A stretch of DNA of 52,772 nt. Origin: a virus. The position numbers and the translations under genes are program-made. Shown piece by piece: positions 1 through 52,772 of the stretch. Numbering within the stretch: position 1 is the first letter of the stretch; every line of letters begins with the position of its first letter. Under the pieces are notes generated by a model. The model searched no databases. It worked only from the letters and a program-made list of their open reading frames with translations, and was not told the origin of the DNA. The stretch spans positions 1 to 52,772 of IMG/VR virus record IMGVR_UViG_3300020470_000014. One strand, written 5' to 3'.

Positions 1-1035
1 ATGTCCAGACTCAGAGTCAACATAGTAGACTCGGGTTTGAGCACCAACAATCTCGTATCCAGGCATTCCGTTGTCCTGAACAGCAAGAGCATATCCAGTA
101 GAACCAATACCAATTCTGAAAGGACCAGAGTTATAGGTAAGGATATCACCCTTACTTACCAGAACAGCAGAGCTGTCTCCAGCAGCAAGTGTTTCCCAAT
201 AAGTACCGAGACCAGCGGTAGGAGTAACACCTTGGAAAGAGTTACCAACAGAAACATAAGAGTTGGAACCGTATCTTACGACATGGCCAGGATGGTATGC
301 GTAAGTTGTAGAGAAGTTTCCAACAAAATTGAAACCTTTAACAAGAAGATCCCAAACAGAGTTACCAATACCAACACCCTGCGTATTACCAGCAGAAAGT
401 GGAGCAATATTGGTAGTAATTCCTAATTTGTGACGGAAAATGTCACCACCGTACTGTACAAGTTGTCCTCTGTAGTATGTACCTGTGGTATAAGTGATAG
501 CAGCACCTGCAATACCGTCAGCAAGCACCTGCCATTTCTTACCAGCAGTGTCAGTACCGATAGCAACGTTCTCTGGAGGAGAGAATCCTGCAAGAGAAGT
601 AGTTAACGCAACATAGGATGAACCTTGATAGTTAACAACGTCACCTGTTTGATATTGACTGTTGATGCTCCATTCGCCTTCGGCTTTGAAACCTGCAACA
701 TATTCTGTGACTTTACTTAAGTCAATAAAGGTCCCTGCGGATGTGTGCGCCGTAGTAACTCTATACTGAACGTTACCGAATCTAACGACATCATTAATTT
801 TGTAGTAAACACCCGATGTCCAATCGCCTTTCGAGGAGATTCCTTCGATATGCACATTCCACTTTGAGAGATCCGTAGCATAGAAATCTGCGGTACTCGC
901 TGTAGAAGTGTGGTTGGCGACAGCAACGTAAGAGTTACCACCAAACTTGATGAGGTCATCAATCAGGTAGGATTTGGATGGCTGCCATTCGCCAGTCCAG
1001 TTGAATTTTACTCTTCCAAGTCTAAACTCAGCCAT
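1..1035 (-). CDS. Virion/tail-fibre-like protein with carbohydrate-binding-like modules (3' end outside window)
   Basis: The frame is open to the left edge, so only the N-terminal 345 residues are visible. It starts at an ATG preceded by a CAGGAGAG ribosome-binding site. The protein is built of about five related modules, each with a Trp followed by a Tyr, then a [G/N]D-x-V and a G-x-x-Y. Examples are near residues 13-40, 68-95, 121-145, 165-200 and 236-262 (GDVVNYQGSSYVAL is typical). This spacing recalls the CBM5/12 chitin-binding-like fold that is common in phage fibres and adhesins. It is the last gene visible in a run of virion genes and follows a 134-residue protein at an 18-bp gap. A role in surface-glycan binding at the baseplate or fibre is inferred. 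The C-terminal tip is not in the window. Confidence 0.8.
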   Translation of the reverse strand, partial: MAEFRLGRVKFNWTGEWQPSKSYLIDDLIKFGGNSYVAVANHTSTASTADFYATDLSKWNVHIEGISSKGDWTSGVYYKINDVVRFGNVQYRVTTAHTSAGTFIDLSKVTEYVAGFKAEGEWSINSQYQTGDVVNYQGSSYVALTTSLAGFSPPENVAIGTDTAGKKWQVLADGIAGAAITYTTGTYYRGQLVQYGGDIFRHKLGITTNIAPLSAGNTQGVGIGNSVWDLLVKGFNFVGNFSTTYAYHPGHVVRYGSNSYVSVGNSFQGVTPTAGLGTYWETLAAGDSSAVLVSKGDILTYNSGPFRIGIGSTGYALAVQDNGMPGYEIVGAQTRVYYVDSESGH

Positions 1036-1053
1036 TGTCTCTCCTGGTAATTA

Positions 1054-1458
1054 TTATTTGGGTCCGATAGAGTTGTAATCATAATCTGGTCCGTTGAACC
1101 TAATGACGAAAAAACCGTCATCATCTATGTAATAATATAAGTTTCTTCGATCGAAACGGATCTGTTGGTATTTATCATTCGGATCATCTAACGATTTTTT
1201 TACGGTAGCGATATCTCCACGGATGACTGATGTTTTACCAACACCAACATCATACGTTCCGTAGTCAATACCATCACCGAATTCTGGAATTGCGGTTCCA
1301 TTTGTACGATAGAATTCACCTAATTCAGTAGAAGCAGCACTAACCTTTGAGAAATACAGCATATTTTCTGCATCTCTTCTCAGAGCATAAACGAAAAAAC
1401 CAGAGGATTCTGCTGGTAAAAACTCACCAGAAATTGAATTACTTAGGGTTAATGCCAT
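1054..1458 (-). CDS. Small conserved virion-module protein, function unknown
   Basis: A 134-residue protein starting at an ATG behind a GAGGAAG ribosome-binding site, 2 bp after the stop of the Mtd_N-type gene. I do not recognise a catalytic family. The N-terminus (MALTLSNSISGEF) and the C-terminal half (YYYIDDDGFFVIRFNGPDYD) look like a small beta-rich structural protein. There is no signal peptide or membrane segment. Its position between two fibre-like genes suggests a fibre or baseplate accessory protein, which is inference from context only. Confidence 0.75.
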   Translation of the reverse strand: MALTLSNSISGEFLPAESSGFFVYALRRDAENMLYFSKVSAASTELGEFYRTNGTAIPEFGDGIDYGTYDVGVGKTSVIRGDIATVKKSLDDPNDKYQQIRFDRRNLYYYIDDDGFFVIRFNGPDYDYNSIGPK

Positions 1459-1460
1459 GT

Positions 1461-1919
1461 TTAACTTCCTCTATTATTGAAGATTTTCCAAAGTGATCCA
1501 GTCCAGATCAAACTTACTGATGCACCAGAAACATCTAAAATTAATGGAGATGTTTCTCTCACTAGATGACCATTCTCAAATTGGTGAACCGAAGTCAACG
1601 AAACTGGGTTAATACTCCAAAAGTTAGTGAAATCTTCTACCCATACCCAGTCACCAACCGCACGAGGGGTTGGCATCGCCAAAGAATATCCACCAGGAGC
1701 ATCTTTTGAATCAACCGTATACTTTTGGTTTGTCGTCATAGAATAAGGACCATTGACGAAAGTCCATCTGGACTTCGCCAATTCAAAACCACCTGGAGTT
1801 ACACCGTCGTGAACAACAGCAACGTTTTTGTCTGTATCAACAGTTACTTCTGCAAGGGCACCAGTGAAGTTAAAGTGTTCAGCTGTGGTTCCTTTTCTTA
1901 GTTGTACCTGTTTTGTCAT
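1461..1919 (-). CDS. Fibre-associated protein with Mtd-type N-terminal domain
   Basis: A 152-residue protein. Its first 40 residues (QLRKGTTAEHFNFTGALAE followed by VTVDTDKNVAVVHDG) match the N-terminal domain of the Bordetella phage major tropism determinant. That domain is a short beta-prism/trimerisation head found on many phage fibres. The remaining ~110 residues are beta-rich with a W-x-W-V-E-D segment and are not recognised. The gene has its own late promoter motif about 37 bp upstream. Although the Mtd N-domain is famous from diversity-generating retroelements, the visible part has no reverse transcriptase, template repeat or C-type lectin tail, so it is probably just a fibre adaptor. 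Confidence 0.85.
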   Translation of the reverse strand: MTKQVQLRKGTTAEHFNFTGALAEVTVDTDKNVAVVHDGVTPGGFELAKSRWTFVNGPYSMTTNQKYTVDSKDAPGGYSLAMPTPRAVGDWVWVEDFTNFWSINPVSLTSVHQFENGHLVRETSPLILDVSGASVSLIWTGSLWKIFNNRGS

Positions 1920-1955
1920 GATTCAAATCTCATGAAACGGACTTTGCTTCTGTTT

Positions 1956-1963
1956 TATTTATA
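1956..1963 (-). promoter_or_regulatory. T4-type late promoter motif TATAAATA
   Basis: A perfect TATAAATA on the minus strand lies 37 bp upstream of the Mtd_N-type gene, in the 62-bp gap after the 1,493-residue gene. T4-like phages use this octamer, read by gp55, as the late -10 with no -35. Confidence 0.75.
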
Positions 1964-1981
1964 CTTTTAAAAATAATTGAG

Positions 1982-4900
1982 TTAAATGATGACAACGAAT
2001 GTACGACCTTCCTCGAATTGAACGAGTTCGACAATGGTTGGTGTGATCGATTCGATGGTAATATTTCCGATTCCCACATAAGTAGATCTTGCATATGCCT
2101 CGTCGAGAGATCCAATGCCGAACAGGGATCCTGTCGCATTGAATGGTGGGAATACGCGGCGGAACCCAACACCACCTCCAATTTTGAAGAGTCCAGAACC
2201 ATCTGGAGATGGAGTGAAATCGACAAATGGATGGACAAGAGTCGTGGAAGAAAGTTGAAGTTTTCCTGAAGTGCCTGGATCTCTGTCGTCTCCATAGTAT
2301 CCGAATACTTGGATTGGTTTGGTAATACCAACACCAGAAACTGTAGTAATTCCTGATGTGCCTGGATCTCTGTCGTCTCCGTAGTATCCAAATACTTGAA
2401 TTGGTTTTTCGTCCGCATCTCCAAGAATCTTGAAGAGCATTGTTTCTTCGCCAGCACCCGAAGTAAACGATACGTCTGCGGAACCAGAAATCGTTGCAGT
2501 ACCGCCAATAATAATTGCGGTGATTCTGTAAACGGTTGTAGATTCTCCAGTAAAGTTGAACAGACCAGAACCATCTGGAGCTGGAGTGTAATCGATCTGT
2601 GGATGTGTAAGTTCTCCAACAATCGAAATTGTTCCTGATGTGCCTGGATCCTTGTCGTCTCCGTAGTATCCAAATACTTGAATCTGTCTGTTTTCGGATT
2701 CTCCTCCAACGTTGACAAGAACTGCGAACGTGGAAATAACAGGTGTGATAGATTCCGCACCACTGGCGAAGGCGAAGAGAGAACCACCACCAACTTCGGA
2801 GAATGTATTTCTCTCTTCCGCAATACCAGAAACATGAAGTGTTCCAGATGCATCGTATTGACGTTGACGGAATGCGTCTGCGTCTCCAGATATTGTAAGT
2901 GTCGCTGTATTTTCTGGAGTCTGAGCGGAGTATGCCTCTGCAGCACCATAAGGACCAGATATGAACAGTGTACCTGCTCCAACTGGACGAACCAGAGTGC
3001 TTTCTGCAGCTCCACCGATTGTGTAGAGAGAACCAGAACCATCGAAAGAATTGGTTTTTCTGAAATCGAGAGTTCCAGAGAATGTACCAATACCAACTCC
3101 AACTGGGGCTTTGGTAATTTCTCGATAAAGAGTTTGGTCTTTCTCTGTAGAGATCGTGATCGAACCAGATGTGCCTGGATCTCTGTCGTCTCCATAGTAT
3201 CCAAAGACACTGATTGGTCTGTTTGGTGCAGAACCAACGAAGTTGAAGAGAACAGGACCTGCAATAATTGGAGCAGGAATGAAACGTTCCTTCGCACCAA
3301 ATTCAACACCATTAAGGTCACCAATTCCAGTGTCATCATCAATAACACCGTTGCCTTCAGTACCAATACCAAGAATGTAGATAGTACCATCAGTAAGAAT
3401 TGGTGCGTTAGTACGACCGATTGCCTTACCATCGATGAAGATAGTACCAGATGCAGGATACCTAGGAATAAATCTGGAGGTAACAATGCCTGGACCTGTT
3501 CCGTCTTCGTTGAGGCCACCACCAGCAGATAATGTAAATCCAGTCTCGATACCGATATTTCTGTCGATACCGTAGTGTGGAGTGTAATCGATATCTGGGT
3601 GAACCAGTTCTCCAGACAATCTGAGAGTCGCTTTGTCTGCAACCTCGGCGTATGCTGCACGGAGTGGATCGACAGTTCCGTATGGAGTGAAGAGAGAAGT
3701 TCCTTCTGGAGGATTCGAGATGAGCTTCTCGGAACCAATACCAACCAGACTGATAGTACCAGATCCAACTTCTTCGAATCTGACTCTTTCGACCAGTTCT
3801 CCAGAGAAGGATGCAGTACCAATACCAACATCGACTTTGGTGAGAGTCTCTGTTCCAAAGCCACTTGTAAGAATTGTAACAGTTCCTTCTGGAGACTGCC
3901 AGACAACTGATTCGTCGCCAGATCCAGAAAGTGGCAGAAGAGGAACATCCGCACGTTCGAATATTGTGATAGATTCGGTAGCGCTGGAGATATCGAAGAG
4001 AACCGTACCCGAGCCTGGGAACGATGGAATCCACATCGTCTTGGCACGAGGCTCTGCATCGATAACACCAACTGCCGTACCAGAAGTAAGTGGGAATATT
4101 GGTGGCCTTTCAGAATCTTCGTTAAGCCAACCATAATCAAAGTAACCTCTATCAATGTTATCTTGATGGATAAATCCAGTATTAGATGGCCATTCATATT
4201 GGTCATATGGAGGTCCACCAACAACAGATCCTCCAAGTTCACCCCAATCTTCACTGACAACGTTGTAACTGAAGTTACCAACTTCATTAGTATTATCGAA
4301 CGTTGGAAGTGTTGTACTTCCAACACTGACATCGAATCCACGACTAACGTTGAGGTTGCTGATTTCACCCCAAGTCTCGTTGCCCTGACCATAAAGAATA
4401 GAAGATTCGTTGTAAGAATCTGTCTGTCTTTCATCACTAGAACCAGTAATTCCGAAGAGACCAACAGTATCACCGACATCAATAATTCTAAGATAAGTCT
4501 GACCTTCCTCTCTACCCTGTCTAAGAGTGATAAGACCACTACCTTTAACGTGTGGAATGTACCTATTTTCAGAAGAACCAGTAAGGAATTTGGTAACGGC
4601 AGTGTCAGATGCCTTAGTGACAGACTCACTAATACCACCGATTGTAAAGAGACTACCAGAACCAATCTCGGTTGCTGGTGTAATGGACTCATTACCAGTA
4701 CCACTAATGGTAAATTCACCCTCAAGACCGAATACTGTGTGTTGAGGAGCCTGACTGAACCAGTTGTAACCAAAGATATTGATTCCAGCCTTGTAGGTGG
4801 CAATACCAGTAATACCAGAAGATTCGTAGTCGTATGCTCTTGGAGCATCTGCAAAGTCGGATAGGAAGAATGTTCCGATACCGTTGTAAGAAGTTCTGGC

Positions 4901-6463
4901 GAATGCTTGATCGCCTTCTCCAACAATAGTAACCGCCCTGAAGCCAGGAATAATGTACTTGTAATCTTCTGCTCTGAAAGCAACTAGACGTACAAATCCA
5001 TAATCTGCATCGTCTTGAGTTGGAGTTTGACTGATTGAACCATAATCAATAGGTTCAACAAATCCATCTCTTTCAAGAGGCGATCTCCAATGAGGAGTGA
5101 AGTCCTCGATGATCGTACCACTGATAGCAAAGAGATTTGTATTCTCGTAGTCTTTGACAATTGCAACGTCTGTTGCAGCACCTGTGAGGGTATGTCTTGC
5201 AGTTGTTGATGGTGGGAAGTGTGTAAGTTTGAGTCCTTCTGCGAATCCTGTAAAGAATAGTTCTGCACGACTGATTCTTTGACGAACAACTGCTTCTGCA
5301 GCCGCACTTCCCTTGACAATGAGACCTGTACCTTCGATACCCTTCGGTGTGAAGGATTCGTTTGCAGATCCATTGAAGGTAAATTGACCTTCTTCTCCAA
5401 ATACTGTGTGTTGTGGTGCCTGACCAAGACCAAGTTGACCCTGTGCAGTGATCGTACCAGATCCTTCCCATGCAAAGGTGTTTCTCTCGGAGAGTCCCGA
5501 CTGTTTGACCAGTTGAGCAGTTTCTCCAACATAATCTCTGATAAATCTGTCGTATGCCTTGTTCTGTGCATTAACAGAAGTTGCCTTGGTGGACAACTTA
5601 CCGTAACGAACATCAGCAACGATCTGACCCCAATCTTCATAAGATGATGGAGTCTGAGAAATATCACCAAATGCTTCTGCTGTTACCTGATCGGCATCAG
5701 CAAACGAATTAGTATTATTTTGTGTAGAGTCAAAGGTGACATCATCACTAGAGAATGCTGCACCTTGTCTAATAGCAACCGTGCCGAAGTCAAATTCTTC
5801 GAAACCGCCAGTGTAGAAGGAGTAGTCATACGTTCTACTCTCTTCAAGTGTACCGTTAAGGGTTTCCTCATTAGGACGAATTTCAATAAATTCGTCTGGA
5901 TATGTCTGTGAGGTTCCACCAGAAACGGTGAGTGTAATTCTTGATTCGAACGGATATATGTTGAATTCCGCCGTTGCAGCCTCTTCAGAGACAGTAAGCG
6001 TTCCAGATCCGATTTCGACAAACGTATTGCTTGTATGGGCCTCGCCGAGGAGGGTAGGAAATGGTCCTGCGGCCCCAAAGTCGGGAATAACCAGTCTCTC
6101 CAGACCGCCACCAATCTCGAATAGGGTGCCAGATCCTTGCCAAGGCGCCTGAGAACGAGATACCTTACCAAGTCCTTGGATAAGGACTGGATCCATTGGA
6201 ATAGAAGGCACGAAGGTTGCAGACTCTTCTAGACCGTTTGTAATAGTTGCGATTTCTCCGAATGGATATACATCGCCTACAAAAGTGATAATACCGTAAT
6301 TGTTAGGGTTAAAACCTAGTGCGTCTTCTTCAATTACGGGTGCATCTGAAATATTTCCAAAATCCTCTGTCGTCCCCGCTGTGGCCGTAATCTGACCATA
6401 GGTGTCGGAGACAAAATAGTTTATTCTTGCCGAGTCGTAGGTAAAAACCTTTGGGGCAGACAT
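1982..6463 (-). CDS. Large repeat-rich virion structural protein (1,493 aa)
   Basis: An ATG start with AAGG seven bases upstream gives a 1,493-residue protein. Most of it is made of short beta-strand repeats of the type G-S-G-x-[LI]-[FTY]-x-[IF]-x-G-x-x-x-[ES]-S. Superimposed on these are longer repeats. VFGYYGDD[RK]DPGTSG occurs four times (near residues 1086, 1258, 1354 and 1383). QAPQHTVFG occurs twice, and a [DY]-x-D-[YF]-T-P-x-x-x-G unit occurs several times. Such architecture fits a long fibrous or baseplate-decorating virion protein. I know of similar giant repeat proteins in cyanomyoviruses but not of an assigned function. There is no catalytic motif, signal peptide or C-terminal chaperone domain. 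Its leader contains a terminator-like hairpin. Confidence 0.85.
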   Translation of the reverse strand: MSAPKVFTYDSARINYFVSDTYGQITATAGTTEDFGNISDAPVIEEDALGFNPNNYGIITFVGDVYPFGEIATITNGLEESATFVPSIPMDPVLIQGLGKVSRSQAPWQGSGTLFEIGGGLERLVIPDFGAAGPFPTLLGEAHTSNTFVEIGSGTLTVSEEAATAEFNIYPFESRITLTVSGGTSQTYPDEFIEIRPNEETLNGTLEESRTYDYSFYTGGFEEFDFGTVAIRQGAAFSSDDVTFDSTQNNTNSFADADQVTAEAFGDISQTPSSYEDWGQIVADVRYGKLSTKATSVNAQNKAYDRFIRDYVGETAQLVKQSGLSERNTFAWEGSGTITAQGQLGLGQAPQHTVFGEEGQFTFNGSANESFTPKGIEGTGLIVKGSAAAEAVVRQRISRAELFFTGFAEGLKLTHFPPSTTARHTLTGAATDVAIVKDYENTNLFAISGTIIEDFTPHWRSPLERDGFVEPIDYGSISQTPTQDDADYGFVRLVAFRAEDYKYIIPGFRAVTIVGEGDQAFARTSYNGIGTFFLSDFADAPRAYDYESSGITGIATYKAGINIFGYNWFSQAPQHTVFGLEGEFTISGTGNESITPATEIGSGSLFTIGGISESVTKASDTAVTKFLTGSSENRYIPHVKGSGLITLRQGREEGQTYLRIIDVGDTVGLFGITGSSDERQTDSYNESSILYGQGNETWGEISNLNVSRGFDVSVGSTTLPTFDNTNEVGNFSYNVVSEDWGELGGSVVGGPPYDQYEWPSNTGFIHQDNIDRGYFDYGWLNEDSERPPIFPLTSGTAVGVIDAEPRAKTMWIPSFPGSGTVLFDISSATESITIFERADVPLLPLSGSGDESVVWQSPEGTVTILTSGFGTETLTKVDVGIGTASFSGELVERVRFEEVGSGTISLVGIGSEKLISNPPEGTSLFTPYGTVDPLRAAYAEVADKATLRLSGELVHPDIDYTPHYGIDRNIGIETGFTLSAGGGLNEDGTGPGIVTSRFIPRYPASGTIFIDGKAIGRTNAPILTDGTIYILGIGTEGNGVIDDDTGIGDLNGVEFGAKERFIPAPIIAGPVLFNFVGSAPNRPISVFGYYGDDRDPGTSGSITISTEKDQTLYREITKAPVGVGIGTFSGTLDFRKTNSFDGSGSLYTIGGAAESTLVRPVGAGTLFISGPYGAAEAYSAQTPENTATLTISGDADAFRQRQYDASGTLHVSGIAEERNTFSEVGGGSLFAFASGAESITPVISTFAVLVNVGGESENRQIQVFGYYGDDKDPGTSGTISIVGELTHPQIDYTPAPDGSGLFNFTGESTTVYRITAIIIGGTATISGSADVSFTSGAGEETMLFKILGDADEKPIQVFGYYGDDRDPGTSGITTVSGVGITKPIQVFGYYGDDRDPGTSGKLQLSSTTLVHPFVDFTPSPDGSGLFKIGGGVGFRRVFPPFNATGSLFGIGSLDEAYARSTYVGIGNITIESITPTIVELVQFEEGRTFVVII
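2271..3215. repeat. Dispersed ~45-bp repeat, four copies, inside the 1,493-aa gene
   Basis: Copies begin near 2271, 2358, 2640 and 3171 (plus-strand reading GTGCCTGGATC...GTCGTCTCC...TAGTATCC). They encode the protein repeat VFGYYGDDxDPGTSG. Nucleotide identity is high between copies, including at silent positions, which suggests fairly recent internal duplication or gene conversion. Confidence 0.85.
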
Positions 6464-6481
6464 ACTAAACCTTCATCTGAT

Positions 6482-6516
6482 AAAAAAGGGGAGATACTTC
6501 TGTCGAAGCACCTCCC
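6482..6516 (-). terminator. Rho-independent terminator
   Basis: On the minus strand GGGAGGTGCTTC and GAAGTATCTCCC form a 12-bp stem with two G-U pairs and a GACA loop. It is followed directly by CTTTTTTAT. It lies 33 bp after the stop of the 335-residue gene and about 19 bp before the start codon of the 1,493-residue gene, so it sits in the leader of the latter if transcription starts upstream. Confidence 0.85.
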
Positions 6517-6548
6517 TTACATAATAAAGATCTAATTATATGTATTAA

Positions 6549-7556
6549 TCAGTCAAGTGCAACGTTCAGGGTGATCTTAATTTGGTCACCGTTGTTCTGA
6601 ATATTGTATGGACCGTTTGTAAATCTCTCAGCGTACATGATGCTGGAGTACAAGGTCGCAGTATTCAGACCTGCAACACCGTTTGCGGTTGCAGTCAGAG
6701 AAGGAGTTGTTACGAACTCATCTGCGTTAGGTACGTTGAATACGGTATAAACGTTCGATTCCAGAGTTGTGTTACCTGCACCAGCAGCGACATAAAGAAT
6801 GTCTCCAGCTACTAGTCCGTGGTTGGTTGCGGTAATCTTACCGAAACTAAATGTAATCGATGGGTCAGTCTGAGGCTGAATGTTGTCGATAAGTGCCTTA
6901 TCTAAGTAAACAACGTTCAGAGCTCTGTCAAGTCCAATGATTCTAGTTCCTGTTTGAATACCAGGGTTTCCTGCAACATACTGACCAAGTGTAAGGTCAT
7001 TCATGTTGATGTTAGTATCTACATTGAAGTAGAAGTTACCAACAACGCCGATACAAGGATCAACGTTTGTACCCTTCGAGACAGTTGTTCCGATACCAAC
7101 CCCTGCAGCGTGTTCAACACCCTGAAGTGCAACAGGCATGTTGTTCGCTCTAGTCACATAGTAACCATAGATGTTACCAGCTGGACCAGTAAAGGTGAAG
7201 GTTTGTTCTGGATAGGTCGCGGTTGTACCACTACCAACGTTCTTAATAACCCAACGAGATCCATTCAGCAGGATTCCATACTGCTGAGTGTAACTCTGAT
7301 CTGATCTATTATTAACACAGTTTGGATAACCTGTGTTTGCTGTCGTTCCATAACCATTGGTGTTACCATCAATGTATGGTTCAAAATATGCTGTGGTAGA
7401 CGGTACGTCACCTTCCGCTGGGGTCGTATTACTCGTAAACAGTTTGAGTACGAGGTTTCTTGGTGAAGTATCCTCTAGGTCTTGCACGAAGTTATTCTGA
7501 GCAATCAGATAACGGAGGGACTCAATTTCACCAATATTGGGAACTAGTAATGCCAT
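6549..7556 (-). CDS. Virion structural protein (335 aa), function unknown
   Basis: An ATG start behind an AGAGGAG ribosome-binding site, with a late promoter motif about 44 bp upstream. The N-terminus (MALLVPNIGEIESLRYLIAQN) is helical and the rest is beta-rich. It has a segment resembling a fibre shaft (GATNHGLVAGD-like, here ATNHGLVAGDILYVA near residue 247) that recurs in the giant virion proteins of this window. I recognise it only as a cyanophage virion-module protein. It is followed by the strong terminator at 6.5 kb, so it ends a transcription unit. Baseplate or fibre association is inferred from location. Confidence 0.8.
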   Translation of the reverse strand: MALLVPNIGEIESLRYLIAQNNFVQDLEDTSPRNLVLKLFTSNTTPAEGDVPSTTAYFEPYIDGNTNGYGTTANTGYPNCVNNRSDQSYTQQYGILLNGSRWVIKNVGSGTTATYPEQTFTFTGPAGNIYGYYVTRANNMPVALQGVEHAAGVGIGTTVSKGTNVDPCIGVVGNFYFNVDTNINMNDLTLGQYVAGNPGIQTGTRIIGLDRALNVVYLDKALIDNIQPQTDPSITFSFGKITATNHGLVAGDILYVAAGAGNTTLESNVYTVFNVPNADEFVTTPSLTATANGVAGLNTATLYSSIMYAERFTNGPYNIQNNGDQIKITLNVALD

Positions 7557-7599
7557 CGAAACAAACTCCTCTAGGGGTTAGACTTTTAAGAACTAATGT

Positions 7600-7607
7600 T
7601 ATTTATA
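7600..7607 (-). promoter_or_regulatory. T4-type late promoter motif TATAAATA
   Basis: A perfect minus-strand TATAAATA overlaps the 3' end of the 225-residue gene, 44 bp upstream of the 335-residue gene. Confidence 0.7.
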
Positions 7608-8280
7608 ATTTTAATTTTAAAGAGATTAGGAATCTTCTAATACCTGAGACTCCGAACACTTCAAATGTAAGGATATCACCAGCAACAATTGTCTTATCCC
7701 AATTATTTAGTACATCGTCAAAGTATTTGTCAACTCCAGACAGGATTACTCTGTTTCCTCCTGTTATACTAGTGAATGTGGGATAGTTTGTGAAGTTAGA
7801 TTTGGAAATTTCAAAAGCTACATTTCCATTCTGATCGGAAAGAACAGTAATAGAATCTATAACTCCACTTACGTCAAGTGTTACCTTGCCTTTGTTTCCT
7901 GCAAGCATATCCGAACTACCACTATCAATTACATAATTGATTGTTCTGGTAAGATCAGCAGTTGTTGCAAGAGCAATAACAAAGACATTATCCGTTTGTA
8001 ATGGTGCCTGATTAAAAATAATGTTACTACCAGCAAGAGTAAAATCTTGTGAAGGATTCAGTACACCACCATTTTTAACAACAATTAGTTGTTGGTCATT
8101 GATTGCAGTATATGGAGTTCCATTTTCAGCAAGAGCAAATGTAACTCCTACTCCATTGAAACCACCACTGAAATCATCAATTACAACGTTACCATATTGA
8201 ATGGCTTTAGTTGGAATCTCATAATCGACTCCAACTCTGTATTCACCTGGCGTATTTACTGATACAAGGTAATTTGTCAT
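7603..8280 (-). CDS. Virion-module protein (225 aa), function unknown
   Basis: The start codon overlaps the preceding stop by one base (TGATG), so the two genes are translationally coupled. The N-terminus MTNYLVSVNTPGEYRVGVDY and the phrase NGGVLNPSQDFTLAGSNIIF resemble the 'V-x-x-[NG]-G-V-x-[NQ]-P-x-x-D-[FY]' beta modules of phage baseplate and fibre proteins. Related segments occur in the 2,492-residue protein of this window (INDILQTPGEAYTW). No enzyme motif is seen. A small structural protein is inferred. Confidence 0.75.
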   Translation of the reverse strand: MTNYLVSVNTPGEYRVGVDYEIPTKAIQYGNVVIDDFSGGFNGVGVTFALAENGTPYTAINDQQLIVVKNGGVLNPSQDFTLAGSNIIFNQAPLQTDNVFVIALATTADLTRTINYVIDSGSSDMLAGNKGKVTLDVSGVIDSITVLSDQNGNVAFEISKSNFTNYPTFTSITGGNRVILSGVDKYFDDVLNNWDKTIVAGDILTFEVFGVSGIRRFLISLKLKL

Positions 8281-8612
8281 CAGGAAACTCCAGGCACTAC
8301 AAGAACGTTACCCTGAATGGGTTTCGTTTTATATGAGTTAGGGGAAGTCAAAACAAGATCATATACATATCTTCCACCTTCTATTGCAGCAGTAGCTGTC
8401 GATGCAAAAGCAACTTTGCACTGTCCAGCCAATCTGTTAGGGAATGATATAACAAAAGGGTAGTATTTTGTTGCCGCAGGATGCTTTCGCATCTTGGCTT
8501 CTGCAGTATATCCAGTAAGATTTAATGCAGATGCGTTCTGGTTTTGAATTGTGAACGTGGCTTCAAAATCTACGCCCTGGTCAACCACCAAATTAATAAC
8601 TCTTGCTGCCAT
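8280..8612 (-). CDS. Small beta-sandwich-like virion-module protein (110 aa)
   Basis: MAARVINLVVDQGVDFEATFTI is followed by ALNLTGYTAEAKMRKHP and a C-terminal YVYDLVLTSPNS. This pattern is typical of small phage baseplate-upper-like N-domains, where 'dqG-x-d-f-x-x-x-f' precedes an L-x-G-Y/W strand. This resemblance is from memory and not certain. A GATAAATA late-promoter-like motif lies about 25 bp upstream, overlapping the previous gene's stop. It is coupled to the next gene by a one-base overlap. Confidence 0.75.
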   Translation of the reverse strand: MAARVINLVVDQGVDFEATFTIQNQNASALNLTGYTAEAKMRKHPAATKYYPFVISFPNRLAGQCKVAFASTATAAIEGGRYVYDLVLTSPNSYKTKPIQGNVLVVPGVS

Positions 8613-8635
8613 TATCCATCAGGGTCGGATTTGAA

Positions 8636-8842
8636 CTATTTATCCAATTTTTCTAATATCAACTTCATCATACCTTTCAACTCACCAACCTCTTCTTTGA
8701 GATTAGCGATTTCTTGTTTTTCAGTCAACGCTTTATTCTTCAATCTCATGTATTGATCATATTCCTTGTCAGAGTTATTCAGAATCGCATTTGACTCTGA
8801 GTCTCTAACAAGTCCTGCATGATCTTTAACTTTAATGTACAT
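8636..8842 (-). CDS. Small coiled-coil protein (68 aa)
   Basis: The gene starts at an ATG one base after the stop of the 2,503-residue gene. Residues 33-66 (KNKALTEKQEIANLKEEVGE and on to LILEKLDK) show a clear heptad pattern of Leu/Ile/Ala and charged residues, so a coiled coil is likely. The N-terminus is MYIKVKDHAGLVRDSESNAI. I know similar short proteins next to giant cyanophage virion genes but not their role. A small assembly factor or a trimerising virion component is possible. Confidence 0.75.
   Translation of the reverse strand: MYIKVKDHAGLVRDSESNAILNNSDKEYDQYMRLKNKALTEKQEIANLKEEVGELKGMMKLILEKLDK
8637..8644 (-). promoter_or_regulatory. Late-promoter-like motif GATAAATA
   Basis: Minus-strand GATAAATA, one base from the T4 late octamer, overlaps the last codons and stop of the 68-residue gene and lies 25 bp upstream of the 110-residue gene. 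Confidence 0.5.
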
Positions 8843-8843
8843 A

Positions 8844-11800
8844 TCAAATAGAAGCGATGGCTCTCAAGTCACGAATCTTAGGAACATAAGCAAAGTTAGT
8901 TCCTGTCATAATAATCTTGATTTGGAATCCAGTAAACGGAGGTAGATCTCTTACATTATATTCATATTCACGATAGTCATCTAATCCGTTAGAACCAGTG
9001 ATTCTTCTATCTGGTAAACCATCATTCTTTGCAACATCAATAGTGACACCATCACCATCAAGGTTGTTATAGCCAGGGAAGAGTTCAAACAACTGATACT
9101 CAGCAGGAGTATCAGGTCTAAAGATCCTATAAAGAACTCTAATATCATTAGTTGCATGTCTATACGCATCAAACATAACCTTCAATCCATCAGCAGATTT
9201 CTCAAGATTAACTGGTTTAGACACATAGATTGATGCAGAAGGATCAGCATCAAGAGAATTGACTCTAAGATCAGTTGCATAATCACTAATCTTATCATTA
9301 ATTCTATCCATTGTAGTAATAACATTGACTCTATCCAAGTCAATCATTGGACTTACCTTACTATCTTCGGTAGTAAGAGTAAATTCCATAGTGAAGGACT
9401 TTCTGCCAGGGAAATCTTGGAGTCTAGAAAGTTCATTTACCTTAGAAGCAACGATTCTTGGGGAAGTGAATGGGTTATTACTGTTAAGAGAAATTGGTTC
9501 AAATCCTTGATCAACAAAGGGTTGATCCGAACCATCAGGACTATTACCTGTAAAGGTTCTAACCCTTGCAGATGCACCTGTTCCTTCTGGTTGAAGGATA
9601 GAAACATTCGTTCTCAATGAATTGTAAGGAATGTTTTGTGTTGCTCTAGGTACGTTCTGTGAACCAACAATAGAGTGTTGAGATTCGTAAGATCCTGCAG
9701 ATTTTGTTTCATTAAAATACAATTCTGGGAGTGTACCAGAACCAGCAGCACGATTAGTACCTCTACTAGAAACACCGACCCTAACCCAATAATGGTCAAT
9801 GTCTACAGGATAATTTCCAACATCTGTAGATTCAAAACTATGTTGACAGTTAATTCTTCTAAGTGAAACACCATTTAACTCATACTTATGAATCACATCA
9901 TTGGGATCATAATCACCAGACTTAGTATCGTCAATTGCTCTAGTAACACCAGTAATTGAGGAATTGTTAGTAGAAACACCAGTATACTTAATAATTTCCT
10001 GTCCAATCTTTACATAGCCTGGGTTATTTGCATCAACTGGATAATTTTCAAATCCAGTAAAGATACCAACAGATGTAACAGGAATATCATCTGTAGATGC
10101 AGAATCAAATGCAGCAGTAATTTTTTCTGGTTTGATATCACTTTCAATACCAAACAATTCGACTCTATCTAATCCAGAGTACATACCGTGGTTAGAGTGT
10201 TTAACTCTAAAATGCAATCCATCAGATGCAGTATTTGTAAATTTAACTGTTGCACCCGTAAGAAGTGTAGATCCACCAGCACCAACATAGAAAAGGTTGG
10301 AAGAAGAATCAACTTTTGGAGATCCTTGAATATTATCAATAATTAACGTATTGAATGATGTAATAATGCCTGGGTTATTAGGAATAGTAAGAAGAAGATT
10401 CTTACCAAATCCACCAGTATCAGCTGAATTAACAGTTAACACATCACCCGCTGCATATCCAGTACCACCGATAGAAACCGTTGCTGCCACTGCAACACCA
10501 CCATTAACATGAATACTTGCCTTTGCACCTGAACCACTACCAGTTTTAGCAACCAGAGGAACATTAGTGTAAACAATAGATCCGTTAGTAAATCCTGCAC
10601 CAACAGAACTCAATACAAGATCACTACCAATACCAACAGCACCTAGAACTTTAGAAAGTTTGGAACTAAAGTCTTTATTGTTCTGTTGTTTAATGGTAAT
10701 ACCTGGCTGTAAAGCAGTAGTTTCATTGGAAGAAAGACTCTTTGCCATACCAACAACTACATTCCTTGCAACCATATCAATTGGATTTCTCCTCAATGAT
10801 GCAATCTGTCTGTTACCAATATCAAGATCTGGATTATAGAATCTTACATTAGCTTGTGCAGCGTTAAATTCTGCTCTATAAAGAGTGAACTTAAGGTCTT
10901 CAAACTGTGAAGGATCCCATGTAGCACCGTTCTGTGATTTAAAGAGAGAACCGAGAAGTGGTTGTTGAGAAACAATGATTTTTTCGGAATCTGGTTTGTT
11001 TACCGTGGTTACATCTTCTTCACCCATTCTTGAGATGAATACTTGATATTCATTTGATGCCGAAAGAAGAACCAATGCAAACTCTCCACCACCCTCACAA
11101 TAAACAGGAGAGGGGAACTCAAAAGTTGTTGCTAATGTACCATCATCAGAGAGAACAACTTGATCTGGATCAAGAATTGATTCACCAAACGGAAGAATAG
11201 TTTGTGTTGGTAAACCAGTTTCCAATGTTCTTACTTGAAGAGTAACTGGGAGACTCTTAGTATCTTTAGTTCTAAAGAACACATCACACTTAGTAAGGAA
11301 AACACCATTGACATCAGGAACCTCGAAAGATTCTGCAAGAGGGTCAACCCATCTTGTTTGTTGTGTAGTTCTTTGACTAAACGTAGTATCAGCAACTAAT
11401 CTAGTATCACTTTCAGTAATTGATCTGGAATCTGATCTAGGAATTCTTTGAACGTCTGCATTTCTCATTCTCAAAGTAGATTCTTCTACATTTTGTAGAG
11501 TACCTTGAGAAGTAAAGTTAGTTTCAGCAGAACTATCAGTGAAACCAGAAATAGTTTCATTTGTAGAACTGGAAGTAAGAGTAAAGGTTTTTGTACCAGT
11601 GTCAAATGTTGGTGTTGCAGGTGTAATCGGATCAGGAACAAATAAAGATCCAATCAATACACCAGCTTGATCAGTAATTAATCTTACGTCTTTAACAGTT
11701 GCAATAGCACCACTAGATTGACCAACCAGTTTCATACCCTTAACAACATATCCAAAATATCCTGATGCAGATTGGAGTTCTAGCGATGCAGTATCAACGT

Positions 11801-14800
11801 TTAGAGCAGTTGCAGTAGAAGAATATGTTGCAGATAATCCGTCAGCAGGTGAATATGGGTTAATCTTATAAACTTCAGTTGGAACATTATATGGACCATA
11901 CTTATGGTTTTGTTGTGCAAGTCTAAATCTAATACTTGCAGATCCTAGAGATCCAGATACAACTTCACCAGTACCAAAAGTACCACTAGTCATTTCAATT
12001 TCAATGAGTTTAGGTACAGTGTACTTACTCATATCGATATTATCGAAGAATGAATAAAGTCTAGTATTAGGCTTCAATCTTCTAGTAATAAATTCAATAT
12101 TTCTAGATCTCATTGTGGCAATGACATCTGTAGAAACTACCTTGTCACCCAAACTTGTAGAATCGAATCTTTCACCAACTCTAAATTGAATACCTTCTCT
12201 ACTTTGATTTCTAGTTGTAGTAGTTGTTTGATTTCTAAACGTAGTAGTTCTACTATCAATTGTAGTTGTTGTAGTAATAGGAATACCACGACCACGAGGG
12301 ATACCAGGGCCACGGGTGAATTGACCTCTTACAGAGGTACTTCTGGATCCAGTTTGTCTAGTAATAGATTCAATAGCAGGACCCTGAGTTGTACTGGTTC
12401 CTGTCCAAGTAGTTTCCCATGAACCCCAATCGATAGGAGACATACCAGTATTACTATCTGCACCAGTGATTGCCATTGATGCACTGAAACTACCTTCGAT
12501 GTCGTATGTTCTTGCACTCCTTCTGGTTTCAATCCAAGTATCAGTTGATGGATTAAGTTCAATTTGACCAATCCAGTTAACAACGGCAAATGGGTTTACG
12601 TTTTCAATTCTTGTTGCAAACTTGTTGATAATATAAATTTCATGATCATAATCTAAACATACAACGTCACCTTTTCTGACGACATTGGTATCACCCAAAT
12701 CATTAACGAATCTATAATCTGCAGATGGGTTAGATGATGTTGCAGCACCAACAACAACCTCAGAACCTAATAAAAGGTCAATAGATGTTGTGTAATGAGA
12801 AGGTCTCAATCTACCTTCCACTGTATCAATACTAGCTCTAAACTGTGAGTTCTTAATGTCTCCACCAAGAATAGACTTGAAGTTATCTACAAAGAATCCT
12901 GCTTTAAATCTATTAAGATTTGTCTGAGGATCTCTCAACTCCATATTTGCAGTATCACTTTCAAGAAGAGAAAGTGCGGTATAATACTCAACATTTTTCA
13001 GTCTCTTTTCAATTCCAGCGATATCCTTCATTCGATATCGTTTATGTGTTTGTAAACGAGTTCTTACTTCATCAGAGTAGTAAATGTATGGGGGAAGAAC
13101 AATGGTTGCAATCTCCAGAGCATTATCCAAAGTATTAGGAATCTTTGGTGTAAGTGCAGGAATACCTTTCTGTAAACTAAAGATACCTTCCTTAGTTAAG
13201 TAAAGTTTGTCAATTCTACCGACATAATAATCATATGAAAGATTTGTGGACTTATCTTTAGCAATAATATGTGTAGAAGATGATGTAAGAGGATCAAAGT
13301 TTCTTGCTTCAAATTCAAATGGAGATAAGTTATTAGCAGTAAACGCAGTTACTCTAGGTCTAAAATCAATAATATCAGATGCAGATAAACCAGAAATGAA
13401 TGGTAAATCATAAGTATATCTGTCTGCATCATAAGAATTTACAACCACAAAATCGCCAGGATCAGATCCATCAATAAAGTAGTTATTGTATACAACTTTA
13501 AGTCTCTTACTAGGAGCAGAAGCACCAGCTGTTCTAACTAATGCAGAATATCCTACATATTCTCTTCTTTGTGCAGGATCAAATTCAAAGTTATCCTTAA
13601 TATCTCTATCGCCAGGTACAACACCAGAAATATTTGCAGAAATATTAGATTCTCTGAATCTAACTAATTCATTTGTATTAAAGACATTCTCATTCAAATA
13701 TACAAACTCAACTTCATTAGTTCCATTTGTGGTGACAAATGCAGCTGAAGCACCAGAATCTTGTCCAATAATCGTTTCACCACGAATAGCATTAAGGATA
13801 TTGGAATTAAGATTTACAAGATTTAATTTTGGAAGAGCTGGATCTTGATTTGTTGAGGACTCAAATACACCAATAACGTTTGCAACATCTGGAATACCAA
13901 GAGAAATTCTTCTGTCTTGAACTCTAGTTCCATAAAGTGCATTATATGTAAGACCATCATCTAGTTTTGTATTTCCACTACCAGATCCGCCTTTAGAAGA
14001 CCCAGTAATTACACTAACACTACATCTTTGGAATACTTTTTTCTTGGGTCTAAGATTAACTTTCTTCCAAGTAACAGTAAGTTTTGCTGGACCATTGGTA
14101 CTAACATTACTAAGAGATACTGTTCTACCAGAAACGACTAGTTTTTGATTTGATAACGGTTCAATAACCCCATTATCAAAAGCAAGACTATAATCTTCTT
14201 CATCAAATGGTTCCAGAGTAACATTAGGATCTGTCTCTAGAACTTCACTAAACGCACCACCAGATACTGTTACAGCATAAGACTTTCGGAATACCAATGA
14301 GGAATTACTTAAGTCAACATTGGCTACATTTTGTCTTGTGAGATCAGAGAACAAATATGCATCACCATCATTTTTAATTTCAAGAGAAACATTGAAAAAG
14401 TCATTAGTTGTAATCTGACCAGATGGTAATGTTCCATCACAAATATCAGTTACATTTGTCGTTGGTGAAAGTACAATATTTTTAGCTGCAGTGTTGACTG
14501 TAGTAACTCTGTTATACGTTGGAACACTGTTTCCTGCCTTCGTATATTGAACAATATCTCCAGTCTTAATACCAACAGCAAACGATGCGTTTGCAGATGT
14601 TACTGTACTAACACCACCAGAAGCAGCAGTAATTGTATACTGTGTTCCAGCAGGTGCAAGAAGTTTACCAATATCAAGAATAGGATCTGCTGTAAAAGGA
14701 ACTCCAGAATTACCTACAATTTGATGAACATCATCAAATCTATGATCATGTACTTTATCAATAGTTCTATTAATTACTTCCCCATTAACTTTAATTTCTT

Positions 14801-16355
14801 CACCTACTTGGAACTGTCCAGATACTTGATACAAAATCATTTGATTTGTATCATTCATTGCTTCATATAAGAAACCAGAAGAATTACTACTTTGGCCTTC
14901 GATAAACGCAGGCCTATCCATGATAGTTGTAGTATTTAAGTTCAAATATGTAAATGTTTGAACATCATAGAGAGATGCTTCAAACTTTGTAGTTGCATCC
15001 TTATATTCTGCATTCTTGAGTTTTAAATCATATACTCTAGCAACACCAATTTTATTACCTGATGCAGTTCCAGGCGTTGCTGTTCTTTGGTCATAAAGAT
15101 GAACCATAGAAGTGGTTCCAAAACCAACTGGAGTTTGTCCGTAGACATTATTCAGTTCAATTTGTCTACCAAGAGTGAAAGATAGAGACTCGTTACTCTG
15201 TTTTTCAGTTGTTCTCGTTTTAGGGAGATCAATATTAGTAGTGTTGATTGTTTCTACTTCATAACCCCTAACATAAGCCTTTCCTGGGCTTACAGAAAGA
15301 GTAAGAAGATCATCGGATGGAATAAGTCCACCTTTAGTTTTTTGATTCTCAAAATAAGTACCATTGTTACCCTGTCTATCATTAAGAGACTCTCTAGTAG
15401 AAAGAGTAAATGGTTTTACATAATAATCTCCAGACTCATCATATGTTCTTCTTGCCAACTCATCTCTGATGAGGTTATAGTTTGAGTCTTTTACAAATTT
15501 TGAGAGAACACCGTTTTCAACTCTCAAAAGTTCTACAAAGTTTTCATCATCGAAATCATCTAAAGATTTCTTGATAAGTGTTGTAGAAATTTTGAATCTA
15601 TCGGCGCCAGGTGCAGCAAAGTTAGAGAAACCTCTAGCGTTATCGAAGAGATCTGAGTTGGTTTGAGATGCAGTTACTAATTCTTCAGTAATTAATAAAC
15701 CTACTCTATAACTGGGTTTATTAGTATACTGATCAAGAATAACAGTTTGTGGTTGAACATTTACAAAGAAACCACGAATAAAATATACACCTTCTGCAAT
15801 TTTTGCCGCAGAACCAGTTCTTGTAGAATTAGAAATGGTAGTTGTTGCAAATGTAGAGTTAGCTCTAATATTTGAAAGACCGTATTGTACCTCATCCAAT
15901 ACGATTAAGTTTTCCCCATCAACAAAATCTTGTCTTGCAAAATCAGTTTCACTAGAACTTTGATACTTAACATATAGAGTATAATTGCCCAACTCTGAAG
16001 TTGAGTTAGTAATAAAGGTTTCTACCTTTGCAGTAACTCCACTATCTTCACCTTTAATTGTTTTACCAATAAGGTTAGTTAAATATAAATTGACAGGAAG
16101 ACCCAAGTGAGTCTCGTCAATCATTACAGCAGTAAAGTCAGAATCATATGCAATCTGACCTGGGATTACTACTGATCCTTCTTTGAAAAAATGCTTACCA
16201 AACTTTTCAACCTGATTCTGTAGAATCGATTGTAGAGTTGTTAATTCCCTCGCCTGAATAGGGAGTCCTGGCTTGAATAATACTTTTTGATAATTATTAG
16301 ACTCACTAAAATCGTCGAAGTATGGAGACGCATTGAGGTTAGTATTTTGTGGCAT
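8844..16355 (-). CDS. Giant DUF4815-like virion structural protein (2,503 aa)
   Basis: The gene starts 6 bp after the gp8 stop. The N-terminus (NLNASPYFDDFSESNNYQKVLF, then LPIQARELTTLQSILQNQVEK and FFKEGSVVIPG) is the pattern I associate with DUF4815 proteins, large baseplate or fibre-associated proteins of T4-like cyanophages. The domain appears to run to about residue 600. The middle has a Thr-rich low-complexity stretch (about residues 1355-1390, with runs such as ITTTTTIDS) and then fibre-like beta domains. The C-terminus (YREYEYNVRDLPPFTGFQIK and on to IRDLRAIASI) looks like a compact cap. The position directly after gp8 suggests a baseplate wedge-pin or fibre-anchor role, comparable with T4 gp9/gp10 by location only. 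Confidence 0.85.
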   Translation of the reverse strand: MPQNTNLNASPYFDDFSESNNYQKVLFKPGLPIQARELTTLQSILQNQVEKFGKHFFKEGSVVIPGQIAYDSDFTAVMIDETHLGLPVNLYLTNLIGKTIKGEDSGVTAKVETFITNSTSELGNYTLYVKYQSSSETDFARQDFVDGENLIVLDEVQYGLSNIRANSTFATTTISNSTRTGSAAKIAEGVYFIRGFFVNVQPQTVILDQYTNKPSYRVGLLITEELVTASQTNSDLFDNARGFSNFAAPGADRFKISTTLIKKSLDDFDDENFVELLRVENGVLSKFVKDSNYNLIRDELARRTYDESGDYYVKPFTLSTRESLNDRQGNNGTYFENQKTKGGLIPSDDLLTLSVSPGKAYVRGYEVETINTTNIDLPKTRTTEKQSNESLSFTLGRQIELNNVYGQTPVGFGTTSMVHLYDQRTATPGTASGNKIGVARVYDLKLKNAEYKDATTKFEASLYDVQTFTYLNLNTTTIMDRPAFIEGQSSNSSGFLYEAMNDTNQMILYQVSGQFQVGEEIKVNGEVINRTIDKVHDHRFDDVHQIVGNSGVPFTADPILDIGKLLAPAGTQYTITAASGGVSTVTSANASFAVGIKTGDIVQYTKAGNSVPTYNRVTTVNTAAKNIVLSPTTNVTDICDGTLPSGQITTNDFFNVSLEIKNDGDAYLFSDLTRQNVANVDLSNSSLVFRKSYAVTVSGGAFSEVLETDPNVTLEPFDEEDYSLAFDNGVIEPLSNQKLVVSGRTVSLSNVSTNGPAKLTVTWKKVNLRPKKKVFQRCSVSVITGSSKGGSGSGNTKLDDGLTYNALYGTRVQDRRISLGIPDVANVIGVFESSTNQDPALPKLNLVNLNSNILNAIRGETIIGQDSGASAAFVTTNGTNEVEFVYLNENVFNTNELVRFRESNISANISGVVPGDRDIKDNFEFDPAQRREYVGYSALVRTAGASAPSKRLKVVYNNYFIDGSDPGDFVVVNSYDADRYTYDLPFISGLSASDIIDFRPRVTAFTANNLSPFEFEARNFDPLTSSSTHIIAKDKSTNLSYDYYVGRIDKLYLTKEGIFSLQKGIPALTPKIPNTLDNALEIATIVLPPYIYYSDEVRTRLQTHKRYRMKDIAGIEKRLKNVEYYTALSLLESDTANMELRDPQTNLNRFKAGFFVDNFKSILGGDIKNSQFRASIDTVEGRLRPSHYTTSIDLLLGSEVVVGAATSSNPSADYRFVNDLGDTNVVRKGDVVCLDYDHEIYIINKFATRIENVNPFAVVNWIGQIELNPSTDTWIETRRSARTYDIEGSFSASMAITGADSNTGMSPIDWGSWETTWTGTSTTQGPAIESITRQTGSRSTSVRGQFTRGPGIPRGRGIPITTTTTIDSRTTTFRNQTTTTTRNQSREGIQFRVGERFDSTSLGDKVVSTDVIATMRSRNIEFITRRLKPNTRLYSFFDNIDMSKYTVPKLIEIEMTSGTFGTGEVVSGSLGSASIRFRLAQQNHKYGPYNVPTEVYKINPYSPADGLSATYSSTATALNVDTASLELQSASGYFGYVVKGMKLVGQSSGAIATVKDVRLITDQAGVLIGSLFVPDPITPATPTFDTGTKTFTLTSSSTNETISGFTDSSAETNFTSQGTLQNVEESTLRMRNADVQRIPRSDSRSITESDTRLVADTTFSQRTTQQTRWVDPLAESFEVPDVNGVFLTKCDVFFRTKDTKSLPVTLQVRTLETGLPTQTILPFGESILDPDQVVLSDDGTLATTFEFPSPVYCEGGGEFALVLLSASNEYQVFISRMGEEDVTTVNKPDSEKIIVSQQPLLGSLFKSQNGATWDPSQFEDLKFTLYRAEFNAAQANVRFYNPDLDIGNRQIASLRRNPIDMVARNVVVGMAKSLSSNETTALQPGITIKQQNNKDFSSKLSKVLGAVGIGSDLVLSSVGAGFTNGSIVYTNVPLVAKTGSGSGAKASIHVNGGVAVAATVSIGGTGYAAGDVLTVNSADTGGFGKNLLLTIPNNPGIITSFNTLIIDNIQGSPKVDSSSNLFYVGAGGSTLLTGATVKFTNTASDGLHFRVKHSNHGMYSGLDRVELFGIESDIKPEKITAAFDSASTDDIPVTSVGIFTGFENYPVDANNPGYVKIGQEIIKYTGVSTNNSSITGVTRAIDDTKSGDYDPNDVIHKYELNGVSLRRINCQHSFESTDVGNYPVDIDHYWVRVGVSSRGTNRAAGSGTLPELYFNETKSAGSYESQHSIVGSQNVPRATQNIPYNSLRTNVSILQPEGTGASARVRTFTGNSPDGSDQPFVDQGFEPISLNSNNPFTSPRIVASKVNELSRLQDFPGRKSFTMEFTLTTEDSKVSPMIDLDRVNVITTMDRINDKISDYATDLRVNSLDADPSASIYVSKPVNLEKSADGLKVMFDAYRHATNDIRVLYRIFRPDTPAEYQLFELFPGYNNLDGDGVTIDVAKNDGLPDRRITGSNGLDDYREYEYNVRDLPPFTGFQIKIIMTGTNFAYVPKIRDLRAIASI

Positions 16356-16361
16356 TGTTCT

Positions 16362-17957
16362 TTAGAACTCCAGTACGATTTTAATGTCTTCCTTCTGACT
16401 AGATGATCGGGGAATCGCAGTCCTGTTATCAATATAGATTAATTCACCAGACTTCTTATTATATTCTGCAGAAGCAATACCAGCGACAAAGTTAATGCCT
16501 AACTGGTATGTCGTATTATTTATTGACGTAGTAATACCGTTGAAATCGGTATTCAATTCTAAGACAGGTCCAGAAACAGAACTGCCGTTAATAGTAACAC
16601 CATATCCTGCATCAGGTGTTGCAGTAAATGGAATAATTTTAAATCCTGCATCACTGTTAGCAAGACCAACTGGTTGATAGTATTTAAGGACTGCGGTAAC
16701 AGGATCCCATGCTGCAACCATACCAATTGCGGTAGAACCAACACCAACGGTCTGAGTAATCTCAGAGTCAACTGCATACTTTGTTTCAGTGGAAACACCA
16801 GCCAACTTTAATGCCTGTAGTCCACTAACAACCGATGTATCTAGAAGTTCTTTATCACTTCCAAAAACTGTTGGATTCTTTAAAACTCCAATTCTAGCAA
16901 AATCATTTCCTTCAATAACGTCAGGATTTGTTTCTTGAGTTTCAAATCTAGAGTACATTAAAACTCTGTAAGCACCCAATTCTCTGTAAACATCATAACC
17001 ATGACCACCCTTAGGAGGAATAATAACGTCAAATTGAGCTCTAGCAGTAGTACCAATACCCGTATTAGTCAAGTTCTCAATAGCACCTCCAGACTCACTG
17101 CCAGGGGCGCCAGGGAAGAACTGGATGTTGCCATGGGTATATCCTTGACCACCATCAGTAACAAAGACCTCAGATACCTTACCGAAAGAGTCAATAGTGA
17201 TAGTTGCCTTACCACCAGTACCATCACCAAGAATAGGAACATTAGCAAAAGAAGTAGAAATTGGTTGATAACTTGTTCCTCTATCACCAATAACTACAAT
17301 TTCAATCTTTCCATCAATAGCATTATTTTTAGTAGCAACAGTTTCACCTTGAATACCCCAGTCTTCTGGAACTGGAATATATTCAATTGAATCAAATTTT
17401 ACGATTTCTGATGGTTTAATAGTGTATAAGTATTTCCAAATATAACCATCACCAGAAGTACCAGCTGCTCTTGGTTCTAAGTCAATGAATTGTGGTTGAT
17501 CATAAGATGGACGACCCTTGGGGTTTTCTGGGTCAGATCCATTCTGCAAACAAACATAAACCCTAAGGTCTTCATTAATTACATAATAATTTGCTTCATA
17601 TAAGTTTGCTTGGGAAGTTGTAGGAGTAAGATTGTAGATATTATAGTCATGTCTATACATCTCATAGGTTGCACCAGCAACCCAATTGACTTTCCTGACA
17701 AGTCTACGAACATCTCTATCCGTGACTTTCTTCAATGCAATAATAGACTCCTTTACTTCATTTTCTTCTCTAAAACCATCTAGAGGAGCAGGAGTATTAG
17801 TATTCCAGTCATTAGTACCGCCACCATCTGGATTAGTGGAGTTCGGCAATCCAATAAAAGAATAATACTTGTTTACTGTAGAGCCAACGCCAACAAAACT
17901 TTTCACAAAAGTCTCTGCGTTGAGAATTCTAAATTGATCTGAAATGATGGCAGGCAT
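16362..17957 (-). CDS. 8: Baseplate wedge subunit gp8
   Basis: A 531-residue homologue of T4 gp8 (334 residues in T4). The N-terminus (SDQFRILNAETFVKSF, then YYSFIGLPNSTNPD) matches the gp8 pattern of a short F-R segment followed by F-I-x-[FI]-G-x-x-x-x-W. The core GDGYIWKYLYTIKPSEIVKF corresponds to T4 GDGYVWEYLFEIPPD. The C-terminus GELIYIDNRTAIPRSSSQKE (then IKIVLEF) corresponds to T4 GEMIYMENRPPI...INILFTF. The family forms a dimer in the wedge and bridges gp6/gp7 with gp10. The extra ~200 residues lie in the middle and are beta-rich (around 200-450, including DGGQGYTHGNIQF). A late promoter motif lies 26 bp upstream. Confidence 0.93.
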   Translation of the reverse strand: MPAIISDQFRILNAETFVKSFVGVGSTVNKYYSFIGLPNSTNPDGGGTNDWNTNTPAPLDGFREENEVKESIIALKKVTDRDVRRLVRKVNWVAGATYEMYRHDYNIYNLTPTTSQANLYEANYYVINEDLRVYVCLQNGSDPENPKGRPSYDQPQFIDLEPRAAGTSGDGYIWKYLYTIKPSEIVKFDSIEYIPVPEDWGIQGETVATKNNAIDGKIEIVVIGDRGTSYQPISTSFANVPILGDGTGGKATITIDSFGKVSEVFVTDGGQGYTHGNIQFFPGAPGSESGGAIENLTNTGIGTTARAQFDVIIPPKGGHGYDVYRELGAYRVLMYSRFETQETNPDVIEGNDFARIGVLKNPTVFGSDKELLDTSVVSGLQALKLAGVSTETKYAVDSEITQTVGVGSTAIGMVAAWDPVTAVLKYYQPVGLANSDAGFKIIPFTATPDAGYGVTINGSSVSGPVLELNTDFNGITTSINNTTYQLGINFVAGIASAEYNKKSGELIYIDNRTAIPRSSSQKEDIKIVLEF

Positions 17958-17982
17958 TTTAACCGAGCGGTATTTTTTTCTT

Positions 17983-17990
17983 TATTTATA
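17983..17990 (-). promoter_or_regulatory. T4-type late promoter motif TATAAATA
   Basis: A perfect minus-strand TATAAATA lies between the 2,492-residue gene and gp8, 26 bp upstream of the gp8 start codon. Confidence 0.78.
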
Positions 17991-17993
17991 GGG

Positions 17994-20900
17994 TTAAGTC
18001 AGAGGTCTTGTTCTGAAGATCTGGGCTGCAGTAGAAAGACCGACTAATCCAGCATCAGGATTGACGATGAAATTCTCAGGGTTACCAGAAATTCTATTCT
18101 GGAAATCATAAATTCTACCCCATGAGTATTTACCATAATAATCACTAATAGCAGTAGTTCCAATACCAACTTGAATCTGACTGTTACTATTTGGACCAGG
18201 CTGGAATGAACATGTAACTGTCACAATTCCACTCACAGTGTCTGGTACTGAAACTTTATCTACTTGGAAAAGTCCATTAAGTTTTTCACCAGCAGAAATA
18301 ATTCCAACCTTATTTGTAGGATAGTTATTATATCCACCAACATGAGTGCTAATTCCAGTTAAAGCATGTCCTACAGTTACTGGACTATCGTAGATAATAA
18401 AGTAATCACCAATTTGTAATTGAGAATTATTAATTCCAAATGTGTTTAGAGATGAGAAACCATAACCAAGGTTGGTGTTGTCGTTAAACTCAGACTTGAG
18501 ATAGAACTCAAGTTTTGGAGGAACACTAAATCCAATGCCAGTAACGAAGGTACTCATACCAACAATTCTACCAAAATCACCTTCTGTTTTAAATGAATAT
18601 ACAGTTTCCTTCTTAGGAACATCACTTCCAACAACTACAGGTGGATTAGAACCTACATCATAACCAAATCCTCCATTAACAATAATAGCAGTAGAAACAC
18701 CACCATTAGTTACTGCACATGTTGCTGTTGCTCTATTCAGGACTGGTTCTGCATAATAGGCAGTTCCTGATCCACCAACAACCAGTAATCTACCATCTAA
18801 TCCAAAATTAGAGAACACTAAGTCACCAACTGGTTGACTTTGACCATTATCTCTATAATTCCAATTTGCAAGATCTAAAGAATAATAAAGTTCACCTACA
18901 GTGGTAATACCAACATAGAGTCCATCATCATATCTAATTTTTTCAAAGTCAAATGTTGCAGCTGCAGTTGTTCCTGCAGGAAGATTATCACTGAATGGGA
19001 ACCAGAAGTTTTTATCTGTAGATGTGACAATAGTACCATTATCGCCAACTGCGATAAATCTACTACCATCGTACATAATATCTCTAAGATTCTTATTGGT
19101 ATTACTTGTCTTTAAATTCCAAATTTTACCAACATTAGATGAGATAATAGCACCACCATTACCAACTGCCACATATTCATCCTGAGCATAAACAATTCCA
19201 TGAAGTGTCTCTAAAGTTCCAGAGAATTGACTGTAAAGAGTGGTAGTTCCAATACCAACACCAGTAAATACAGATCCACCAAATCCAATAGCAATCCAAG
19301 ATCCTGCAGTATTATCCCAGATAACATCATTAAATTCTCTAGAGAATGTAGTTGGATAATCCACACTAACACCAATAGAAGGTATCTGTCTCTGTTCAAG
19401 GAGTTGTAGTTCTTCAAATTGTCCAACTGTATCACCATAAGAAACTGCTCTTGCTGCAGATGCATATTCACCAACAATCATTACTTGATGATTTGGACTA
19501 TAAGTTACATCTTTTGCAGTAGCTACCGCATTTAATGTAGTTGTTCCACCGAAACCAACAACACCTCTCTCCCAGAAGAATCCACTGAGAGTATTGATAT
19601 ACCTACTGCTAGTTCCAACTGCAATAATTGGTTCACTCTGCGTAATTTCTCTAAGATCTGCAGAACCAATATCACCAGTGATAACATCAAACTTCCAATC
19701 CTTCATTGGATCTTTCTTAGTAATCTTAGAAGAAGATACAAGAATATCTGGATTGGTAACATTTAAGTAACCAGCACCAGAAGATGCAATACTTAAGGCA
19801 GAAATACTAGAAGAAGTAGATACCGTAGCAGTAATAATTGCAGGATCAATTTCTCTTTCTTCGAAAATTTGAATATGTCGATCTTGTTCTGTGAGAAGAT
19901 CAACCTCAGAGAATACGGGGAAAGCATTCTGTACCCAAATTTGATCATCAGTTGACCCAACATTCTTAATAATTCTAGTTGCTGGAGTAATCTTACTCTT
20001 ATAATTCAACCTATCTTTAGAATAGTAAACACCTGAAATGATCTTATCAGACTTCTGTTTAACCCAAGAAAGAGGTCGTTCTGCATCCTGATCTGTTGAG
20101 ATTCCAAGACTATCGTAAGTAAAGGTCTCAAGCATATCAGAAGCAACGATTCTCTTCGTTGTTCTTGGGAATTGGTCCCTATCAAGAACGTCTAATTTAT
20201 TTTCTTTAATCTGAATTTCATCGCCTGGTTGAACTGTAGGAATTGGTTCAATTTCTTCAACGTCAATAGAAGAACCTCTATAGTAGAACACAGAACACTT
20301 GGATCCAGGCTTAGGTGCTTCAGTGAATATAACTCTACTACCTTTCCAAGTATAGGCCTCACCTGGAGTTTGAAGGATATCATTAATGTAGATAAAGATG
20401 TTATTGGTCACATCCATATCACTACCTTCAATAGTTTTAAGACTGAGAATCTCAGTTACTCCAGCATTTGTTACGGAAAGAGTAAATTTGGTTCTACTTC
20501 CATTAAAGAATGGTGCAATATCATCAAACAAGACGAACTGGCCAGGATAGAATCCAAAGAACTTATCATTACCAATCTCAATTACTTCTAGTTGGAAATC
20601 AGTATGAACACCCACTCTTGGATCAGTAACAATACCAGCAACTGTAAGACCGTCTTCTACCTTATAACCGACGCCTTCTTCAGTAATATCAAACTCACCA
20701 ATATTTCCATCAACATTGATTCTAACGTCTACAATAGCACTTTGACCAATACCAGTTGTTGTAAGACCAGTGGCATTTGGATTGTAAACTAATGGAAGAG
20801 CAAAATAGCCAGGTGGTTCATGAACGTCCAATGTAATAGGTCTTTCTACAGTTCCTCCTTTACTGAAATACCAAGGAGAAGTTAAAATACCAGATTGTAC

Positions 20901-23900
20901 TCTGAAGTTTGCATTATCAATTTTCTCAAGTACATGTTGACCATCACCAAATTGTACAGACTCCATTCCTGCAGCTTGCACATAAGGAATAGGATATCTA
21001 AATGCACGTTGTACTGTACCACCTCTATTGTAATTATGAGGTACTGTAGATGGTCCAACTTGAACTGTAAATGTAATTCCACTACCAACTTTCTTAACGA
21101 ATGCTCCGTGTGCAGCAACATCACGTCCACTAGTAGAATTATTCTGTTCTCTTGGTGCTAAAATTGCACCCTGAATAGTTCCACCACCAATGTAATTTGA
21201 AGGTGTGGTAGAAGGACCAACATTAATCTCAACTACAGTATTACTGGTTACTTTAGAAATTTGAGCAGAATTGAAATATGGATCTCCACCTTGAGGATAT
21301 CTGTGTTCTGTAGCGTTTCCATCTTTTGTACATGTGAATACAAGAGACTCTGGTAAAATCCTTACAGGATTTTCTACAACCAATCCATGACCAGCTCCAA
21401 TAGTCAGATCCATTAAACCTGTTGTTGGAGAATATGTTGCTCCAGTAACGTTATGAGAAACTGATGTGGTTGGTCCAACATTAACTGTAAAAGTATTTGT
21501 AGTTGTAGCAGCAATTGATACACGACCTGCAACTGTAGCTGGATCTGTTTGTCTGGGATAAGTATGTTCTGTTTGGTGATCGTCCATACCACAGGTAAAG
21601 ACAAACCCATCAACAGCAAGTCTAATTGATGTGCCAGTTCTCAATCCATGAGGTTTATCAGTAGTGACTGTCATAATTCCAGTCGCTGCATTATAATCAG
21701 CACCAATTGCTTGTGAGAACGTGTGAGTAGAAACTCCAACGTTTACAATAAATTCATTTTCACTGGTTGCTGCAATACCGATACGGGTATTGGAAATAGG
21801 ATCTGTTGATCTAGGATAAGTGTGATTAGATCCATGATTATCCATATCACAAGTGAATGTGAAGGAGTTATCGGTGAACCTAACAGATCTAGTAGTATCT
21901 AAACCATGACCAGCAGCAATAACTGTCAACTGACCTGTTACTGGGTTATAAACTGCATTTGTTGGTTGGATGTATGTTGTTGTAGTAACACCAACTTCAA
22001 TTTCAAAAGTATCTAATGTTGTAGCTCCAATAGAAACACCTACACCAGAAATAGGATCTGTTGATCTTGGATATGTGTGTTCTGTTGCATTATCATCTTG
22101 AGAACATGTGAATACAAAAGAGTTATCCGTAATTCTGATATGTGATCCCGTAAATAGTCCATGTCCTGGCGAGGTAATCGTCATGATACCTGCAACAGGA
22201 TTATAAACTGCATTAGTTGCTGTCTTATAGACTAATGGAGAAGCACCTACATTAATCTCAAATGCATTCTGACTTGTACCAGCAATCGCAACATTAGTAC
22301 CATCAATAGGGTCACCTGCCCTAGGATAAGAGTGCGTGCTATTATGTCCATCAAGTTCACAAGTAAATACTAAAGAATCTCTAGTGACCTTAATGTGTTG
22401 ACCTTCTTCCAATCCATGATTGGGGAAAGTGATGTTTACAATACCAGTCTGACCATCATAAGTTGCATTTGTTGGTTGTAGATAAACAATCGTGGAGATA
22501 CCAACTTGAACTTCAATCTGCGTTGAAGAAGGAACAGCAGCTACAGGAACATCAAGTTGTCCCTGACCAATTGGGTCAGTTGATCTTGGATACGCATGTT
22601 CAGTAGCATTATTATCAAGAGTACAAGTAAAGACCAGTGAAGAGGTCTTGATACCAATGGTACTTGCAGTGGTAAGTCCGTGGGGATTTGCAAATCCAAG
22701 AACTAAAATTCCAGTATTAGGATTATAAGTTGCACTATTGGGAGTTATGAACGGTCCACTATACCAAGAGTTGCCAGTTACAATACAACCAGAGTTTTCT
22801 GCACCAGGCACAAATGTATGGTCATAACCACCACCAGTAATAATTGCGGTAGCACCAGCACTGACAAAAGTATGAGCATAATCACCACCAGTAATAATAG
22901 CAGTAGATCCTGCACTTACAAAGGTATGTGGATATTCTCCACCTAAGATGACTGCGGTCGCTCCTGCACTTACAAATGTATGGGAATATTCACCACCTTT
23001 AATAATTGCAGTTGCAGCAGCACTAACAAAACTATGAGGATAATCACCACCAGAAACAATCGCACCAGTTGTTGCAGATGCAAAAGTATGTGCATATGAT
23101 TCGTTATAAGGAGAAATACCAACATCCAACTGAATAGTAGTTGCAGATGTACTTCCGATTCCTACGGCAGTATTATATGCATCATCTCTATGCCTTGGAT
23201 AATAATGAATAGATGCACCATTATCAATATCACAGGTAAATCCGAGTCCAGTTAATACTACATTTCCTGCTTTACCACCTTCAGTATATCCATGAGGAGT
23301 TGCAGTGGTAATAGTCATAATACCACTTATATTGTCATAGACGGCAGTAGAGATACTATGAGAGGGAGAATAATCACAAGTAAATGCAATTCCACTAAGA
23401 ACAATGAAATCTCTTTCGGAAAGGTTATGATTCCTTCTTGTTGTAACAGTGGCAATACCAGTTACATTATCATATGTAATATTGGCGAACTTTAACGGTT
23501 TAAGTTGTTTCGTTGTCATTGCAACACCAGTTGCAACAACAAATTCATCAGTATCTACACCATGAGAACCAAATGCCTGATATGTACCCGTAATGAATTG
23601 GTGGGTATGAATTCCAAGAGTTGAAATACCAAGATTAACACTAAAGTCAATATTGTTATTTCTAGTAACTTCAAAGAACGCCTTTTCATTTAAAGGATAT
23701 GTTTTATCACCATAAGGAGTGCTAAATCCAATACCAGCAAGTTTAACAACATCTCCAGTTGATAACCCATGAAGATATTGACTTTGAATAGTTGCAATAC
23801 CTGTAGATGCGGTATAGTAGACGTTTGCAATGGTAGTAACAACACCAACTGGGTCTCCATGTGCTGTAATAGTAGTTACACCACTTGAAGCATCATAATC

Positions 23901-25472
23901 AACATATGCTATCTTTTTAGGAATAAAATAATTTGAACCAGCATCTAAAATTTCAAATCCAGTGATAATACCAGCCTGAGCCTTAGTTACAGTACCACCA
24001 GTTACATAATTATGTGCTAAACTATTAATACCTACAAATGCAGTGAATGTATCAGTAGTTGTATCTAAAAGATCAAATCCTACAAGATTTCTACCTTCAA
24101 GAATATTTGTATCGATACCAGATTTTACAGTACCTCCACTAGCATAATCATACGTTGTAGTTCCGATACCAGTGTTAATTTCAAATTGTTGTGTGCTTGC
24201 AATAGAAACAATTTCATAACCATCTTCTCTGAAGAGGGTGGTGATACCTGCACCATCAGTTACAGTAAGACCTTCTATAAGGACATGTCTGTTTGCATTA
24301 GCACCTGTTCCAATGTAGTGACCATCATCACAAGTAACTGTAGTAACACCAGTAGTAAATGTGTATGCAAATGTTGAAATATTTCTAGCAGGTAAACTTT
24401 GTACTACTGTAATTCCTGCACCAATAACTCTAACTCTATCACCTTCAACCAAATTATGAGCAGATGACGTAGTAAACGTCATGATACCCAACTGATGATT
24501 ATAAGTTGCGGTTGAAATAGCAACTGTTGTAGTAGTATTGACACCGAGATATGCAGTAGCAATTGCACCACCACCCTCAGCAGATGTTATACGAACATCT
24601 GGAGGGGTTCTATACCCCTGCCCACCGCCAGTTAGTTCAATGATACTAACATTACCACTAGAGTTAATACCGACCCTGCCAGAACCCTTTAATGGATAAT
24701 AGAATCCACAACCTGTCTGTAGTCCAACTCTCTGGATTCTTCCAGCTCTAGGAACACCACTTAAGAAGTTAATATCGTTTGACTCTTTATCAACAATTTC
24801 AAAATCCAAACCTGGAGTTTGAATAACGTTATTGATTAGAATAAATGGATTATTACCAATGTCAGAACCAGCGTTGACACTATTGAAGAGTGAAGTAACA
24901 ATTCCCTGATTCTCACTGAGTGCAAATTGTGTTCCAGCAACACCTGTAAAATCAAGAGAAATATCGTCAAGAACAACGTTATAGTCACTAGTTTCATATG
25001 GATTGAGTTTCCTAGAGAACATTCTTCCAGAGAATGTTGATCCAGTTTTCAATCCTACTGGGCCCTGTTTTCCATATGGAGGTGCAGAGAAATGAATCTC
25101 ATCATCAATAATATTAAAATCACCAGTAAAAATTGAGGAAACTCCTGCAGTATGAGCAGCAGCAACCGTTCCAAACACACCTCTTTCAATACTTACTGAT
25201 CCTGAGGTGGTTGTAGAGAATACTGGAAAATATCCAGCTCCACCTTTAAAAATAACAATCTCAGTAATACTACCAATACCAGTATTATCAATAACTGGAT
25301 AAAATACACCTTCAACACTAGGTGTCTGTGTACCTTCTACAGTAATCTTTGGCGGATCTGTGCTGGCATATCCCGATCCTCCTACAACTACATCAATCTT
25401 TTCGATACCGTAGGAAGAATTAAAAAACGGTTTAAGGATTGCACCGCTGCCAGGAGTAAGTCTCGTTGACAT
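17994..25472 (-). CDS. Giant virion structural protein with tandem repeats and predicted beta-propeller (2,492 aa)
   Basis: The gene starts at an ATG behind a textbook AAGGAGG site. There are four visible zones. (1) Residues 1-~790 have many G-G-x-G-Y and T-x-x-x-H-[GN] beta modules. (2) Residues ~795-893 are five and a half tandem 18-residue repeats (HTFVSAGATAIITGGDY). (3) Residues ~900-1410 are ~75-residue modules, each with F-T-C-x-x-D-x(5)-H-x-Y-P-R and an earlier G-H-G-L. (4) Residues ~1950-2245 have repeated A-V-G-x-x-G-x-I-x-x-S plus a Trp (VAVGNGGAIISS, FIAVGDNGTIVTSTD), as in BNR/Ycf48-type beta-propellers. It lies between the gp7-like/fibre genes and gp8, so it is probably a baseplate-associated structural protein. 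No homologous T4 protein is evident. Confidence 0.85.
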   Translation of the reverse strand: MSTRLTPGSGAILKPFFNSSYGIEKIDVVVGGSGYASTDPPKITVEGTQTPSVEGVFYPVIDNTGIGSITEIVIFKGGAGYFPVFSTTTSGSVSIERGVFGTVAAAHTAGVSSIFTGDFNIIDDEIHFSAPPYGKQGPVGLKTGSTFSGRMFSRKLNPYETSDYNVVLDDISLDFTGVAGTQFALSENQGIVTSLFNSVNAGSDIGNNPFILINNVIQTPGLDFEIVDKESNDINFLSGVPRAGRIQRVGLQTGCGFYYPLKGSGRVGINSSGNVSIIELTGGGQGYRTPPDVRITSAEGGGAIATAYLGVNTTTTVAISTATYNHQLGIMTFTTSSAHNLVEGDRVRVIGAGITVVQSLPARNISTFAYTFTTGVTTVTCDDGHYIGTGANANRHVLIEGLTVTDGAGITTLFREDGYEIVSIASTQQFEINTGIGTTTYDYASGGTVKSGIDTNILEGRNLVGFDLLDTTTDTFTAFVGINSLAHNYVTGGTVTKAQAGIITGFEILDAGSNYFIPKKIAYVDYDASSGVTTITAHGDPVGVVTTIANVYYTASTGIATIQSQYLHGLSTGDVVKLAGIGFSTPYGDKTYPLNEKAFFEVTRNNNIDFSVNLGISTLGIHTHQFITGTYQAFGSHGVDTDEFVVATGVAMTTKQLKPLKFANITYDNVTGIATVTTRRNHNLSERDFIVLSGIAFTCDYSPSHSISTAVYDNISGIMTITTATPHGYTEGGKAGNVVLTGLGFTCDIDNGASIHYYPRHRDDAYNTAVGIGSTSATTIQLDVGISPYNESYAHTFASATTGAIVSGGDYPHSFVSAAATAIIKGGEYSHTFVSAGATAVILGGEYPHTFVSAGSTAIITGGDYAHTFVSAGATAIITGGGYDHTFVPGAENSGCIVTGNSWYSGPFITPNSATYNPNTGILVLGFANPHGLTTASTIGIKTSSLVFTCTLDNNATEHAYPRSTDPIGQGQLDVPVAAVPSSTQIEVQVGISTIVYLQPTNATYDGQTGIVNITFPNHGLEEGQHIKVTRDSLVFTCELDGHNSTHSYPRAGDPIDGTNVAIAGTSQNAFEINVGASPLVYKTATNAVYNPVAGIMTITSPGHGLFTGSHIRITDNSFVFTCSQDDNATEHTYPRSTDPISGVGVSIGATTLDTFEIEVGVTTTTYIQPTNAVYNPVTGQLTVIAAGHGLDTTRSVRFTDNSFTFTCDMDNHGSNHTYPRSTDPISNTRIGIAATSENEFIVNVGVSTHTFSQAIGADYNAATGIMTVTTDKPHGLRTGTSIRLAVDGFVFTCGMDDHQTEHTYPRQTDPATVAGRVSIAATTTNTFTVNVGPTTSVSHNVTGATYSPTTGLMDLTIGAGHGLVVENPVRILPESLVFTCTKDGNATEHRYPQGGDPYFNSAQISKVTSNTVVEINVGPSTTPSNYIGGGTIQGAILAPREQNNSTSGRDVAAHGAFVKKVGSGITFTVQVGPSTVPHNYNRGGTVQRAFRYPIPYVQAAGMESVQFGDGQHVLEKIDNANFRVQSGILTSPWYFSKGGTVERPITLDVHEPPGYFALPLVYNPNATGLTTTGIGQSAIVDVRINVDGNIGEFDITEEGVGYKVEDGLTVAGIVTDPRVGVHTDFQLEVIEIGNDKFFGFYPGQFVLFDDIAPFFNGSRTKFTLSVTNAGVTEILSLKTIEGSDMDVTNNIFIYINDILQTPGEAYTWKGSRVIFTEAPKPGSKCSVFYYRGSSIDVEEIEPIPTVQPGDEIQIKENKLDVLDRDQFPRTTKRIVASDMLETFTYDSLGISTDQDAERPLSWVKQKSDKIISGVYYSKDRLNYKSKITPATRIIKNVGSTDDQIWVQNAFPVFSEVDLLTEQDRHIQIFEEREIDPAIITATVSTSSSISALSIASSGAGYLNVTNPDILVSSSKITKKDPMKDWKFDVITGDIGSADLREITQSEPIIAVGTSSRYINTLSGFFWERGVVGFGGTTTLNAVATAKDVTYSPNHQVMIVGEYASAARAVSYGDTVGQFEELQLLEQRQIPSIGVSVDYPTTFSREFNDVIWDNTAGSWIAIGFGGSVFTGVGIGTTTLYSQFSGTLETLHGIVYAQDEYVAVGNGGAIISSNVGKIWNLKTSNTNKNLRDIMYDGSRFIAVGDNGTIVTSTDKNFWFPFSDNLPAGTTAAATFDFEKIRYDDGLYVGITTVGELYYSLDLANWNYRDNGQSQPVGDLVFSNFGLDGRLLVVGGSGTAYYAEPVLNRATATCAVTNGGVSTAIIVNGGFGYDVGSNPPVVVGSDVPKKETVYSFKTEGDFGRIVGMSTFVTGIGFSVPPKLEFYLKSEFNDNTNLGYGFSSLNTFGINNSQLQIGDYFIIYDSPVTVGHALTGISTHVGGYNNYPTNKVGIISAGEKLNGLFQVDKVSVPDTVSGIVTVTCSFQPGPNSNSQIQVGIGTTAISDYYGKYSWGRIYDFQNRISGNPENFIVNPDAGLVGLSTAAQIFRTRPLT
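21240..23260. repeat. Tandem ~225-bp coding repeats (FTC...HxYPR modules)
   Basis: About seven successive modules in the 2,492-residue gene share F-T-C, then D three residues after the Cys, then H-x-Y-P-R nine residues after the Cys. Each is followed by a T/S-D-P loop, an A-T-T/S-x-x-x-F/I-x-[VI]-x-V-G strand and an N-A-x-Y-x-x-x-[TA]-G strand. One further copy upstream keeps only the FTC part. They alternate at 65-80 residues. Confidence 0.85.
22795..23100. repeat. Tandem 54-bp coding repeat, about 5.5 copies
   Basis: Eighteen-residue units of HTFVSAGATAIITGGDY type are repeated in direct tandem with 60-90% identity between units. The outer copies are the most degraded. The pattern suggests slippage or unequal crossover inside the virion gene. 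Confidence 0.9.
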
Positions 25473-25482
25473 TTATTCCTCC

Positions 25483-26502
25483 TTAAGAAATATTGAGAGA
25501 ACTGCTGCAATAGACTCGTGTTAATCCTGTTCCATCCCTAACGATACTGAATGACAGAATATCTTCCTGATTCGTTGCAGGAGGCGGATTACCACCAACC
25601 CATCTAATACCACCAGCAATAGGACTTCCATTTACTGAACAGGCATCTCCATAAGTAGATGATTGACCAGCATCATTAATAAAAGTAACCGTTGTTGCTT
25701 TACTATTCAAAGTGGGAACATTAATAAACGACCATGTACTTACAGATGTCGTTAAACCACCCAATAAAACAGTTCCTTGATTTACATCAACAGTTAATGT
25801 TCCACCAATTGCAGTTAATGTTGTATTGAAATTATTGACTACTTTCTCAGTAATAGATCCATTTAAGTGACTCATACCAGTGTGAGTTGTCACACCGATT
25901 AGTTCCGCATCACCAGAAACAACTAATTTGGAAGTGGGAGCAGTAGAACCAAGGCCTACTTTTCCACTTGAAGTAATAACAAATGCAGTATCATCAGTTC
26001 CAACCTCATCAGAAACTTGGAATCCATGCCCAGATGACTTGGGAACTGCATGAATTGTTGGTCTTTCGTTAGAATAAGAAGTTACTTGGAGTTGAGACGT
26101 TGGAAGAGATGTGCCAATGCCAACAAAACCATCTTTGATTCTAAAAATAGTTTTTGCAAAACCAACTGCAATCGTTGTATCTACAGGAGTTCCACTCTCC
26201 TGAATAATCATTCCTTCAGTAAAATTGGCAAACTGTGAGGTAATAACACCAGTAGTATTAATACTAATATCTCCAGTAACGGAAGACGCAGTTCCAGCCA
26301 AAACCGACGTGGATGCAATACCAGCATTGGTAGAATATCCAGCGGTAGATGCAAAGGAAACGAAACTTACTAAATTCGTACCATCACCGAACTTATCGTA
26401 AATGTCATTAAAGTTCGCATTGATCTTTAATGTAGCATTTAGTAATGTATCTCCTGTGCCATCATTCGGGGCTGCGCCCGTACTAATACCCTGTTTAGCC
26501 AT
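25483..26502 (-). CDS. Fibre-like virion protein (339 aa)
   Basis: The N-terminus has GTGDTLLNATLKINANFNDI, a short head motif seen in many cyanophage fibre proteins. It is followed by shaft-like repeats VGIGTSLPTSQLQVTS and VGLGSTAPTSKLVVSGDA, the [VI]-G-[IL]-G-[ST]-x-x-P-T-S-x-L pattern typical of trimeric fibre shafts. The C-terminal 100 residues are a beta domain (GGIRWVGGNPPP and DILSFSIVRDGTG). There is no chaperone-type endosialidase tail. A late promoter motif lies 22 bp upstream. It is probably a trimeric fibre or whisker component attached to the baseplate. The receptor is unknown. Confidence 0.82.
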   Translation of the reverse strand: MAKQGISTGAAPNDGTGDTLLNATLKINANFNDIYDKFGDGTNLVSFVSFASTAGYSTNAGIASTSVLAGTASSVTGDISINTTGVITSQFANFTEGMIIQESGTPVDTTIAVGFAKTIFRIKDGFVGIGTSLPTSQLQVTSYSNERPTIHAVPKSSGHGFQVSDEVGTDDTAFVITSSGKVGLGSTAPTSKLVVSGDAELIGVTTHTGMSHLNGSITEKVVNNFNTTLTAIGGTLTVDVNQGTVLLGGLTTSVSTWSFINVPTLNSKATTVTFINDAGQSSTYGDACSVNGSPIAGGIRWVGGNPPPATNQEDILSFSIVRDGTGLTRVYCSSSLNIS

Positions 26503-26523
26503 TATTCAAATGAACTTTTCTGT

Positions 26524-26531
26524 TATTTATA
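26524..26531 (-). promoter_or_regulatory. T4-type late promoter motif TATAAATA
   Basis: A perfect minus-strand TATAAATA lies in the 30-bp gap between the gp7-like gene and the 339-residue fibre-like gene, 22 bp before the start codon. Confidence 0.75.
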
Positions 26532-26532
26532 G

Positions 26533-29500
26533 TTAATATGGAGGGTTATCATCCATCGTAACTGTAGAGTTAGAAACTCTGGTTACTGTGGAGTTTGCCC
26601 TATTCCTATCATAATAGAAATTATTGTCAACTGTACTGTTCACTTCAGCGGTTCTAGAAGATACAAATGTACCGTCACCGATAAAGTTTACTTTGATAAA
26701 TTCATCATCTAATCTAAGAACATCTCCAATGGAAACTGATCCAATACCAGATGTAATAGAAAGGGTTTGAGAAGTTGCATTAATTCCATTACCCGTCGTA
26801 ACGTTTAATTTCTTATTACGAATAGGACTTTGTACAATACCATCAACGAGAATCAAAGCATTCTCATTTGGATTCTCATACCTCAATGTATGTATTCCAG
26901 TTCCAAGTGTCTTCATATCAAAAATGATAGAAGTCGAAAGTCCAGTAAACCTGATAGTAACATCATCAACTTTCTGAACAAACACTTCATCTGGCATAAC
27001 GTTAGATCCCAACTCAGTTGGAGTAAGGAATAAGTTATCCGTAGGTGTAGATCCACCAATATAAGTTCCTGCAATAGAAATTGTGTTGGTTGCTGCATAT
27101 CCAGAACCACCACTCAAAACTCGAACTGCACTAACATCGAGATTAACATCTCTTTCTACTTCAAAGATTGCACCAGATCCAGCACCATCATTAGTTCCTT
27201 CTAAGTTGGTATAAACTGTTTGGATACCAACTCTTGTACCAGAAATCTTAGTGACGGGGAATGTCAAATCATTTGCTGGACTTGCACCACCAAGATGAGT
27301 ACCTGCAATACTTACATTATCACCAACATAATATCCAGAACCACCTTCTCTCAATACTACATTAGTAGAAATTGGTTGACCTGTTCCAGTGTCATATGTA
27401 ATCATTACGGTAAATGTTGCACCAGTACCCCTAGTAGAAATGCCTGGGAAACCAGTTCCAAATCCAAACTGTTTAGCACCCACAATTGGATTAGCAACTG
27501 TAGAAACACCTGTTACTGGCCCACCAACTTCAAAGTTAATTCCATTTTCAAACATGGAACTTCCACCAGCACCAGATACTCCCATAAGGATGTGTCTGTT
27601 ATTAGTTGTATAAGAAGTTGTTGCAACACCAATAGCGGTTCCACCACCTCTATCCACAAGTAGTCTTTGTCCACTTTGAAAATTATGGTTCTGAATAGAA
27701 ATTGTATTATTTGTAAGATCAACTACTGAAGAATCTGAAGAATCAAATTGTTTCTTAAATAAAGGAACTCCACCAGTTCTAAGTGGGAAATTAGTTTTAC
27801 CAAAAAGATTACCAGATCTATCTAACTGACCATCAAAGTCATTACTTACATCATCAATTTTTAGAACCTTATTAGTCTTGTTTAAGATATAACTCTTAAG
27901 AGGTCTTCCTTCGGGGAAGAATACTCTTTGAACTCCACCATCTGGCAACGGATCATCTTCGGTAACCATTGCAAAGTTACCTCTAGTTCCAAGATACGTT
28001 TCATTATCAATGTTGATAATTAAATCAAGTTTTGGTTCTACAGTTTGAACTTTCATGTTTGTGGACTTAGCAAGTCCAACAGAAACATAACTGTTTGTAA
28101 TCGCATCTTTCTTAGGATCACCCACAATCTCCAAATCGGAGAATTCTCTGAATCCTGATGGATGAACAATAGATCTTACAGCCTCTCTCCACTTCGAGTA
28201 TGAAATATTACTCTTGATAGAGTATGAGAATTTTTGGTAATAGAAGTTATCAGAAACTCTTTGAAGATAGTTATTGAGAATACCTACAGATTGATCAACC
28301 TCTCCCACCTTTTCTCTAGAAATACCAAGAGAAGTTCTAATATTGAATCTATTAACATCTTCTACTCTACCAGCAAGTTTAGACTGTTCCCCATAAACAA
28401 TATCTCCAACTCTAAGTTCACCTTGACTATCGGTTAATCTCAATTGATTAAGTTCTACATCCCAACCATTTTCAACAACTCTTGCCTCAAATTTAGGTGA
28501 AGTAATTCTTTCACCAGAGAAAAACTTGGCATCATCAATCAATCTCATTTGGAACTTGGCAAGATCCTTAGCATTGGAAATATATCCCAAAGTAAAATCA
28601 TCGTCATAACTACCAAGTGTACCAGTTGCAATACCAGCAACACTGTAAGTAACTCTAAAGTTTATTTCATCAATTGCGGTAACATCAAATTGTCTATAAC
28701 CATAGTTTTCGGAGTTAAAGTTTAACTCTCCAGCTGCAAATGAAGCTGGTGTTAATCTACAACCCTCAACATAAACTTTATCGCCAACTTTGAATGGAAA
28801 CTCGATATCAGTTGAACCATAACCAGTTGTAATTGGTCTATAGAACTGTTGATCTAATAAAAGTTCTACAGTTACACTATCACCGCTATGAGTGATTTGG
28901 TCAATATCGTACCCATTAGTATTTCGAGTAGGAACGATTGTTAAAGGAGCATCAAATTCAAAAGCATTTGTAAGAACTTGAACTCCAACAACAGAACCAC
29001 CTTGAACTACAGCTTGAAGATCAATCTTATCGTTTCCAAGAACTTTTAAATTTGGTGGTTGATGATAGTTCACACCACCATCCGTTACTAGAACATCTTG
29101 AATCCTAGCAATGCCACTAACATCAATAACTGTAGGTACACTTAAGAATGGTAATAATGTAGGATCCGTTGGATAATCAAATCCATCTTTAATTCTTTCG
29201 GTAGTCTCAATCTTACCAATCTTATCTGAATTGATCTTAATTACTGCATTCTTTCCTTGTAAGGTATCAAAACCAATCACTCTAGGAAGTTTATTATATC
29301 CTTTACCTTCGAAGTTAATCTTAGTTCTAGCAATAGGACCTAATGCATCTAAAGAGTTAGTCTCATAAAAGACTGTTGTTAATCCAGAAGTTGTTGTAAA
29401 CAACTCAGCACTGGTTGGTTGTTTCTCAAGATTGAATGAGAAAGTATTTGCATCAGCAACAAGAACTTCATGATTATCTTCTAGAATACTAGATTCTACT

Positions 29501-32500
29501 GTGATGGAATTGAATCCTCTAACACTACGATCAGTAGAAACTTGATTTTTTCTTTGGTCAGTAGGAACAATGGGTGTTAAAGTATAGAATGATTTCCTAG
29601 GAAAATCACCAACAGTTTTGATTTGAATATTTGCACCAACTTGGCCAGGAATGCCATCTCTAATTAAATTAAATGCACCAGAAGATCCATTAACATCGAG
29701 TTTCTTTCTAAACTGTAAATCCTCAAAAATATCTAAACGCATATCTGCAAGACCAGCGTCAGAAACATCAATCTTAAGAATATTACCTTTACTGACTCTG
29801 ATAGGTGGATTAACTTTTGCTAAATCATAAGAACCTGCAGGCATGGCAGTAATGCCAATACCAGTACCATTTTTAACATCGGCAGCAAACTTACAAAGTT
29901 TAATTCTGTTAGAACTTTCCCTAAGAACGAAGTAAACTTCATTATTATCAAGTTCAGTAATATTATTTCCGTTTGCATAATAAACAACTTTATCACCACT
30001 CTTAAATGATAAGTCTGGGAAGAAGAAACTACTATCAACAGCATCAAATGTTGTACTAGACCAAGATACTTTATTGGTAGTAATTTTTCTTAAAACAGGG
30101 TCATAAACAATTTTTGCATTCTCTACTACAAAAGGAACTGCTTCAAGAGAGACTCTATTACCAGTTTTCAATCCATGAGGAGATCCAGTAGTAATTTTAC
30201 CTCTGAAACTTTGAATTGTACCTGTAATTCTTGGGTTCGTTGTGGTAAATGAATGTGCTAAACCAACTGGTTCTGCAATATTGTACCAATATACTGCATC
30301 TGACATTGTTGGGAATCCAACTGTAGATATACCCAAATAATCAACACCAAAGTTAATAGCATATACATCACCACCATCTACGAGATTTTCAGTACCGATA
30401 CCACTAGTAGAACCTGCAGAAGTCTTAGACCATGTAAGAGACGTGCCACCAAGACCAACATTATATTTGATTTTTTGACCTGTGGTGTAAGGATGGTCTT
30501 TGATATAAATTTGTTTCTCAGGAATTACTCTAGTGAACTTAGTTTGAGTATCAACCGTTCCAATTCCAGTTGTTGTTAGTTCAAAAATAGAACCTGTGCT
30601 TCCTACACCAACTGCATATCTTGGGTCAAAGAATAATACCTTATTATCAAATCCAAGGTAATCAGAACCTTTACCAGTATCATAAGTGAACCTAGTGGGT
30701 TTCAGTTCAACTGAAGAACCCTTCACATGAGTTTCAGCAACTCCTACTTGTCTATTAACTCCTAATCTAGAATACTCATTATCTACAAAAGTAACTCTCA
30801 GTACCTCTGTACCAATACCAATAATGTCGTTAACTTCAAATCCACCAACGTCAGTAACTGAAATGAAAGTTGTAATACCAGTTGCAGAAATTTGATCCAA
30901 GTATTCAGAAAGAGCTACCTTTCTGTCTGCAACACTTACTGTATATGCACCTTCAATATCAGAAAGGACTGCTGTAGATACACCACTCGCAATAATAGTT
31001 TCACCATTAAGTAATCCATGGGGTTCTTGTGTTCTACCATAAACAAGGTTTCCTACTGGTCTTAAATCAACATTATTAAACGTTGAAACTCCTACAGAAA
31101 TTTCAGAAACATTTTTACCAAGAACATGAGATACAACAATATTAGTTCCTGTTCCGTTTGTTCCAGCATTATCGAGGTTTAATTTATCACCAACTCTGTA
31201 ATCTTCGCCAGGAGAGAAAATAGTTGTAGAAGTAATACCTGCACTTTGAATCTGAGTAACTTTAAATTCTTGTTTAAATGAAGAATCTACTTTATCAATA
31301 AGATCGTAAATGGAATTTTCATAATTTGTGTAATATGGACCGATGTTTCTAGTAATTCCAAGTTTAGTAATATCTTGATCTTGGTTAAAATCAGCAGCAA
31401 AGTTATCTTTAATTGGAGTATCTTTAAAATATCTTCCAATGATATATGGATATTTTGGTTCAGCAACACCACTTGAGTCAACATCAATTGCATAGAAGTA
31501 CGCATATGTTCCATCAGGGAACTGTGGGGTTACACAATACCTGCCACCGAACTCGTCAAGGTCGCCAGATCCGTTATATTCGTAATCATCAGTAAAGTAT
31601 CCAGGCGAATACCCAGGCGGTCTTAGGCCTACCTTAGGTGCAGTATTGAGGATGTAACTACTTGTAAGTCTCTGTACAGGTCCACCAGTAGATCCAGAAA
31701 ATCCGTAAGGTCCGTATATTGGATTGCCATCATAAGCATATCCAAGAATAGGAGAGTGTTGTGGATTGTTGGTAAGTTCAAGGTTACCAGAGTCAATATT
31801 GTCACCAACTTGGAATCTTAGTCTATTAGGAGGATAGATGCTAATAAACTGAAGACCAAGTTCTTTGTTAGTATTTGGTTTTGTTAATGCAGCGTCTTGA
31901 GTATTAATTAAATTTCTACTCTTAACTTCCTGATTAATTTTCCATTCATGCACATTACCAATAAACTTAGCATCTCTACCACGGTTCTGTAAAACCATAG
32001 TAGTTGTTGCAGGGTCATAATTAACTCCACCATCAGTAATTCTTACACCACTGATACTACCAGTATCTTCATTAATGATTGGACTAATATCTGCAAATTC
32101 ACCATCACCATATACAACAATATCAGAATCTTTTCTGTAACCTCTACCAGATGCAAGAATTTGAACATCAACAATAGAACCCTCTACCAAAATAGGTTTA
32201 AGCAAGGCTTGGAACTGTACAGTTGCAATACCTACATTGGGTCTTCTATGGAAGTTTAAAATATTAGTACAACCATAACCTGCACCACCTTGTTCCAAAT
32301 AAACACTTTCAATACTTCCAAGAACAACAGGTTCTATAGTGGGACTAGTAACAGAAGTAGAACCAATACCAGAAAGTGTTTCAACCTTAATTTCAATAGG
32401 AGGATACTTAACAATGTGAGTACCACTTCCTACACCAGAAATTCTAGTAATTTTTCCAGACTTAAAGTCAGTATCATCTCTAGTTGTTCCAATACCAGCA

Positions 32501-35500
32501 TCAGTTAGTTTAAATTTAGAATTATCAATTCTAGTTACAAAATATTCAGTTGTACTTGAAAGTCCTTGTGCAGCAATGGATGTGGACTCATATCTTACAA
32601 TCTCACCAGTTCTAAACGCATGATTAGGTGCGTAGAAATAATCATCAGCTGTACTAATACCAGTTTGAACGTCACCTTCAGTTGGTCTAGCAGGAACTCT
32701 AATTTGTTTGTTAGAATATCCTTCACCAGAATTTTTAACATATATTCTTGTAATAGTGTTCTTACCTTTTAAAGTTTTAAAGGCATGGAAACCACTACTT
32801 ACCGATCCAATGTTTACTGTATTGATACCAGATACTGCATCACTTCTATTAGAGTGTAATGAGATAATTAGATTGCCAATTGGTCTTGCAAAATATGTGG
32901 AGTTATCTACAATTCCACCAATGTCGGGGTTATTTCTAGATTCATAGATAATTTCTTCACCAAGTTCAAAGTTATGAGGTGAGGGGAAATCAATAGTATC
33001 CGAACTGACATTAACACTAGAACCATCTGCCTTAAATGAAGATACGATTCTTCCTTTAACAAAGTTGGATTCAAGAACCGCACCTATACCATTACCACCC
33101 GATACAGTAATCTTTGGTTTTTCTTGATAACCAATACCAGGGCTGATTAACTTAACTTCTTTAAATGATCCAGTAACGTTTGCATATGCAATAGCACCAC
33201 TACCAGTTTGATCCTGAATGATCATTGGTGGACCATTGATTACATCATAATCTTTACCAGCATTAGTTACTTCAACAGAGTCAATTTGACCAAAGAAAAT
33301 TTCCTCATCAAAAACTGATGATGGATATAACTCAACACCATTAACGAGAATACCTACAGCTTTGTTATCTGTTTTTCTCTGAGAAGGATCATCGAAGAAA
33401 TTTTCCTGTTTATAATACGGGAACTTTCTTAATAATTTCTGATTTTTTGCATTTTGGTTTTCCCAACCACTCTTATAGAGATATTGACCAGGCAAGTCGG
33501 TAACGAGGTCAATATACTGACCAGCAAATACGTCAGACGCACTATAAGAAAGTTGGAAGTCAAAGTCATTAATATTAGTTACAAAATAAACACCAGTAGC
33601 CAATCCACTGTTGTATTCATTATTCCAGAAAATTTTATCTCCAGTAACAAAGTTATGTCTAAATGGTGTGGCTGTGTTTAATGGATCTACAGATCTAATA
33701 ATATTTGTAGTTCCACCACTTGTTCCTGATTGTGGTGGATCAGTTTTAATGAATACTTTATTATCGGTAGCAAAGATTGGATAGTTTGGAACACCACCAG
33801 ATGTAATATAGAAACTTTCCTCATTATTATCGAGATAACTATTCTGAATACCTACAGGTACGTTTTCTAAACCTGGGAAGTAATTAGCATTATGAGATGC
33901 CTTAACAATGATCTTCTCAACTCTATCAATGTTAGAAGGAACAACACCACTGGTCTGAACAATGATCTTATTAGAAGATCTATCAGTTTCTGTACCAGTT
34001 GCATATTCAATATCTTTAATCTGAGCTTTTACCTTTTCATCCCTAGCATTAATCAAAAATAGTTCTTCATCAATAAAGAACACGACAGAATCAAACAATT
34101 CAACTCTAAATGTGTTAATGTTTTGTTGTGTAAGACTCTTAATGACATGTTTCGTTGGAATATTATAAATCCAAGGTTCGAATCTAGCATCATCGCCAAG
34201 ATCAAATCCAAAAGACGAAAGATTTAAAGTATCATCAACTCTGATATTAGAAGTGTCGGTAAAATCAACAGTATCAATAACATTGACGAATCTGAACTGA
34301 ACTAGAGAAGTCTGTCCTAATCCAGCGTAGGCATACGCCAATTTGTCCTCAGAAACGTCTGCACCGAACGAAAGGTCTGTTGTGATACCAGTGACACCTA
34401 AAAACTGATTACTCGTCTTGTCGTTGTATTCAACGGTAATAAAATCAGAAATTGGAGTTGGTTTTAAAAGCAAACTACCAGTTTTACCAAATCCAATAGT
34501 AGAATCAACTAGAATATTATTTGCACCAGCAGTAACTCTTTCTAGAACCTTAGTTTTACCAGGCACTTGGAACTGTCCACTGAAAGAACCAGAATCAAGA
34601 GAGATTTCATAGAAATCCTTATTTTTAATTGGTCGATATTCAATATTGTAAATTGAAGCGTTAACCGTACCTACTCCAGCAATATTTTGGTTTAAGAAAT
34701 TACCCTTTGTCTCAATAGCGTCTCCACCAAAGAGTTTTTCAACCAAAACATTACGAGTTTTGAAGTAATTGTTAGAAGAAGGTACTAATGTGTATTCAGA
34801 AGGTTTAATAATATCAATATCTTCACCATAAAGTAATTTGAACATTACTTTATACGAAGTATCCGTTCCTTTAGCACTATAAAAGTCTTTTGCTCTCGTT
34901 AGAACAGTAGAAAGGTTAACACCTTCGGTAAAATCTCTGTTTTCGAATCCTGGCAAGAATTCAGACTTAAATTTAGTAAAAAACTCTTGTAAAAAAAGGT
35001 TACTTAAGTTAAAAACGTATTTTGGGTTATCAATAGTGCCAATATCATGCTCATCTGCATCAGTCTGTGCAAATTGCAAAAATTCCGATTGAATATCTTG
35101 TTGAATTTTCTCAATTCCAGAAAATCCTCTAAAACAATTTTCAAAAGAGTTGAGAACGAAGGTTACGGGAGTTTGTCCACCTACTGTAACCGATTTTTGA
35201 CTTACATAAACAAATTTATCGGAAACTGCGGCAACAGTTGTCCCTACAGGGAAATTTGTCCCTGCAGAAATAGACATACCAACTTCAATACCCTTTGTGT
35301 TATCTAAAAGGATAATATTTGATTGATTTTGCCAATCACCAAGTAATGTTGTAATTACTTTGTTCTCAATTTTGTTTTTATAAACAATAATTTCATTATC
35401 AATCTTTAAAAGACCATATTTGTCTGGCCAACCTGTTGTAGAGAGGACTTTAATTTGCTTTGAACCAGCAAAAGCCTTTTTGGTCAGAAAAGTATATGGA

Positions 35501-35712
35501 ATTAACGACTCATTATTAAAAGCCGTGATCTGTCTGTATTTTGGTAAATTTGTAGCGAGATCTACCGTCCCAGATTGATGTTCAACGGACGTATAATACT
35601 TATCCAGAAATTCTTTGAAGAAAGGAGATTCTTCATTGAGAAATTCTGGAATCTGAGACTCAATTATATGACTAAATTTGACTCTCTTGATCTCGGAAGT
35701 ATTGTCAGACAT
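26533..35712 (-). CDS. 7: gp7-like baseplate wedge protein, giant form with YHYH domain (3,059 aa)
   Basis: T4 gp7 has 1,032 residues, and this protein is about three times longer. Two blocks match gp7 as I remember it. FYSAKGTDTSYKVMFKLLY (residues ~277-295) corresponds to T4 'FYSTKGIEASYKFLFKVLY'. SKWREAVRSIVHPSGF (near 2506) corresponds to T4 'SRWKSDVIRFVHPVGF'. Between them lie ~2,200 residues of beta modules (D-G-G-x-[NG]-Y, G-H-G-[LF] and similar) and, near 1320-1425, a YHYH-type domain (ILGYAYDGNPIYGPYG, then Y-C-V-T-P-x-F-P-D-G-T-Y-A-Y-F-Y). The gene directly follows gp6, as in T4. The inferred role is wedge initiator and scaffold, with the insertion exposed on the baseplate. Confidence 0.85.
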   Translation of the reverse strand: MSDNTSEIKRVKFSHIIESQIPEFLNEESPFFKEFLDKYYTSVEHQSGTVDLATNLPKYRQITAFNNESLIPYTFLTKKAFAGSKQIKVLSTTGWPDKYGLLKIDNEIIVYKNKIENKVITTLLGDWQNQSNIILLDNTKGIEVGMSISAGTNFPVGTTVAAVSDKFVYVSQKSVTVGGQTPVTFVLNSFENCFRGFSGIEKIQQDIQSEFLQFAQTDADEHDIGTIDNPKYVFNLSNLFLQEFFTKFKSEFLPGFENRDFTEGVNLSTVLTRAKDFYSAKGTDTSYKVMFKLLYGEDIDIIKPSEYTLVPSSNNYFKTRNVLVEKLFGGDAIETKGNFLNQNIAGVGTVNASIYNIEYRPIKNKDFYEISLDSGSFSGQFQVPGKTKVLERVTAGANNILVDSTIGFGKTGSLLLKPTPISDFITVEYNDKTSNQFLGVTGITTDLSFGADVSEDKLAYAYAGLGQTSLVQFRFVNVIDTVDFTDTSNIRVDDTLNLSSFGFDLGDDARFEPWIYNIPTKHVIKSLTQQNINTFRVELFDSVVFFIDEELFLINARDEKVKAQIKDIEYATGTETDRSSNKIIVQTSGVVPSNIDRVEKIIVKASHNANYFPGLENVPVGIQNSYLDNNEESFYITSGGVPNYPIFATDNKVFIKTDPPQSGTSGGTTNIIRSVDPLNTATPFRHNFVTGDKIFWNNEYNSGLATGVYFVTNINDFDFQLSYSASDVFAGQYIDLVTDLPGQYLYKSGWENQNAKNQKLLRKFPYYKQENFFDDPSQRKTDNKAVGILVNGVELYPSSVFDEEIFFGQIDSVEVTNAGKDYDVINGPPMIIQDQTGSGAIAYANVTGSFKEVKLISPGIGYQEKPKITVSGGNGIGAVLESNFVKGRIVSSFKADGSSVNVSSDTIDFPSPHNFELGEEIIYESRNNPDIGGIVDNSTYFARPIGNLIISLHSNRSDAVSGINTVNIGSVSSGFHAFKTLKGKNTITRIYVKNSGEGYSNKQIRVPARPTEGDVQTGISTADDYFYAPNHAFRTGEIVRYESTSIAAQGLSSTTEYFVTRIDNSKFKLTDAGIGTTRDDTDFKSGKITRISGVGSGTHIVKYPPIEIKVETLSGIGSTSVTSPTIEPVVLGSIESVYLEQGGAGYGCTNILNFHRRPNVGIATVQFQALLKPILVEGSIVDVQILASGRGYRKDSDIVVYGDGEFADISPIINEDTGSISGVRITDGGVNYDPATTTMVLQNRGRDAKFIGNVHEWKINQEVKSRNLINTQDAALTKPNTNKELGLQFISIYPPNRLRFQVGDNIDSGNLELTNNPQHSPILGYAYDGNPIYGPYGFSGSTGGPVQRLTSSYILNTAPKVGLRPPGYSPGYFTDDYEYNGSGDLDEFGGRYCVTPQFPDGTYAYFYAIDVDSSGVAEPKYPYIIGRYFKDTPIKDNFAADFNQDQDITKLGITRNIGPYYTNYENSIYDLIDKVDSSFKQEFKVTQIQSAGITSTTIFSPGEDYRVGDKLNLDNAGTNGTGTNIVVSHVLGKNVSEISVGVSTFNNVDLRPVGNLVYGRTQEPHGLLNGETIIASGVSTAVLSDIEGAYTVSVADRKVALSEYLDQISATGITTFISVTDVGGFEVNDIIGIGTEVLRVTFVDNEYSRLGVNRQVGVAETHVKGSSVELKPTRFTYDTGKGSDYLGFDNKVLFFDPRYAVGVGSTGSIFELTTTGIGTVDTQTKFTRVIPEKQIYIKDHPYTTGQKIKYNVGLGGTSLTWSKTSAGSTSGIGTENLVDGGDVYAINFGVDYLGISTVGFPTMSDAVYWYNIAEPVGLAHSFTTTNPRITGTIQSFRGKITTGSPHGLKTGNRVSLEAVPFVVENAKIVYDPVLRKITTNKVSWSSTTFDAVDSSFFFPDLSFKSGDKVVYYANGNNITELDNNEVYFVLRESSNRIKLCKFAADVKNGTGIGITAMPAGSYDLAKVNPPIRVSKGNILKIDVSDAGLADMRLDIFEDLQFRKKLDVNGSSGAFNLIRDGIPGQVGANIQIKTVGDFPRKSFYTLTPIVPTDQRKNQVSTDRSVRGFNSITVESSILEDNHEVLVADANTFSFNLEKQPTSAELFTTTSGLTTVFYETNSLDALGPIARTKINFEGKGYNKLPRVIGFDTLQGKNAVIKINSDKIGKIETTERIKDGFDYPTDPTLLPFLSVPTVIDVSGIARIQDVLVTDGGVNYHQPPNLKVLGNDKIDLQAVVQGGSVVGVQVLTNAFEFDAPLTIVPTRNTNGYDIDQITHSGDSVTVELLLDQQFYRPITTGYGSTDIEFPFKVGDKVYVEGCRLTPASFAAGELNFNSENYGYRQFDVTAIDEINFRVTYSVAGIATGTLGSYDDDFTLGYISNAKDLAKFQMRLIDDAKFFSGERITSPKFEARVVENGWDVELNQLRLTDSQGELRVGDIVYGEQSKLAGRVEDVNRFNIRTSLGISREKVGEVDQSVGILNNYLQRVSDNFYYQKFSYSIKSNISYSKWREAVRSIVHPSGFREFSDLEIVGDPKKDAITNSYVSVGLAKSTNMKVQTVEPKLDLIINIDNETYLGTRGNFAMVTEDDPLPDGGVQRVFFPEGRPLKSYILNKTNKVLKIDDVSNDFDGQLDRSGNLFGKTNFPLRTGGVPLFKKQFDSSDSSVVDLTNNTISIQNHNFQSGQRLLVDRGGGTAIGVATTSYTTNNRHILMGVSGAGGSSMFENGINFEVGGPVTGVSTVANPIVGAKQFGFGTGFPGISTRGTGATFTVMITYDTGTGQPISTNVVLREGGSGYYVGDNVSIAGTHLGGASPANDLTFPVTKISGTRVGIQTVYTNLEGTNDGAGSGAIFEVERDVNLDVSAVRVLSGGSGYAATNTISIAGTYIGGSTPTDNLFLTPTELGSNVMPDEVFVQKVDDVTIRFTGLSTSIIFDMKTLGTGIHTLRYENPNENALILVDGIVQSPIRNKKLNVTTGNGINATSQTLSITSGIGSVSIGDVLRLDDEFIKVNFIGDGTFVSSRTAEVNSTVDNNFYYDRNRANSTVTRVSNSTVTMDDNPPY

Positions 35713-37581
35713 TTATCTCGTGAAGGTTCCGTTTAAGAAGCTGGAGGTAGTGATGTATTGGGTTGCAGACGTGTTCTCACCAGAAGTAACAACGTCTTGG
35801 ATAGTACCAACCCTACTATTACCAATATCGACTTGTAGATACAAGTCTTTCAGTGCAATAATATCGTTAGATTCTGGAACTGCTTCGATTTGAACGAATC
35901 CAGAAGCTAAATCAGTACCCGTTATATTTACCACATCCAAAAGAACCTCTCCTTCGTCATACTTGACTATACCAGCATTGTTCTTGACGATAATAGGAGT
36001 ATTATTTTCTAATTTAAAGAATATAAGTCTTCCTCTAGTTAAAGTTGTGGGAATATCACCAATGTAGATGGTTCCCTCAACACCATCGATGTTAAATCCA
36101 GAAGATTTAATACTATATCCAGTTCTCTTTTGATGGAACCTATTACCAAAGCATAATTCATAAGTTGCAAATGCATTAAACTCGGGAATCAAGTCTCTTC
36201 TAATACGAACCTTAGTGATATTGGAAGTAATACCTTTATCACTATCATCAATCAATCCAATAACCTTAGAATACTTAAATCTTCCACCAAAACTATTAAT
36301 ATCAGCAGACTGAGCGTATGCATTAAGAGTATTGACAACTTTTGTTCTTAATCCAGTAGCATCGGAAACAACGTTTGCGTTATAATACACACTTGAGTCA
36401 ACTTCAACGTAAAGGTATTGAAGATCAACCAATTCTGGTTTAATACCAGCAATAGAATACTGTTTGAGTTGCCTTAAAATAGAGTCTTTTGTAATTTGCG
36501 ACAAATAACTACCATTTTTGGGTTTGATAGAAATGAATACCTTTCCAAACTCAGGAGGATCGAGTTCTTCCCCGCCATATGCGGTCACAGTCTCGACGTT
36601 TGTGTAAATTAAGGGAATGATACTCTTATAGTCGTTAGCAGTCACTGCACGGTACTGGGCTGCGTATACACGAGGCGCCAAATACTTGATAGAGTCAATA
36701 GATTCAACTCCATCACCACCGTTTGAAGTGTCGTTTGTAGTAATTAGAGAAACACCACTCGTAATCGTTGCTCCTTGGTCGTCTTTTAAGACTCCAGAGA
36801 ACGAAAAGTTCGCTGCACCGTTACCATTTCTTCCATTAGTGACAATATAACTGACATCAACAGTGGAGTTAGCGGGTGGTTTCTTGCCGAGGATGTTATC
36901 ACCGAAGAGAAGTTCGTATTTTTCGTCTTCAATCTCCTGAACAAGGAATAATTTAGAGTTTGCATCCACATTTAGGATGTTTGAGTACCTCTGATAAGCA
37001 TCAGAAGTAGTAGAAACTACTTTAACTCGGATAGACTCGACATCAACGTTCGGGTTAGGTAAAATATAACGCTGATTTGATAGTGAATAGTCAACTCTGA
37101 ATGATTTGGTGAGGTAGATTCCTTCATAGATGGTAATATTATCGAAAATTGCGAGGTTTTGGTCGTTTACTGCGACAACAAAGTCCTCAGGAATGGAAAA
37201 AACGTAATTTCCTCCTTGAACGTTACCCAAAACAACTGTTCCAGCCTTCAATGTAACGGTTCTAGTCTCATTTGTCCCCAAATCTACCGTAAAACTGATA
37301 ACAGCTTCCGCAGATCTAGAAGATCTTGGGACATAACCAATGTTTCTTGCAAGTGAAACGACATTTTCACGCAAAGTAGCGCTGTCAAGGAACACTTCAT
37401 TGACTGCCATGTTAGTATTGTAGGCAGTAATGTAAGTATTATACGCAAGAATGTCAATTAGGATCGAAAAGTTTGATCCATCGAAGTCAAAATCGGAAAA
37501 ATCCGTATTAGTTCGAAGGTAATCCTTAATTTGATCCCTTATACCATTAAAATCTAGGTTGGTAAATTGGTTAAACGCCAT
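35713..37581 (-). CDS. 6: Baseplate wedge subunit gp6
   Basis: A 622-residue protein, close to T4 gp6 (660). The N-terminus FTNLDFNGIRDQIKDYLRTN and DFDGSNFSILIDILAYNTYI, followed by VFLDSATLRENVVSLARNIG, is the canonical gp6/baseplate-J-like pattern. gp6 forms the iris-like ring at the core of the wedge with gp25 and gp53. The C-terminal segment (SGFVQIEAVPESNDI and on to ATQYITTSSFLNGTF) is typical of cyanophage forms. The start codon overlaps the gp25 stop by one base (TAATG). The gp7-like ATG follows its stop directly, so the three are one transcription and translation unit. Confidence 0.95.
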   Translation of the reverse strand: MAFNQFTNLDFNGIRDQIKDYLRTNTDFSDFDFDGSNFSILIDILAYNTYITAYNTNMAVNEVFLDSATLRENVVSLARNIGYVPRSSRSAEAVISFTVDLGTNETRTVTLKAGTVVLGNVQGGNYVFSIPEDFVVAVNDQNLAIFDNITIYEGIYLTKSFRVDYSLSNQRYILPNPNVDVESIRVKVVSTTSDAYQRYSNILNVDANSKLFLVQEIEDEKYELLFGDNILGKKPPANSTVDVSYIVTNGRNGNGAANFSFSGVLKDDQGATITSGVSLITTNDTSNGGDGVESIDSIKYLAPRVYAAQYRAVTANDYKSIIPLIYTNVETVTAYGGEELDPPEFGKVFISIKPKNGSYLSQITKDSILRQLKQYSIAGIKPELVDLQYLYVEVDSSVYYNANVVSDATGLRTKVVNTLNAYAQSADINSFGGRFKYSKVIGLIDDSDKGITSNITKVRIRRDLIPEFNAFATYELCFGNRFHQKRTGYSIKSSGFNIDGVEGTIYIGDIPTTLTRGRLIFFKLENNTPIIVKNNAGIVKYDEGEVLLDVVNITGTDLASGFVQIEAVPESNDIIALKDLYLQVDIGNSRVGTIQDVVTSGENTSATQYITTSSFLNGTFTR

Positions 37582-38024
37582 TATACTCTAGTTGGCTGGA
37601 GGAGGAACTCAATATTTTGTGTAGGAAAGGGTAGTCCTACGATGTCATAACTAATATTTACTAGTAATTCGTTAGAATCGGGTGGAAAAGTAACAAGAAC
37701 TTCAGTTGCATCGATCCTAGGTTCATAATTATCAAGTAAAACTCTTACTTCTTGTTCAACTGACTGAGCAATTTCGGGTGATTGAAGCTCAAACATTTGA
37801 TTTTCAATGTTAGCACCCAAAATTGGCTGAAAAAAACGTTCACCCATGCGAGTTCTTACCAGATTTACAACCGATCTCTTGACAGCATCATCGTTTTTTA
37901 ACGGTACAATGTCGTTAGTTACGGGATGACGACGAAAAGATAGGCTTATATCCTTAAAAGTTCTCGAAATTGTGCTTTTGCCAGCAGTAGGAAGTATCTT
38001 TCTGAGCTGTTCGGCTTCAGCCAT
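37581..38024 (-). CDS. 25: Baseplate wedge subunit gp25
   Basis: A 147-residue protein (T4 gp25 has 132). It has the GPW/gp25 signature: an N-terminal D-I-S-L-S-F-R-R-H-P-V-T-N-D segment, then NLVRTRMGERFFQPILGANI, and the highly conserved Y-E-P-R (NYEPRIDATEV). gp25 is the sheath-initiating wedge protein and contacts the first sheath ring. It is coupled to gp6 by a TAATG overlap. A TATAGATA sequence about 26 bp upstream may be a weak late promoter. Confidence 0.95.
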   Translation of the reverse strand: MAEAEQLRKILPTAGKSTISRTFKDISLSFRRHPVTNDIVPLKNDDAVKRSVVNLVRTRMGERFFQPILGANIENQMFELQSPEIAQSVEQEVRVLLDNYEPRIDATEVLVTFPPDSNELLVNISYDIVGLPFPTQNIEFLLQPTRV

Positions 38025-38041
38025 GGTGTTTTTTTCTTACT

Positions 38042-38197
38042 TTAGTTACTATCTATAAGGGTTTTGTCAATTTCTTCATCATCGTGAGCAATTTCACGAA
38101 GCTCTTTTAGATATTTGTCGGACTTTGGGTCAGTTATGAGTGTCATACCCGACTTAATAAACTCTTCACTCATATCTGGAATGGGGTTTACAGACAT
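38042..38197 (-). CDS. Small acidic protein upstream of gp25 (51 aa)
   Basis: An ATG behind a perfect AGGAGG site (CTAGGAGGATAAAATG) opens a 51-residue frame: MSVNPIPDMSEEFIKSGMTL, then TDPKSDKYLKELREIAHDDE and EIDKTLIDSN. It is mostly helical and acidic. It was probably missed by length cut-offs. The strong ribosome-binding site and location 17 bp before gp25 make it a convincing late gene. The function is unknown, and a small baseplate assembly factor would fit the context. Confidence 0.8.
   Translation of the reverse strand: MSVNPIPDMSEEFIKSGMTLITDPKSDKYLKELREIAHDDEEIDKTLIDSN
38050..38057 (-). promoter_or_regulatory. Possible late promoter TATAGATA upstream of gp25
   Basis: Minus-strand TATAGATA (one mismatch to TATAAATA) lies inside the end of the 51-residue gene, 26 bp before the gp25 start codon. 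Confidence 0.35.
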
Positions 38198-38210
38198 TTT
38201 ATCCTCCTAG

Positions 38211-38228
38211 AGTTCTGAAAACAGAACT
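38211..38228 (-). other. Intercistronic stem-loop
   Basis: A 7-bp perfect stem (AGTTCTG/CAGAACT) with a four-base loop lies immediately 5' of the AGGAGG ribosome-binding site of the 51-residue gene. On the minus strand it has no U-run, so it is not a terminator. mRNA processing or stabilisation is possible. Confidence 0.55.
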
Positions 38229-38253
38229 TTTATGGAGGTTTCTATCTCCACTT

Positions 38254-38769
38254 CTATTTAGAGTCGAATTTCCAATGATTATTTGGTTGTTCCCACCAGA
38301 AATGTAAGTCTTCGTTTATATCATTATAGTAGAGTGTAACAAAATCGCTCTTAAACTTACTTCCTGTGTTCTCACAAAGAGCAACTGTATAGTATTTGTT
38401 GTTAGAAACCAGCTCCATTTGCTGTGTAATCCATGTATAGTTACCTCCTCGGATCACACCTGCTTCAATTAGAACGAAGTTTTCCCATTGTCTTGCCCAG
38501 TCAACGTACTTTTCCGCGAAATCGACCTTGTAGTCGAGACTATCTTCATCGGGGAAGGGTACATTTACTGCTTCAATATGAAAAATCTCCCCATCCATAG
38601 ACAATGAATGAGAGAGATGTTGAGTAACAACCGCAGAATAGTCAGGAGACACCATCAAGAAGCATGTTTTTGATGGATGAATGTCGATATCGGACATTTT
38701 AATCCTATATGACATCTCTTGGATCAGTGCCATCTCCTGATCCTGCGATATGAATTTAAGTTTTTTCAC
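38254..38769 (-). CDS. Conserved hypothetical protein (171 aa), possibly phosphoribosyltransferase-fold
   Basis: The protein starts MKKLKFISQDQEMALIQEMS and has an alpha/beta pattern. The segment ENFVLIEAGVIRGGNYTWIT (residues ~97-116) is a hydrophobic strand followed by E-A-G-V-I-R-G-G-N-Y-T. This resembles the PRPP-binding loop of type I phosphoribosyltransferases (hhhh-[DE]-[DE]-...-T-G-G-T), but one acidic residue is replaced by Ala. The C-terminus FWWEQPNNHWKFDSK is Trp-rich. The activity is not established. It may be an inactive or divergent member, or the resemblance may be accidental. It sits 2 bp after a 48-residue gene and before the gp25 cluster. Confidence 0.75.
   Translation of the reverse strand: MKKLKFISQDQEMALIQEMSYRIKMSDIDIHPSKTCFLMVSPDYSAVVTQHLSHSLSMDGEIFHIEAVNVPFPDEDSLDYKVDFAEKYVDWARQWENFVLIEAGVIRGGNYTWITQQMELVSNNKYYTVALCENTGSKFKSDFVTLYYNDINEDLHFWWEQPNNHWKFDSK
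38255..38261 (-). promoter_or_regulatory. Possible late promoter CTAAATA
   Basis: Minus-strand CTAAATA overlaps the TAG stop of the 171-residue gene and lies about 58 bp upstream of the 51-residue gene. CTAAATA is a close variant of the late octamer core. The overlap with a stop codon could be chance. Confidence 0.35.
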
Positions 38770-38771
38770 TA

Positions 38772-38918
38772 TTAACCAGCGGCTAGTGGCGAATGCACAG
38801 ATGGTTCTGCTTTCGCTGCCTCTCTACGACCACCACCCACAACATAGTTGAACTGCATTGCGTCTTCTTTAGCAGCAGGTTCTGCATTTGGGGACATTCT
38901 AGGATCTGAATCAGCCAT
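38772..38918 (-). CDS. Small protein (48 aa), function unknown
   Basis: MADSDPRMSPNAEPAAKEDA continues with MQFNYVVGGGRREAAKAEPS and a short tail. The start overlaps the preceding stop (TAATG), and the stop is 2 bp before the next ATG. It is Ala/Pro/Glu-rich and probably disordered, with a central F-N-Y-V-V-G-G-G-R-R-E-A segment. The tight coupling on both sides supports it as a real gene of the virion module. Confidence 0.75.
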   Translation of the reverse strand: MADSDPRMSPNAEPAAKEDAMQFNYVVGGGRREAAKAEPSVHSPLAAG

Positions 38919-39064
38919 TACTTTCCTTGACCTCGGTAACGTTTGCGTTTCGCATTACGGGAACTAGCAGAGTATTTAGTATTCTTACCGTTTCCCTGTC
39001 TCGTCTTTTTAGGAGTCGTTTCTACGAACGATGTTCCAGAACGAGAAAGTTTCATTGCAGCCAT
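38918..39064 (-). CDS. Small very basic protein (48 aa)
   Basis: MAAMKLSRSGTSFVETTPKK is followed by an Arg/Lys/Gly/Ser-rich half ending KRKRYRGQGK. It follows an AAGGA ribosome-binding site and is coupled to the next gene by TAATG. I recall near-identical short basic proteins at this position in many cyanomyoviruses, but no known function. A nucleic-acid-binding or assembly role is possible from charge alone. Confidence 0.8.
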   Translation of the reverse strand: MAAMKLSRSGTSFVETTPKKTRQGNGKNTKYSASSRNAKRKRYRGQGK

Positions 39065-39105
39065 TATTTAGTCCTTAGAGTTTGTTTTCGCGATTTTTTT
39101 GAATT

Positions 39106-39130
39106 GACGACGCGGTTGAAACGCGCCGCC
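39106..39130 (-). other. GC-rich intergenic stem-loop
   Basis: Minus-strand GGCGGCGCG and CGCGTCGTC form a 9-bp stem (two G-U pairs) with a seven-base loop. It lies in the gap between the glycosyltransferase gene and the 48-residue basic gene. There is no following U-run, so it is not a classical terminator. It is strikingly GC-rich for this AT-rich region. Confidence 0.6.
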
Positions 39131-39145
39131 GCAGAATATAAGAGA

Positions 39146-39904
39146 TCAGATGACTCGGGTCTTCTCATGACCAACACGAATCAGAGGATCACACCAGATC
39201 TCATAACCAGCCTCTTTGGCATCCAGACAGAAGGAGACATCCTCTCCACACATATCCTGAACTTCACCAGAATCAAAGACCTGCATCTTAGGTGCGAACC
39301 AAGGGTATACCATCTCTTCGTTCTCAAACACACCGTGCTTAATCAGTGTCCAACCGAAACCAGTGTAGTCAACTGTAAATGGTTTACGACGACGTGAGAT
39401 AGATTCCCCAGTCTCATGGTTCATGACACCACCATTCTTTGCAAAGTCATCTTCTTCCAACCAGTGAGCAACCGAAGTAGTCTTTCCGTCTTCAGTCATA
39501 TACCAGCCACATGCAATATCCTTATCCATTGCAACGAGACGGTAGAACTTCTCTGTGTCGAAAACAATGTCGGAGTCAATCCACAGTTGGTAATCATACT
39601 TGAGTTTACCATCCCAAGGAAGTTGATTAGGACCTCTAAGAACATTAGCACCCAAAACCTTGCAACGTGCAAAGTTAACCATAGAAGAATAGTCCTGTGA
39701 GATTTGAATACTTGCACCACGTTGTACAAGATCAAAACAGAGTTGGACAAAACTCTTTAAAAATTGATATGAAACACCTCTACCTGGCAGACAGAAGACA
39801 ATTGCTTTTCCTTTAACCATCTCTTGTGCAGCTGCAAGATTAAAGGCGTCTTCTACTTTCTTTGGTTTGGGTGCATTTGCTTTAACAGTAAATCCTTTAG
39901 CCAT
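39146..39904 (-). CDS. GT-A-like glycosyltransferase (252 aa)
   Basis: I chose the ATG at 39904 (MAKGFTVKANAPKPKKVEDA). A TTG 18 bp further up is possible. The fold pattern is that of a nucleotide-sugar transferase: FCLPGRGVSYQFLKSF strand-helix, a central DXD-type motif YQLWIDSDIVFD (residues ~115-126) expected to bind the metal and sugar nucleotide, and a later GEDVSFCLDAKEAGYEIWCD (acidic E-D catalytic-type region, ~222-241). It ends in V-G-H-E-K. Related proteins are common in cyanomyoviruses. The target could be virion protein, DNA or host glycan, and none can be chosen from sequence. It stands between the virion module and the small-gene region. Confidence 0.8.
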   Translation of the reverse strand: MAKGFTVKANAPKPKKVEDAFNLAAAQEMVKGKAIVFCLPGRGVSYQFLKSFVQLCFDLVQRGASIQISQDYSSMVNFARCKVLGANVLRGPNQLPWDGKLKYDYQLWIDSDIVFDTEKFYRLVAMDKDIACGWYMTEDGKTTSVAHWLEEDDFAKNGGVMNHETGESISRRRKPFTVDYTGFGWTLIKHGVFENEEMVYPWFAPKMQVFDSGEVQDMCGEDVSFCLDAKEAGYEIWCDPLIRVGHEKTRVI

Positions 39905-39930
39905 AACGTTGAATAGTGACAATGATATTT

Positions 39931-39966
39931 TACCACAGTAATTCAGTCATTGCAATAACTGTGGTA
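39931..39966. repeat. Perfect 9-bp inverted repeat upstream of the glycosyltransferase
   Basis: TACCACAGT (39931-39939) pairs with ACTGTGGTA (39958-39966) around an 18-base loop. It lies in the 71-bp gap between a 55-residue gene and the glycosyltransferase. It could be an RNA stem at the boundary between the small-gene region and the late module, or an operator. There is no U-run. Confidence 0.6.
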
Positions 39967-39975
39967 TTGAGTTAT

Positions 39976-40143
39976 TTAGCCTTCATTCGAAGGGACGATT
40001 TTAATGTTTTCCTTGGCAAGTTCGTCATCTCTATACCAATCAAAGTATTCTTTCACAAAGGTTAGTTTGTGTTCTATGTCTTCTTTTCGGCAACATTCTA
40101 TAATCTTATGTTTACCGATATAGACATCATAGGTTGAATTCAT
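39976..40143 (-). CDS. Small hypothetical protein (55 aa)
   Basis: MNSTYDVYIGKHKIIECCRK begins a 55-residue helical, charged protein containing FVKEYFDWYRDDELAKENIK. Its start lies inside the end of the preceding 50-residue gene (17-bp overlap, different frame), as is usual for coupled phage genes. No known motif is seen, although the adjacent Cys pair is notable. Confidence 0.75.
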   Translation of the reverse strand: MNSTYDVYIGKHKIIECCRKEDIEHKLTFVKEYFDWYRDDELAKENIKIVPSNEG

Positions 40144-40279
40144 CTTGTATCTTTCCGAGTAAGTCTTCCAGTTCTTGTTTTAACGTATAATTCAACAAAA
40201 AATGTTCATCATTCTCTAACCGATACTGAATAGCTTCAACTAGGAGTTCAATTTCATATTGATCTACATCTAGTGCCAT
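40127..40279 (-). CDS. Small hypothetical protein (50 aa)
   Basis: MALDVDQYEIELLVEAIQYR begins a helical protein with LKQELEDLLGKIQDEFNL at the end, so a helical hairpin or coiled coil is likely. It overlaps the next gene by 17 bp. The pattern (E-L-L-V-E-A-I-x-Y-R) is frequent in small cyanophage proteins. The function is unknown. Confidence 0.75.
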   Translation of the reverse strand: MALDVDQYEIELLVEAIQYRLENDEHFLLNYTLKQELEDLLGKIQDEFNL

Positions 40280-40323
40280 GTTAGTAATGCGTCAGTCAAT
40301 TATTACTTATACAGATTGTATTC

Positions 40324-40515
40324 TTAGTAACTTACTTCTTCATAACACTCTAACTTACCACAGCTGAGTCTTATAGGAAGAATGTCTAAATTCCAGAATT
40401 CATCTTCATCTATCTTTTGTAACTTCTCCTCCAACTCTTCAGAACTTAAACTATGAGCAATGACATCGTAACCACATTTACCACGTCTATAGAGGTGAAA
40501 TCTAATCTCGTGCAT
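40324..40515 (-). CDS. Small hypothetical protein (63 aa)
   Basis: MHEIRFHLYRRGKCGYDVIA, then HSLSSEELEEKLQKIDEDEF, is compact with an N-terminal strand and a charged helix. A weak TATTAT box lies 27-32 bp upstream of the start. The upstream element shared by the units further right is absent here. The function is unknown. Confidence 0.75.
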   Translation of the reverse strand: MHEIRFHLYRRGKCGYDVIAHSLSSEELEEKLQKIDEDEFWNLDILPIRLSCGKLECYEEVSY

Positions 40516-40550
40516 AGGCCTTATGTACTATTGCTCTATCTATAATACCA

Positions 40551-40724
40551 CTAAGGTTCACAAAGATCAAGTATATTACCTTCTGACATTAGTCTATGTC
40601 TCTTACCTGTTACTCTTGCCCTATTACTAGCAGTTCTATATGCGGATGCTACATGGTGCATAGTCTGATAGTGTTTCCAATAACCGAATTGGTCTTGGTA
40701 TTCTATATCGACCTTTTGGCTCAT
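40551..40724 (-). CDS. Small basic hypothetical protein (57 aa)
   Basis: I start the gene at MSQKVDIEYQDQFGYWKHYQ. An in-frame upstream ATG at 40799 would add 25 residues of less protein-like sequence. The body (HHVASAYRTASNRARVTGKR) is basic, with aromatic QDQFGYWKHYQ first. The pattern looks like a small single-domain protein known to me from cyanophages without function. Confidence 0.7.
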   Translation of the reverse strand: MSQKVDIEYQDQFGYWKHYQTMHHVASAYRTASNRARVTGKRHRLMSEGNILDLCEP

Positions 40725-41012
40725 TTTTATACCTAGAAAATTTTTTGTGTAAGTAATCTTTGGTTGATTGCTTTCATGTGACTCGTAGTCTCCACTCATA
40801 AAACCATACTGAAAAATTTTTTGAATCCACTTATATTTACTCTCTCGATTTTGGTCCGTTGTAGGTTAGGTTCCCAGTGCGTTTTTAAACATCGCTCAGG
40901 GATCGCTACACATAAGACCGCAAATAACCTGCTCATTTGCTTAACATAAGGCTACCACGATTAGAGAGGGATGGCAACACCCTCCCCACCACGCATGAGT
41001 TAGCACGAACTG
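40725..41012. other. 288-bp gene-poor stretch with stem-loops
   Basis: No convincing gene is seen. Inverted repeats are GCAAAT/ATTTGC (40920-40940), GAGGG/CCCTC around nine bases (40966-40984), and GCTACA/TGTAGC covering the stop codon of the 63-residue gene just to the right. A 46-codon minus-strand frame (40796..40936) ends in an ATGA overlap with the alternative 40799 start, but its composition (rare Arg codons, no pattern) is not persuasive. A structured leader or small RNA is possible. Confidence 0.4.
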
Positions 41013-41204
41013 CTACACGATTGTAGCATGCTTGCTGTTGACTTTACCACGATTTGTGTTAGTGCGGATGCCCTTAGTTTGTGATAGCACGAGCAGAGAC
41101 TTCCGAGGTTTGGATGCCTTAAGCACTGTGTACTTGATTTGCCCTTTAGCATCAGCAATCGCTAAGTCCAGTTTAGAAGCAGTTCCGAGAGTTGAGAGAT
41201 CCAT
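41013..41204 (-). CDS. Small basic hypothetical protein (63 aa)
   Basis: The ATG at 41204 gives MDLSTLGTASKLDLAIADAK, then KYTVLKASKPRKSLLVLSQT and a basic tail. A TTG at 41225 is less likely. The stop codon lies inside a 6-bp inverted repeat. An antisense frame of similar length on the plus strand lacks any protein-like pattern. The function is unknown. Confidence 0.65.
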   Translation of the reverse strand: MDLSTLGTASKLDLAIADAKGQIKYTVLKASKPRKSLLVLSQTKGIRTNTNRGKVNSKHATIV

Positions 41205-41247
41205 AATAAAAAAGTGTGTTGACAAAAGTGTTAAAGAGTGGTAGTGC

Positions 41248-41577
41248 TTATGCTACTACCATACCACTAAAGAAAGGGCGGATAGTGTTAGCATGACGAT
41301 TGCTAACGAACCACTGCCACTGCTTCTGAAATACTCCGAGACCATAAGCAAATTCATCGCATAACGCATTGAGTCTGCTCTTAGTTGTATTAGACTGCCA
41401 ACCGCCATCGAATATTGTCAACTCTCTTTTATCATGATCGAATGTAGCAATGTGATTGCCATGTAGGTAAACGGTAGACTCAAGACCATTGTCTGATGTG
41501 AATACTGTGGTGTTACCTGAAGACCAATTTCTTTGTCCTCTGATTGCTTGGTTCATTTGTGCTTCGATCTTTCTCAT
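41248..41577 (-). CDS. Conserved phage hypothetical protein (109 aa)
   Basis: The chosen start MRKIEAQMNQAIRGQRNW follows AAAGGACA and lies 27 bp after the -10 of promoter A. The motif sequence R-N-W-S-S-G-N-T, then V-Y-L-H-G-N-H-I-A and DGGWQSNTTKSRLNAL (residues ~63-78) is one I recognise from many unrelated tailed phages. Proteins of this kind are small beta-sheet proteins without assigned function. Length is normal. Confidence 0.85.
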   Translation of the reverse strand: MRKIEAQMNQAIRGQRNWSSGNTTVFTSDNGLESTVYLHGNHIATFDHDKRELTIFDGGWQSNTTKSRLNALCDEFAYGLGVFQKQWQWFVSNRHANTIRPFFSGMVVA

Positions 41578-41603
41578 GTGTGTCCTTTGTTTGGTATACA
41601 CTT

Positions 41604-41661
41604 ATTATAGGGCATGAGAGACCCTCTGACTGCTTCTAGTGGACACTCTCCCAACTGTCAC
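41604..41661 (-). promoter_or_regulatory. Promoter A: upstream element + TATAAT
   Basis: The -10 TATAAT is at 41609-41604, and the GTGACA half of the element begins at 41661, exactly 52 bp upstream. The second half is GTGTCCAC. No -35 TTGACA is present. It drives the 109-residue gene. Confidence 0.8.
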
Positions 41662-41724
41662 ATACTGCTCATAATACTCTAAGCACAGCATAGCATTCTG
41701 AAACTCCACAGAGTTATTATACAT
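41605..41724 (-). CDS. Possible 39-aa protein overlapping promoter A
   Basis: MYNNSVEFQNAMLCLEYYEQ runs on in frame through the promoter element (GTG ACA GTT is read as VTV, GTG TCC ACT as VST) and stops inside the -10 box. The N-terminal half is protein-like. If real, the C-terminal 18 residues are encoded by regulatory DNA, as in the 99-residue gene that carries promoter J. Confidence 0.45.
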   Translation of the reverse strand: MYNNSVEFQNAMLCLEYYEQYVTVGRVSTRSSQRVSHAL

Positions 41725-41957
41725 GCTTCGGGAAAGTGTGGCAATACTCCGAGGCACTTTGAGACATTTAGAAGTCTTATGTGTGGGTTCGGGGATGTGC
41801 TTGACATTTTCAGAGTTTTATGGTAGGATGCACGCCAAGATGACTATAAAAACTCCCCTTAATTATAAAAACTCAAGAGAGAGATAGAGCACGCAACTAT
41901 GTTTTTTTATACCTTTTTTAAATAGCATAAAAAAAGACTCTTCTCTCTCTGAGCACC
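41725..41957. other. 233-bp gene-free stretch
   Basis: No minus-strand gene is seen. It contains a plus-strand promoter-like sequence (41801-41829), a 12-bp near-perfect direct repeat (TATAAAAACTC at ~41845 and ~41865), and an inverted repeat. In the inverted repeat CTCAAGAGAGAGA (~41872) can pair with TCTCTCTCTGAG (~41942). It is AT-rich with A/T homopolymers. It may encode a small plus-strand RNA. Confidence 0.4.
41801..41829 (+). promoter_or_regulatory. Sigma-70-like promoter on the plus strand
   Basis: TTGACA, a 17-bp spacer and TAGGAT, with TGG before the hexamer (extended -10 type). It points against all genes of the window and towards a gene-free stretch, so an antisense or small RNA would be the product. 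Confidence 0.45.
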
Positions 41958-42128
41958 TTAGAGTTCTTGTGCTACCTCTACCTGCTCTTTAAGTTTGAGC
42001 AGGTTATTATACATGATTCCCTTATCAGGATTGCTTACAGTCGCATAGGGTTTGAGCGCTTGAAGCGTTAATAGTTTTATAAGGGATAGTTGCTCATAGG
42101 TAAAAGCGGTTAGTGTATTCTCAGGCAT
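41958..42128 (-). CDS. Small hypothetical protein (56 aa)
   Basis: MPENTLTAFTYEQLSLIKLL begins a helical protein ending LLKLKEQVEVAQEL. The start lies 8 bp inside the end of the preceding gene (ATG within the last codons), typical of coupled translation. It is the last gene of the unit that starts at promoter K. The function is unknown. Confidence 0.75.
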   Translation of the reverse strand: MPENTLTAFTYEQLSLIKLLTLQALKPYATVSNPDKGIMYNNLLKLKEQVEVAQEL

Positions 42129-42300
42129 TAAACTGTCCGAGGTTCTCAACATAAACGCTTTTCACTCTCTCCTTATGTCTCAGTTCTAAAAGTTCCTTCC
42201 AATTCCATTCACTAGGGCGTACACAGTTCTTATCGTCTACGGTAAAATCAAGTGTAACACGGTAGCGGGTAAACGTGTTCTTTTTTGTTTTGAGTGACAT
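42121..42300 (-). CDS. Small hypothetical protein (59 aa)
   Basis: The chosen start is MSLKTKKNTFTRYRVTLDFT, with five extra N-terminal residues possible from an upstream codon. The body has a strand (YRVTLDFTVDD), then N-W-K-E-L-L-E-L and VKSVYVENLGQFNA. It looks like a small alpha/beta protein. It is coupled to the next gene by an 8-bp overlap. Confidence 0.75.
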   Translation of the reverse strand: MSLKTKKNTFTRYRVTLDFTVDDKNCVRPSEWNWKELLELRHKERVKSVYVENLGQFNA

Positions 42301-42338
42301 GAGCGTTGAAAGCAATGGGATAAAACTAACACTTTATT

Positions 42339-42479
42339 TTATACCTTAGAGTGCTTATTGTCAATAGGATACCCATAATAAATCAGCACCTCCTGATATA
42401 ATGCCTCACTATCTCTGTAAGATAGCATTGCATATTTATTGGTTCGGGTCGCTGTTTCTTCCCTCATGTTTGCAGTCAT
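42339..42479 (-). CDS. Small hypothetical protein (up to 46 aa)
   Basis: The frame MTANMREETATRTNKYAMLS is followed by YRDSEALYQEVLIYYGYPID and NKHSKV. It overlaps the upstream gene by 44 bp in another frame. A start at an internal ATG (about residue 18, MLSYRDSEALYQEVL) would shorten it to 29 residues and remove most overlap. The C-terminal half is the protein-like part. Confidence 0.55.
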   Translation of the reverse strand: MTANMREETATRTNKYAMLSYRDSEALYQEVLIYYGYPIDNKHSKV

Positions 42480-42585
42480 AATGAATTAAAGTCTGTTGTA
42501 AGTTTAAAATTTTGGGCGCGGCGTCAGACTCACAAATAATGTAAGTTCTCTCTCTAGTCTTAATATCGGAGGCAAGTCTAATCAT
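42436..42585 (-). CDS. Small hypothetical protein (49 aa)
   Basis: MIRLASDIKTRERTYIICES is followed by DAAPKILNLQQTLIHYDCKH and a polar tail. The start overlaps the stop of the 97-residue gene (ATGA), strong evidence for translational coupling. One Cys in each half might be paired. The function is unknown. Confidence 0.65.
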   Translation of the reverse strand: MIRLASDIKTRERTYIICESDAAPKILNLQQTLIHYDCKHEGRNSDPNQ

Positions 42586-42875
42586 TTTGAGTATAATGTC
42601 CCCACGTTAGATTGTATAAAGTCCTTGGTATCTTGTACCGTGGGAAATGTTCTTAATCGGGATAGGATTAAAACCTGTTCCCCTTCTTCTAACTGTTGGG
42701 GCATATACTTGTAAAGGATAAATCCCTCGCCGTCAATGTTAGTGCAGATTTGACCAAAAAGCATTTCATTAAAGAAAATCCACTCCTTATGCCATACCTT
42801 TTCATTCGGGTCTAGGCGATAGGTGACATCGAACTCAGGGCGGTTCGGTGCTACTTGGGGGTTGTAGATTACCAT
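42582..42875 (-). CDS. Hypothetical protein (97 aa)
   Basis: MVIYNPQVAPNRPEFDVTYR is beta-rich with several Trp/Phe (VWHKEWIFFNEMLFGQI) and a helix near the end (TVQDTKDFIQSN). It starts 9 bp after the preceding stop and overlaps the next gene by 4 bp. There is no recognisable family. It is part of the six-gene unit from promoter K. Confidence 0.75.
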   Translation of the reverse strand: MVIYNPQVAPNRPEFDVTYRLDPNEKVWHKEWIFFNEMLFGQICTNIDGEGFILYKYMPQQLEEGEQVLILSRLRTFPTVQDTKDFIQSNVGTLYSK

Positions 42876-42884
42876 GAGTGAGAA

Positions 42885-43073
42885 TTAATAAAGAGAGTCG
42901 ATTTTAGACTGGATAGAGGCAACACGGTCAGCAACTGGAATGCCTCCGATTAACTCATCTTCCGCAGCGTCAGGGTCATCATAAGCGATATAATCCTCAA
43001 GTGCAGCAGCAATGGTATCCAATTCTGCATCGGTGAAAAATTCTCTGATTGTTTCGATTGATGATAGTGACAT
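42885..43073 (-). CDS. Small acidic hypothetical protein (62 aa)
   Basis: MSLSSIETIREFFTDAELDT begins an all-helical, strongly acidic protein (AALEDYIAYDDPDAAEDELI). It is the first gene of the unit driven by promoter K, 22 bp after the -10. A highly acidic small early protein could act as an inhibitor or DNA mimic, but nothing specific supports that. Confidence 0.75.
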   Translation of the reverse strand: MSLSSIETIREFFTDAELDTIAAALEDYIAYDDPDAAEDELIGGIPVADRVASIQSKIDSLY

Positions 43074-43095
43074 GACTTTTTTAATTGATGTTTTT

Positions 43096-43153
43096 AGTAT
43101 AAGGGACTATTAGGGAAATTGGGGAAAGTGTGTGCCACTTTATGGGCAGTCAC
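43096..43153 (-). promoter_or_regulatory. Promoter K: upstream element + TATACT
   Basis: The -10 TATACT is at 43101-43096. The element begins with GTGACT at 43153 (52 bp) and its second half is GTGGCAC, 37 bp from the -10. The first half lies in the last codons of the upstream 55-residue gene. It drives six genes. Confidence 0.75.
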
Positions 43154-43307
43154 CATACTCACCCATAAGGCACTTGCCGTACATAACCTTAGCATATCCG
43201 TACTCTTGAGAGAGATCATAGCAAGAATCCCAACACTCATCAAGAGTAGCAAAGGTTTGATTTTCGAATGGTGCAGCGGGCACCTCAACTGTGTAATTAA
43301 CTTTCAT
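43140..43307 (-). CDS. Small Cys-containing hypothetical protein (55 aa)
   Basis: MKVNYTVEVPAAPFENQTFA is followed by TLDECWDSCYDLSQEYGYAK and a C-terminal GKCLMGEYGDCP. Four Cys (two as C-W-D-S-C) could bind a metal. The same positions in other frames give poorer reading frames. The start codon lies only about six bases after the -10 of promoter L, so the transcript may be nearly leaderless. Its 3' end overlaps the element of promoter K. Confidence 0.75.
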   Translation of the reverse strand: MKVNYTVEVPAAPFENQTFATLDECWDSCYDLSQEYGYAKVMYGKCLMGEYGDCP

Positions 43308-43313
43308 ACTATT

Positions 43314-43372
43314 AGTATGACACATAATCGGGTCATTTTCAATAGGTCTTATGCCTCTTTAATGAGTGGCAC
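43314..43372 (-). promoter_or_regulatory. Promoter L: upstream element inside an 11-bp dyad
   Basis: A CATACT box (43319-43314) lies 53 bp from GTGCCA (43372), with a degenerate second half GAGGCAT. The element is embedded in an 11-bp inverted repeat with one G-U (GGTCTTATGCC 43345-43355 and GGCACAAGACC 43368-43378). Confidence 0.5.
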
Positions 43373-43388
43373 AAGACCCCTTGCCAGA

Positions 43389-43781
43389 TTAATACTTAAT
43401 CATCTTATTATCCATAAGGATAACAGTATAGAATTTCTTTAAAAGATTTCTGTACTTGATTGTCAACATGTCGTAATTTGCATCCTTAACAAAAGCAATG
43501 TAGGATACAGTTGAAAATTTTGTTTTGTCGATATGGATTGCTTTATAGTCATCGGCGCTAATGTCATCCTGTGGAACATCGTAGACAACTTTGCCTACTA
43601 CAGTACCATGAATAAGGATATTTGCGAATGCTCCTCTCTGGTCGTATAAGTGATGCAAACTAACACCATTCTTCCAACTACCCTGACCATAGCAGTCAAT
43701 TTGAGTGAGTAGTAATTTCTGATATGTATCTAACCTTACTGTCTTGTTAGAGTGTTTTGCTAATACTGTTGAGAATGGCAT
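43389..43781 (-). CDS. Hypothetical protein (130 aa)
   Basis: MPFSTVLAKHSNKTVRLDTY contains LLTQIDCYGQGSWKNGVSLH, then YDQRGAFANILIHGTVVGKV and TVSYIAFVKDANYDMLTIKY. It is a single alpha/beta domain. I recognise no family. It is a single-gene unit behind promoter B, with a 25-bp leader. It is well separated from its neighbours and clearly coding. Confidence 0.8.
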   Translation of the reverse strand: MPFSTVLAKHSNKTVRLDTYQKLLLTQIDCYGQGSWKNGVSLHHLYDQRGAFANILIHGTVVGKVVYDVPQDDISADDYKAIHIDKTKFSTVSYIAFVKDANYDMLTIKYRNLLKKFYTVILMDNKMIKY

Positions 43782-43805
43782 AGTGCTTTATGTGTTGTTA
43801 TATTC

Positions 43806-43863
43806 ATTATAACTTAGTGGCACCTGTATTCATTACATTATGTGCCACTAATCAAACTGTCAC
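43806..43863 (-). promoter_or_regulatory. Promoter B: upstream element + TATAAT
   Basis: TATAAT is at 43811-43806 and GTGACA begins at 43863 (52 bp). The second half GTGGCAC forms a perfect 10-bp inverted repeat with a further copy next to the -10 (TTAGTGGCAC/GTGCCACTAA). The element abuts the TAA of the upstream gene. Confidence 0.85.
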
Positions 43864-44028
43864 TTATGTGCTTGACTTGTGATAAAATCTCTCGTCTAAT
43901 TCTAAATTGTCGATGACAGATTTGGTTGCTTCCATTAAGTCTTCATCGTCAATTTCGAAGTCGGCAAACTCTACCAACTCATAGATTTTATTATACAAGT
44001 AATTGAACTGTTCAAAATTGCACTTCAT
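43864..44028 (-). CDS. Small acidic hypothetical protein (54 aa)
   Basis: MKCNFEQFNYLYNKIYELVE is followed by FADFEIDDEDLMEATKSVID and a polar tail. It is helical and acidic. Its ATG overlaps the stop of the 58-residue gene (ATGA). Its TAA is followed directly by the GTGACA of promoter B. Confidence 0.75.
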   Translation of the reverse strand: MKCNFEQFNYLYNKIYELVEFADFEIDDEDLMEATKSVIDNLELDERFYHKSST

Positions 44029-44201
44029 AAGTATGTCACCTTAGCATTAATGATTGCATCAAATAGATTATCGAATGTTTGAACATCGAAGTCATCCGCC
44101 TCATTTAATGTGTCAAGGATTTGCTCCTGTGAGCACATGATGTTATAGAGGTGCTGATACTGACTTTTAGTGAGATCAATGTTAAGTCCTTTTCTTGCCA
44201 T
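44025..44201 (-). CDS. Small hypothetical protein (58 aa)
   Basis: MARKGLNIDLTKSQYQHLYN is followed by IMCSQEQILDTLNEADDFDV and QTFDNLFDAIINAKVTYL. It is helical throughout. It is the first gene behind promoter M and is coupled to the 54-residue gene by ATGA. The two proteins share a Y-N-[KI]-I-x-E/C helix pattern and similar length, so they may be distant paralogues or partners. Confidence 0.75.
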   Translation of the reverse strand: MARKGLNIDLTKSQYQHLYNIMCSQEQILDTLNEADDFDVQTFDNLFDAIINAKVTYL

Positions 44202-44228
44202 GATGTTTGAATGATTGTTTATATGTTT

Positions 44229-44286
44229 ATTGTAGATGCTATTATAAGCAAATAGGATAATAGTATGACGGTTTTTTGATTGTCAC
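44229..44286 (-). promoter_or_regulatory. Promoter M (variant): GTGACA element + TACAAT
   Basis: GTGACA begins at 44286 and overlaps the TGA stop of the 70-residue gene. TACAAT lies exactly 52 bp downstream (44234-44229), and a better TATAAT lies 40 bp downstream. The second half of the element is degenerate (CCGTCAT). Confidence 0.45.
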
Positions 44287-44495
44287 TCAGCATAGTTTAC
44301 TCCGTCAAATACTCTTAACTCTGTGGTATAGTTGACTAACTGCTCAAACCCATCTTCTGAAATTTTGATTTCTTTGAGCAACTCAGGCGATGCACATTCA
44401 TTAAGGTAAGTGACCATGTACTCAAGTTGCTCGAGTGCTTCAATGCTGAAACCGTGCTTTGCTTCGATTTCTGTAATGTCTGGAAATTGGTGCAT
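44283..44495 (-). CDS. Small acidic hypothetical protein (70 aa)
   Basis: MHQFPDITEIEAKHGFSIEA begins a helical protein with LEQLEYMVTYLNECASPELL. It is a single-gene unit behind promoter C with an unusually long, hairpin-bearing leader of about 79 bases. Its TGA lies inside the GTGACA of promoter M. The function is unknown. Confidence 0.75.
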   Translation of the reverse strand: MHQFPDITEIEAKHGFSIEALEQLEYMVTYLNECASPELLKEIKISEDGFEQLVNYTTELRVFDGVNYAE

Positions 44496-44520
44496 TTAAG
44501 TTAATGAATGAAAAATGATT

Positions 44521-44574
44521 ATCAGGTTAAAAGGTATCCCTAAGCAGTTGTGAATGTTTAGCAATTAACCTGAT
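44521..44574 (-). other. 5'-terminal leader stem of the 70-aa gene
   Basis: ATCAGGTTAA and TTAACCTGAT form a perfect 10-bp stem around a 34-base loop. The predicted transcription start from promoter C (about seven bases after TATAAT) falls at the first base of the stem. A 5'-terminal stem could protect the mRNA or control initiation. Confidence 0.6.
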
Positions 44575-44580
44575 ACTATT

Positions 44581-44638
44581 ATTATAACTTAGTGACACAT
44601 GTATTTGCTACATCATGTGACACTAATAAAACTGTCCT
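44581..44638 (-). promoter_or_regulatory. Promoter C: upstream element + TATAAT
   Basis: TATAAT is at 44586-44581. The element begins AGGACAG at 44638 (52 bp), where the TAG stop of the upstream gene replaces the first bases of GTGACA. The second half is GTGTCAC, and a third GTGTCACTAA lies next to the -10, as in promoter B. Confidence 0.8.
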
Positions 44639-44792
44639 AATGGTTCTTGACAAGATAATCGCCAGTTTGTATTCTCTCAAATACTGCTGTTTGTTCATCA
44701 GTCAAATCGAAATCCATATCTCTGAGAATATCCCAAAGTTTAATCATTTGATATGACTCATCAAAAGAGATTGGCACATTAATCACTGGCAT
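44637..44792 (-). CDS. Small hypothetical protein (51 aa)
   Basis: MPVINVPISFDESYQMIKLW is followed by DILRDMDFDLTDEQTAVFER and IQTGDYLVKNH. It has a strand, then two helices. It overlaps the preceding gene by 10 bp. The stop codon TAG is part of promoter C. The function is unknown. Confidence 0.75.
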   Translation of the reverse strand: MPVINVPISFDESYQMIKLWDILRDMDFDLTDEQTAVFERIQTGDYLVKNH

Positions 44793-44962
44793 AAGTCCTC
44801 AAACATTTTCTGTGCTAATCCTTCAATAGCGTCTCTAGTGCCTTTGTCTAGCACAAGCAATTCATCCAACTCTTTTTGAGTTAATTTGTTACTGACTCTG
44901 AACTCTTCTTCAGCGTCAACTAGGCAAGTCTCTAGAATTGCCTCATGATGTAAAACTGACAT
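44783..44962 (-). CDS. Small hypothetical protein (59 aa)
   Basis: MSVLHHEAILETCLVDAEEE is followed by FRVSNKLTQKELDELLVLDK and a helical tail ending LAQKMFEDLCQ. It follows an AGGAGAA site and lies 26 bp after the -10 of promoter D. It is helical and acidic, of unknown function. Confidence 0.75.
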   Translation of the reverse strand: MSVLHHEAILETCLVDAEEEFRVSNKLTQKELDELLVLDKGTRDAIEGLAQKMFEDLCQ

Positions 44963-44987
44963 AAGTTCTCCTTTTGTTTATATTACT

Positions 44988-45045
44988 ATTATAGAGCAAA
45001 TAACTCACTTATTTGCTTCTAGTGTGACAGTAATTAAATTGTCCT
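44988..45045 (-). promoter_or_regulatory. Promoter D: upstream element + TATAAT
   Basis: TATAAT is at 44993-44988, with AGGACA at 45045 (52 bp) overlapping the TAG of the upstream gene. The second half is CTGTCAC. A perfect 9-bp dyad AGCAAATAA/TTATTTGCT abuts the -10. Confidence 0.78.
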
Positions 45046-45346
45046 AACGAACAGCATAAACTGTATCTAAATTCTGATTTTCAACACTTGCTGAACCATA
45101 ATCAGTTGCCCACTCTATACAACTTTTCTTCGCTGTTTTCAAATCATTTGTATAATGCTCATGATACCCAAGCGGATGATCTGGAACTATGATAGTATAA
45201 GCAAACTTGTTTCTAGGATGATTTGGTTCTCTTTTTAAATTCTCACGTTGAATGATCTTTAATTGCTCTAGTGACTTTTCAAGTAATTCCCTAGTTGATA
45301 GATCATCGTATCTAGGTGATGGGTTATCAAAAATTAGTTTGTCCAT
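45044..45346 (-). CDS. Hypothetical protein (100 aa)
   Basis: I start it at MDKLIFDNPSPRYDDLSTRE. Upstream in-frame codons fall in the promoter. Contents are a charged helix (LLEKSLEQLKIIQRENLKRE), then KFAYTIIVPDHPLGYHEHYT and AKKSCIEWATDYGSASVEN. It is an alpha/beta protein with a possible small beta-sheet domain. It is a single-gene unit from promoter E. Its TAG forms part of promoter D. Confidence 0.75.
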   Translation of the reverse strand: MDKLIFDNPSPRYDDLSTRELLEKSLEQLKIIQRENLKREPNHPRNKFAYTIIVPDHPLGYHEHYTNDLKTAKKSCIEWATDYGSASVENQNLDTVYAVR

Positions 45347-45370
45347 TAAATTTTTGTTTGTTATGTACTC

Positions 45371-45428
45371 ATTATAGAGCAAATAACAAACAAAAATATA
45401 ACTTATGTGCCACTAATGAAAGTGTCAC
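45371..45428 (-). promoter_or_regulatory. Promoter E: upstream element + TATAAT
   Basis: TATAAT is at 45376-45371. GTGACA begins at 45428 (52 bp), and the second half is GTGGCAC. The 16 bp at the -10 (TTATTTGCTCTATAAT) are identical to promoter D. Confidence 0.82.
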
Positions 45429-45431
45429 AAA

Positions 45432-45665
45432 CTACCTTGCCAAATACTTTGTTTCAGTCAACAATCGTTGCCATTCACTTTCTTCGCCATAATGATTAAC
45501 GATTTCATCCTGAAGTTCGGCATCATTGCACTTACTGTAATAGTCATAAATTTGATCGTAGGCGATTTGGCATAGTGTATCCAAATCCATATTATCAACT
45601 ACCTCATTAGCAAATTTATCACAAATTGCTTCGAATTGAGGCAGGGGCAGTTTGTAATTAGTCAT
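45432..45665 (-). CDS. Small acidic hypothetical protein (77 aa)
   Basis: The chosen start is MTNYKLPLPQFEAICDKFAN, which lies 8 bp inside the end of the preceding gene. The longer upstream frame is a shadow of that gene. The body is helical (VVDNMDLDTLCQIAYDQIYD, then YYSKCNDAELQDEIVNHYGE). It is the last of five genes from promoter F. Confidence 0.75.
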   Translation of the reverse strand: MTNYKLPLPQFEAICDKFANEVVDNMDLDTLCQIAYDQIYDYYSKCNDAELQDEIVNHYGEESEWQRLLTETKYLAR

Positions 45666-45918
45666 CGTAGCAAGTCTCCAGTTTGGCATAGATTGAGTCA
45701 ATTTCAGCAGGCAATTTGTTCTCGGGAACATCAGTCAAGGCAGCATCCAAATAGTAAAGAATAGTGCTGACTTCGCCTTCCGTGAATGTAATTACATGCT
45801 CACGGTTAAGTTCATCTTCCGTGGGTAATCCGTCACCATACTCTAATCCCTCGGATTGAGATTCATACCAAAATTTATCCCACTCTTTTGGGTTGTTGGT
45901 AACATCCTCGATTCGCAT
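45658..45918 (-). CDS. Acidic hypothetical protein (86 aa)
   Basis: MRIEDVTNNPKEWDKFWYES contains REHVITFTEGEVSTILYYLD and AALTDVPENKLPAEIDSIYA. It is helical and acidic. The start overlaps the preceding stop (TAATG) behind a GGAGG site. The function is unknown. Confidence 0.78.
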   Translation of the reverse strand: MRIEDVTNNPKEWDKFWYESQSEGLEYGDGLPTEDELNREHVITFTEGEVSTILYYLDAALTDVPENKLPAEIDSIYAKLETCYDD

Positions 45919-46052
45919 TAATCTGCCTCCAGATTGAAAGTAATTTCAAATTCAGTAGTAAAATCTTGATAGTCGGTAATGACAAGAGGGCAGATATTTA
46001 ACCACTCTTGAAAATCTTTGTACCGTTGCTCTAATTCCTGTTCTCTAGTCAT
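45918..46052 (-). CDS. Small hypothetical protein (44 aa)
   Basis: MTREQELEQRYKDFQEWLNI is followed by CPLVITDYQDFTTEFEITFN and LEAD. A charged helix leads into strands. It overlaps the preceding gene by 8 bp and the next by one base (TAATG), so it is locked into the coupled operon. Confidence 0.75.
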   Translation of the reverse strand: MTREQELEQRYKDFQEWLNICPLVITDYQDFTTEFEITFNLEAD

Positions 46053-46380
46053 CGGTTCCAATCTCCTCAAGTGATTTCATAATTGTAACAGTACGATTAA
46101 TTAATGACTCCCTACAATCTAACAAGTCGCCATCATTTAATTCTCTTAATGAAGTGTTTAGTTCCTCGGTCTCATTCCAAGCATCCTCGATTAAGATAGG
46201 GTTAGAACCATCCGAGAATTGTTGTAGTCTCTCGACTACTTCCTCGAAAGAAAAATCTCTGTTGATGGCATTATCACCAAAGGCAATTTCAAAAACGTCT
46301 TCAATAAATTGGTCTTTTGTCATAGTACGAATTGTAAGTTTATCAAGTTGTTTAAACGTATCTTTAAAAAGTTCTTCCAT
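46045..46380 (-). CDS. Acidic hypothetical protein (111 aa)
   Basis: MEELFKDTFKQLDKLTIRTM starts 2 bp after the preceding stop. A second start at MTKDQFIEDVFEIAFG (46323) would also fit. The body is helical and acidic (FEEVVERLQQFSDGSNPILI and later ELNTSLRELNDGDLLDCRES). No family is recognised. Confidence 0.75.
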   Translation of the reverse strand: MEELFKDTFKQLDKLTIRTMTKDQFIEDVFEIAFGDNAINRDFSFEEVVERLQQFSDGSNPILIEDAWNETEELNTSLRELNDGDLLDCRESLINRTVTIMKSLEEIGTDD

Positions 46381-46382
46381 GA

Positions 46383-46580
46383 TTAAAAAGGATTTGTCCA
46401 GTTATATGCTTGATAGTCACTTACATAACCATCTTTATTGAGCATGTCAACAAAGTTATTCCAGTCCTCACGTTTAGCAACTACATCACCTCTTAAACTT
46501 GGGTTATGTGCTACTGCCACATTCCAGTTGTAACGAAACTGTGCTAGGACTGCTGCTTTAGTTGCTTTCCACTTTGCCAT
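46383..46580 (-). CDS. Small conserved protein (65 aa)
   Basis: MAKWKATKAAVLAQFRYNWN is followed by VAVAHNPSLRGDVVAKREDW and a tail ending SDYQAYNWTNPF. It follows a strong AAAGGAG site and a 31-bp leader from promoter F. The W-K/N-N-F-V-D-x-L-N-K-D-G segment is a compact helical pattern that I recall from other cyanophages without function. It is the first gene of a five-gene unit. Confidence 0.8.
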   Translation of the reverse strand: MAKWKATKAAVLAQFRYNWNVAVAHNPSLRGDVVAKREDWNNFVDMLNKDGYVSDYQAYNWTNPF

Positions 46581-46611
46581 TTTGAAAAAACTCCTTTGTT
46601 TGTATGTTCTT

Positions 46612-46668
46612 ATTATAATGGATCATTGATCCAAATCAACGAATAGTGGACACTAATAGAACTGTCAC
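46612..46668 (-). promoter_or_regulatory. Promoter F: upstream element + TATAAT
   Basis: TATAAT is at 46617-46612 and GTGACA begins at 46668 (51 bp). The second half is GTGTCCAC. A perfect GGATCA/TGATCC dyad abuts the -10. Confidence 0.85.
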
Positions 46669-46682
46669 AGAAGTTATTGCCT

Positions 46683-46973
46683 TTATACCATACACTGCTC
46701 AAGAATTGATAAGTTCAAAGGCATAGCAGTATATGGCGAAGTGTCCTCTATTCTGACTTGTTTTCCTTTTCTTTTTGAATTGATAGGGGCGAAGTAATCG
46801 CCTCTCTTATAGTCGTAGAATCCCCAGATACAACTAGTTTTGCTACCAGAATTGTAAACAAACTCACGGTCAAATACAATCCAAATTGAGCATAAATTAG
46901 ACGTTTTGGTGTGAAATTCATAGTGATAACCTTTTGGTGCTGTGTGTGGGAAATTAAAACTATTATCGAACAT
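46683..46973 (-). CDS. Hypothetical protein (96 aa)
   Basis: The chosen start is MFDNSFNFPHTAPKGYHYEF, 11 bp inside the end of the preceding gene. Upstream codons are shared with that gene in another frame. The protein is beta-rich and aromatic (SIWIVFDREFVYNSGSKTSC, then IWGFYDYKRGDYFAPINSKR). It probably forms a small beta-barrel. The function is unknown. Confidence 0.75.
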   Translation of the reverse strand: MFDNSFNFPHTAPKGYHYEFHTKTSNLCSIWIVFDREFVYNSGSKTSCIWGFYDYKRGDYFAPINSKRKGKQVRIEDTSPYTAMPLNLSILEQCMV

Positions 46974-47379
46974 ATAGGTAACCACCTGCCCAGTCTGCCC
47001 TTTCAAAGCATAGTTTTCTGCTCTTATCGTCTAACAAGTTGTAGCGGATGCCATTTGGTTGCGGTTTAGTCCATGATGCCGCTTTATGAACATCACCAGT
47101 ATTAGCATCAACAAAGCAATGAACAGATTGACTGCCGTCGTTTTTATGAATTACCTTAAGAAACTTACGCCCTTTCTTGATATAAAACTCATGATCTACG
47201 CCACTAAGGTTAATCTCTCTTATTTGTCTAATATGGTAAAGTTCATCATTTCCACTACTTGATATAATTGACCTATGATGCCATTTAATTTGATCTTCTT
47301 TAATTTTCTCATAAAGAATGTCACACAATTCTAGAGTGTGATTAAAGACTTGCTCTTTTTGAGTGGTTGTAGTTGACAT
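46963..47379 (-). CDS. Conserved phage hypothetical protein (138 aa)
   Basis: MSTTTTQKEQVFNHTLELCD is followed by a core VHCFVDANTGDVHKAASWTK and a C-terminus GIRYNLLDDKSRKLCFERAD. The phrase F-V-D-x-x-T-G-D-V-x-K-A-A-S-W is one I recognise from small proteins of many large tailed phages. Their function is unknown to me. It is beta-rich in the middle. It overlaps the next gene by 11 bp. Confidence 0.83.
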   Translation of the reverse strand: MSTTTTQKEQVFNHTLELCDILYEKIKEDQIKWHHRSIISSSGNDELYHIRQIREINLSGVDHEFYIKKGRKFLKVIHKNDGSQSVHCFVDANTGDVHKAASWTKPQPNGIRYNLLDDKSRKLCFERADWAGGYLYVR

Positions 47380-47398
47380 AATAAAAAAGAAAATAAGA

Positions 47399-47650
47399 TT
47401 AACAAGCGCAGCAGAGTGCGGAATTAAAAAGTTGGGGAATAGTGTGAAGTTCAGTCACCTCATAACCATAACCCTCTACTCGGGAATCAATTTCATAATC
47501 CATGTCCTTACGGTTGATGTATCGCTTGGACTGTAAATCCTTACCGAAAGTAACAGTTTTGTAGATCAATCGTTGACTGATAGTTCCATCAGCATAGGTG
47601 ACAGGGTAAAAATCAACTTTGATCGTACCGCATTTTGAAACTAGTTGCAT
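47399..47650 (-). CDS. Small hypothetical protein (83 aa)
   Basis: MQLVSKCGTIKVDFYPVTYA is followed by DGTISQRLIYKTVTFGKDLQ and a tail with E-G-Y-G-Y-E-V-T-E-L-H and a terminal C-C-A-C. It follows AAAGGGA and promoter G. It is beta-rich. The clustered Cys at the end (C-C-x-C) might bind a metal. Confidence 0.78.
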   Translation of the reverse strand: MQLVSKCGTIKVDFYPVTYADGTISQRLIYKTVTFGKDLQSKRYINRKDMDYEIDSRVEGYGYEVTELHTIPQLFNSALCCAC

Positions 47651-47745
47651 GATGAAATCCCTTTGACTCTTTTATTATAGGGTATGGCGGGTCGCCTGGC
47701 GCCTCTGGTGGACTGTTTGGGAACTGTCACACCATCGGTTGCCAT
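47641..47745 (-). CDS. Possible 34-aa protein read through promoter G
   Basis: The frame MATDGVTVPKQSTRGARRPA, then IPYNKRVKGISSCN, contains the promoter G element in the same phase as promoters A and J (GTG ACA GTT read as VTV). It overlaps the start of the 83-residue gene by 10 bp. It could be a real micro-protein or a relic of a gene tail. It starts only 15 bp upstream of the element. Confidence 0.3.
   Translation of the reverse strand: MATDGVTVPKQSTRGARRPAIPYNKRVKGISSCN
47674..47730 (-). promoter_or_regulatory. Promoter G: upstream element + TATAAT
   Basis: TATAAT is at 47679-47674 and GTGACA begins at 47730 (51 bp). The second half is degenerate (CAGTCCAC). The spacer is unusually GC-rich, with GGCG/CGCC repeats. 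Confidence 0.78.
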
Positions 47746-47760
47746 TCTAAAATAACAATT

Positions 47761-48096
47761 TTACAAGTAAGTTACTTCGCCATTCTCAACTGCTTCCATG
47801 TATTCACACATATCACTATGTGCCTTCTCTTTATTGTCATTATTTTCTTTCCATGTCAAATCTTTATAAATTTCTAACAATTTACATAGATTCAATCCCT
47901 CTAGGTCAGTCCAGTTACCAACATACTCTAATTGACTTTCATCATATCCACCGCCTTTTAATGATGGCGCTGTGATAAACTCAAATGCAATGTCAATGAA
48001 AAAATGTCTACCGAACTCTTTACTTTCTACTGTTTGAAGTGGTAAAAACTTACCATGCTTATCGTTTAGATAGTCTTTAAAAATGTAAGTTCTCAT
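47761..48096 (-). CDS. Hypothetical protein (111 aa)
   Basis: MRTYIFKDYLNDKHGKFLPL contains FGRHFFIDIAFEFITAPSLK and LCKLLEIYKDLTWKENNDNK. It is an alpha/beta protein. The start overlaps the stop of the 73-residue gene by one base. It is the second gene of the promoter H unit. No family is recognised. Confidence 0.78.
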   Translation of the reverse strand: MRTYIFKDYLNDKHGKFLPLQTVESKEFGRHFFIDIAFEFITAPSLKGGGYDESQLEYVGNWTDLEGLNLCKLLEIYKDLTWKENNDNKEKAHSDMCEYMEAVENGEVTYL

Positions 48097-48317
48097 TAAA
48101 CTGCTCCATAAATTTGGTTCATTAAGTCACGGACTCTTTCTCTGTCTAGTGAATCACCATCACCCCAAGTGAATAGTGGATTACCAGTAGCACATTGATC
48201 TAGGTAGGAAAGAGTAGCAAAAGCAATCTGTTCTTTAGTCCTATTGTTCTCAGGATAGATGCCGCCTTTACCGTAGAAACTAAAGACGTACTCAATAAAT
48301 TCTTGAAAGTTTTGCAT
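48096..48317 (-). CDS. Conserved phage small protein (73 aa)
   Basis: MQNFQEFIEYVFSFYGKGGI is followed by YPENNRTKEQIAFATLSYLD and WGDGDSLDRERVRDLMNQIY. The combination F-Y-G-K-G-G-I-Y ... G-D-S-x-D-R-E-x-V-R-D-[LI]-M is widespread in tailed phages in my memory. It forms a small helical protein whose role is unknown. It is the first gene behind promoter H. Confidence 0.83.
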   Translation of the reverse strand: MQNFQEFIEYVFSFYGKGGIYPENNRTKEQIAFATLSYLDQCATGNPLFTWGDGDSLDRERVRDLMNQIYGAV

Positions 48318-48341
48318 AATGCTTTATTGGTTGTTATTCTT

Positions 48342-48399
48342 ATTATAGTCCTATGTGTTCACTTATGGTGATACTGTGTGCCACTAATAAAACTGGCAC
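48342..48399 (-). promoter_or_regulatory. Promoter H: upstream element + TATAAT
   Basis: TATAAT is at 48347-48342 and GTGCCA begins at 48399 (52 bp). The second half is GTGGCAC. The 15 bp further upstream (CAAGAACTATT) resemble the coding end that precedes promoter C. Confidence 0.82.
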
Positions 48400-48433
48400 A
48401 ATAGTTCTTGACTAATAAGAATTTCATGTAATT

Positions 48434-48676
48434 CTATTTGTGTGCCATGTGTTCGGCATCCTCTTTGATGTAATCTCTGACTGAATGAGCAAGTGACTCT
48501 ATCTCTTGATATATTTGTGTGGGTGTGTGATACTCGTATGGTTCATAAGCATTTTCACTTAGAAAATCGTCAAGTTGCTCATCATCCCATGTATCGAAGT
48601 CAGGGGGCAATGTCTCACATAAAATGTGACTTGATGCAAAAATGAAATCTTGCTTTTTGTATGTGATGTATTCCAT
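48434..48676 (-). CDS. Acidic hypothetical protein (80 aa)
   Basis: MEYITYKKQDFIFASSHILC contains TWDDEQLDDFLSENAYEPYE and TPTQIYQEIESLAHSVRDYI. It is helical and acidic. It starts 2 bp after the preceding stop and is the last of the five-gene promoter I unit. Confidence 0.77.
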   Translation of the reverse strand: MEYITYKKQDFIFASSHILCETLPPDFDTWDDEQLDDFLSENAYEPYEYHTPTQIYQEIESLAHSVRDYIKEDAEHMAHK

Positions 48677-48678
48677 GA

Positions 48679-48948
48679 TTAAATCCTCTGTAGATTATAG
48701 TTCATAATCTCTTCATTATCATAATCTGAATTGCCTGATCTATATTTCTCAGGGTCTTTAAGAATGTAATCCCACGCTACTTCCATCAAGTCCTGATTTT
48801 CCCATTGGGTTATATCGGACTCTTCTTCATCGAAATCCATTTCTTTACAATAATCTTCCCAAATATCATCAAATGATATTTCAAAATTTTGGTAATAGTC
48901 AGTTCTTGTTGTGAACTGCATAACATACTGTTGTTTAACTTGTGGCAT
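48679..48948 (-). CDS. Acidic hypothetical protein (89 aa)
   Basis: MPQVKQQYVMQFTTRTDYYQ is followed by a very acidic run (DDIWEDYCKEMDFDEEESDI) and helices. It has an excellent AAGGAGG site lying in the end of the preceding gene, with a TAATG overlap. The function is unknown. Confidence 0.78.
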   Translation of the reverse strand: MPQVKQQYVMQFTTRTDYYQNFEISFDDIWEDYCKEMDFDEEESDITQWENQDLMEVAWDYILKDPEKYRSGNSDYDNEEIMNYNLQRI

Positions 48949-49121
48949 TAGTCCTCCTTTGGATAGTGGTTAGTAATCATGTCTTCAACTTGATTAAGTT
49001 GATCTTTTGTCATTATTTCAATCATAAAATCAATTAGGTCATAGGGTGTTCCGTTGTCGCCCTCTTCAATAATTGATGCTATTTCTGAAAAGATTGTTGT
49101 TTTTTGGTCTTTGTATTTCAT
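48948..49121 (-). CDS. Small acidic hypothetical protein (57 aa)
   Basis: MKYKDQKTTIFSEIASIIEE is followed by GDNGTPYDLIDFMIEIMTKD and QLNQVEDMITNHYPKED. It is helical. Both ends overlap neighbours (ATGA and TAATG). The final Lys-Glu-Asp codons form the ribosome-binding site of the next gene. Confidence 0.77.
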   Translation of the reverse strand: MKYKDQKTTIFSEIASIIEEGDNGTPYDLIDFMIEIMTKDQLNQVEDMITNHYPKED

Positions 49122-49306
49122 TCTGAAAATTCCTCTATCATTGCATCTATTTCAGCAGCACATTCGCCACATCGCCAACCATGTACTTCATCGCCATAGT
49201 AGGCATAACGATTAACAAATCTACCTGAACCTATGCGGCAAGATTTACCACAGTCAACACATATTTCTTTGTCAAATATGTTATCGGGTGTAATTACTAC
49301 TTCCAT
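49118..49306 (-). CDS. Zinc-ribbon-like small protein (62 aa)
   Basis: Two Cys pairs, C16-x-x-C19 (plus C23) and C46-x-x-C49, flank a 26-residue aromatic loop, as in a zinc ribbon (ICVDCGKSC ... WRCGECAAEI). A C-terminal acidic helix follows. Such small ribbons often bind nucleic acid or RNA polymerase. With no further evidence this is only a possibility. It overlaps the previous gene by 10 bp and the next by 4 bp. Confidence 0.8.
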   Translation of the reverse strand: MEVVITPDNIFDKEICVDCGKSCRIGSGRFVNRYAYYGDEVHGWRCGECAAEIDAMIEEFSE

Positions 49307-49440
49307 AACACCTCTGGGTTCCAGTCGGATTGCTGTTTCTTGTATAAGTCCTCAACAGAGCAACCTTTACGTCTTGCAACTTGTCTTGCAATCATTGCTT
49401 CCCATCTTAGGAAAGACTCATAACGTTGTTTGTTAGTCAT
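49297..49440 (-). CDS. Small basic hypothetical protein (47 aa)
   Basis: MTNKQRYESFLRWEAMIARQ is followed by VARRKGCSVEDLYKKQQSDW and NPEVLWK. It is helical and basic, unlike its acidic neighbours. It is the first gene of the promoter I unit, 22 bp after the -10. DNA or RNA binding is possible from charge only. Confidence 0.75.
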   Translation of the reverse strand: MTNKQRYESFLRWEAMIARQVARRKGCSVEDLYKKQQSDWNPEVLWK

Positions 49441-49462
49441 AGATGTCTTTGTTGTTATATTA

Positions 49463-49520
49463 AGTATAACTCAAGGGCAACACAGTTAGTGTAATGATGT
49501 GACACTAAGTGTATTGTCAC
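49463..49520 (-). promoter_or_regulatory. Promoter I: upstream element + TATACT
   Basis: TATACT is at 49468-49463 and GTGACA begins at 49520 (52 bp). The second half is GTGTCAC. It drives five overlapping genes. Confidence 0.82.
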
Positions 49521-49521
49521 A

Positions 49522-49779
49522 CTACCACATATCATCAGGTTTCTTTGCCTGATTTCTAATCATTTTATCGTACTCTTTTTCTGATCTAGTTTGAAGTCTA
49601 GAAGCAATGTTTTTCAATTCAGCAAGTTTATCTTCTATTTCAGGATATTCAAATTCATTTCCAGTCTCATTGATCTCATCACATTTCCATTCAAGATAGT
49701 AAATGACATCATGTAGTTCATGCCATGTAAAAGGCACTTTAATTGATTTGTTTTGAGTGTGGCGGTGGTCTCTCATCAT
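49522..49779 (-). CDS. Hypothetical protein (85 aa)
   Basis: The chosen start is MMRDHRHTQNKSIKVPFTWH, overlapping the preceding TGA (ATGA) behind AGAGGA. An upstream in-frame ATG would add 11 residues encoded within the preceding gene. The body is a long charged helix region (LHDVIYYLEWKCDEINETGN, then KLAELKNIASRLQTRSEKEY), probably coiled coil. The stop lies 2 bp from promoter I. Confidence 0.77.
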   Translation of the reverse strand: MMRDHRHTQNKSIKVPFTWHELHDVIYYLEWKCDEINETGNEFEYPEIEDKLAELKNIASRLQTRSEKEYDKMIRNQAKKPDDMW

Positions 49780-49937
49780 TGTTGAAAATCCTCTGATAAT
49801 AGTGTACCCCATTGAGTGTAGATGTATGGGAATTGCTGTGACAGTTTGAGATTCTGCATATACATTTCTTGTGTATATTCCTCGTCAGTCTCATTATAAA
49901 ACTGCCATTTAAGTTCTGCTTCTTTTCTTGAGATCAT
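49776..49937 (-). CDS. Small hypothetical protein (53 aa)
   Basis: MISRKEAELKWQFYNETDEE is followed by YTQEMYMQNLKLSQQFPYIY and a tail ending LLSEDFQQ. It is helical and charged. The start is coupled to the preceding gene by TAATG and the end to the next by ATGA. Confidence 0.75.
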   Translation of the reverse strand: MISRKEAELKWQFYNETDEEYTQEMYMQNLKLSQQFPYIYTQWGTLLSEDFQQ

Positions 49938-50134
49938 TACATGTATGCGGTTAATGAATGTAGTAAATTTGTTTGATACTCAATGTGTGTTATCTTTGCT
50001 CCAGTCTTATGTTCAATCTTAGAGCGTAGATCATTACCATTCTTTGCTGTCCATATCCCAATATATTCAGAGATCATGTCATGCTCTTTGTCTAGTTCAA
50101 GTTCAGTAACTAGGTAAAATGTTTCTTTCTTCAT
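49937..50134 (-). CDS. Small hypothetical protein (65 aa)
   Basis: MKKETFYLVTELELDKEHDM is followed by YIGIWTAKNGNDLRSKIEHK and an I-T-H-I-E-Y strand. It has a compact alpha/beta pattern. Its start overlaps the preceding stop (ATGA). The function is unknown. Confidence 0.77.
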   Translation of the reverse strand: MKKETFYLVTELELDKEHDMISEYIGIWTAKNGNDLRSKIEHKTGAKITHIEYQTNLLHSLTAYM

Positions 50135-50400
50135 TTTATCCTCACACCTCTATAGTCCCACTTCTTTTGAAGTTGAACTGCTTCCTGATTGCCATCATAG
50201 CATTCTTGTAGTATATCTCTAGTCTTAAGATGCAATGATTTAATCACATCTTTGCCATAGTATTCATGCTCAATAACATCATGTCCTGTGCATTGTCCGC
50301 CCCATTCTGTGACATCGCTATCAAGTCTGTTGTATAGTCCCTTAGTAATATAATTTAAGAGACCAAATTCTCGGCGAGAGAGTGTGATCGTATGAGTCAT
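50131..50400 (-). CDS. Hypothetical protein (89 aa)
   Basis: MTHTITLSRREFGLLNYITK contains EWGGQCTGHDVIEHEYYGKD and LHLKTRDILQECYDGNQEAV. It is mixed alpha/beta with several His. It is the first gene after a ~94-base structured leader and promoter T, and heads a four-gene coupled unit. Confidence 0.77.
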   Translation of the reverse strand: MTHTITLSRREFGLLNYITKGLYNRLDSDVTEWGGQCTGHDVIEHEYYGKDVIKSLHLKTRDILQECYDGNQEAVQLQKKWDYRGVRIK

Positions 50401-50421
50401 TTAATTGGTAATGAATTAGTG

Positions 50422-50495
50422 TGTGGAAGAGGTTCGACTTAAAGAGATTTTCCACGGTGTGTTGACCGAATTGGTTCTCACCCTTGCCTTCCACA
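50422..50495 (-). other. Structured 5' leader of the 89-aa gene
   Basis: The 8-bp arms TGTGGAAG and CTTCCACA close a ~74-base leader whose first base coincides with the expected transcription start of promoter T. An inner CGGT/ACCG hairpin is also present. The length (74) recalls a tRNA, but the D- and T-arm signatures are missing. Confidence 0.5.
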
Positions 50496-50500
50496 TTTAT

Positions 50501-50558
50501 AATATACCAATAAAAAAGACCCCTGTGGGGTCTTAGTAGACGGTTATTTAATTGTCAC
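50501..50558 (-). promoter_or_regulatory. Promoter T (variant): GTGACA + TATATT across a terminator
   Basis: GTGACA begins at 50558 just after the upstream stop, and TATATT is exactly 52 bp downstream (50506-50501). The second half of the element is degenerate. An intrinsic terminator lies between the two. Confidence 0.45.
50512..50534 (-). terminator. Rho-independent terminator
   Basis: Minus-strand AAGACCCC and GGGGTCTT form a perfect 8-bp stem with a three-base loop, followed by a T-run. It ends the six-gene unit from promoter J. It works on the minus strand only, since no T-run follows on the plus side. Confidence 0.92.
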
Positions 50559-50560
50559 AC

Positions 50561-50728
50561 TCAAAATATATTTGTCCATCGAGTATGATTTACTTTAGAA
50601 AGTCTACCCTCTTTAAGCATATTATCACACACCCTACAAAATACCTCAAACTTCTGTTCTCTTGTAAGAGTATCTGCCCCATCACATTTTTTCATGATCT
50701 TGAGCATGTATGCTTTGGAAGTAATCAT
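50561..50728 (-). CDS. Small basic hypothetical protein (55 aa)
   Basis: MITSKAYMLKIMKKCDGADT is followed by LTREQKFEVFCRVCDNMLKE and a basic tail ending HTRWTNIF. It has three Cys (one C-R-V-C). It is the last gene before the terminator. It is helical, basic and possibly metal- or nucleic-acid-binding. The plus-strand frame over it is antisense noise. Confidence 0.77.
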   Translation of the reverse strand: MITSKAYMLKIMKKCDGADTLTREQKFEVFCRVCDNMLKEGRLSKVNHTRWTNIF

Positions 50729-50732
50729 TTGA

Positions 50733-50891
50733 TTAAGAGATAATTTTCCTCAGGTTTTGAACATCCCACTCAGGATAATTGAAGCGTACCCAGTTAATAC
50801 AGTCAAGGGCATTTGCCTTGTCTAATACTGTGATAAACTTATACAAGTGATCTTCAGTTTTACTTTGTAGGATTAATTTGTAGTCCATCAT
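50733..50891 (-). CDS. Small hypothetical protein (52 aa)
   Basis: MMDYKLILQSKTEDHLYKFI is followed by TVLDKANALDCINWVRFNYP and EWDVQNLRKIIS. The pattern is strand-helix-strand-helix. The start is ATGATG, the first ATG overlapping the upstream TGA, so the two are coupled. Confidence 0.77.
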   Translation of the reverse strand: MMDYKLILQSKTEDHLYKFITVLDKANALDCINWVRFNYPEWDVQNLRKIIS

Positions 50892-51016
50892 TTGCGTAGA
50901 GGAGAATTGTAATAACGGCGAAAGGCAGTAAAAAGAATAATGGCAGTGCTAATGACACCGACCATACCGAGAACAGTAATGCCATCGCCTGCGAAAGAAT
51001 AAGTGTCGATCGTCAT
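50888..51016 (-). CDS. Single-span membrane micro-protein (42 aa)
   Basis: MTIDTYSFAGDGITVLGMVG is followed by VISTAIILFTAFRRYYNSPL and R-K. Residues ~13-32 form one hydrophobic span, followed by a positive R-R-Y-Y-N-S-P-L-R-K end. The positive end suggests N-out/C-in. The function is unknown. Its length and topology are like small photosynthetic-complex or host-takeover membrane peptides, but no specific family is recognised. It is coupled to both neighbours by ATGA. Confidence 0.72.
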   Translation of the reverse strand: MTIDTYSFAGDGITVLGMVGVISTAIILFTAFRRYYNSPLRK

Positions 51017-51219
51017 TTTAGTTGAATGTCGTAGTCAATAGATTTAATGCACCAACCTGATGCTGCTGTGATTTCTTCAATTAAATCATCTTCACTATCT
51101 GCATCCCAGACACCAAGTGTTAGGTCACGAAGTGAAATCTCTTCATCAAATGTGAGTTCGAATCCGTTGGCATAATCGTCATCAAAATCAAACTCAACTT
51201 CGGTTACGTTGAATTTCAT
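51013..51219 (-). CDS. Very acidic hypothetical protein (68 aa)
   Basis: MKFNVTEVEFDFDDDYANGF is followed by ELTFDEEISLRDLTLGVWDA and DSEDDLIEEITAASGWCIKS. It is strongly acidic and beta-rich with a helix near the end. Acidic DNA-mimic or inhibitor proteins have this kind of composition, but there is no direct support. It is coupled to the membrane micro-protein gene (ATGA). Confidence 0.77.
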   Translation of the reverse strand: MKFNVTEVEFDFDDDYANGFELTFDEEISLRDLTLGVWDADSEDDLIEEITAASGWCIKSIDYDIQLK

Positions 51220-51221
51220 AG

Positions 51222-51299
51222 TTAATGTGGATTAAATTTGTATAGGTAGTAAATTGCAACTATGAGTACAATTAAAACTACTGAAAGAAATGTTAGCAT
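51222..51299 (-). CDS. Possible membrane micro-protein (25 aa)
   Basis: MLTFLSVVLIVLIVAIYYLY then KFNPH. Residues 2-18 form a strongly hydrophobic span. It fills exactly the gap between the 56-residue gene (4 bp away) and the acidic 68-residue gene (2 bp away), which supports it. It is too short to judge otherwise. Confidence 0.55.
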   Translation of the reverse strand: MLTFLSVVLIVLIVAIYYLYKFNPH

Positions 51300-51303
51300 A
51301 GAA

Positions 51304-51474
51304 TTATTTTAGTTCAATAAGTCCCTGTGAGGCAAGGGCATGAAGGGTTCGACCATAATGACCCTGCAACCATTTCCAGGCGCCAGTGTCATAAATGTTC
51401 TGAAACAGTTGGAGAAACTCTTCCTCTGTAATGTTATCTGATTCATACTTGAGAAGCAGATCGGTGTTAGGCAT
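51304..51474 (-). CDS. Conserved phage small protein (56 aa)
   Basis: The start is MPNTDLLLKYESDNITEEEF behind CAGGAG. The signature Y-E-S-x-x-[IL]-[TS]-E-E-E, then L-F-Q-x-[LI]-x-D-T-G-A-W-x-L-Q-G-H-Y-G-R and a final A-L-x-x-Q-G-L-I is extremely widespread in tailed phages (DUF7417-like as I recall). The function is unknown. It is the first gene of the promoter J unit. Confidence 0.88.
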   Translation of the reverse strand: MPNTDLLLKYESDNITEEEFLQLFQNIYDTGAWKWLQGHYGRTLHALASQGLIELK

Positions 51475-51501
51475 CGTTACTCCTGTTTGTTTGACTCTTA
51501 T

Positions 51502-51559
51502 AGTATCACACAGATTTGACCAATTCGGCGGGTTTAGTGGACACTTCGGGAACTGGCAC
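51502..51559 (-). promoter_or_regulatory. Promoter J: upstream element inside a coding end + GATACT
   Basis: GTGCCA begins at 51559 and the second half is GTGTCCAC. GATACT lies exactly 52 bp downstream (51507-51502). The element lies wholly in the last codons of the 99-residue gene (read as VPVPEVST). It drives six genes. Confidence 0.65.
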
Positions 51560-51805
51560 AACATGATGTGGATTGTCACGTTTTGTGATATACTCCAACT
51601 CATGATAAGTTGATGTATAACAAAGCAATAGGCAATGTGTCATACAATGCTTATCATTTTTCGAATACTCACAATTAGGTTTAGGTTTAACTCCTATCTC
51701 AATAGTAATATAATCATCGCATTTAAAATACACCCATCCTTTATGAACCAGTCCCATTTCAGTTGTCCAAATGACATAATCATTGACCTTGGGTTCATAA
51801 GGCAT
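51506..51805 (-). CDS. Conserved cyanophage protein (99 aa)
   Basis: MPYEPKVNDYVIWTTEMGLV is followed by HKGWVYFKCDDYITIEIGVK and H-C-L-L-L-C-Y, then Y-H-E-L-E-Y. I recognise this as a family common in cyanomyoviruses, a small beta-barrel-like domain of unknown function. Its C-terminal tail (VPVPEVSTKPAELVKSV) is encoded by promoter J. It starts directly after the ligase-like gene's stop. Confidence 0.85.
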   Translation of the reverse strand: MPYEPKVNDYVIWTTEMGLVHKGWVYFKCDDYITIEIGVKPKPNCEYSKNDKHCMTHCLLLCYTSTYHELEYITKRDNPHHVVPVPEVSTKPAELVKSV

Positions 51806-52735
51806 TTACTTACTCCAGTTTTTAACGGCGTTGAAATTATTATAGGAGAAAATCTCCCTTTTTACCAATTTATATGTTCCAAATGTGTTGGTCATAACAT
51901 ACCCCTCATGTTCACAGGGTTTATCGCCAATGTAACAGTCAACATCTTCATAATCTGTAACTCCATCCATGAGCAACTCTTTGATTTCGATGATAAGTTT
52001 ATAGAGGTGAAAGAGATTAACGTCTAATCCTGTTTCTTGTGCCAACTGGGATGGCACTAGGTCTTTACCCGAACGAATATATGAATTAATCACTTGTTTA
52101 ACATAAGCACCGATCTTTTCATCAGTAAATGAAGTGAATCGAATCAATACTCTTGCCATACCAATAAGCAAACCGATCTTATTCTTTCTAGTCTTGATCT
52201 TTGCCTTAGTATCAAGGAATCGAACAGTATCCGATTGCATAACATTGTCATCCTCATCGAATGACATAAACTTGGCATTCATAGTTTTCATGCTGTTACC
52301 AAAATACTCAGTATGTGCAGCAAATACTATATCTTGAGTAGGAGCAAACAAAAACTTATATGTTATGGTGTTTGGTGTGTACTCATCATAACCACCATAA
52401 CCAATAAAATCACCCTGAAAAACACCGTCTTTATGCGGTAGTTTATCAAGACACATGTGAAGTATGGAAGCAACAGCAGGTGTAGCACCGTGATTGTCTT
52501 CTATATCTCTGTGAGTATAATTGATCTTTACCTTAACTTTATTGAATACACTCTTAGTCCCAACAAAAAACCTACCACATTCAGGGTTAATACCCCATAC
52601 AATAGCAGGTGCTCCATCATATTTTACTGTTAGACTACTATTTTTATCAGCAAACCACTTAAGAACGTTGATAGCACCAGTTCTACCCTGATTTAGTATA
52701 GAATCCTCGGGGTGCTCAAGATGGGTGTTTTTCAT
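51806..52735 (-). CDS. Ligase-like nucleotidyltransferase-fold protein (309 aa; DUF6267-like)
   Basis: The chosen start is MKNTHLEHPEDSILNQGRTG. Motif I of covalent nucleotidyltransferases is seen at SSLTVKYDGAPAIVWG (K38-x-D40-G41), with K38 as the would-be adenylated lysine. A GVFQGDFIGYG segment (104-114) sits where motif III is expected. EHEGYVM (E277-G278) matches motif IV, and TYKLVKR (K289/K292) matches motif V. Order and polarity fit the ATP-dependent DNA/RNA ligase superfamily. The I-to-IV distance (239 residues) is longer than in T4 Rnl2 as I recall it. I recall this family as DUF6267 in cyanophages. Ligase, capping or AMP-transfer activity is inferred. Confidence 0.8.
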   Translation of the reverse strand: MKNTHLEHPEDSILNQGRTGAINVLKWFADKNSSLTVKYDGAPAIVWGINPECGRFFVGTKSVFNKVKVKINYTHRDIEDNHGATPAVASILHMCLDKLPHKDGVFQGDFIGYGGYDEYTPNTITYKFLFAPTQDIVFAAHTEYFGNSMKTMNAKFMSFDEDDNVMQSDTVRFLDTKAKIKTRKNKIGLLIGMARVLIRFTSFTDEKIGAYVKQVINSYIRSGKDLVPSQLAQETGLDVNLFHLYKLIIEIKELLMDGVTDYEDVDCYIGDKPCEHEGYVMTNTFGTYKLVKREIFSYNNFNAVKNWSK

Positions 52736-52758
52736 AGTTATATAATAAACTATGAAAA
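52729..52758. repeat. 11-bp perfect inverted repeat over the start codon of the ligase-like gene
   Basis: TTTTCATAGTT and AACTATGAAAA flank eight bases (ATATAATA). The ATG of the ligase-like gene is in one arm and a TATTAT/TATATAA box in the loop. It may act as an operator, or as an RNA hairpin hiding the start codon. Confidence 0.7.
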
Positions 52759-52772
52759 CCCACAAATCAAGC

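Follow-up and report, generated by a model that had tools for sequence, protein, structure and literature searches.

A 24-bp dyad at a near-constant distance from the -10 hexamer marks a putative promoter class of cyanomyoviruses and recurs in host genomes

Introduction

Doron et al. 2016 (ISME J) reportedly described a novel regulatory element for early-gene transcription in the T4-like cyanophage Syn9. In the late promoters served by P2 Ogr and P4 Delta, a dyad lies near -55, a consensus -35 is missing and a small dimeric activator contacts RNA polymerase, and bacterial rRNA promoters can also possess an upstream activator site, as exemplified by Fis at rrnB P1. How cyanomyoviruses start transcription has been described as unclear, with the Alt/Mod polymerase modification of T4 missing and motA and asiA, encoding MotA and AsiA, likewise lacking (PMC2984593). 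Here we analyse a window, that is, the whole of a 52.8-kb cyanomyovirus fragment, together with related viruses and host genomes, and suggest that viruses of ocean cyanobacteria may transcribe small genes by the dozen from promoters bearing the same 24-letter tag.

Results

The 41.6-51.6-kb small-gene region of the window holds 14 minus-strand sites, located between genes, in which an upstream element is followed 51-54 bp on, mostly at 52 bp from its first G, by a -10 hexamer (Table 1; sites are named in the text by their higher coordinate). The first-pass annotation had proposed this architecture, with a fixed distance, for 13 or 14 sites; all 14 were found, and the distance is 52 bp in ten, 51 bp in two and 53 bp in one (43372), the last (51559) offering two weak hexamers, at 52 and 54 bp. 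The putative promoters begin at the stop codon of the preceding gene, and the ATG usually lies 80-88 bp from the first G. Sites 45045, 44638 and 44286 are weaker, because the first two start with AGGACA and the third is without the right half of the dyad described below. At 43863 and 44638, an extra GTGNCACTAA is found immediately upstream of the -10.

Table 1. Putative promoters of the window, with distances in bp from the first G of the element
Feature	Coordinates	Strand	-10 and distance	ATG	Remarks
Promoter GTGCCAGTTCCCGAAGTGTCCAC	51502..51559	-	GATACT at 52 or TACTAT at 54, each weak	+85	-10 ambiguous
Promoter, GTGACA element, degenerate right half	50501..50558	-	TATATT at 52	+158	Long leader; terminator-like hairpin AAGACCCCACAGGGGTCTTTTTT and T-run in the spacer between element and -10
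Promoter GTGACAATACACTTAGTGTCAC	49463..49520	-	TATACT at 52	+80	
Promoter GTGCCAGTTTTATTAGTGGCAC	48342..48399	-	TATAAT at 52	+82	
Promoter GTGACAGTTCCCAAACAGTCCAC	47674..47730	-	TATAAT at 51	+80	
Promoter GTGACAGTTCTATTAGTGTCCAC	46612..46668	-	TATAAT at 51	+88	
Promoter GTGACACTTTCATTAGTGGCAC	45371..45428	-	TATAAT at 52	+82	
Promoter AGGACAATTTAATTACTGTCAC	44988..45045	-	TATAAT at 52	+83	
Promoter AGGACAGTTTTATTAGTGTCAC	44581..44638	-	TATAAT at 52	+143	Structured long leader; additional GTGTCACTAA adjoining -10
Promoter, weaker, GTGACAATCAAAAAACCGTCAT	44229..44286	-	TACAAT at 52	+85	
Promoter GTGACAGTTTGATTAGTGGCAC	43806..43863	-	TATAAT at 52	+82	Additional GTGCCACTAA adjoining -10
Promoter, uncertain, GTGCCACTCATTAAAGAGGCAT	43314..43372	-	CATACT at 53, weak		
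Promoter GTGACTGCCCATAAAGTGGCAC	43096..43153	-	TATACT at 52	+80	
Promoter GTGACAGTTGGGAGAGTGTCCAC	41604..41661	-	TATAAT at 52	+84	

Searching the window for GTGACA-N9-GTGNCAC with up to 2 mismatches returned 17 matches versus 3.9 expected, a number reached in none of 100 shuffles. A strict composite, in which no more than one of the 10 element positions may deviate and a -10 must follow at 51-53 bp, was observed 7 times, every time beyond 41 kb and never in bases 1-41,000; the reversed window sequence contained none, and 200 shuffles of the window yielded a mean of 0.06 and a maximum of 1.

Comparison with relatives refined the form of the element, which is a 24-bp dyad, TGTGMCASTT-N4-AAGTGKCACA, centred at about -53. 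The repeated upstream element of the first-pass annotation stands, and its wording as GTGaCA plus GTGnCAC is better replaced by the dyad; the GTGTCCAC that it had listed as an alternative to GTGnCAC is a variant of the dyad right half and occurs in this form at four window sites. The window itself carries GTGMCASTT-N4-AAGTGKCAC or close variants of it, with the -10 at 51-54 bp from the first G. At least 120 marine viral stretches of IMG/VR match a 22-base composite exactly. Among the matches listed from these marine viral contigs, the spacing is 52 bp in 77 of 123 placements, 53 bp in 20 and 51 bp in 7, and 79 of 80 loci encode cyanomyovirus proteins.

Six named cyanomyoviruses carry the composite, with most sites 51-53 bp from the -10, so the spacing is kept across independent genomes. 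Forward and reversed counts of the strict composite were 4 and 0 in Syn9, 5 and 0 in P-HM2, 10 and 0 in P-SSM4, 12 and 1 in S-TIM4, 4 and 0 in S-PM2, and 24 and 0 in ACG-2014f, versus none in either orientation in T4. The gapped exact pattern matched 18 times in ACG-2014f and not once in T4, Ma-LMM01, HTVC008M or P-SSP7. In S-SSM7, 13 sites show a spacing of 52-53 bp and mostly lie 77-86 bp ahead of an annotated CDS, and the Syn9 genome has the dyad in front of units of small genes (at 47205, 48559, 51001 and 52997, among others), with the -10 at a distance of 51-52 bp. Across many genomes the dyad, the spacing and the -10 are kept, whereas flanks and spacers vary between sites.

The absence of TTGACA at -35 noted in the first-pass annotation holds in the window and largely in relatives, where a match of 5/6 or better, 15-19 bp from the -10, accompanies just 13 of 83 sites. 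Terminators, where present, are separate from the dyad and lie within the spacer (5 of 34 sites in ACG-2014f, 2 of 14 in S-PM2 and 1 in the window, the last by eye). A terminator in every spacer was rejected as a general feature, these being a minority of sites although above the 2-3% background.

To look for the dyad in hosts, we sampled 400 genomes of the host family, using the reversed pattern, which matched twice, as control. The dyad was present in 7 of 10 genomes of one cyanobacterial genus, and the rest of the sample contributed 5 genomes with one match each. In seven genomes the dyad stands as an isolated conserved block in a common region upstream of the rRNA operon, and the 16S gene lies ~430 bp downstream of it in all four genomes tested. 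The presumed -10 of this rRNA copy is weak (TACCTT) and stands at 55 rather than 52 bp. On a host integrative element, dyads are positioned 52-53 bp from a -10 before the integrase and before a restriction-modification operon, and some of the non-rRNA host copies precede integrase, restriction-modification, AAA-ATPase, HNH and HicB-like genes. PADLOC scores were too weak for the AAA-ATPases to be called a defence system. The WH7803 and RCC307 chromosomes contain essentially no copies of the dyad, and a general host regulon was not found in them; conserved WH7803-type matches and matches to GGGCCACTTAGCAAAGTGGCAA were discounted because they fall in coding sequence or between converging genes. 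Inspected by eye, the rRNA promoters of typical marine Synechococcus (including WH7803 and RCC307) and of Prochlorococcus showed no such dyad.

Discussion

Judging from sequence, we consider it about 60% probable that these sites constitute one regulatory class of Kyanoviridae promoters, controlled by a dimeric activator that acts on the dyad, is probably host-encoded and most likely functions early. A dimeric DNA-binding protein would bind TGTGMCASTT-N4-AAGTGKCACA, centred some 53 bp ahead of the transcription start, and bring sigma70 RNA polymerase to a well-formed -10 (TATAAT/TATACT) without a proper -35; the fixed spacing of 52-53 bp would place the activator on one face beside the polymerase, as with class-I/II activators. 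The putative promoters occupy gaps of ~80-90 bp between small-gene units and, by analogy with Syn9, would in all likelihood be active at an early stage of infection. As to the activator, a host protein is the likeliest candidate, because the same dyad is found before mobile-element genes and, in one cyanobacterial host genus, at the rRNA promoter; the latter suggests that a switch protein of the host is borrowed by the viruses. A host regulator with a regulon of its own is nevertheless awkward, because WH7803 is nearly dyad-free, yet S-PM2, which infects WH7803, has many copies. A broader and more tentative proposal, to which we give somewhat less than even odds, is that T4-like cyanophages express their early genes through a dimeric activator of the host, the dyad of which serves as the rRNA-operon upstream element in a sister host genus; because mobile and defence elements of hosts have the site as well, one DNA switch might serve the virus, the growth control of the host and anti-phage islands alike.

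Alternatively, the dyad could be bound by an activator that is phage-encoded or delivered with the virion, in which case the copies at mobile and defence-like genes of hosts would serve to sense infection by exploiting a phage factor. Most host genomes, among them those of hosts of dyad-rich phages, nearly lack the dyad, which is consistent with this, as is the position of some non-rRNA host copies before genes of that kind. An rRNA operon would, however, be an unlikely place for the site of a virus-only activator, and the host genus has a conserved copy there; moreover, early promoters require their factor ahead of phage translation, unless it is packaged, and the proteins scanned among those common to all six phages included no obvious dimeric DNA-binding activator, the only annotated regulator in this set being a 76-aa phrog_385 protein. 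We regard a viral activator as somewhat unlikely. The dyad might instead be an operator, for instance for an early product that shuts off the early genes. Long palindromic sites are typical of operators as well, and the extra copy over the -35/-10 region at 43863 and 44638 would fit, but repressors usually bind over the core promoter, with little constraint on spacing, whereas here the main site is upstream of -35, at a near-invariant distance from the -10, and the -35 is poor or missing; repression appears improbable.

Still less credible is an RNA hairpin that would terminate the preceding unit or stabilise its 3' end. A 9-bp stem could form between the half-sites directly after the stop codon, but at two of its nine pairs, 3/18 and 6/15, A/G and G/G mismatches are conserved without covariation, on which ground the hairpin was rejected in favour of a DNA site; in addition, no T-run follows the dyad, its distance to the -10 is fixed and true terminators are separate elements inside the spacer. 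Chance, or a duplicated repeat family without function, could be imagined where small and perhaps duplicated genes are as numerous as they are here, but is refuted by the shuffled and reversed controls and by the conservation of dyad, spacing and -10 amid differing flanks and spacers, and we give it next to no weight. With the hairpin and chance readings failing, and given the fixed spacing and the intergenic position, the sites are best explained, as originally proposed, as a recurring class of promoters whose upstream site is of the activator type.

The precise dyad, its spacing and the genome-wide list of sites make the question of cyanomyovirus transcription initiation directly testable, and the host rRNA copy suggests where the binding protein could be sought. 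Because the site also occurs on an integrative element with a restriction-modification system, host defence or satellite genes may conceivably be under the control of the switch used by the phages they encounter.

Among described systems, the dyad is presumably identical to the Syn9 early regulatory element of Doron et al. 2016. The part of the literature citing that study that we considered does not spell out the Syn9 motif; the form of the dyad, its family-wide spread and its host occurrences come from the present analysis. T4 early promoters have in common with the cyanophage class the host sigma70 polymerase and a presumed early timing, and differ from it in their good -35; a classical sigma70 promoter was rejected given the rarity of TTGACA. 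T4 middle promoters (MotA/AsiA) similarly combine an upstream recognition site with a sigma70 -10. Their MotA box is near -30, whereas the cyanophage dyad is centred at about -53, its conserved block ending ~29 bp before the -10 and the -30 region being weakly conserved, which bears out the earlier view that this is not a MotA-type promoter. CRP (TGTGA-N6-TCACA) and NtcA (GTA-N8-TAC) sites were dismissed, their half-site spacing differing from that of a 24-bp dyad with a 4-bp centre. The P2 Ogr/P4 Delta promoters resemble the window class in dyad position and in the missing consensus -35. Their dyad is TGTT-N12-AACA, whereas the cyanophage arms, TGTG and CACA, are 16 bases apart, and their activator is a phage-encoded zinc-finger protein and their genes are late; despite the similar position, the cyanophage dyad does not match that of a P2 Ogr-type promoter. 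Finally, there is a parallel to bacterial rRNA promoters that have an activator site upstream, in that the same dyad is a conserved rRNA-operon upstream element in one host genus, with the presumed -10 at 55 bp there versus 52 bp in the phages.

Architecture of the promoter class

The window, which spans the whole IMG/VR record, is a fragment of a T4-like cyanomyovirus that encodes the baseplate wedge proteins gp25 and gp6 (PHROGs) and has Sf-FS3 and S-SSM7 as its closest isolates. The repeated promoter class proposed for its small-gene region in the first-pass annotation was recovered as 14 minus-strand sites (41604-51559), with a GTGNCA...GTGNCAC-type element and a -10 located 51-54 bp on, mostly at 52. 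Strict composites (at least 9 of 10 element positions, and a -10 at 51-53 bp from the first G) numbered seven in the window, all within the small-gene region, versus a mean of 0.06 in shuffles; the reversed window sequence contained none. The sites stood, but alignment with those of relatives refined the form of the element to a 24-bp dyad, TGTGMCASTT-N4-AAGTGKCACA, extending from about -65 to -42 and centred at about -53 if the -10 hexamer begins at -12, with the promoter-proximal right half being the stricter.

The promoter occupies the gap between units. The stop codon of the gene before it coincides with or lies close to the start of the dyad, and in 11/14 window sites 80-88 bp separate the first G from the next ATG, a layout matched in the S-SSM7 annotation. 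Two window promoters have long foldable leaders, with the ATG 143 and 158 bp from the first G, neither of which matched an Rfam family. Some promoters, a minority, contain the intrinsic terminator of the preceding unit within the 29 bp that separate dyad and -10 (one window site and sites of ACG-2014f, S-PM2, S-TIM4 and P-HM2); the terminator loop in ACG-2014f holds a -35-like TTGGCA. Two window promoters carry an additional GTGNCACTAA copy, and at many phage sites similar start-region and leader sequence recurs after the -10 (AGTATAACAAACAAAGG and TATAAGAGTCAAAGG are examples).

Distribution among viruses

An exact 22-base composite pattern, permitting spacings of 49-55, matched in more than 120 viral-contig stretches, a lower bound, and 79 of the 80 loci listed encode cyanomyovirus-matching proteins. 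Spacing is conserved in relatives, being 52 in 77/123 matches listed, 53 in 20, 55 in 11, and 51 and 54 in seven each. Among named genomes, Syn9, P-HM2, P-SSM4, S-TIM4, S-PM2 and ACG-2014f are enriched in the composite, and the T4 genome contains none; a stricter pattern gave no matches in Ma-LMM01, HTVC008M and P-SSP7, nor in Sf-FS3, whose sites are variants at 51-53.

The dyad in host genomes

Of 400 host-family (Cyanobiaceae) genomes, 12 contain the phage-type element when up to 2 mismatches are allowed, with 25 matches in all, compared with 2 for the reversed element; WH7803 and RCC307 essentially lack the dyad. Of these 25, 20 belong to seven members of a single ten-genome genus, in which a dyad of the phage type is conserved upstream of the rRNA operon: seven of the copies are orthologous, 16S rRNA lies ~430 bp downstream in all four tested (Rfam), and in their alignment the dyad forms an isolated conserved block upstream of the conserved core region, with no conservation seen upstream of it. 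One member of this genus has a 16S 94.8% identical to that of WH7803; as a guess, the genus could be a sponge symbiont group.

The genus has further copies in front of AAA-ATPase genes, an HNH gene and a HicB-like gene, and a link to defence genes is possible. An integrative element in a different host genome encodes AlpA and carries two dyads: the first, with a -10 at 52, lies upstream of a tyrosine integrase, and the second, with its -10 at 53, is at the head of an operon that includes a type IIG restriction-modification gene. In a second host genome, a related integrase-like ORF likewise has an upstream dyad.

Locations of dyad-associated features
Feature	Location	Strand	Remarks
Long leaders	window 44496-44588 and 50400-50505	minus	z -2.8 and -1.5, folding better than most shuffles
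Additional GTGNCACTAA copy	within window promoters 43806-43863 and 44581-44638		immediately upstream of -10
Spacer terminator	within window promoter 50501-50558		
rRNA-operon dyad copies	L416, L418, L419, L420, L425, L426, L430		host genomes G095, G067, G180, G118, G137, G013, G153
Other host dyad copies	L414, L417, L422, L428, L431, L432		ahead of AAA_16/STAND-like ATPase, HNH_5, HicB-like and unknown genes
Integrative element	L399 (G034:C1:110501-130000)		adjoins tRNA-Ser

Mode of action and relation to known systems

Cyanomyoviruses lack Alt, Mod, MotA and AsiA (PMC2984593), and a 2010 review described their early transcription as unresolved (PMC2984593). The half-sites of the dyad could pair as RNA, but mismatched positions without covariation rule against such a structure: in 83 named-genome sites, positions 3/18 are mostly A-G (48/83) and 6/15 mostly G-G (43/83), with no covariation at either pair. 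These retained mismatches suit a protein dimer on DNA. An activator dimer, which would bind at the dyad next to RNA polymerase, is suggested by the dyad itself together with its fixed geometry and the absence of a -35.

A host-encoded activator would best account both for the copies at the rRNA operon and for use from the onset of infection. The main difficulty is that typical host chromosomes almost lack the site, which would fit a phage-encoded or virion-borne factor; this alternative is possible, but a partial scan of shared phage proteins yielded no obvious candidate.

To our knowledge, from a literature check of limited extent, the dyad form, the family-wide geometry, the rRNA-operon copy and the mobile-element copies have not been reported. 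The phage part of the finding has probably been noticed already, since the dyad is present in the genome of Syn9, for which Doron et al. in 2016 reportedly described a novel early regulatory element.
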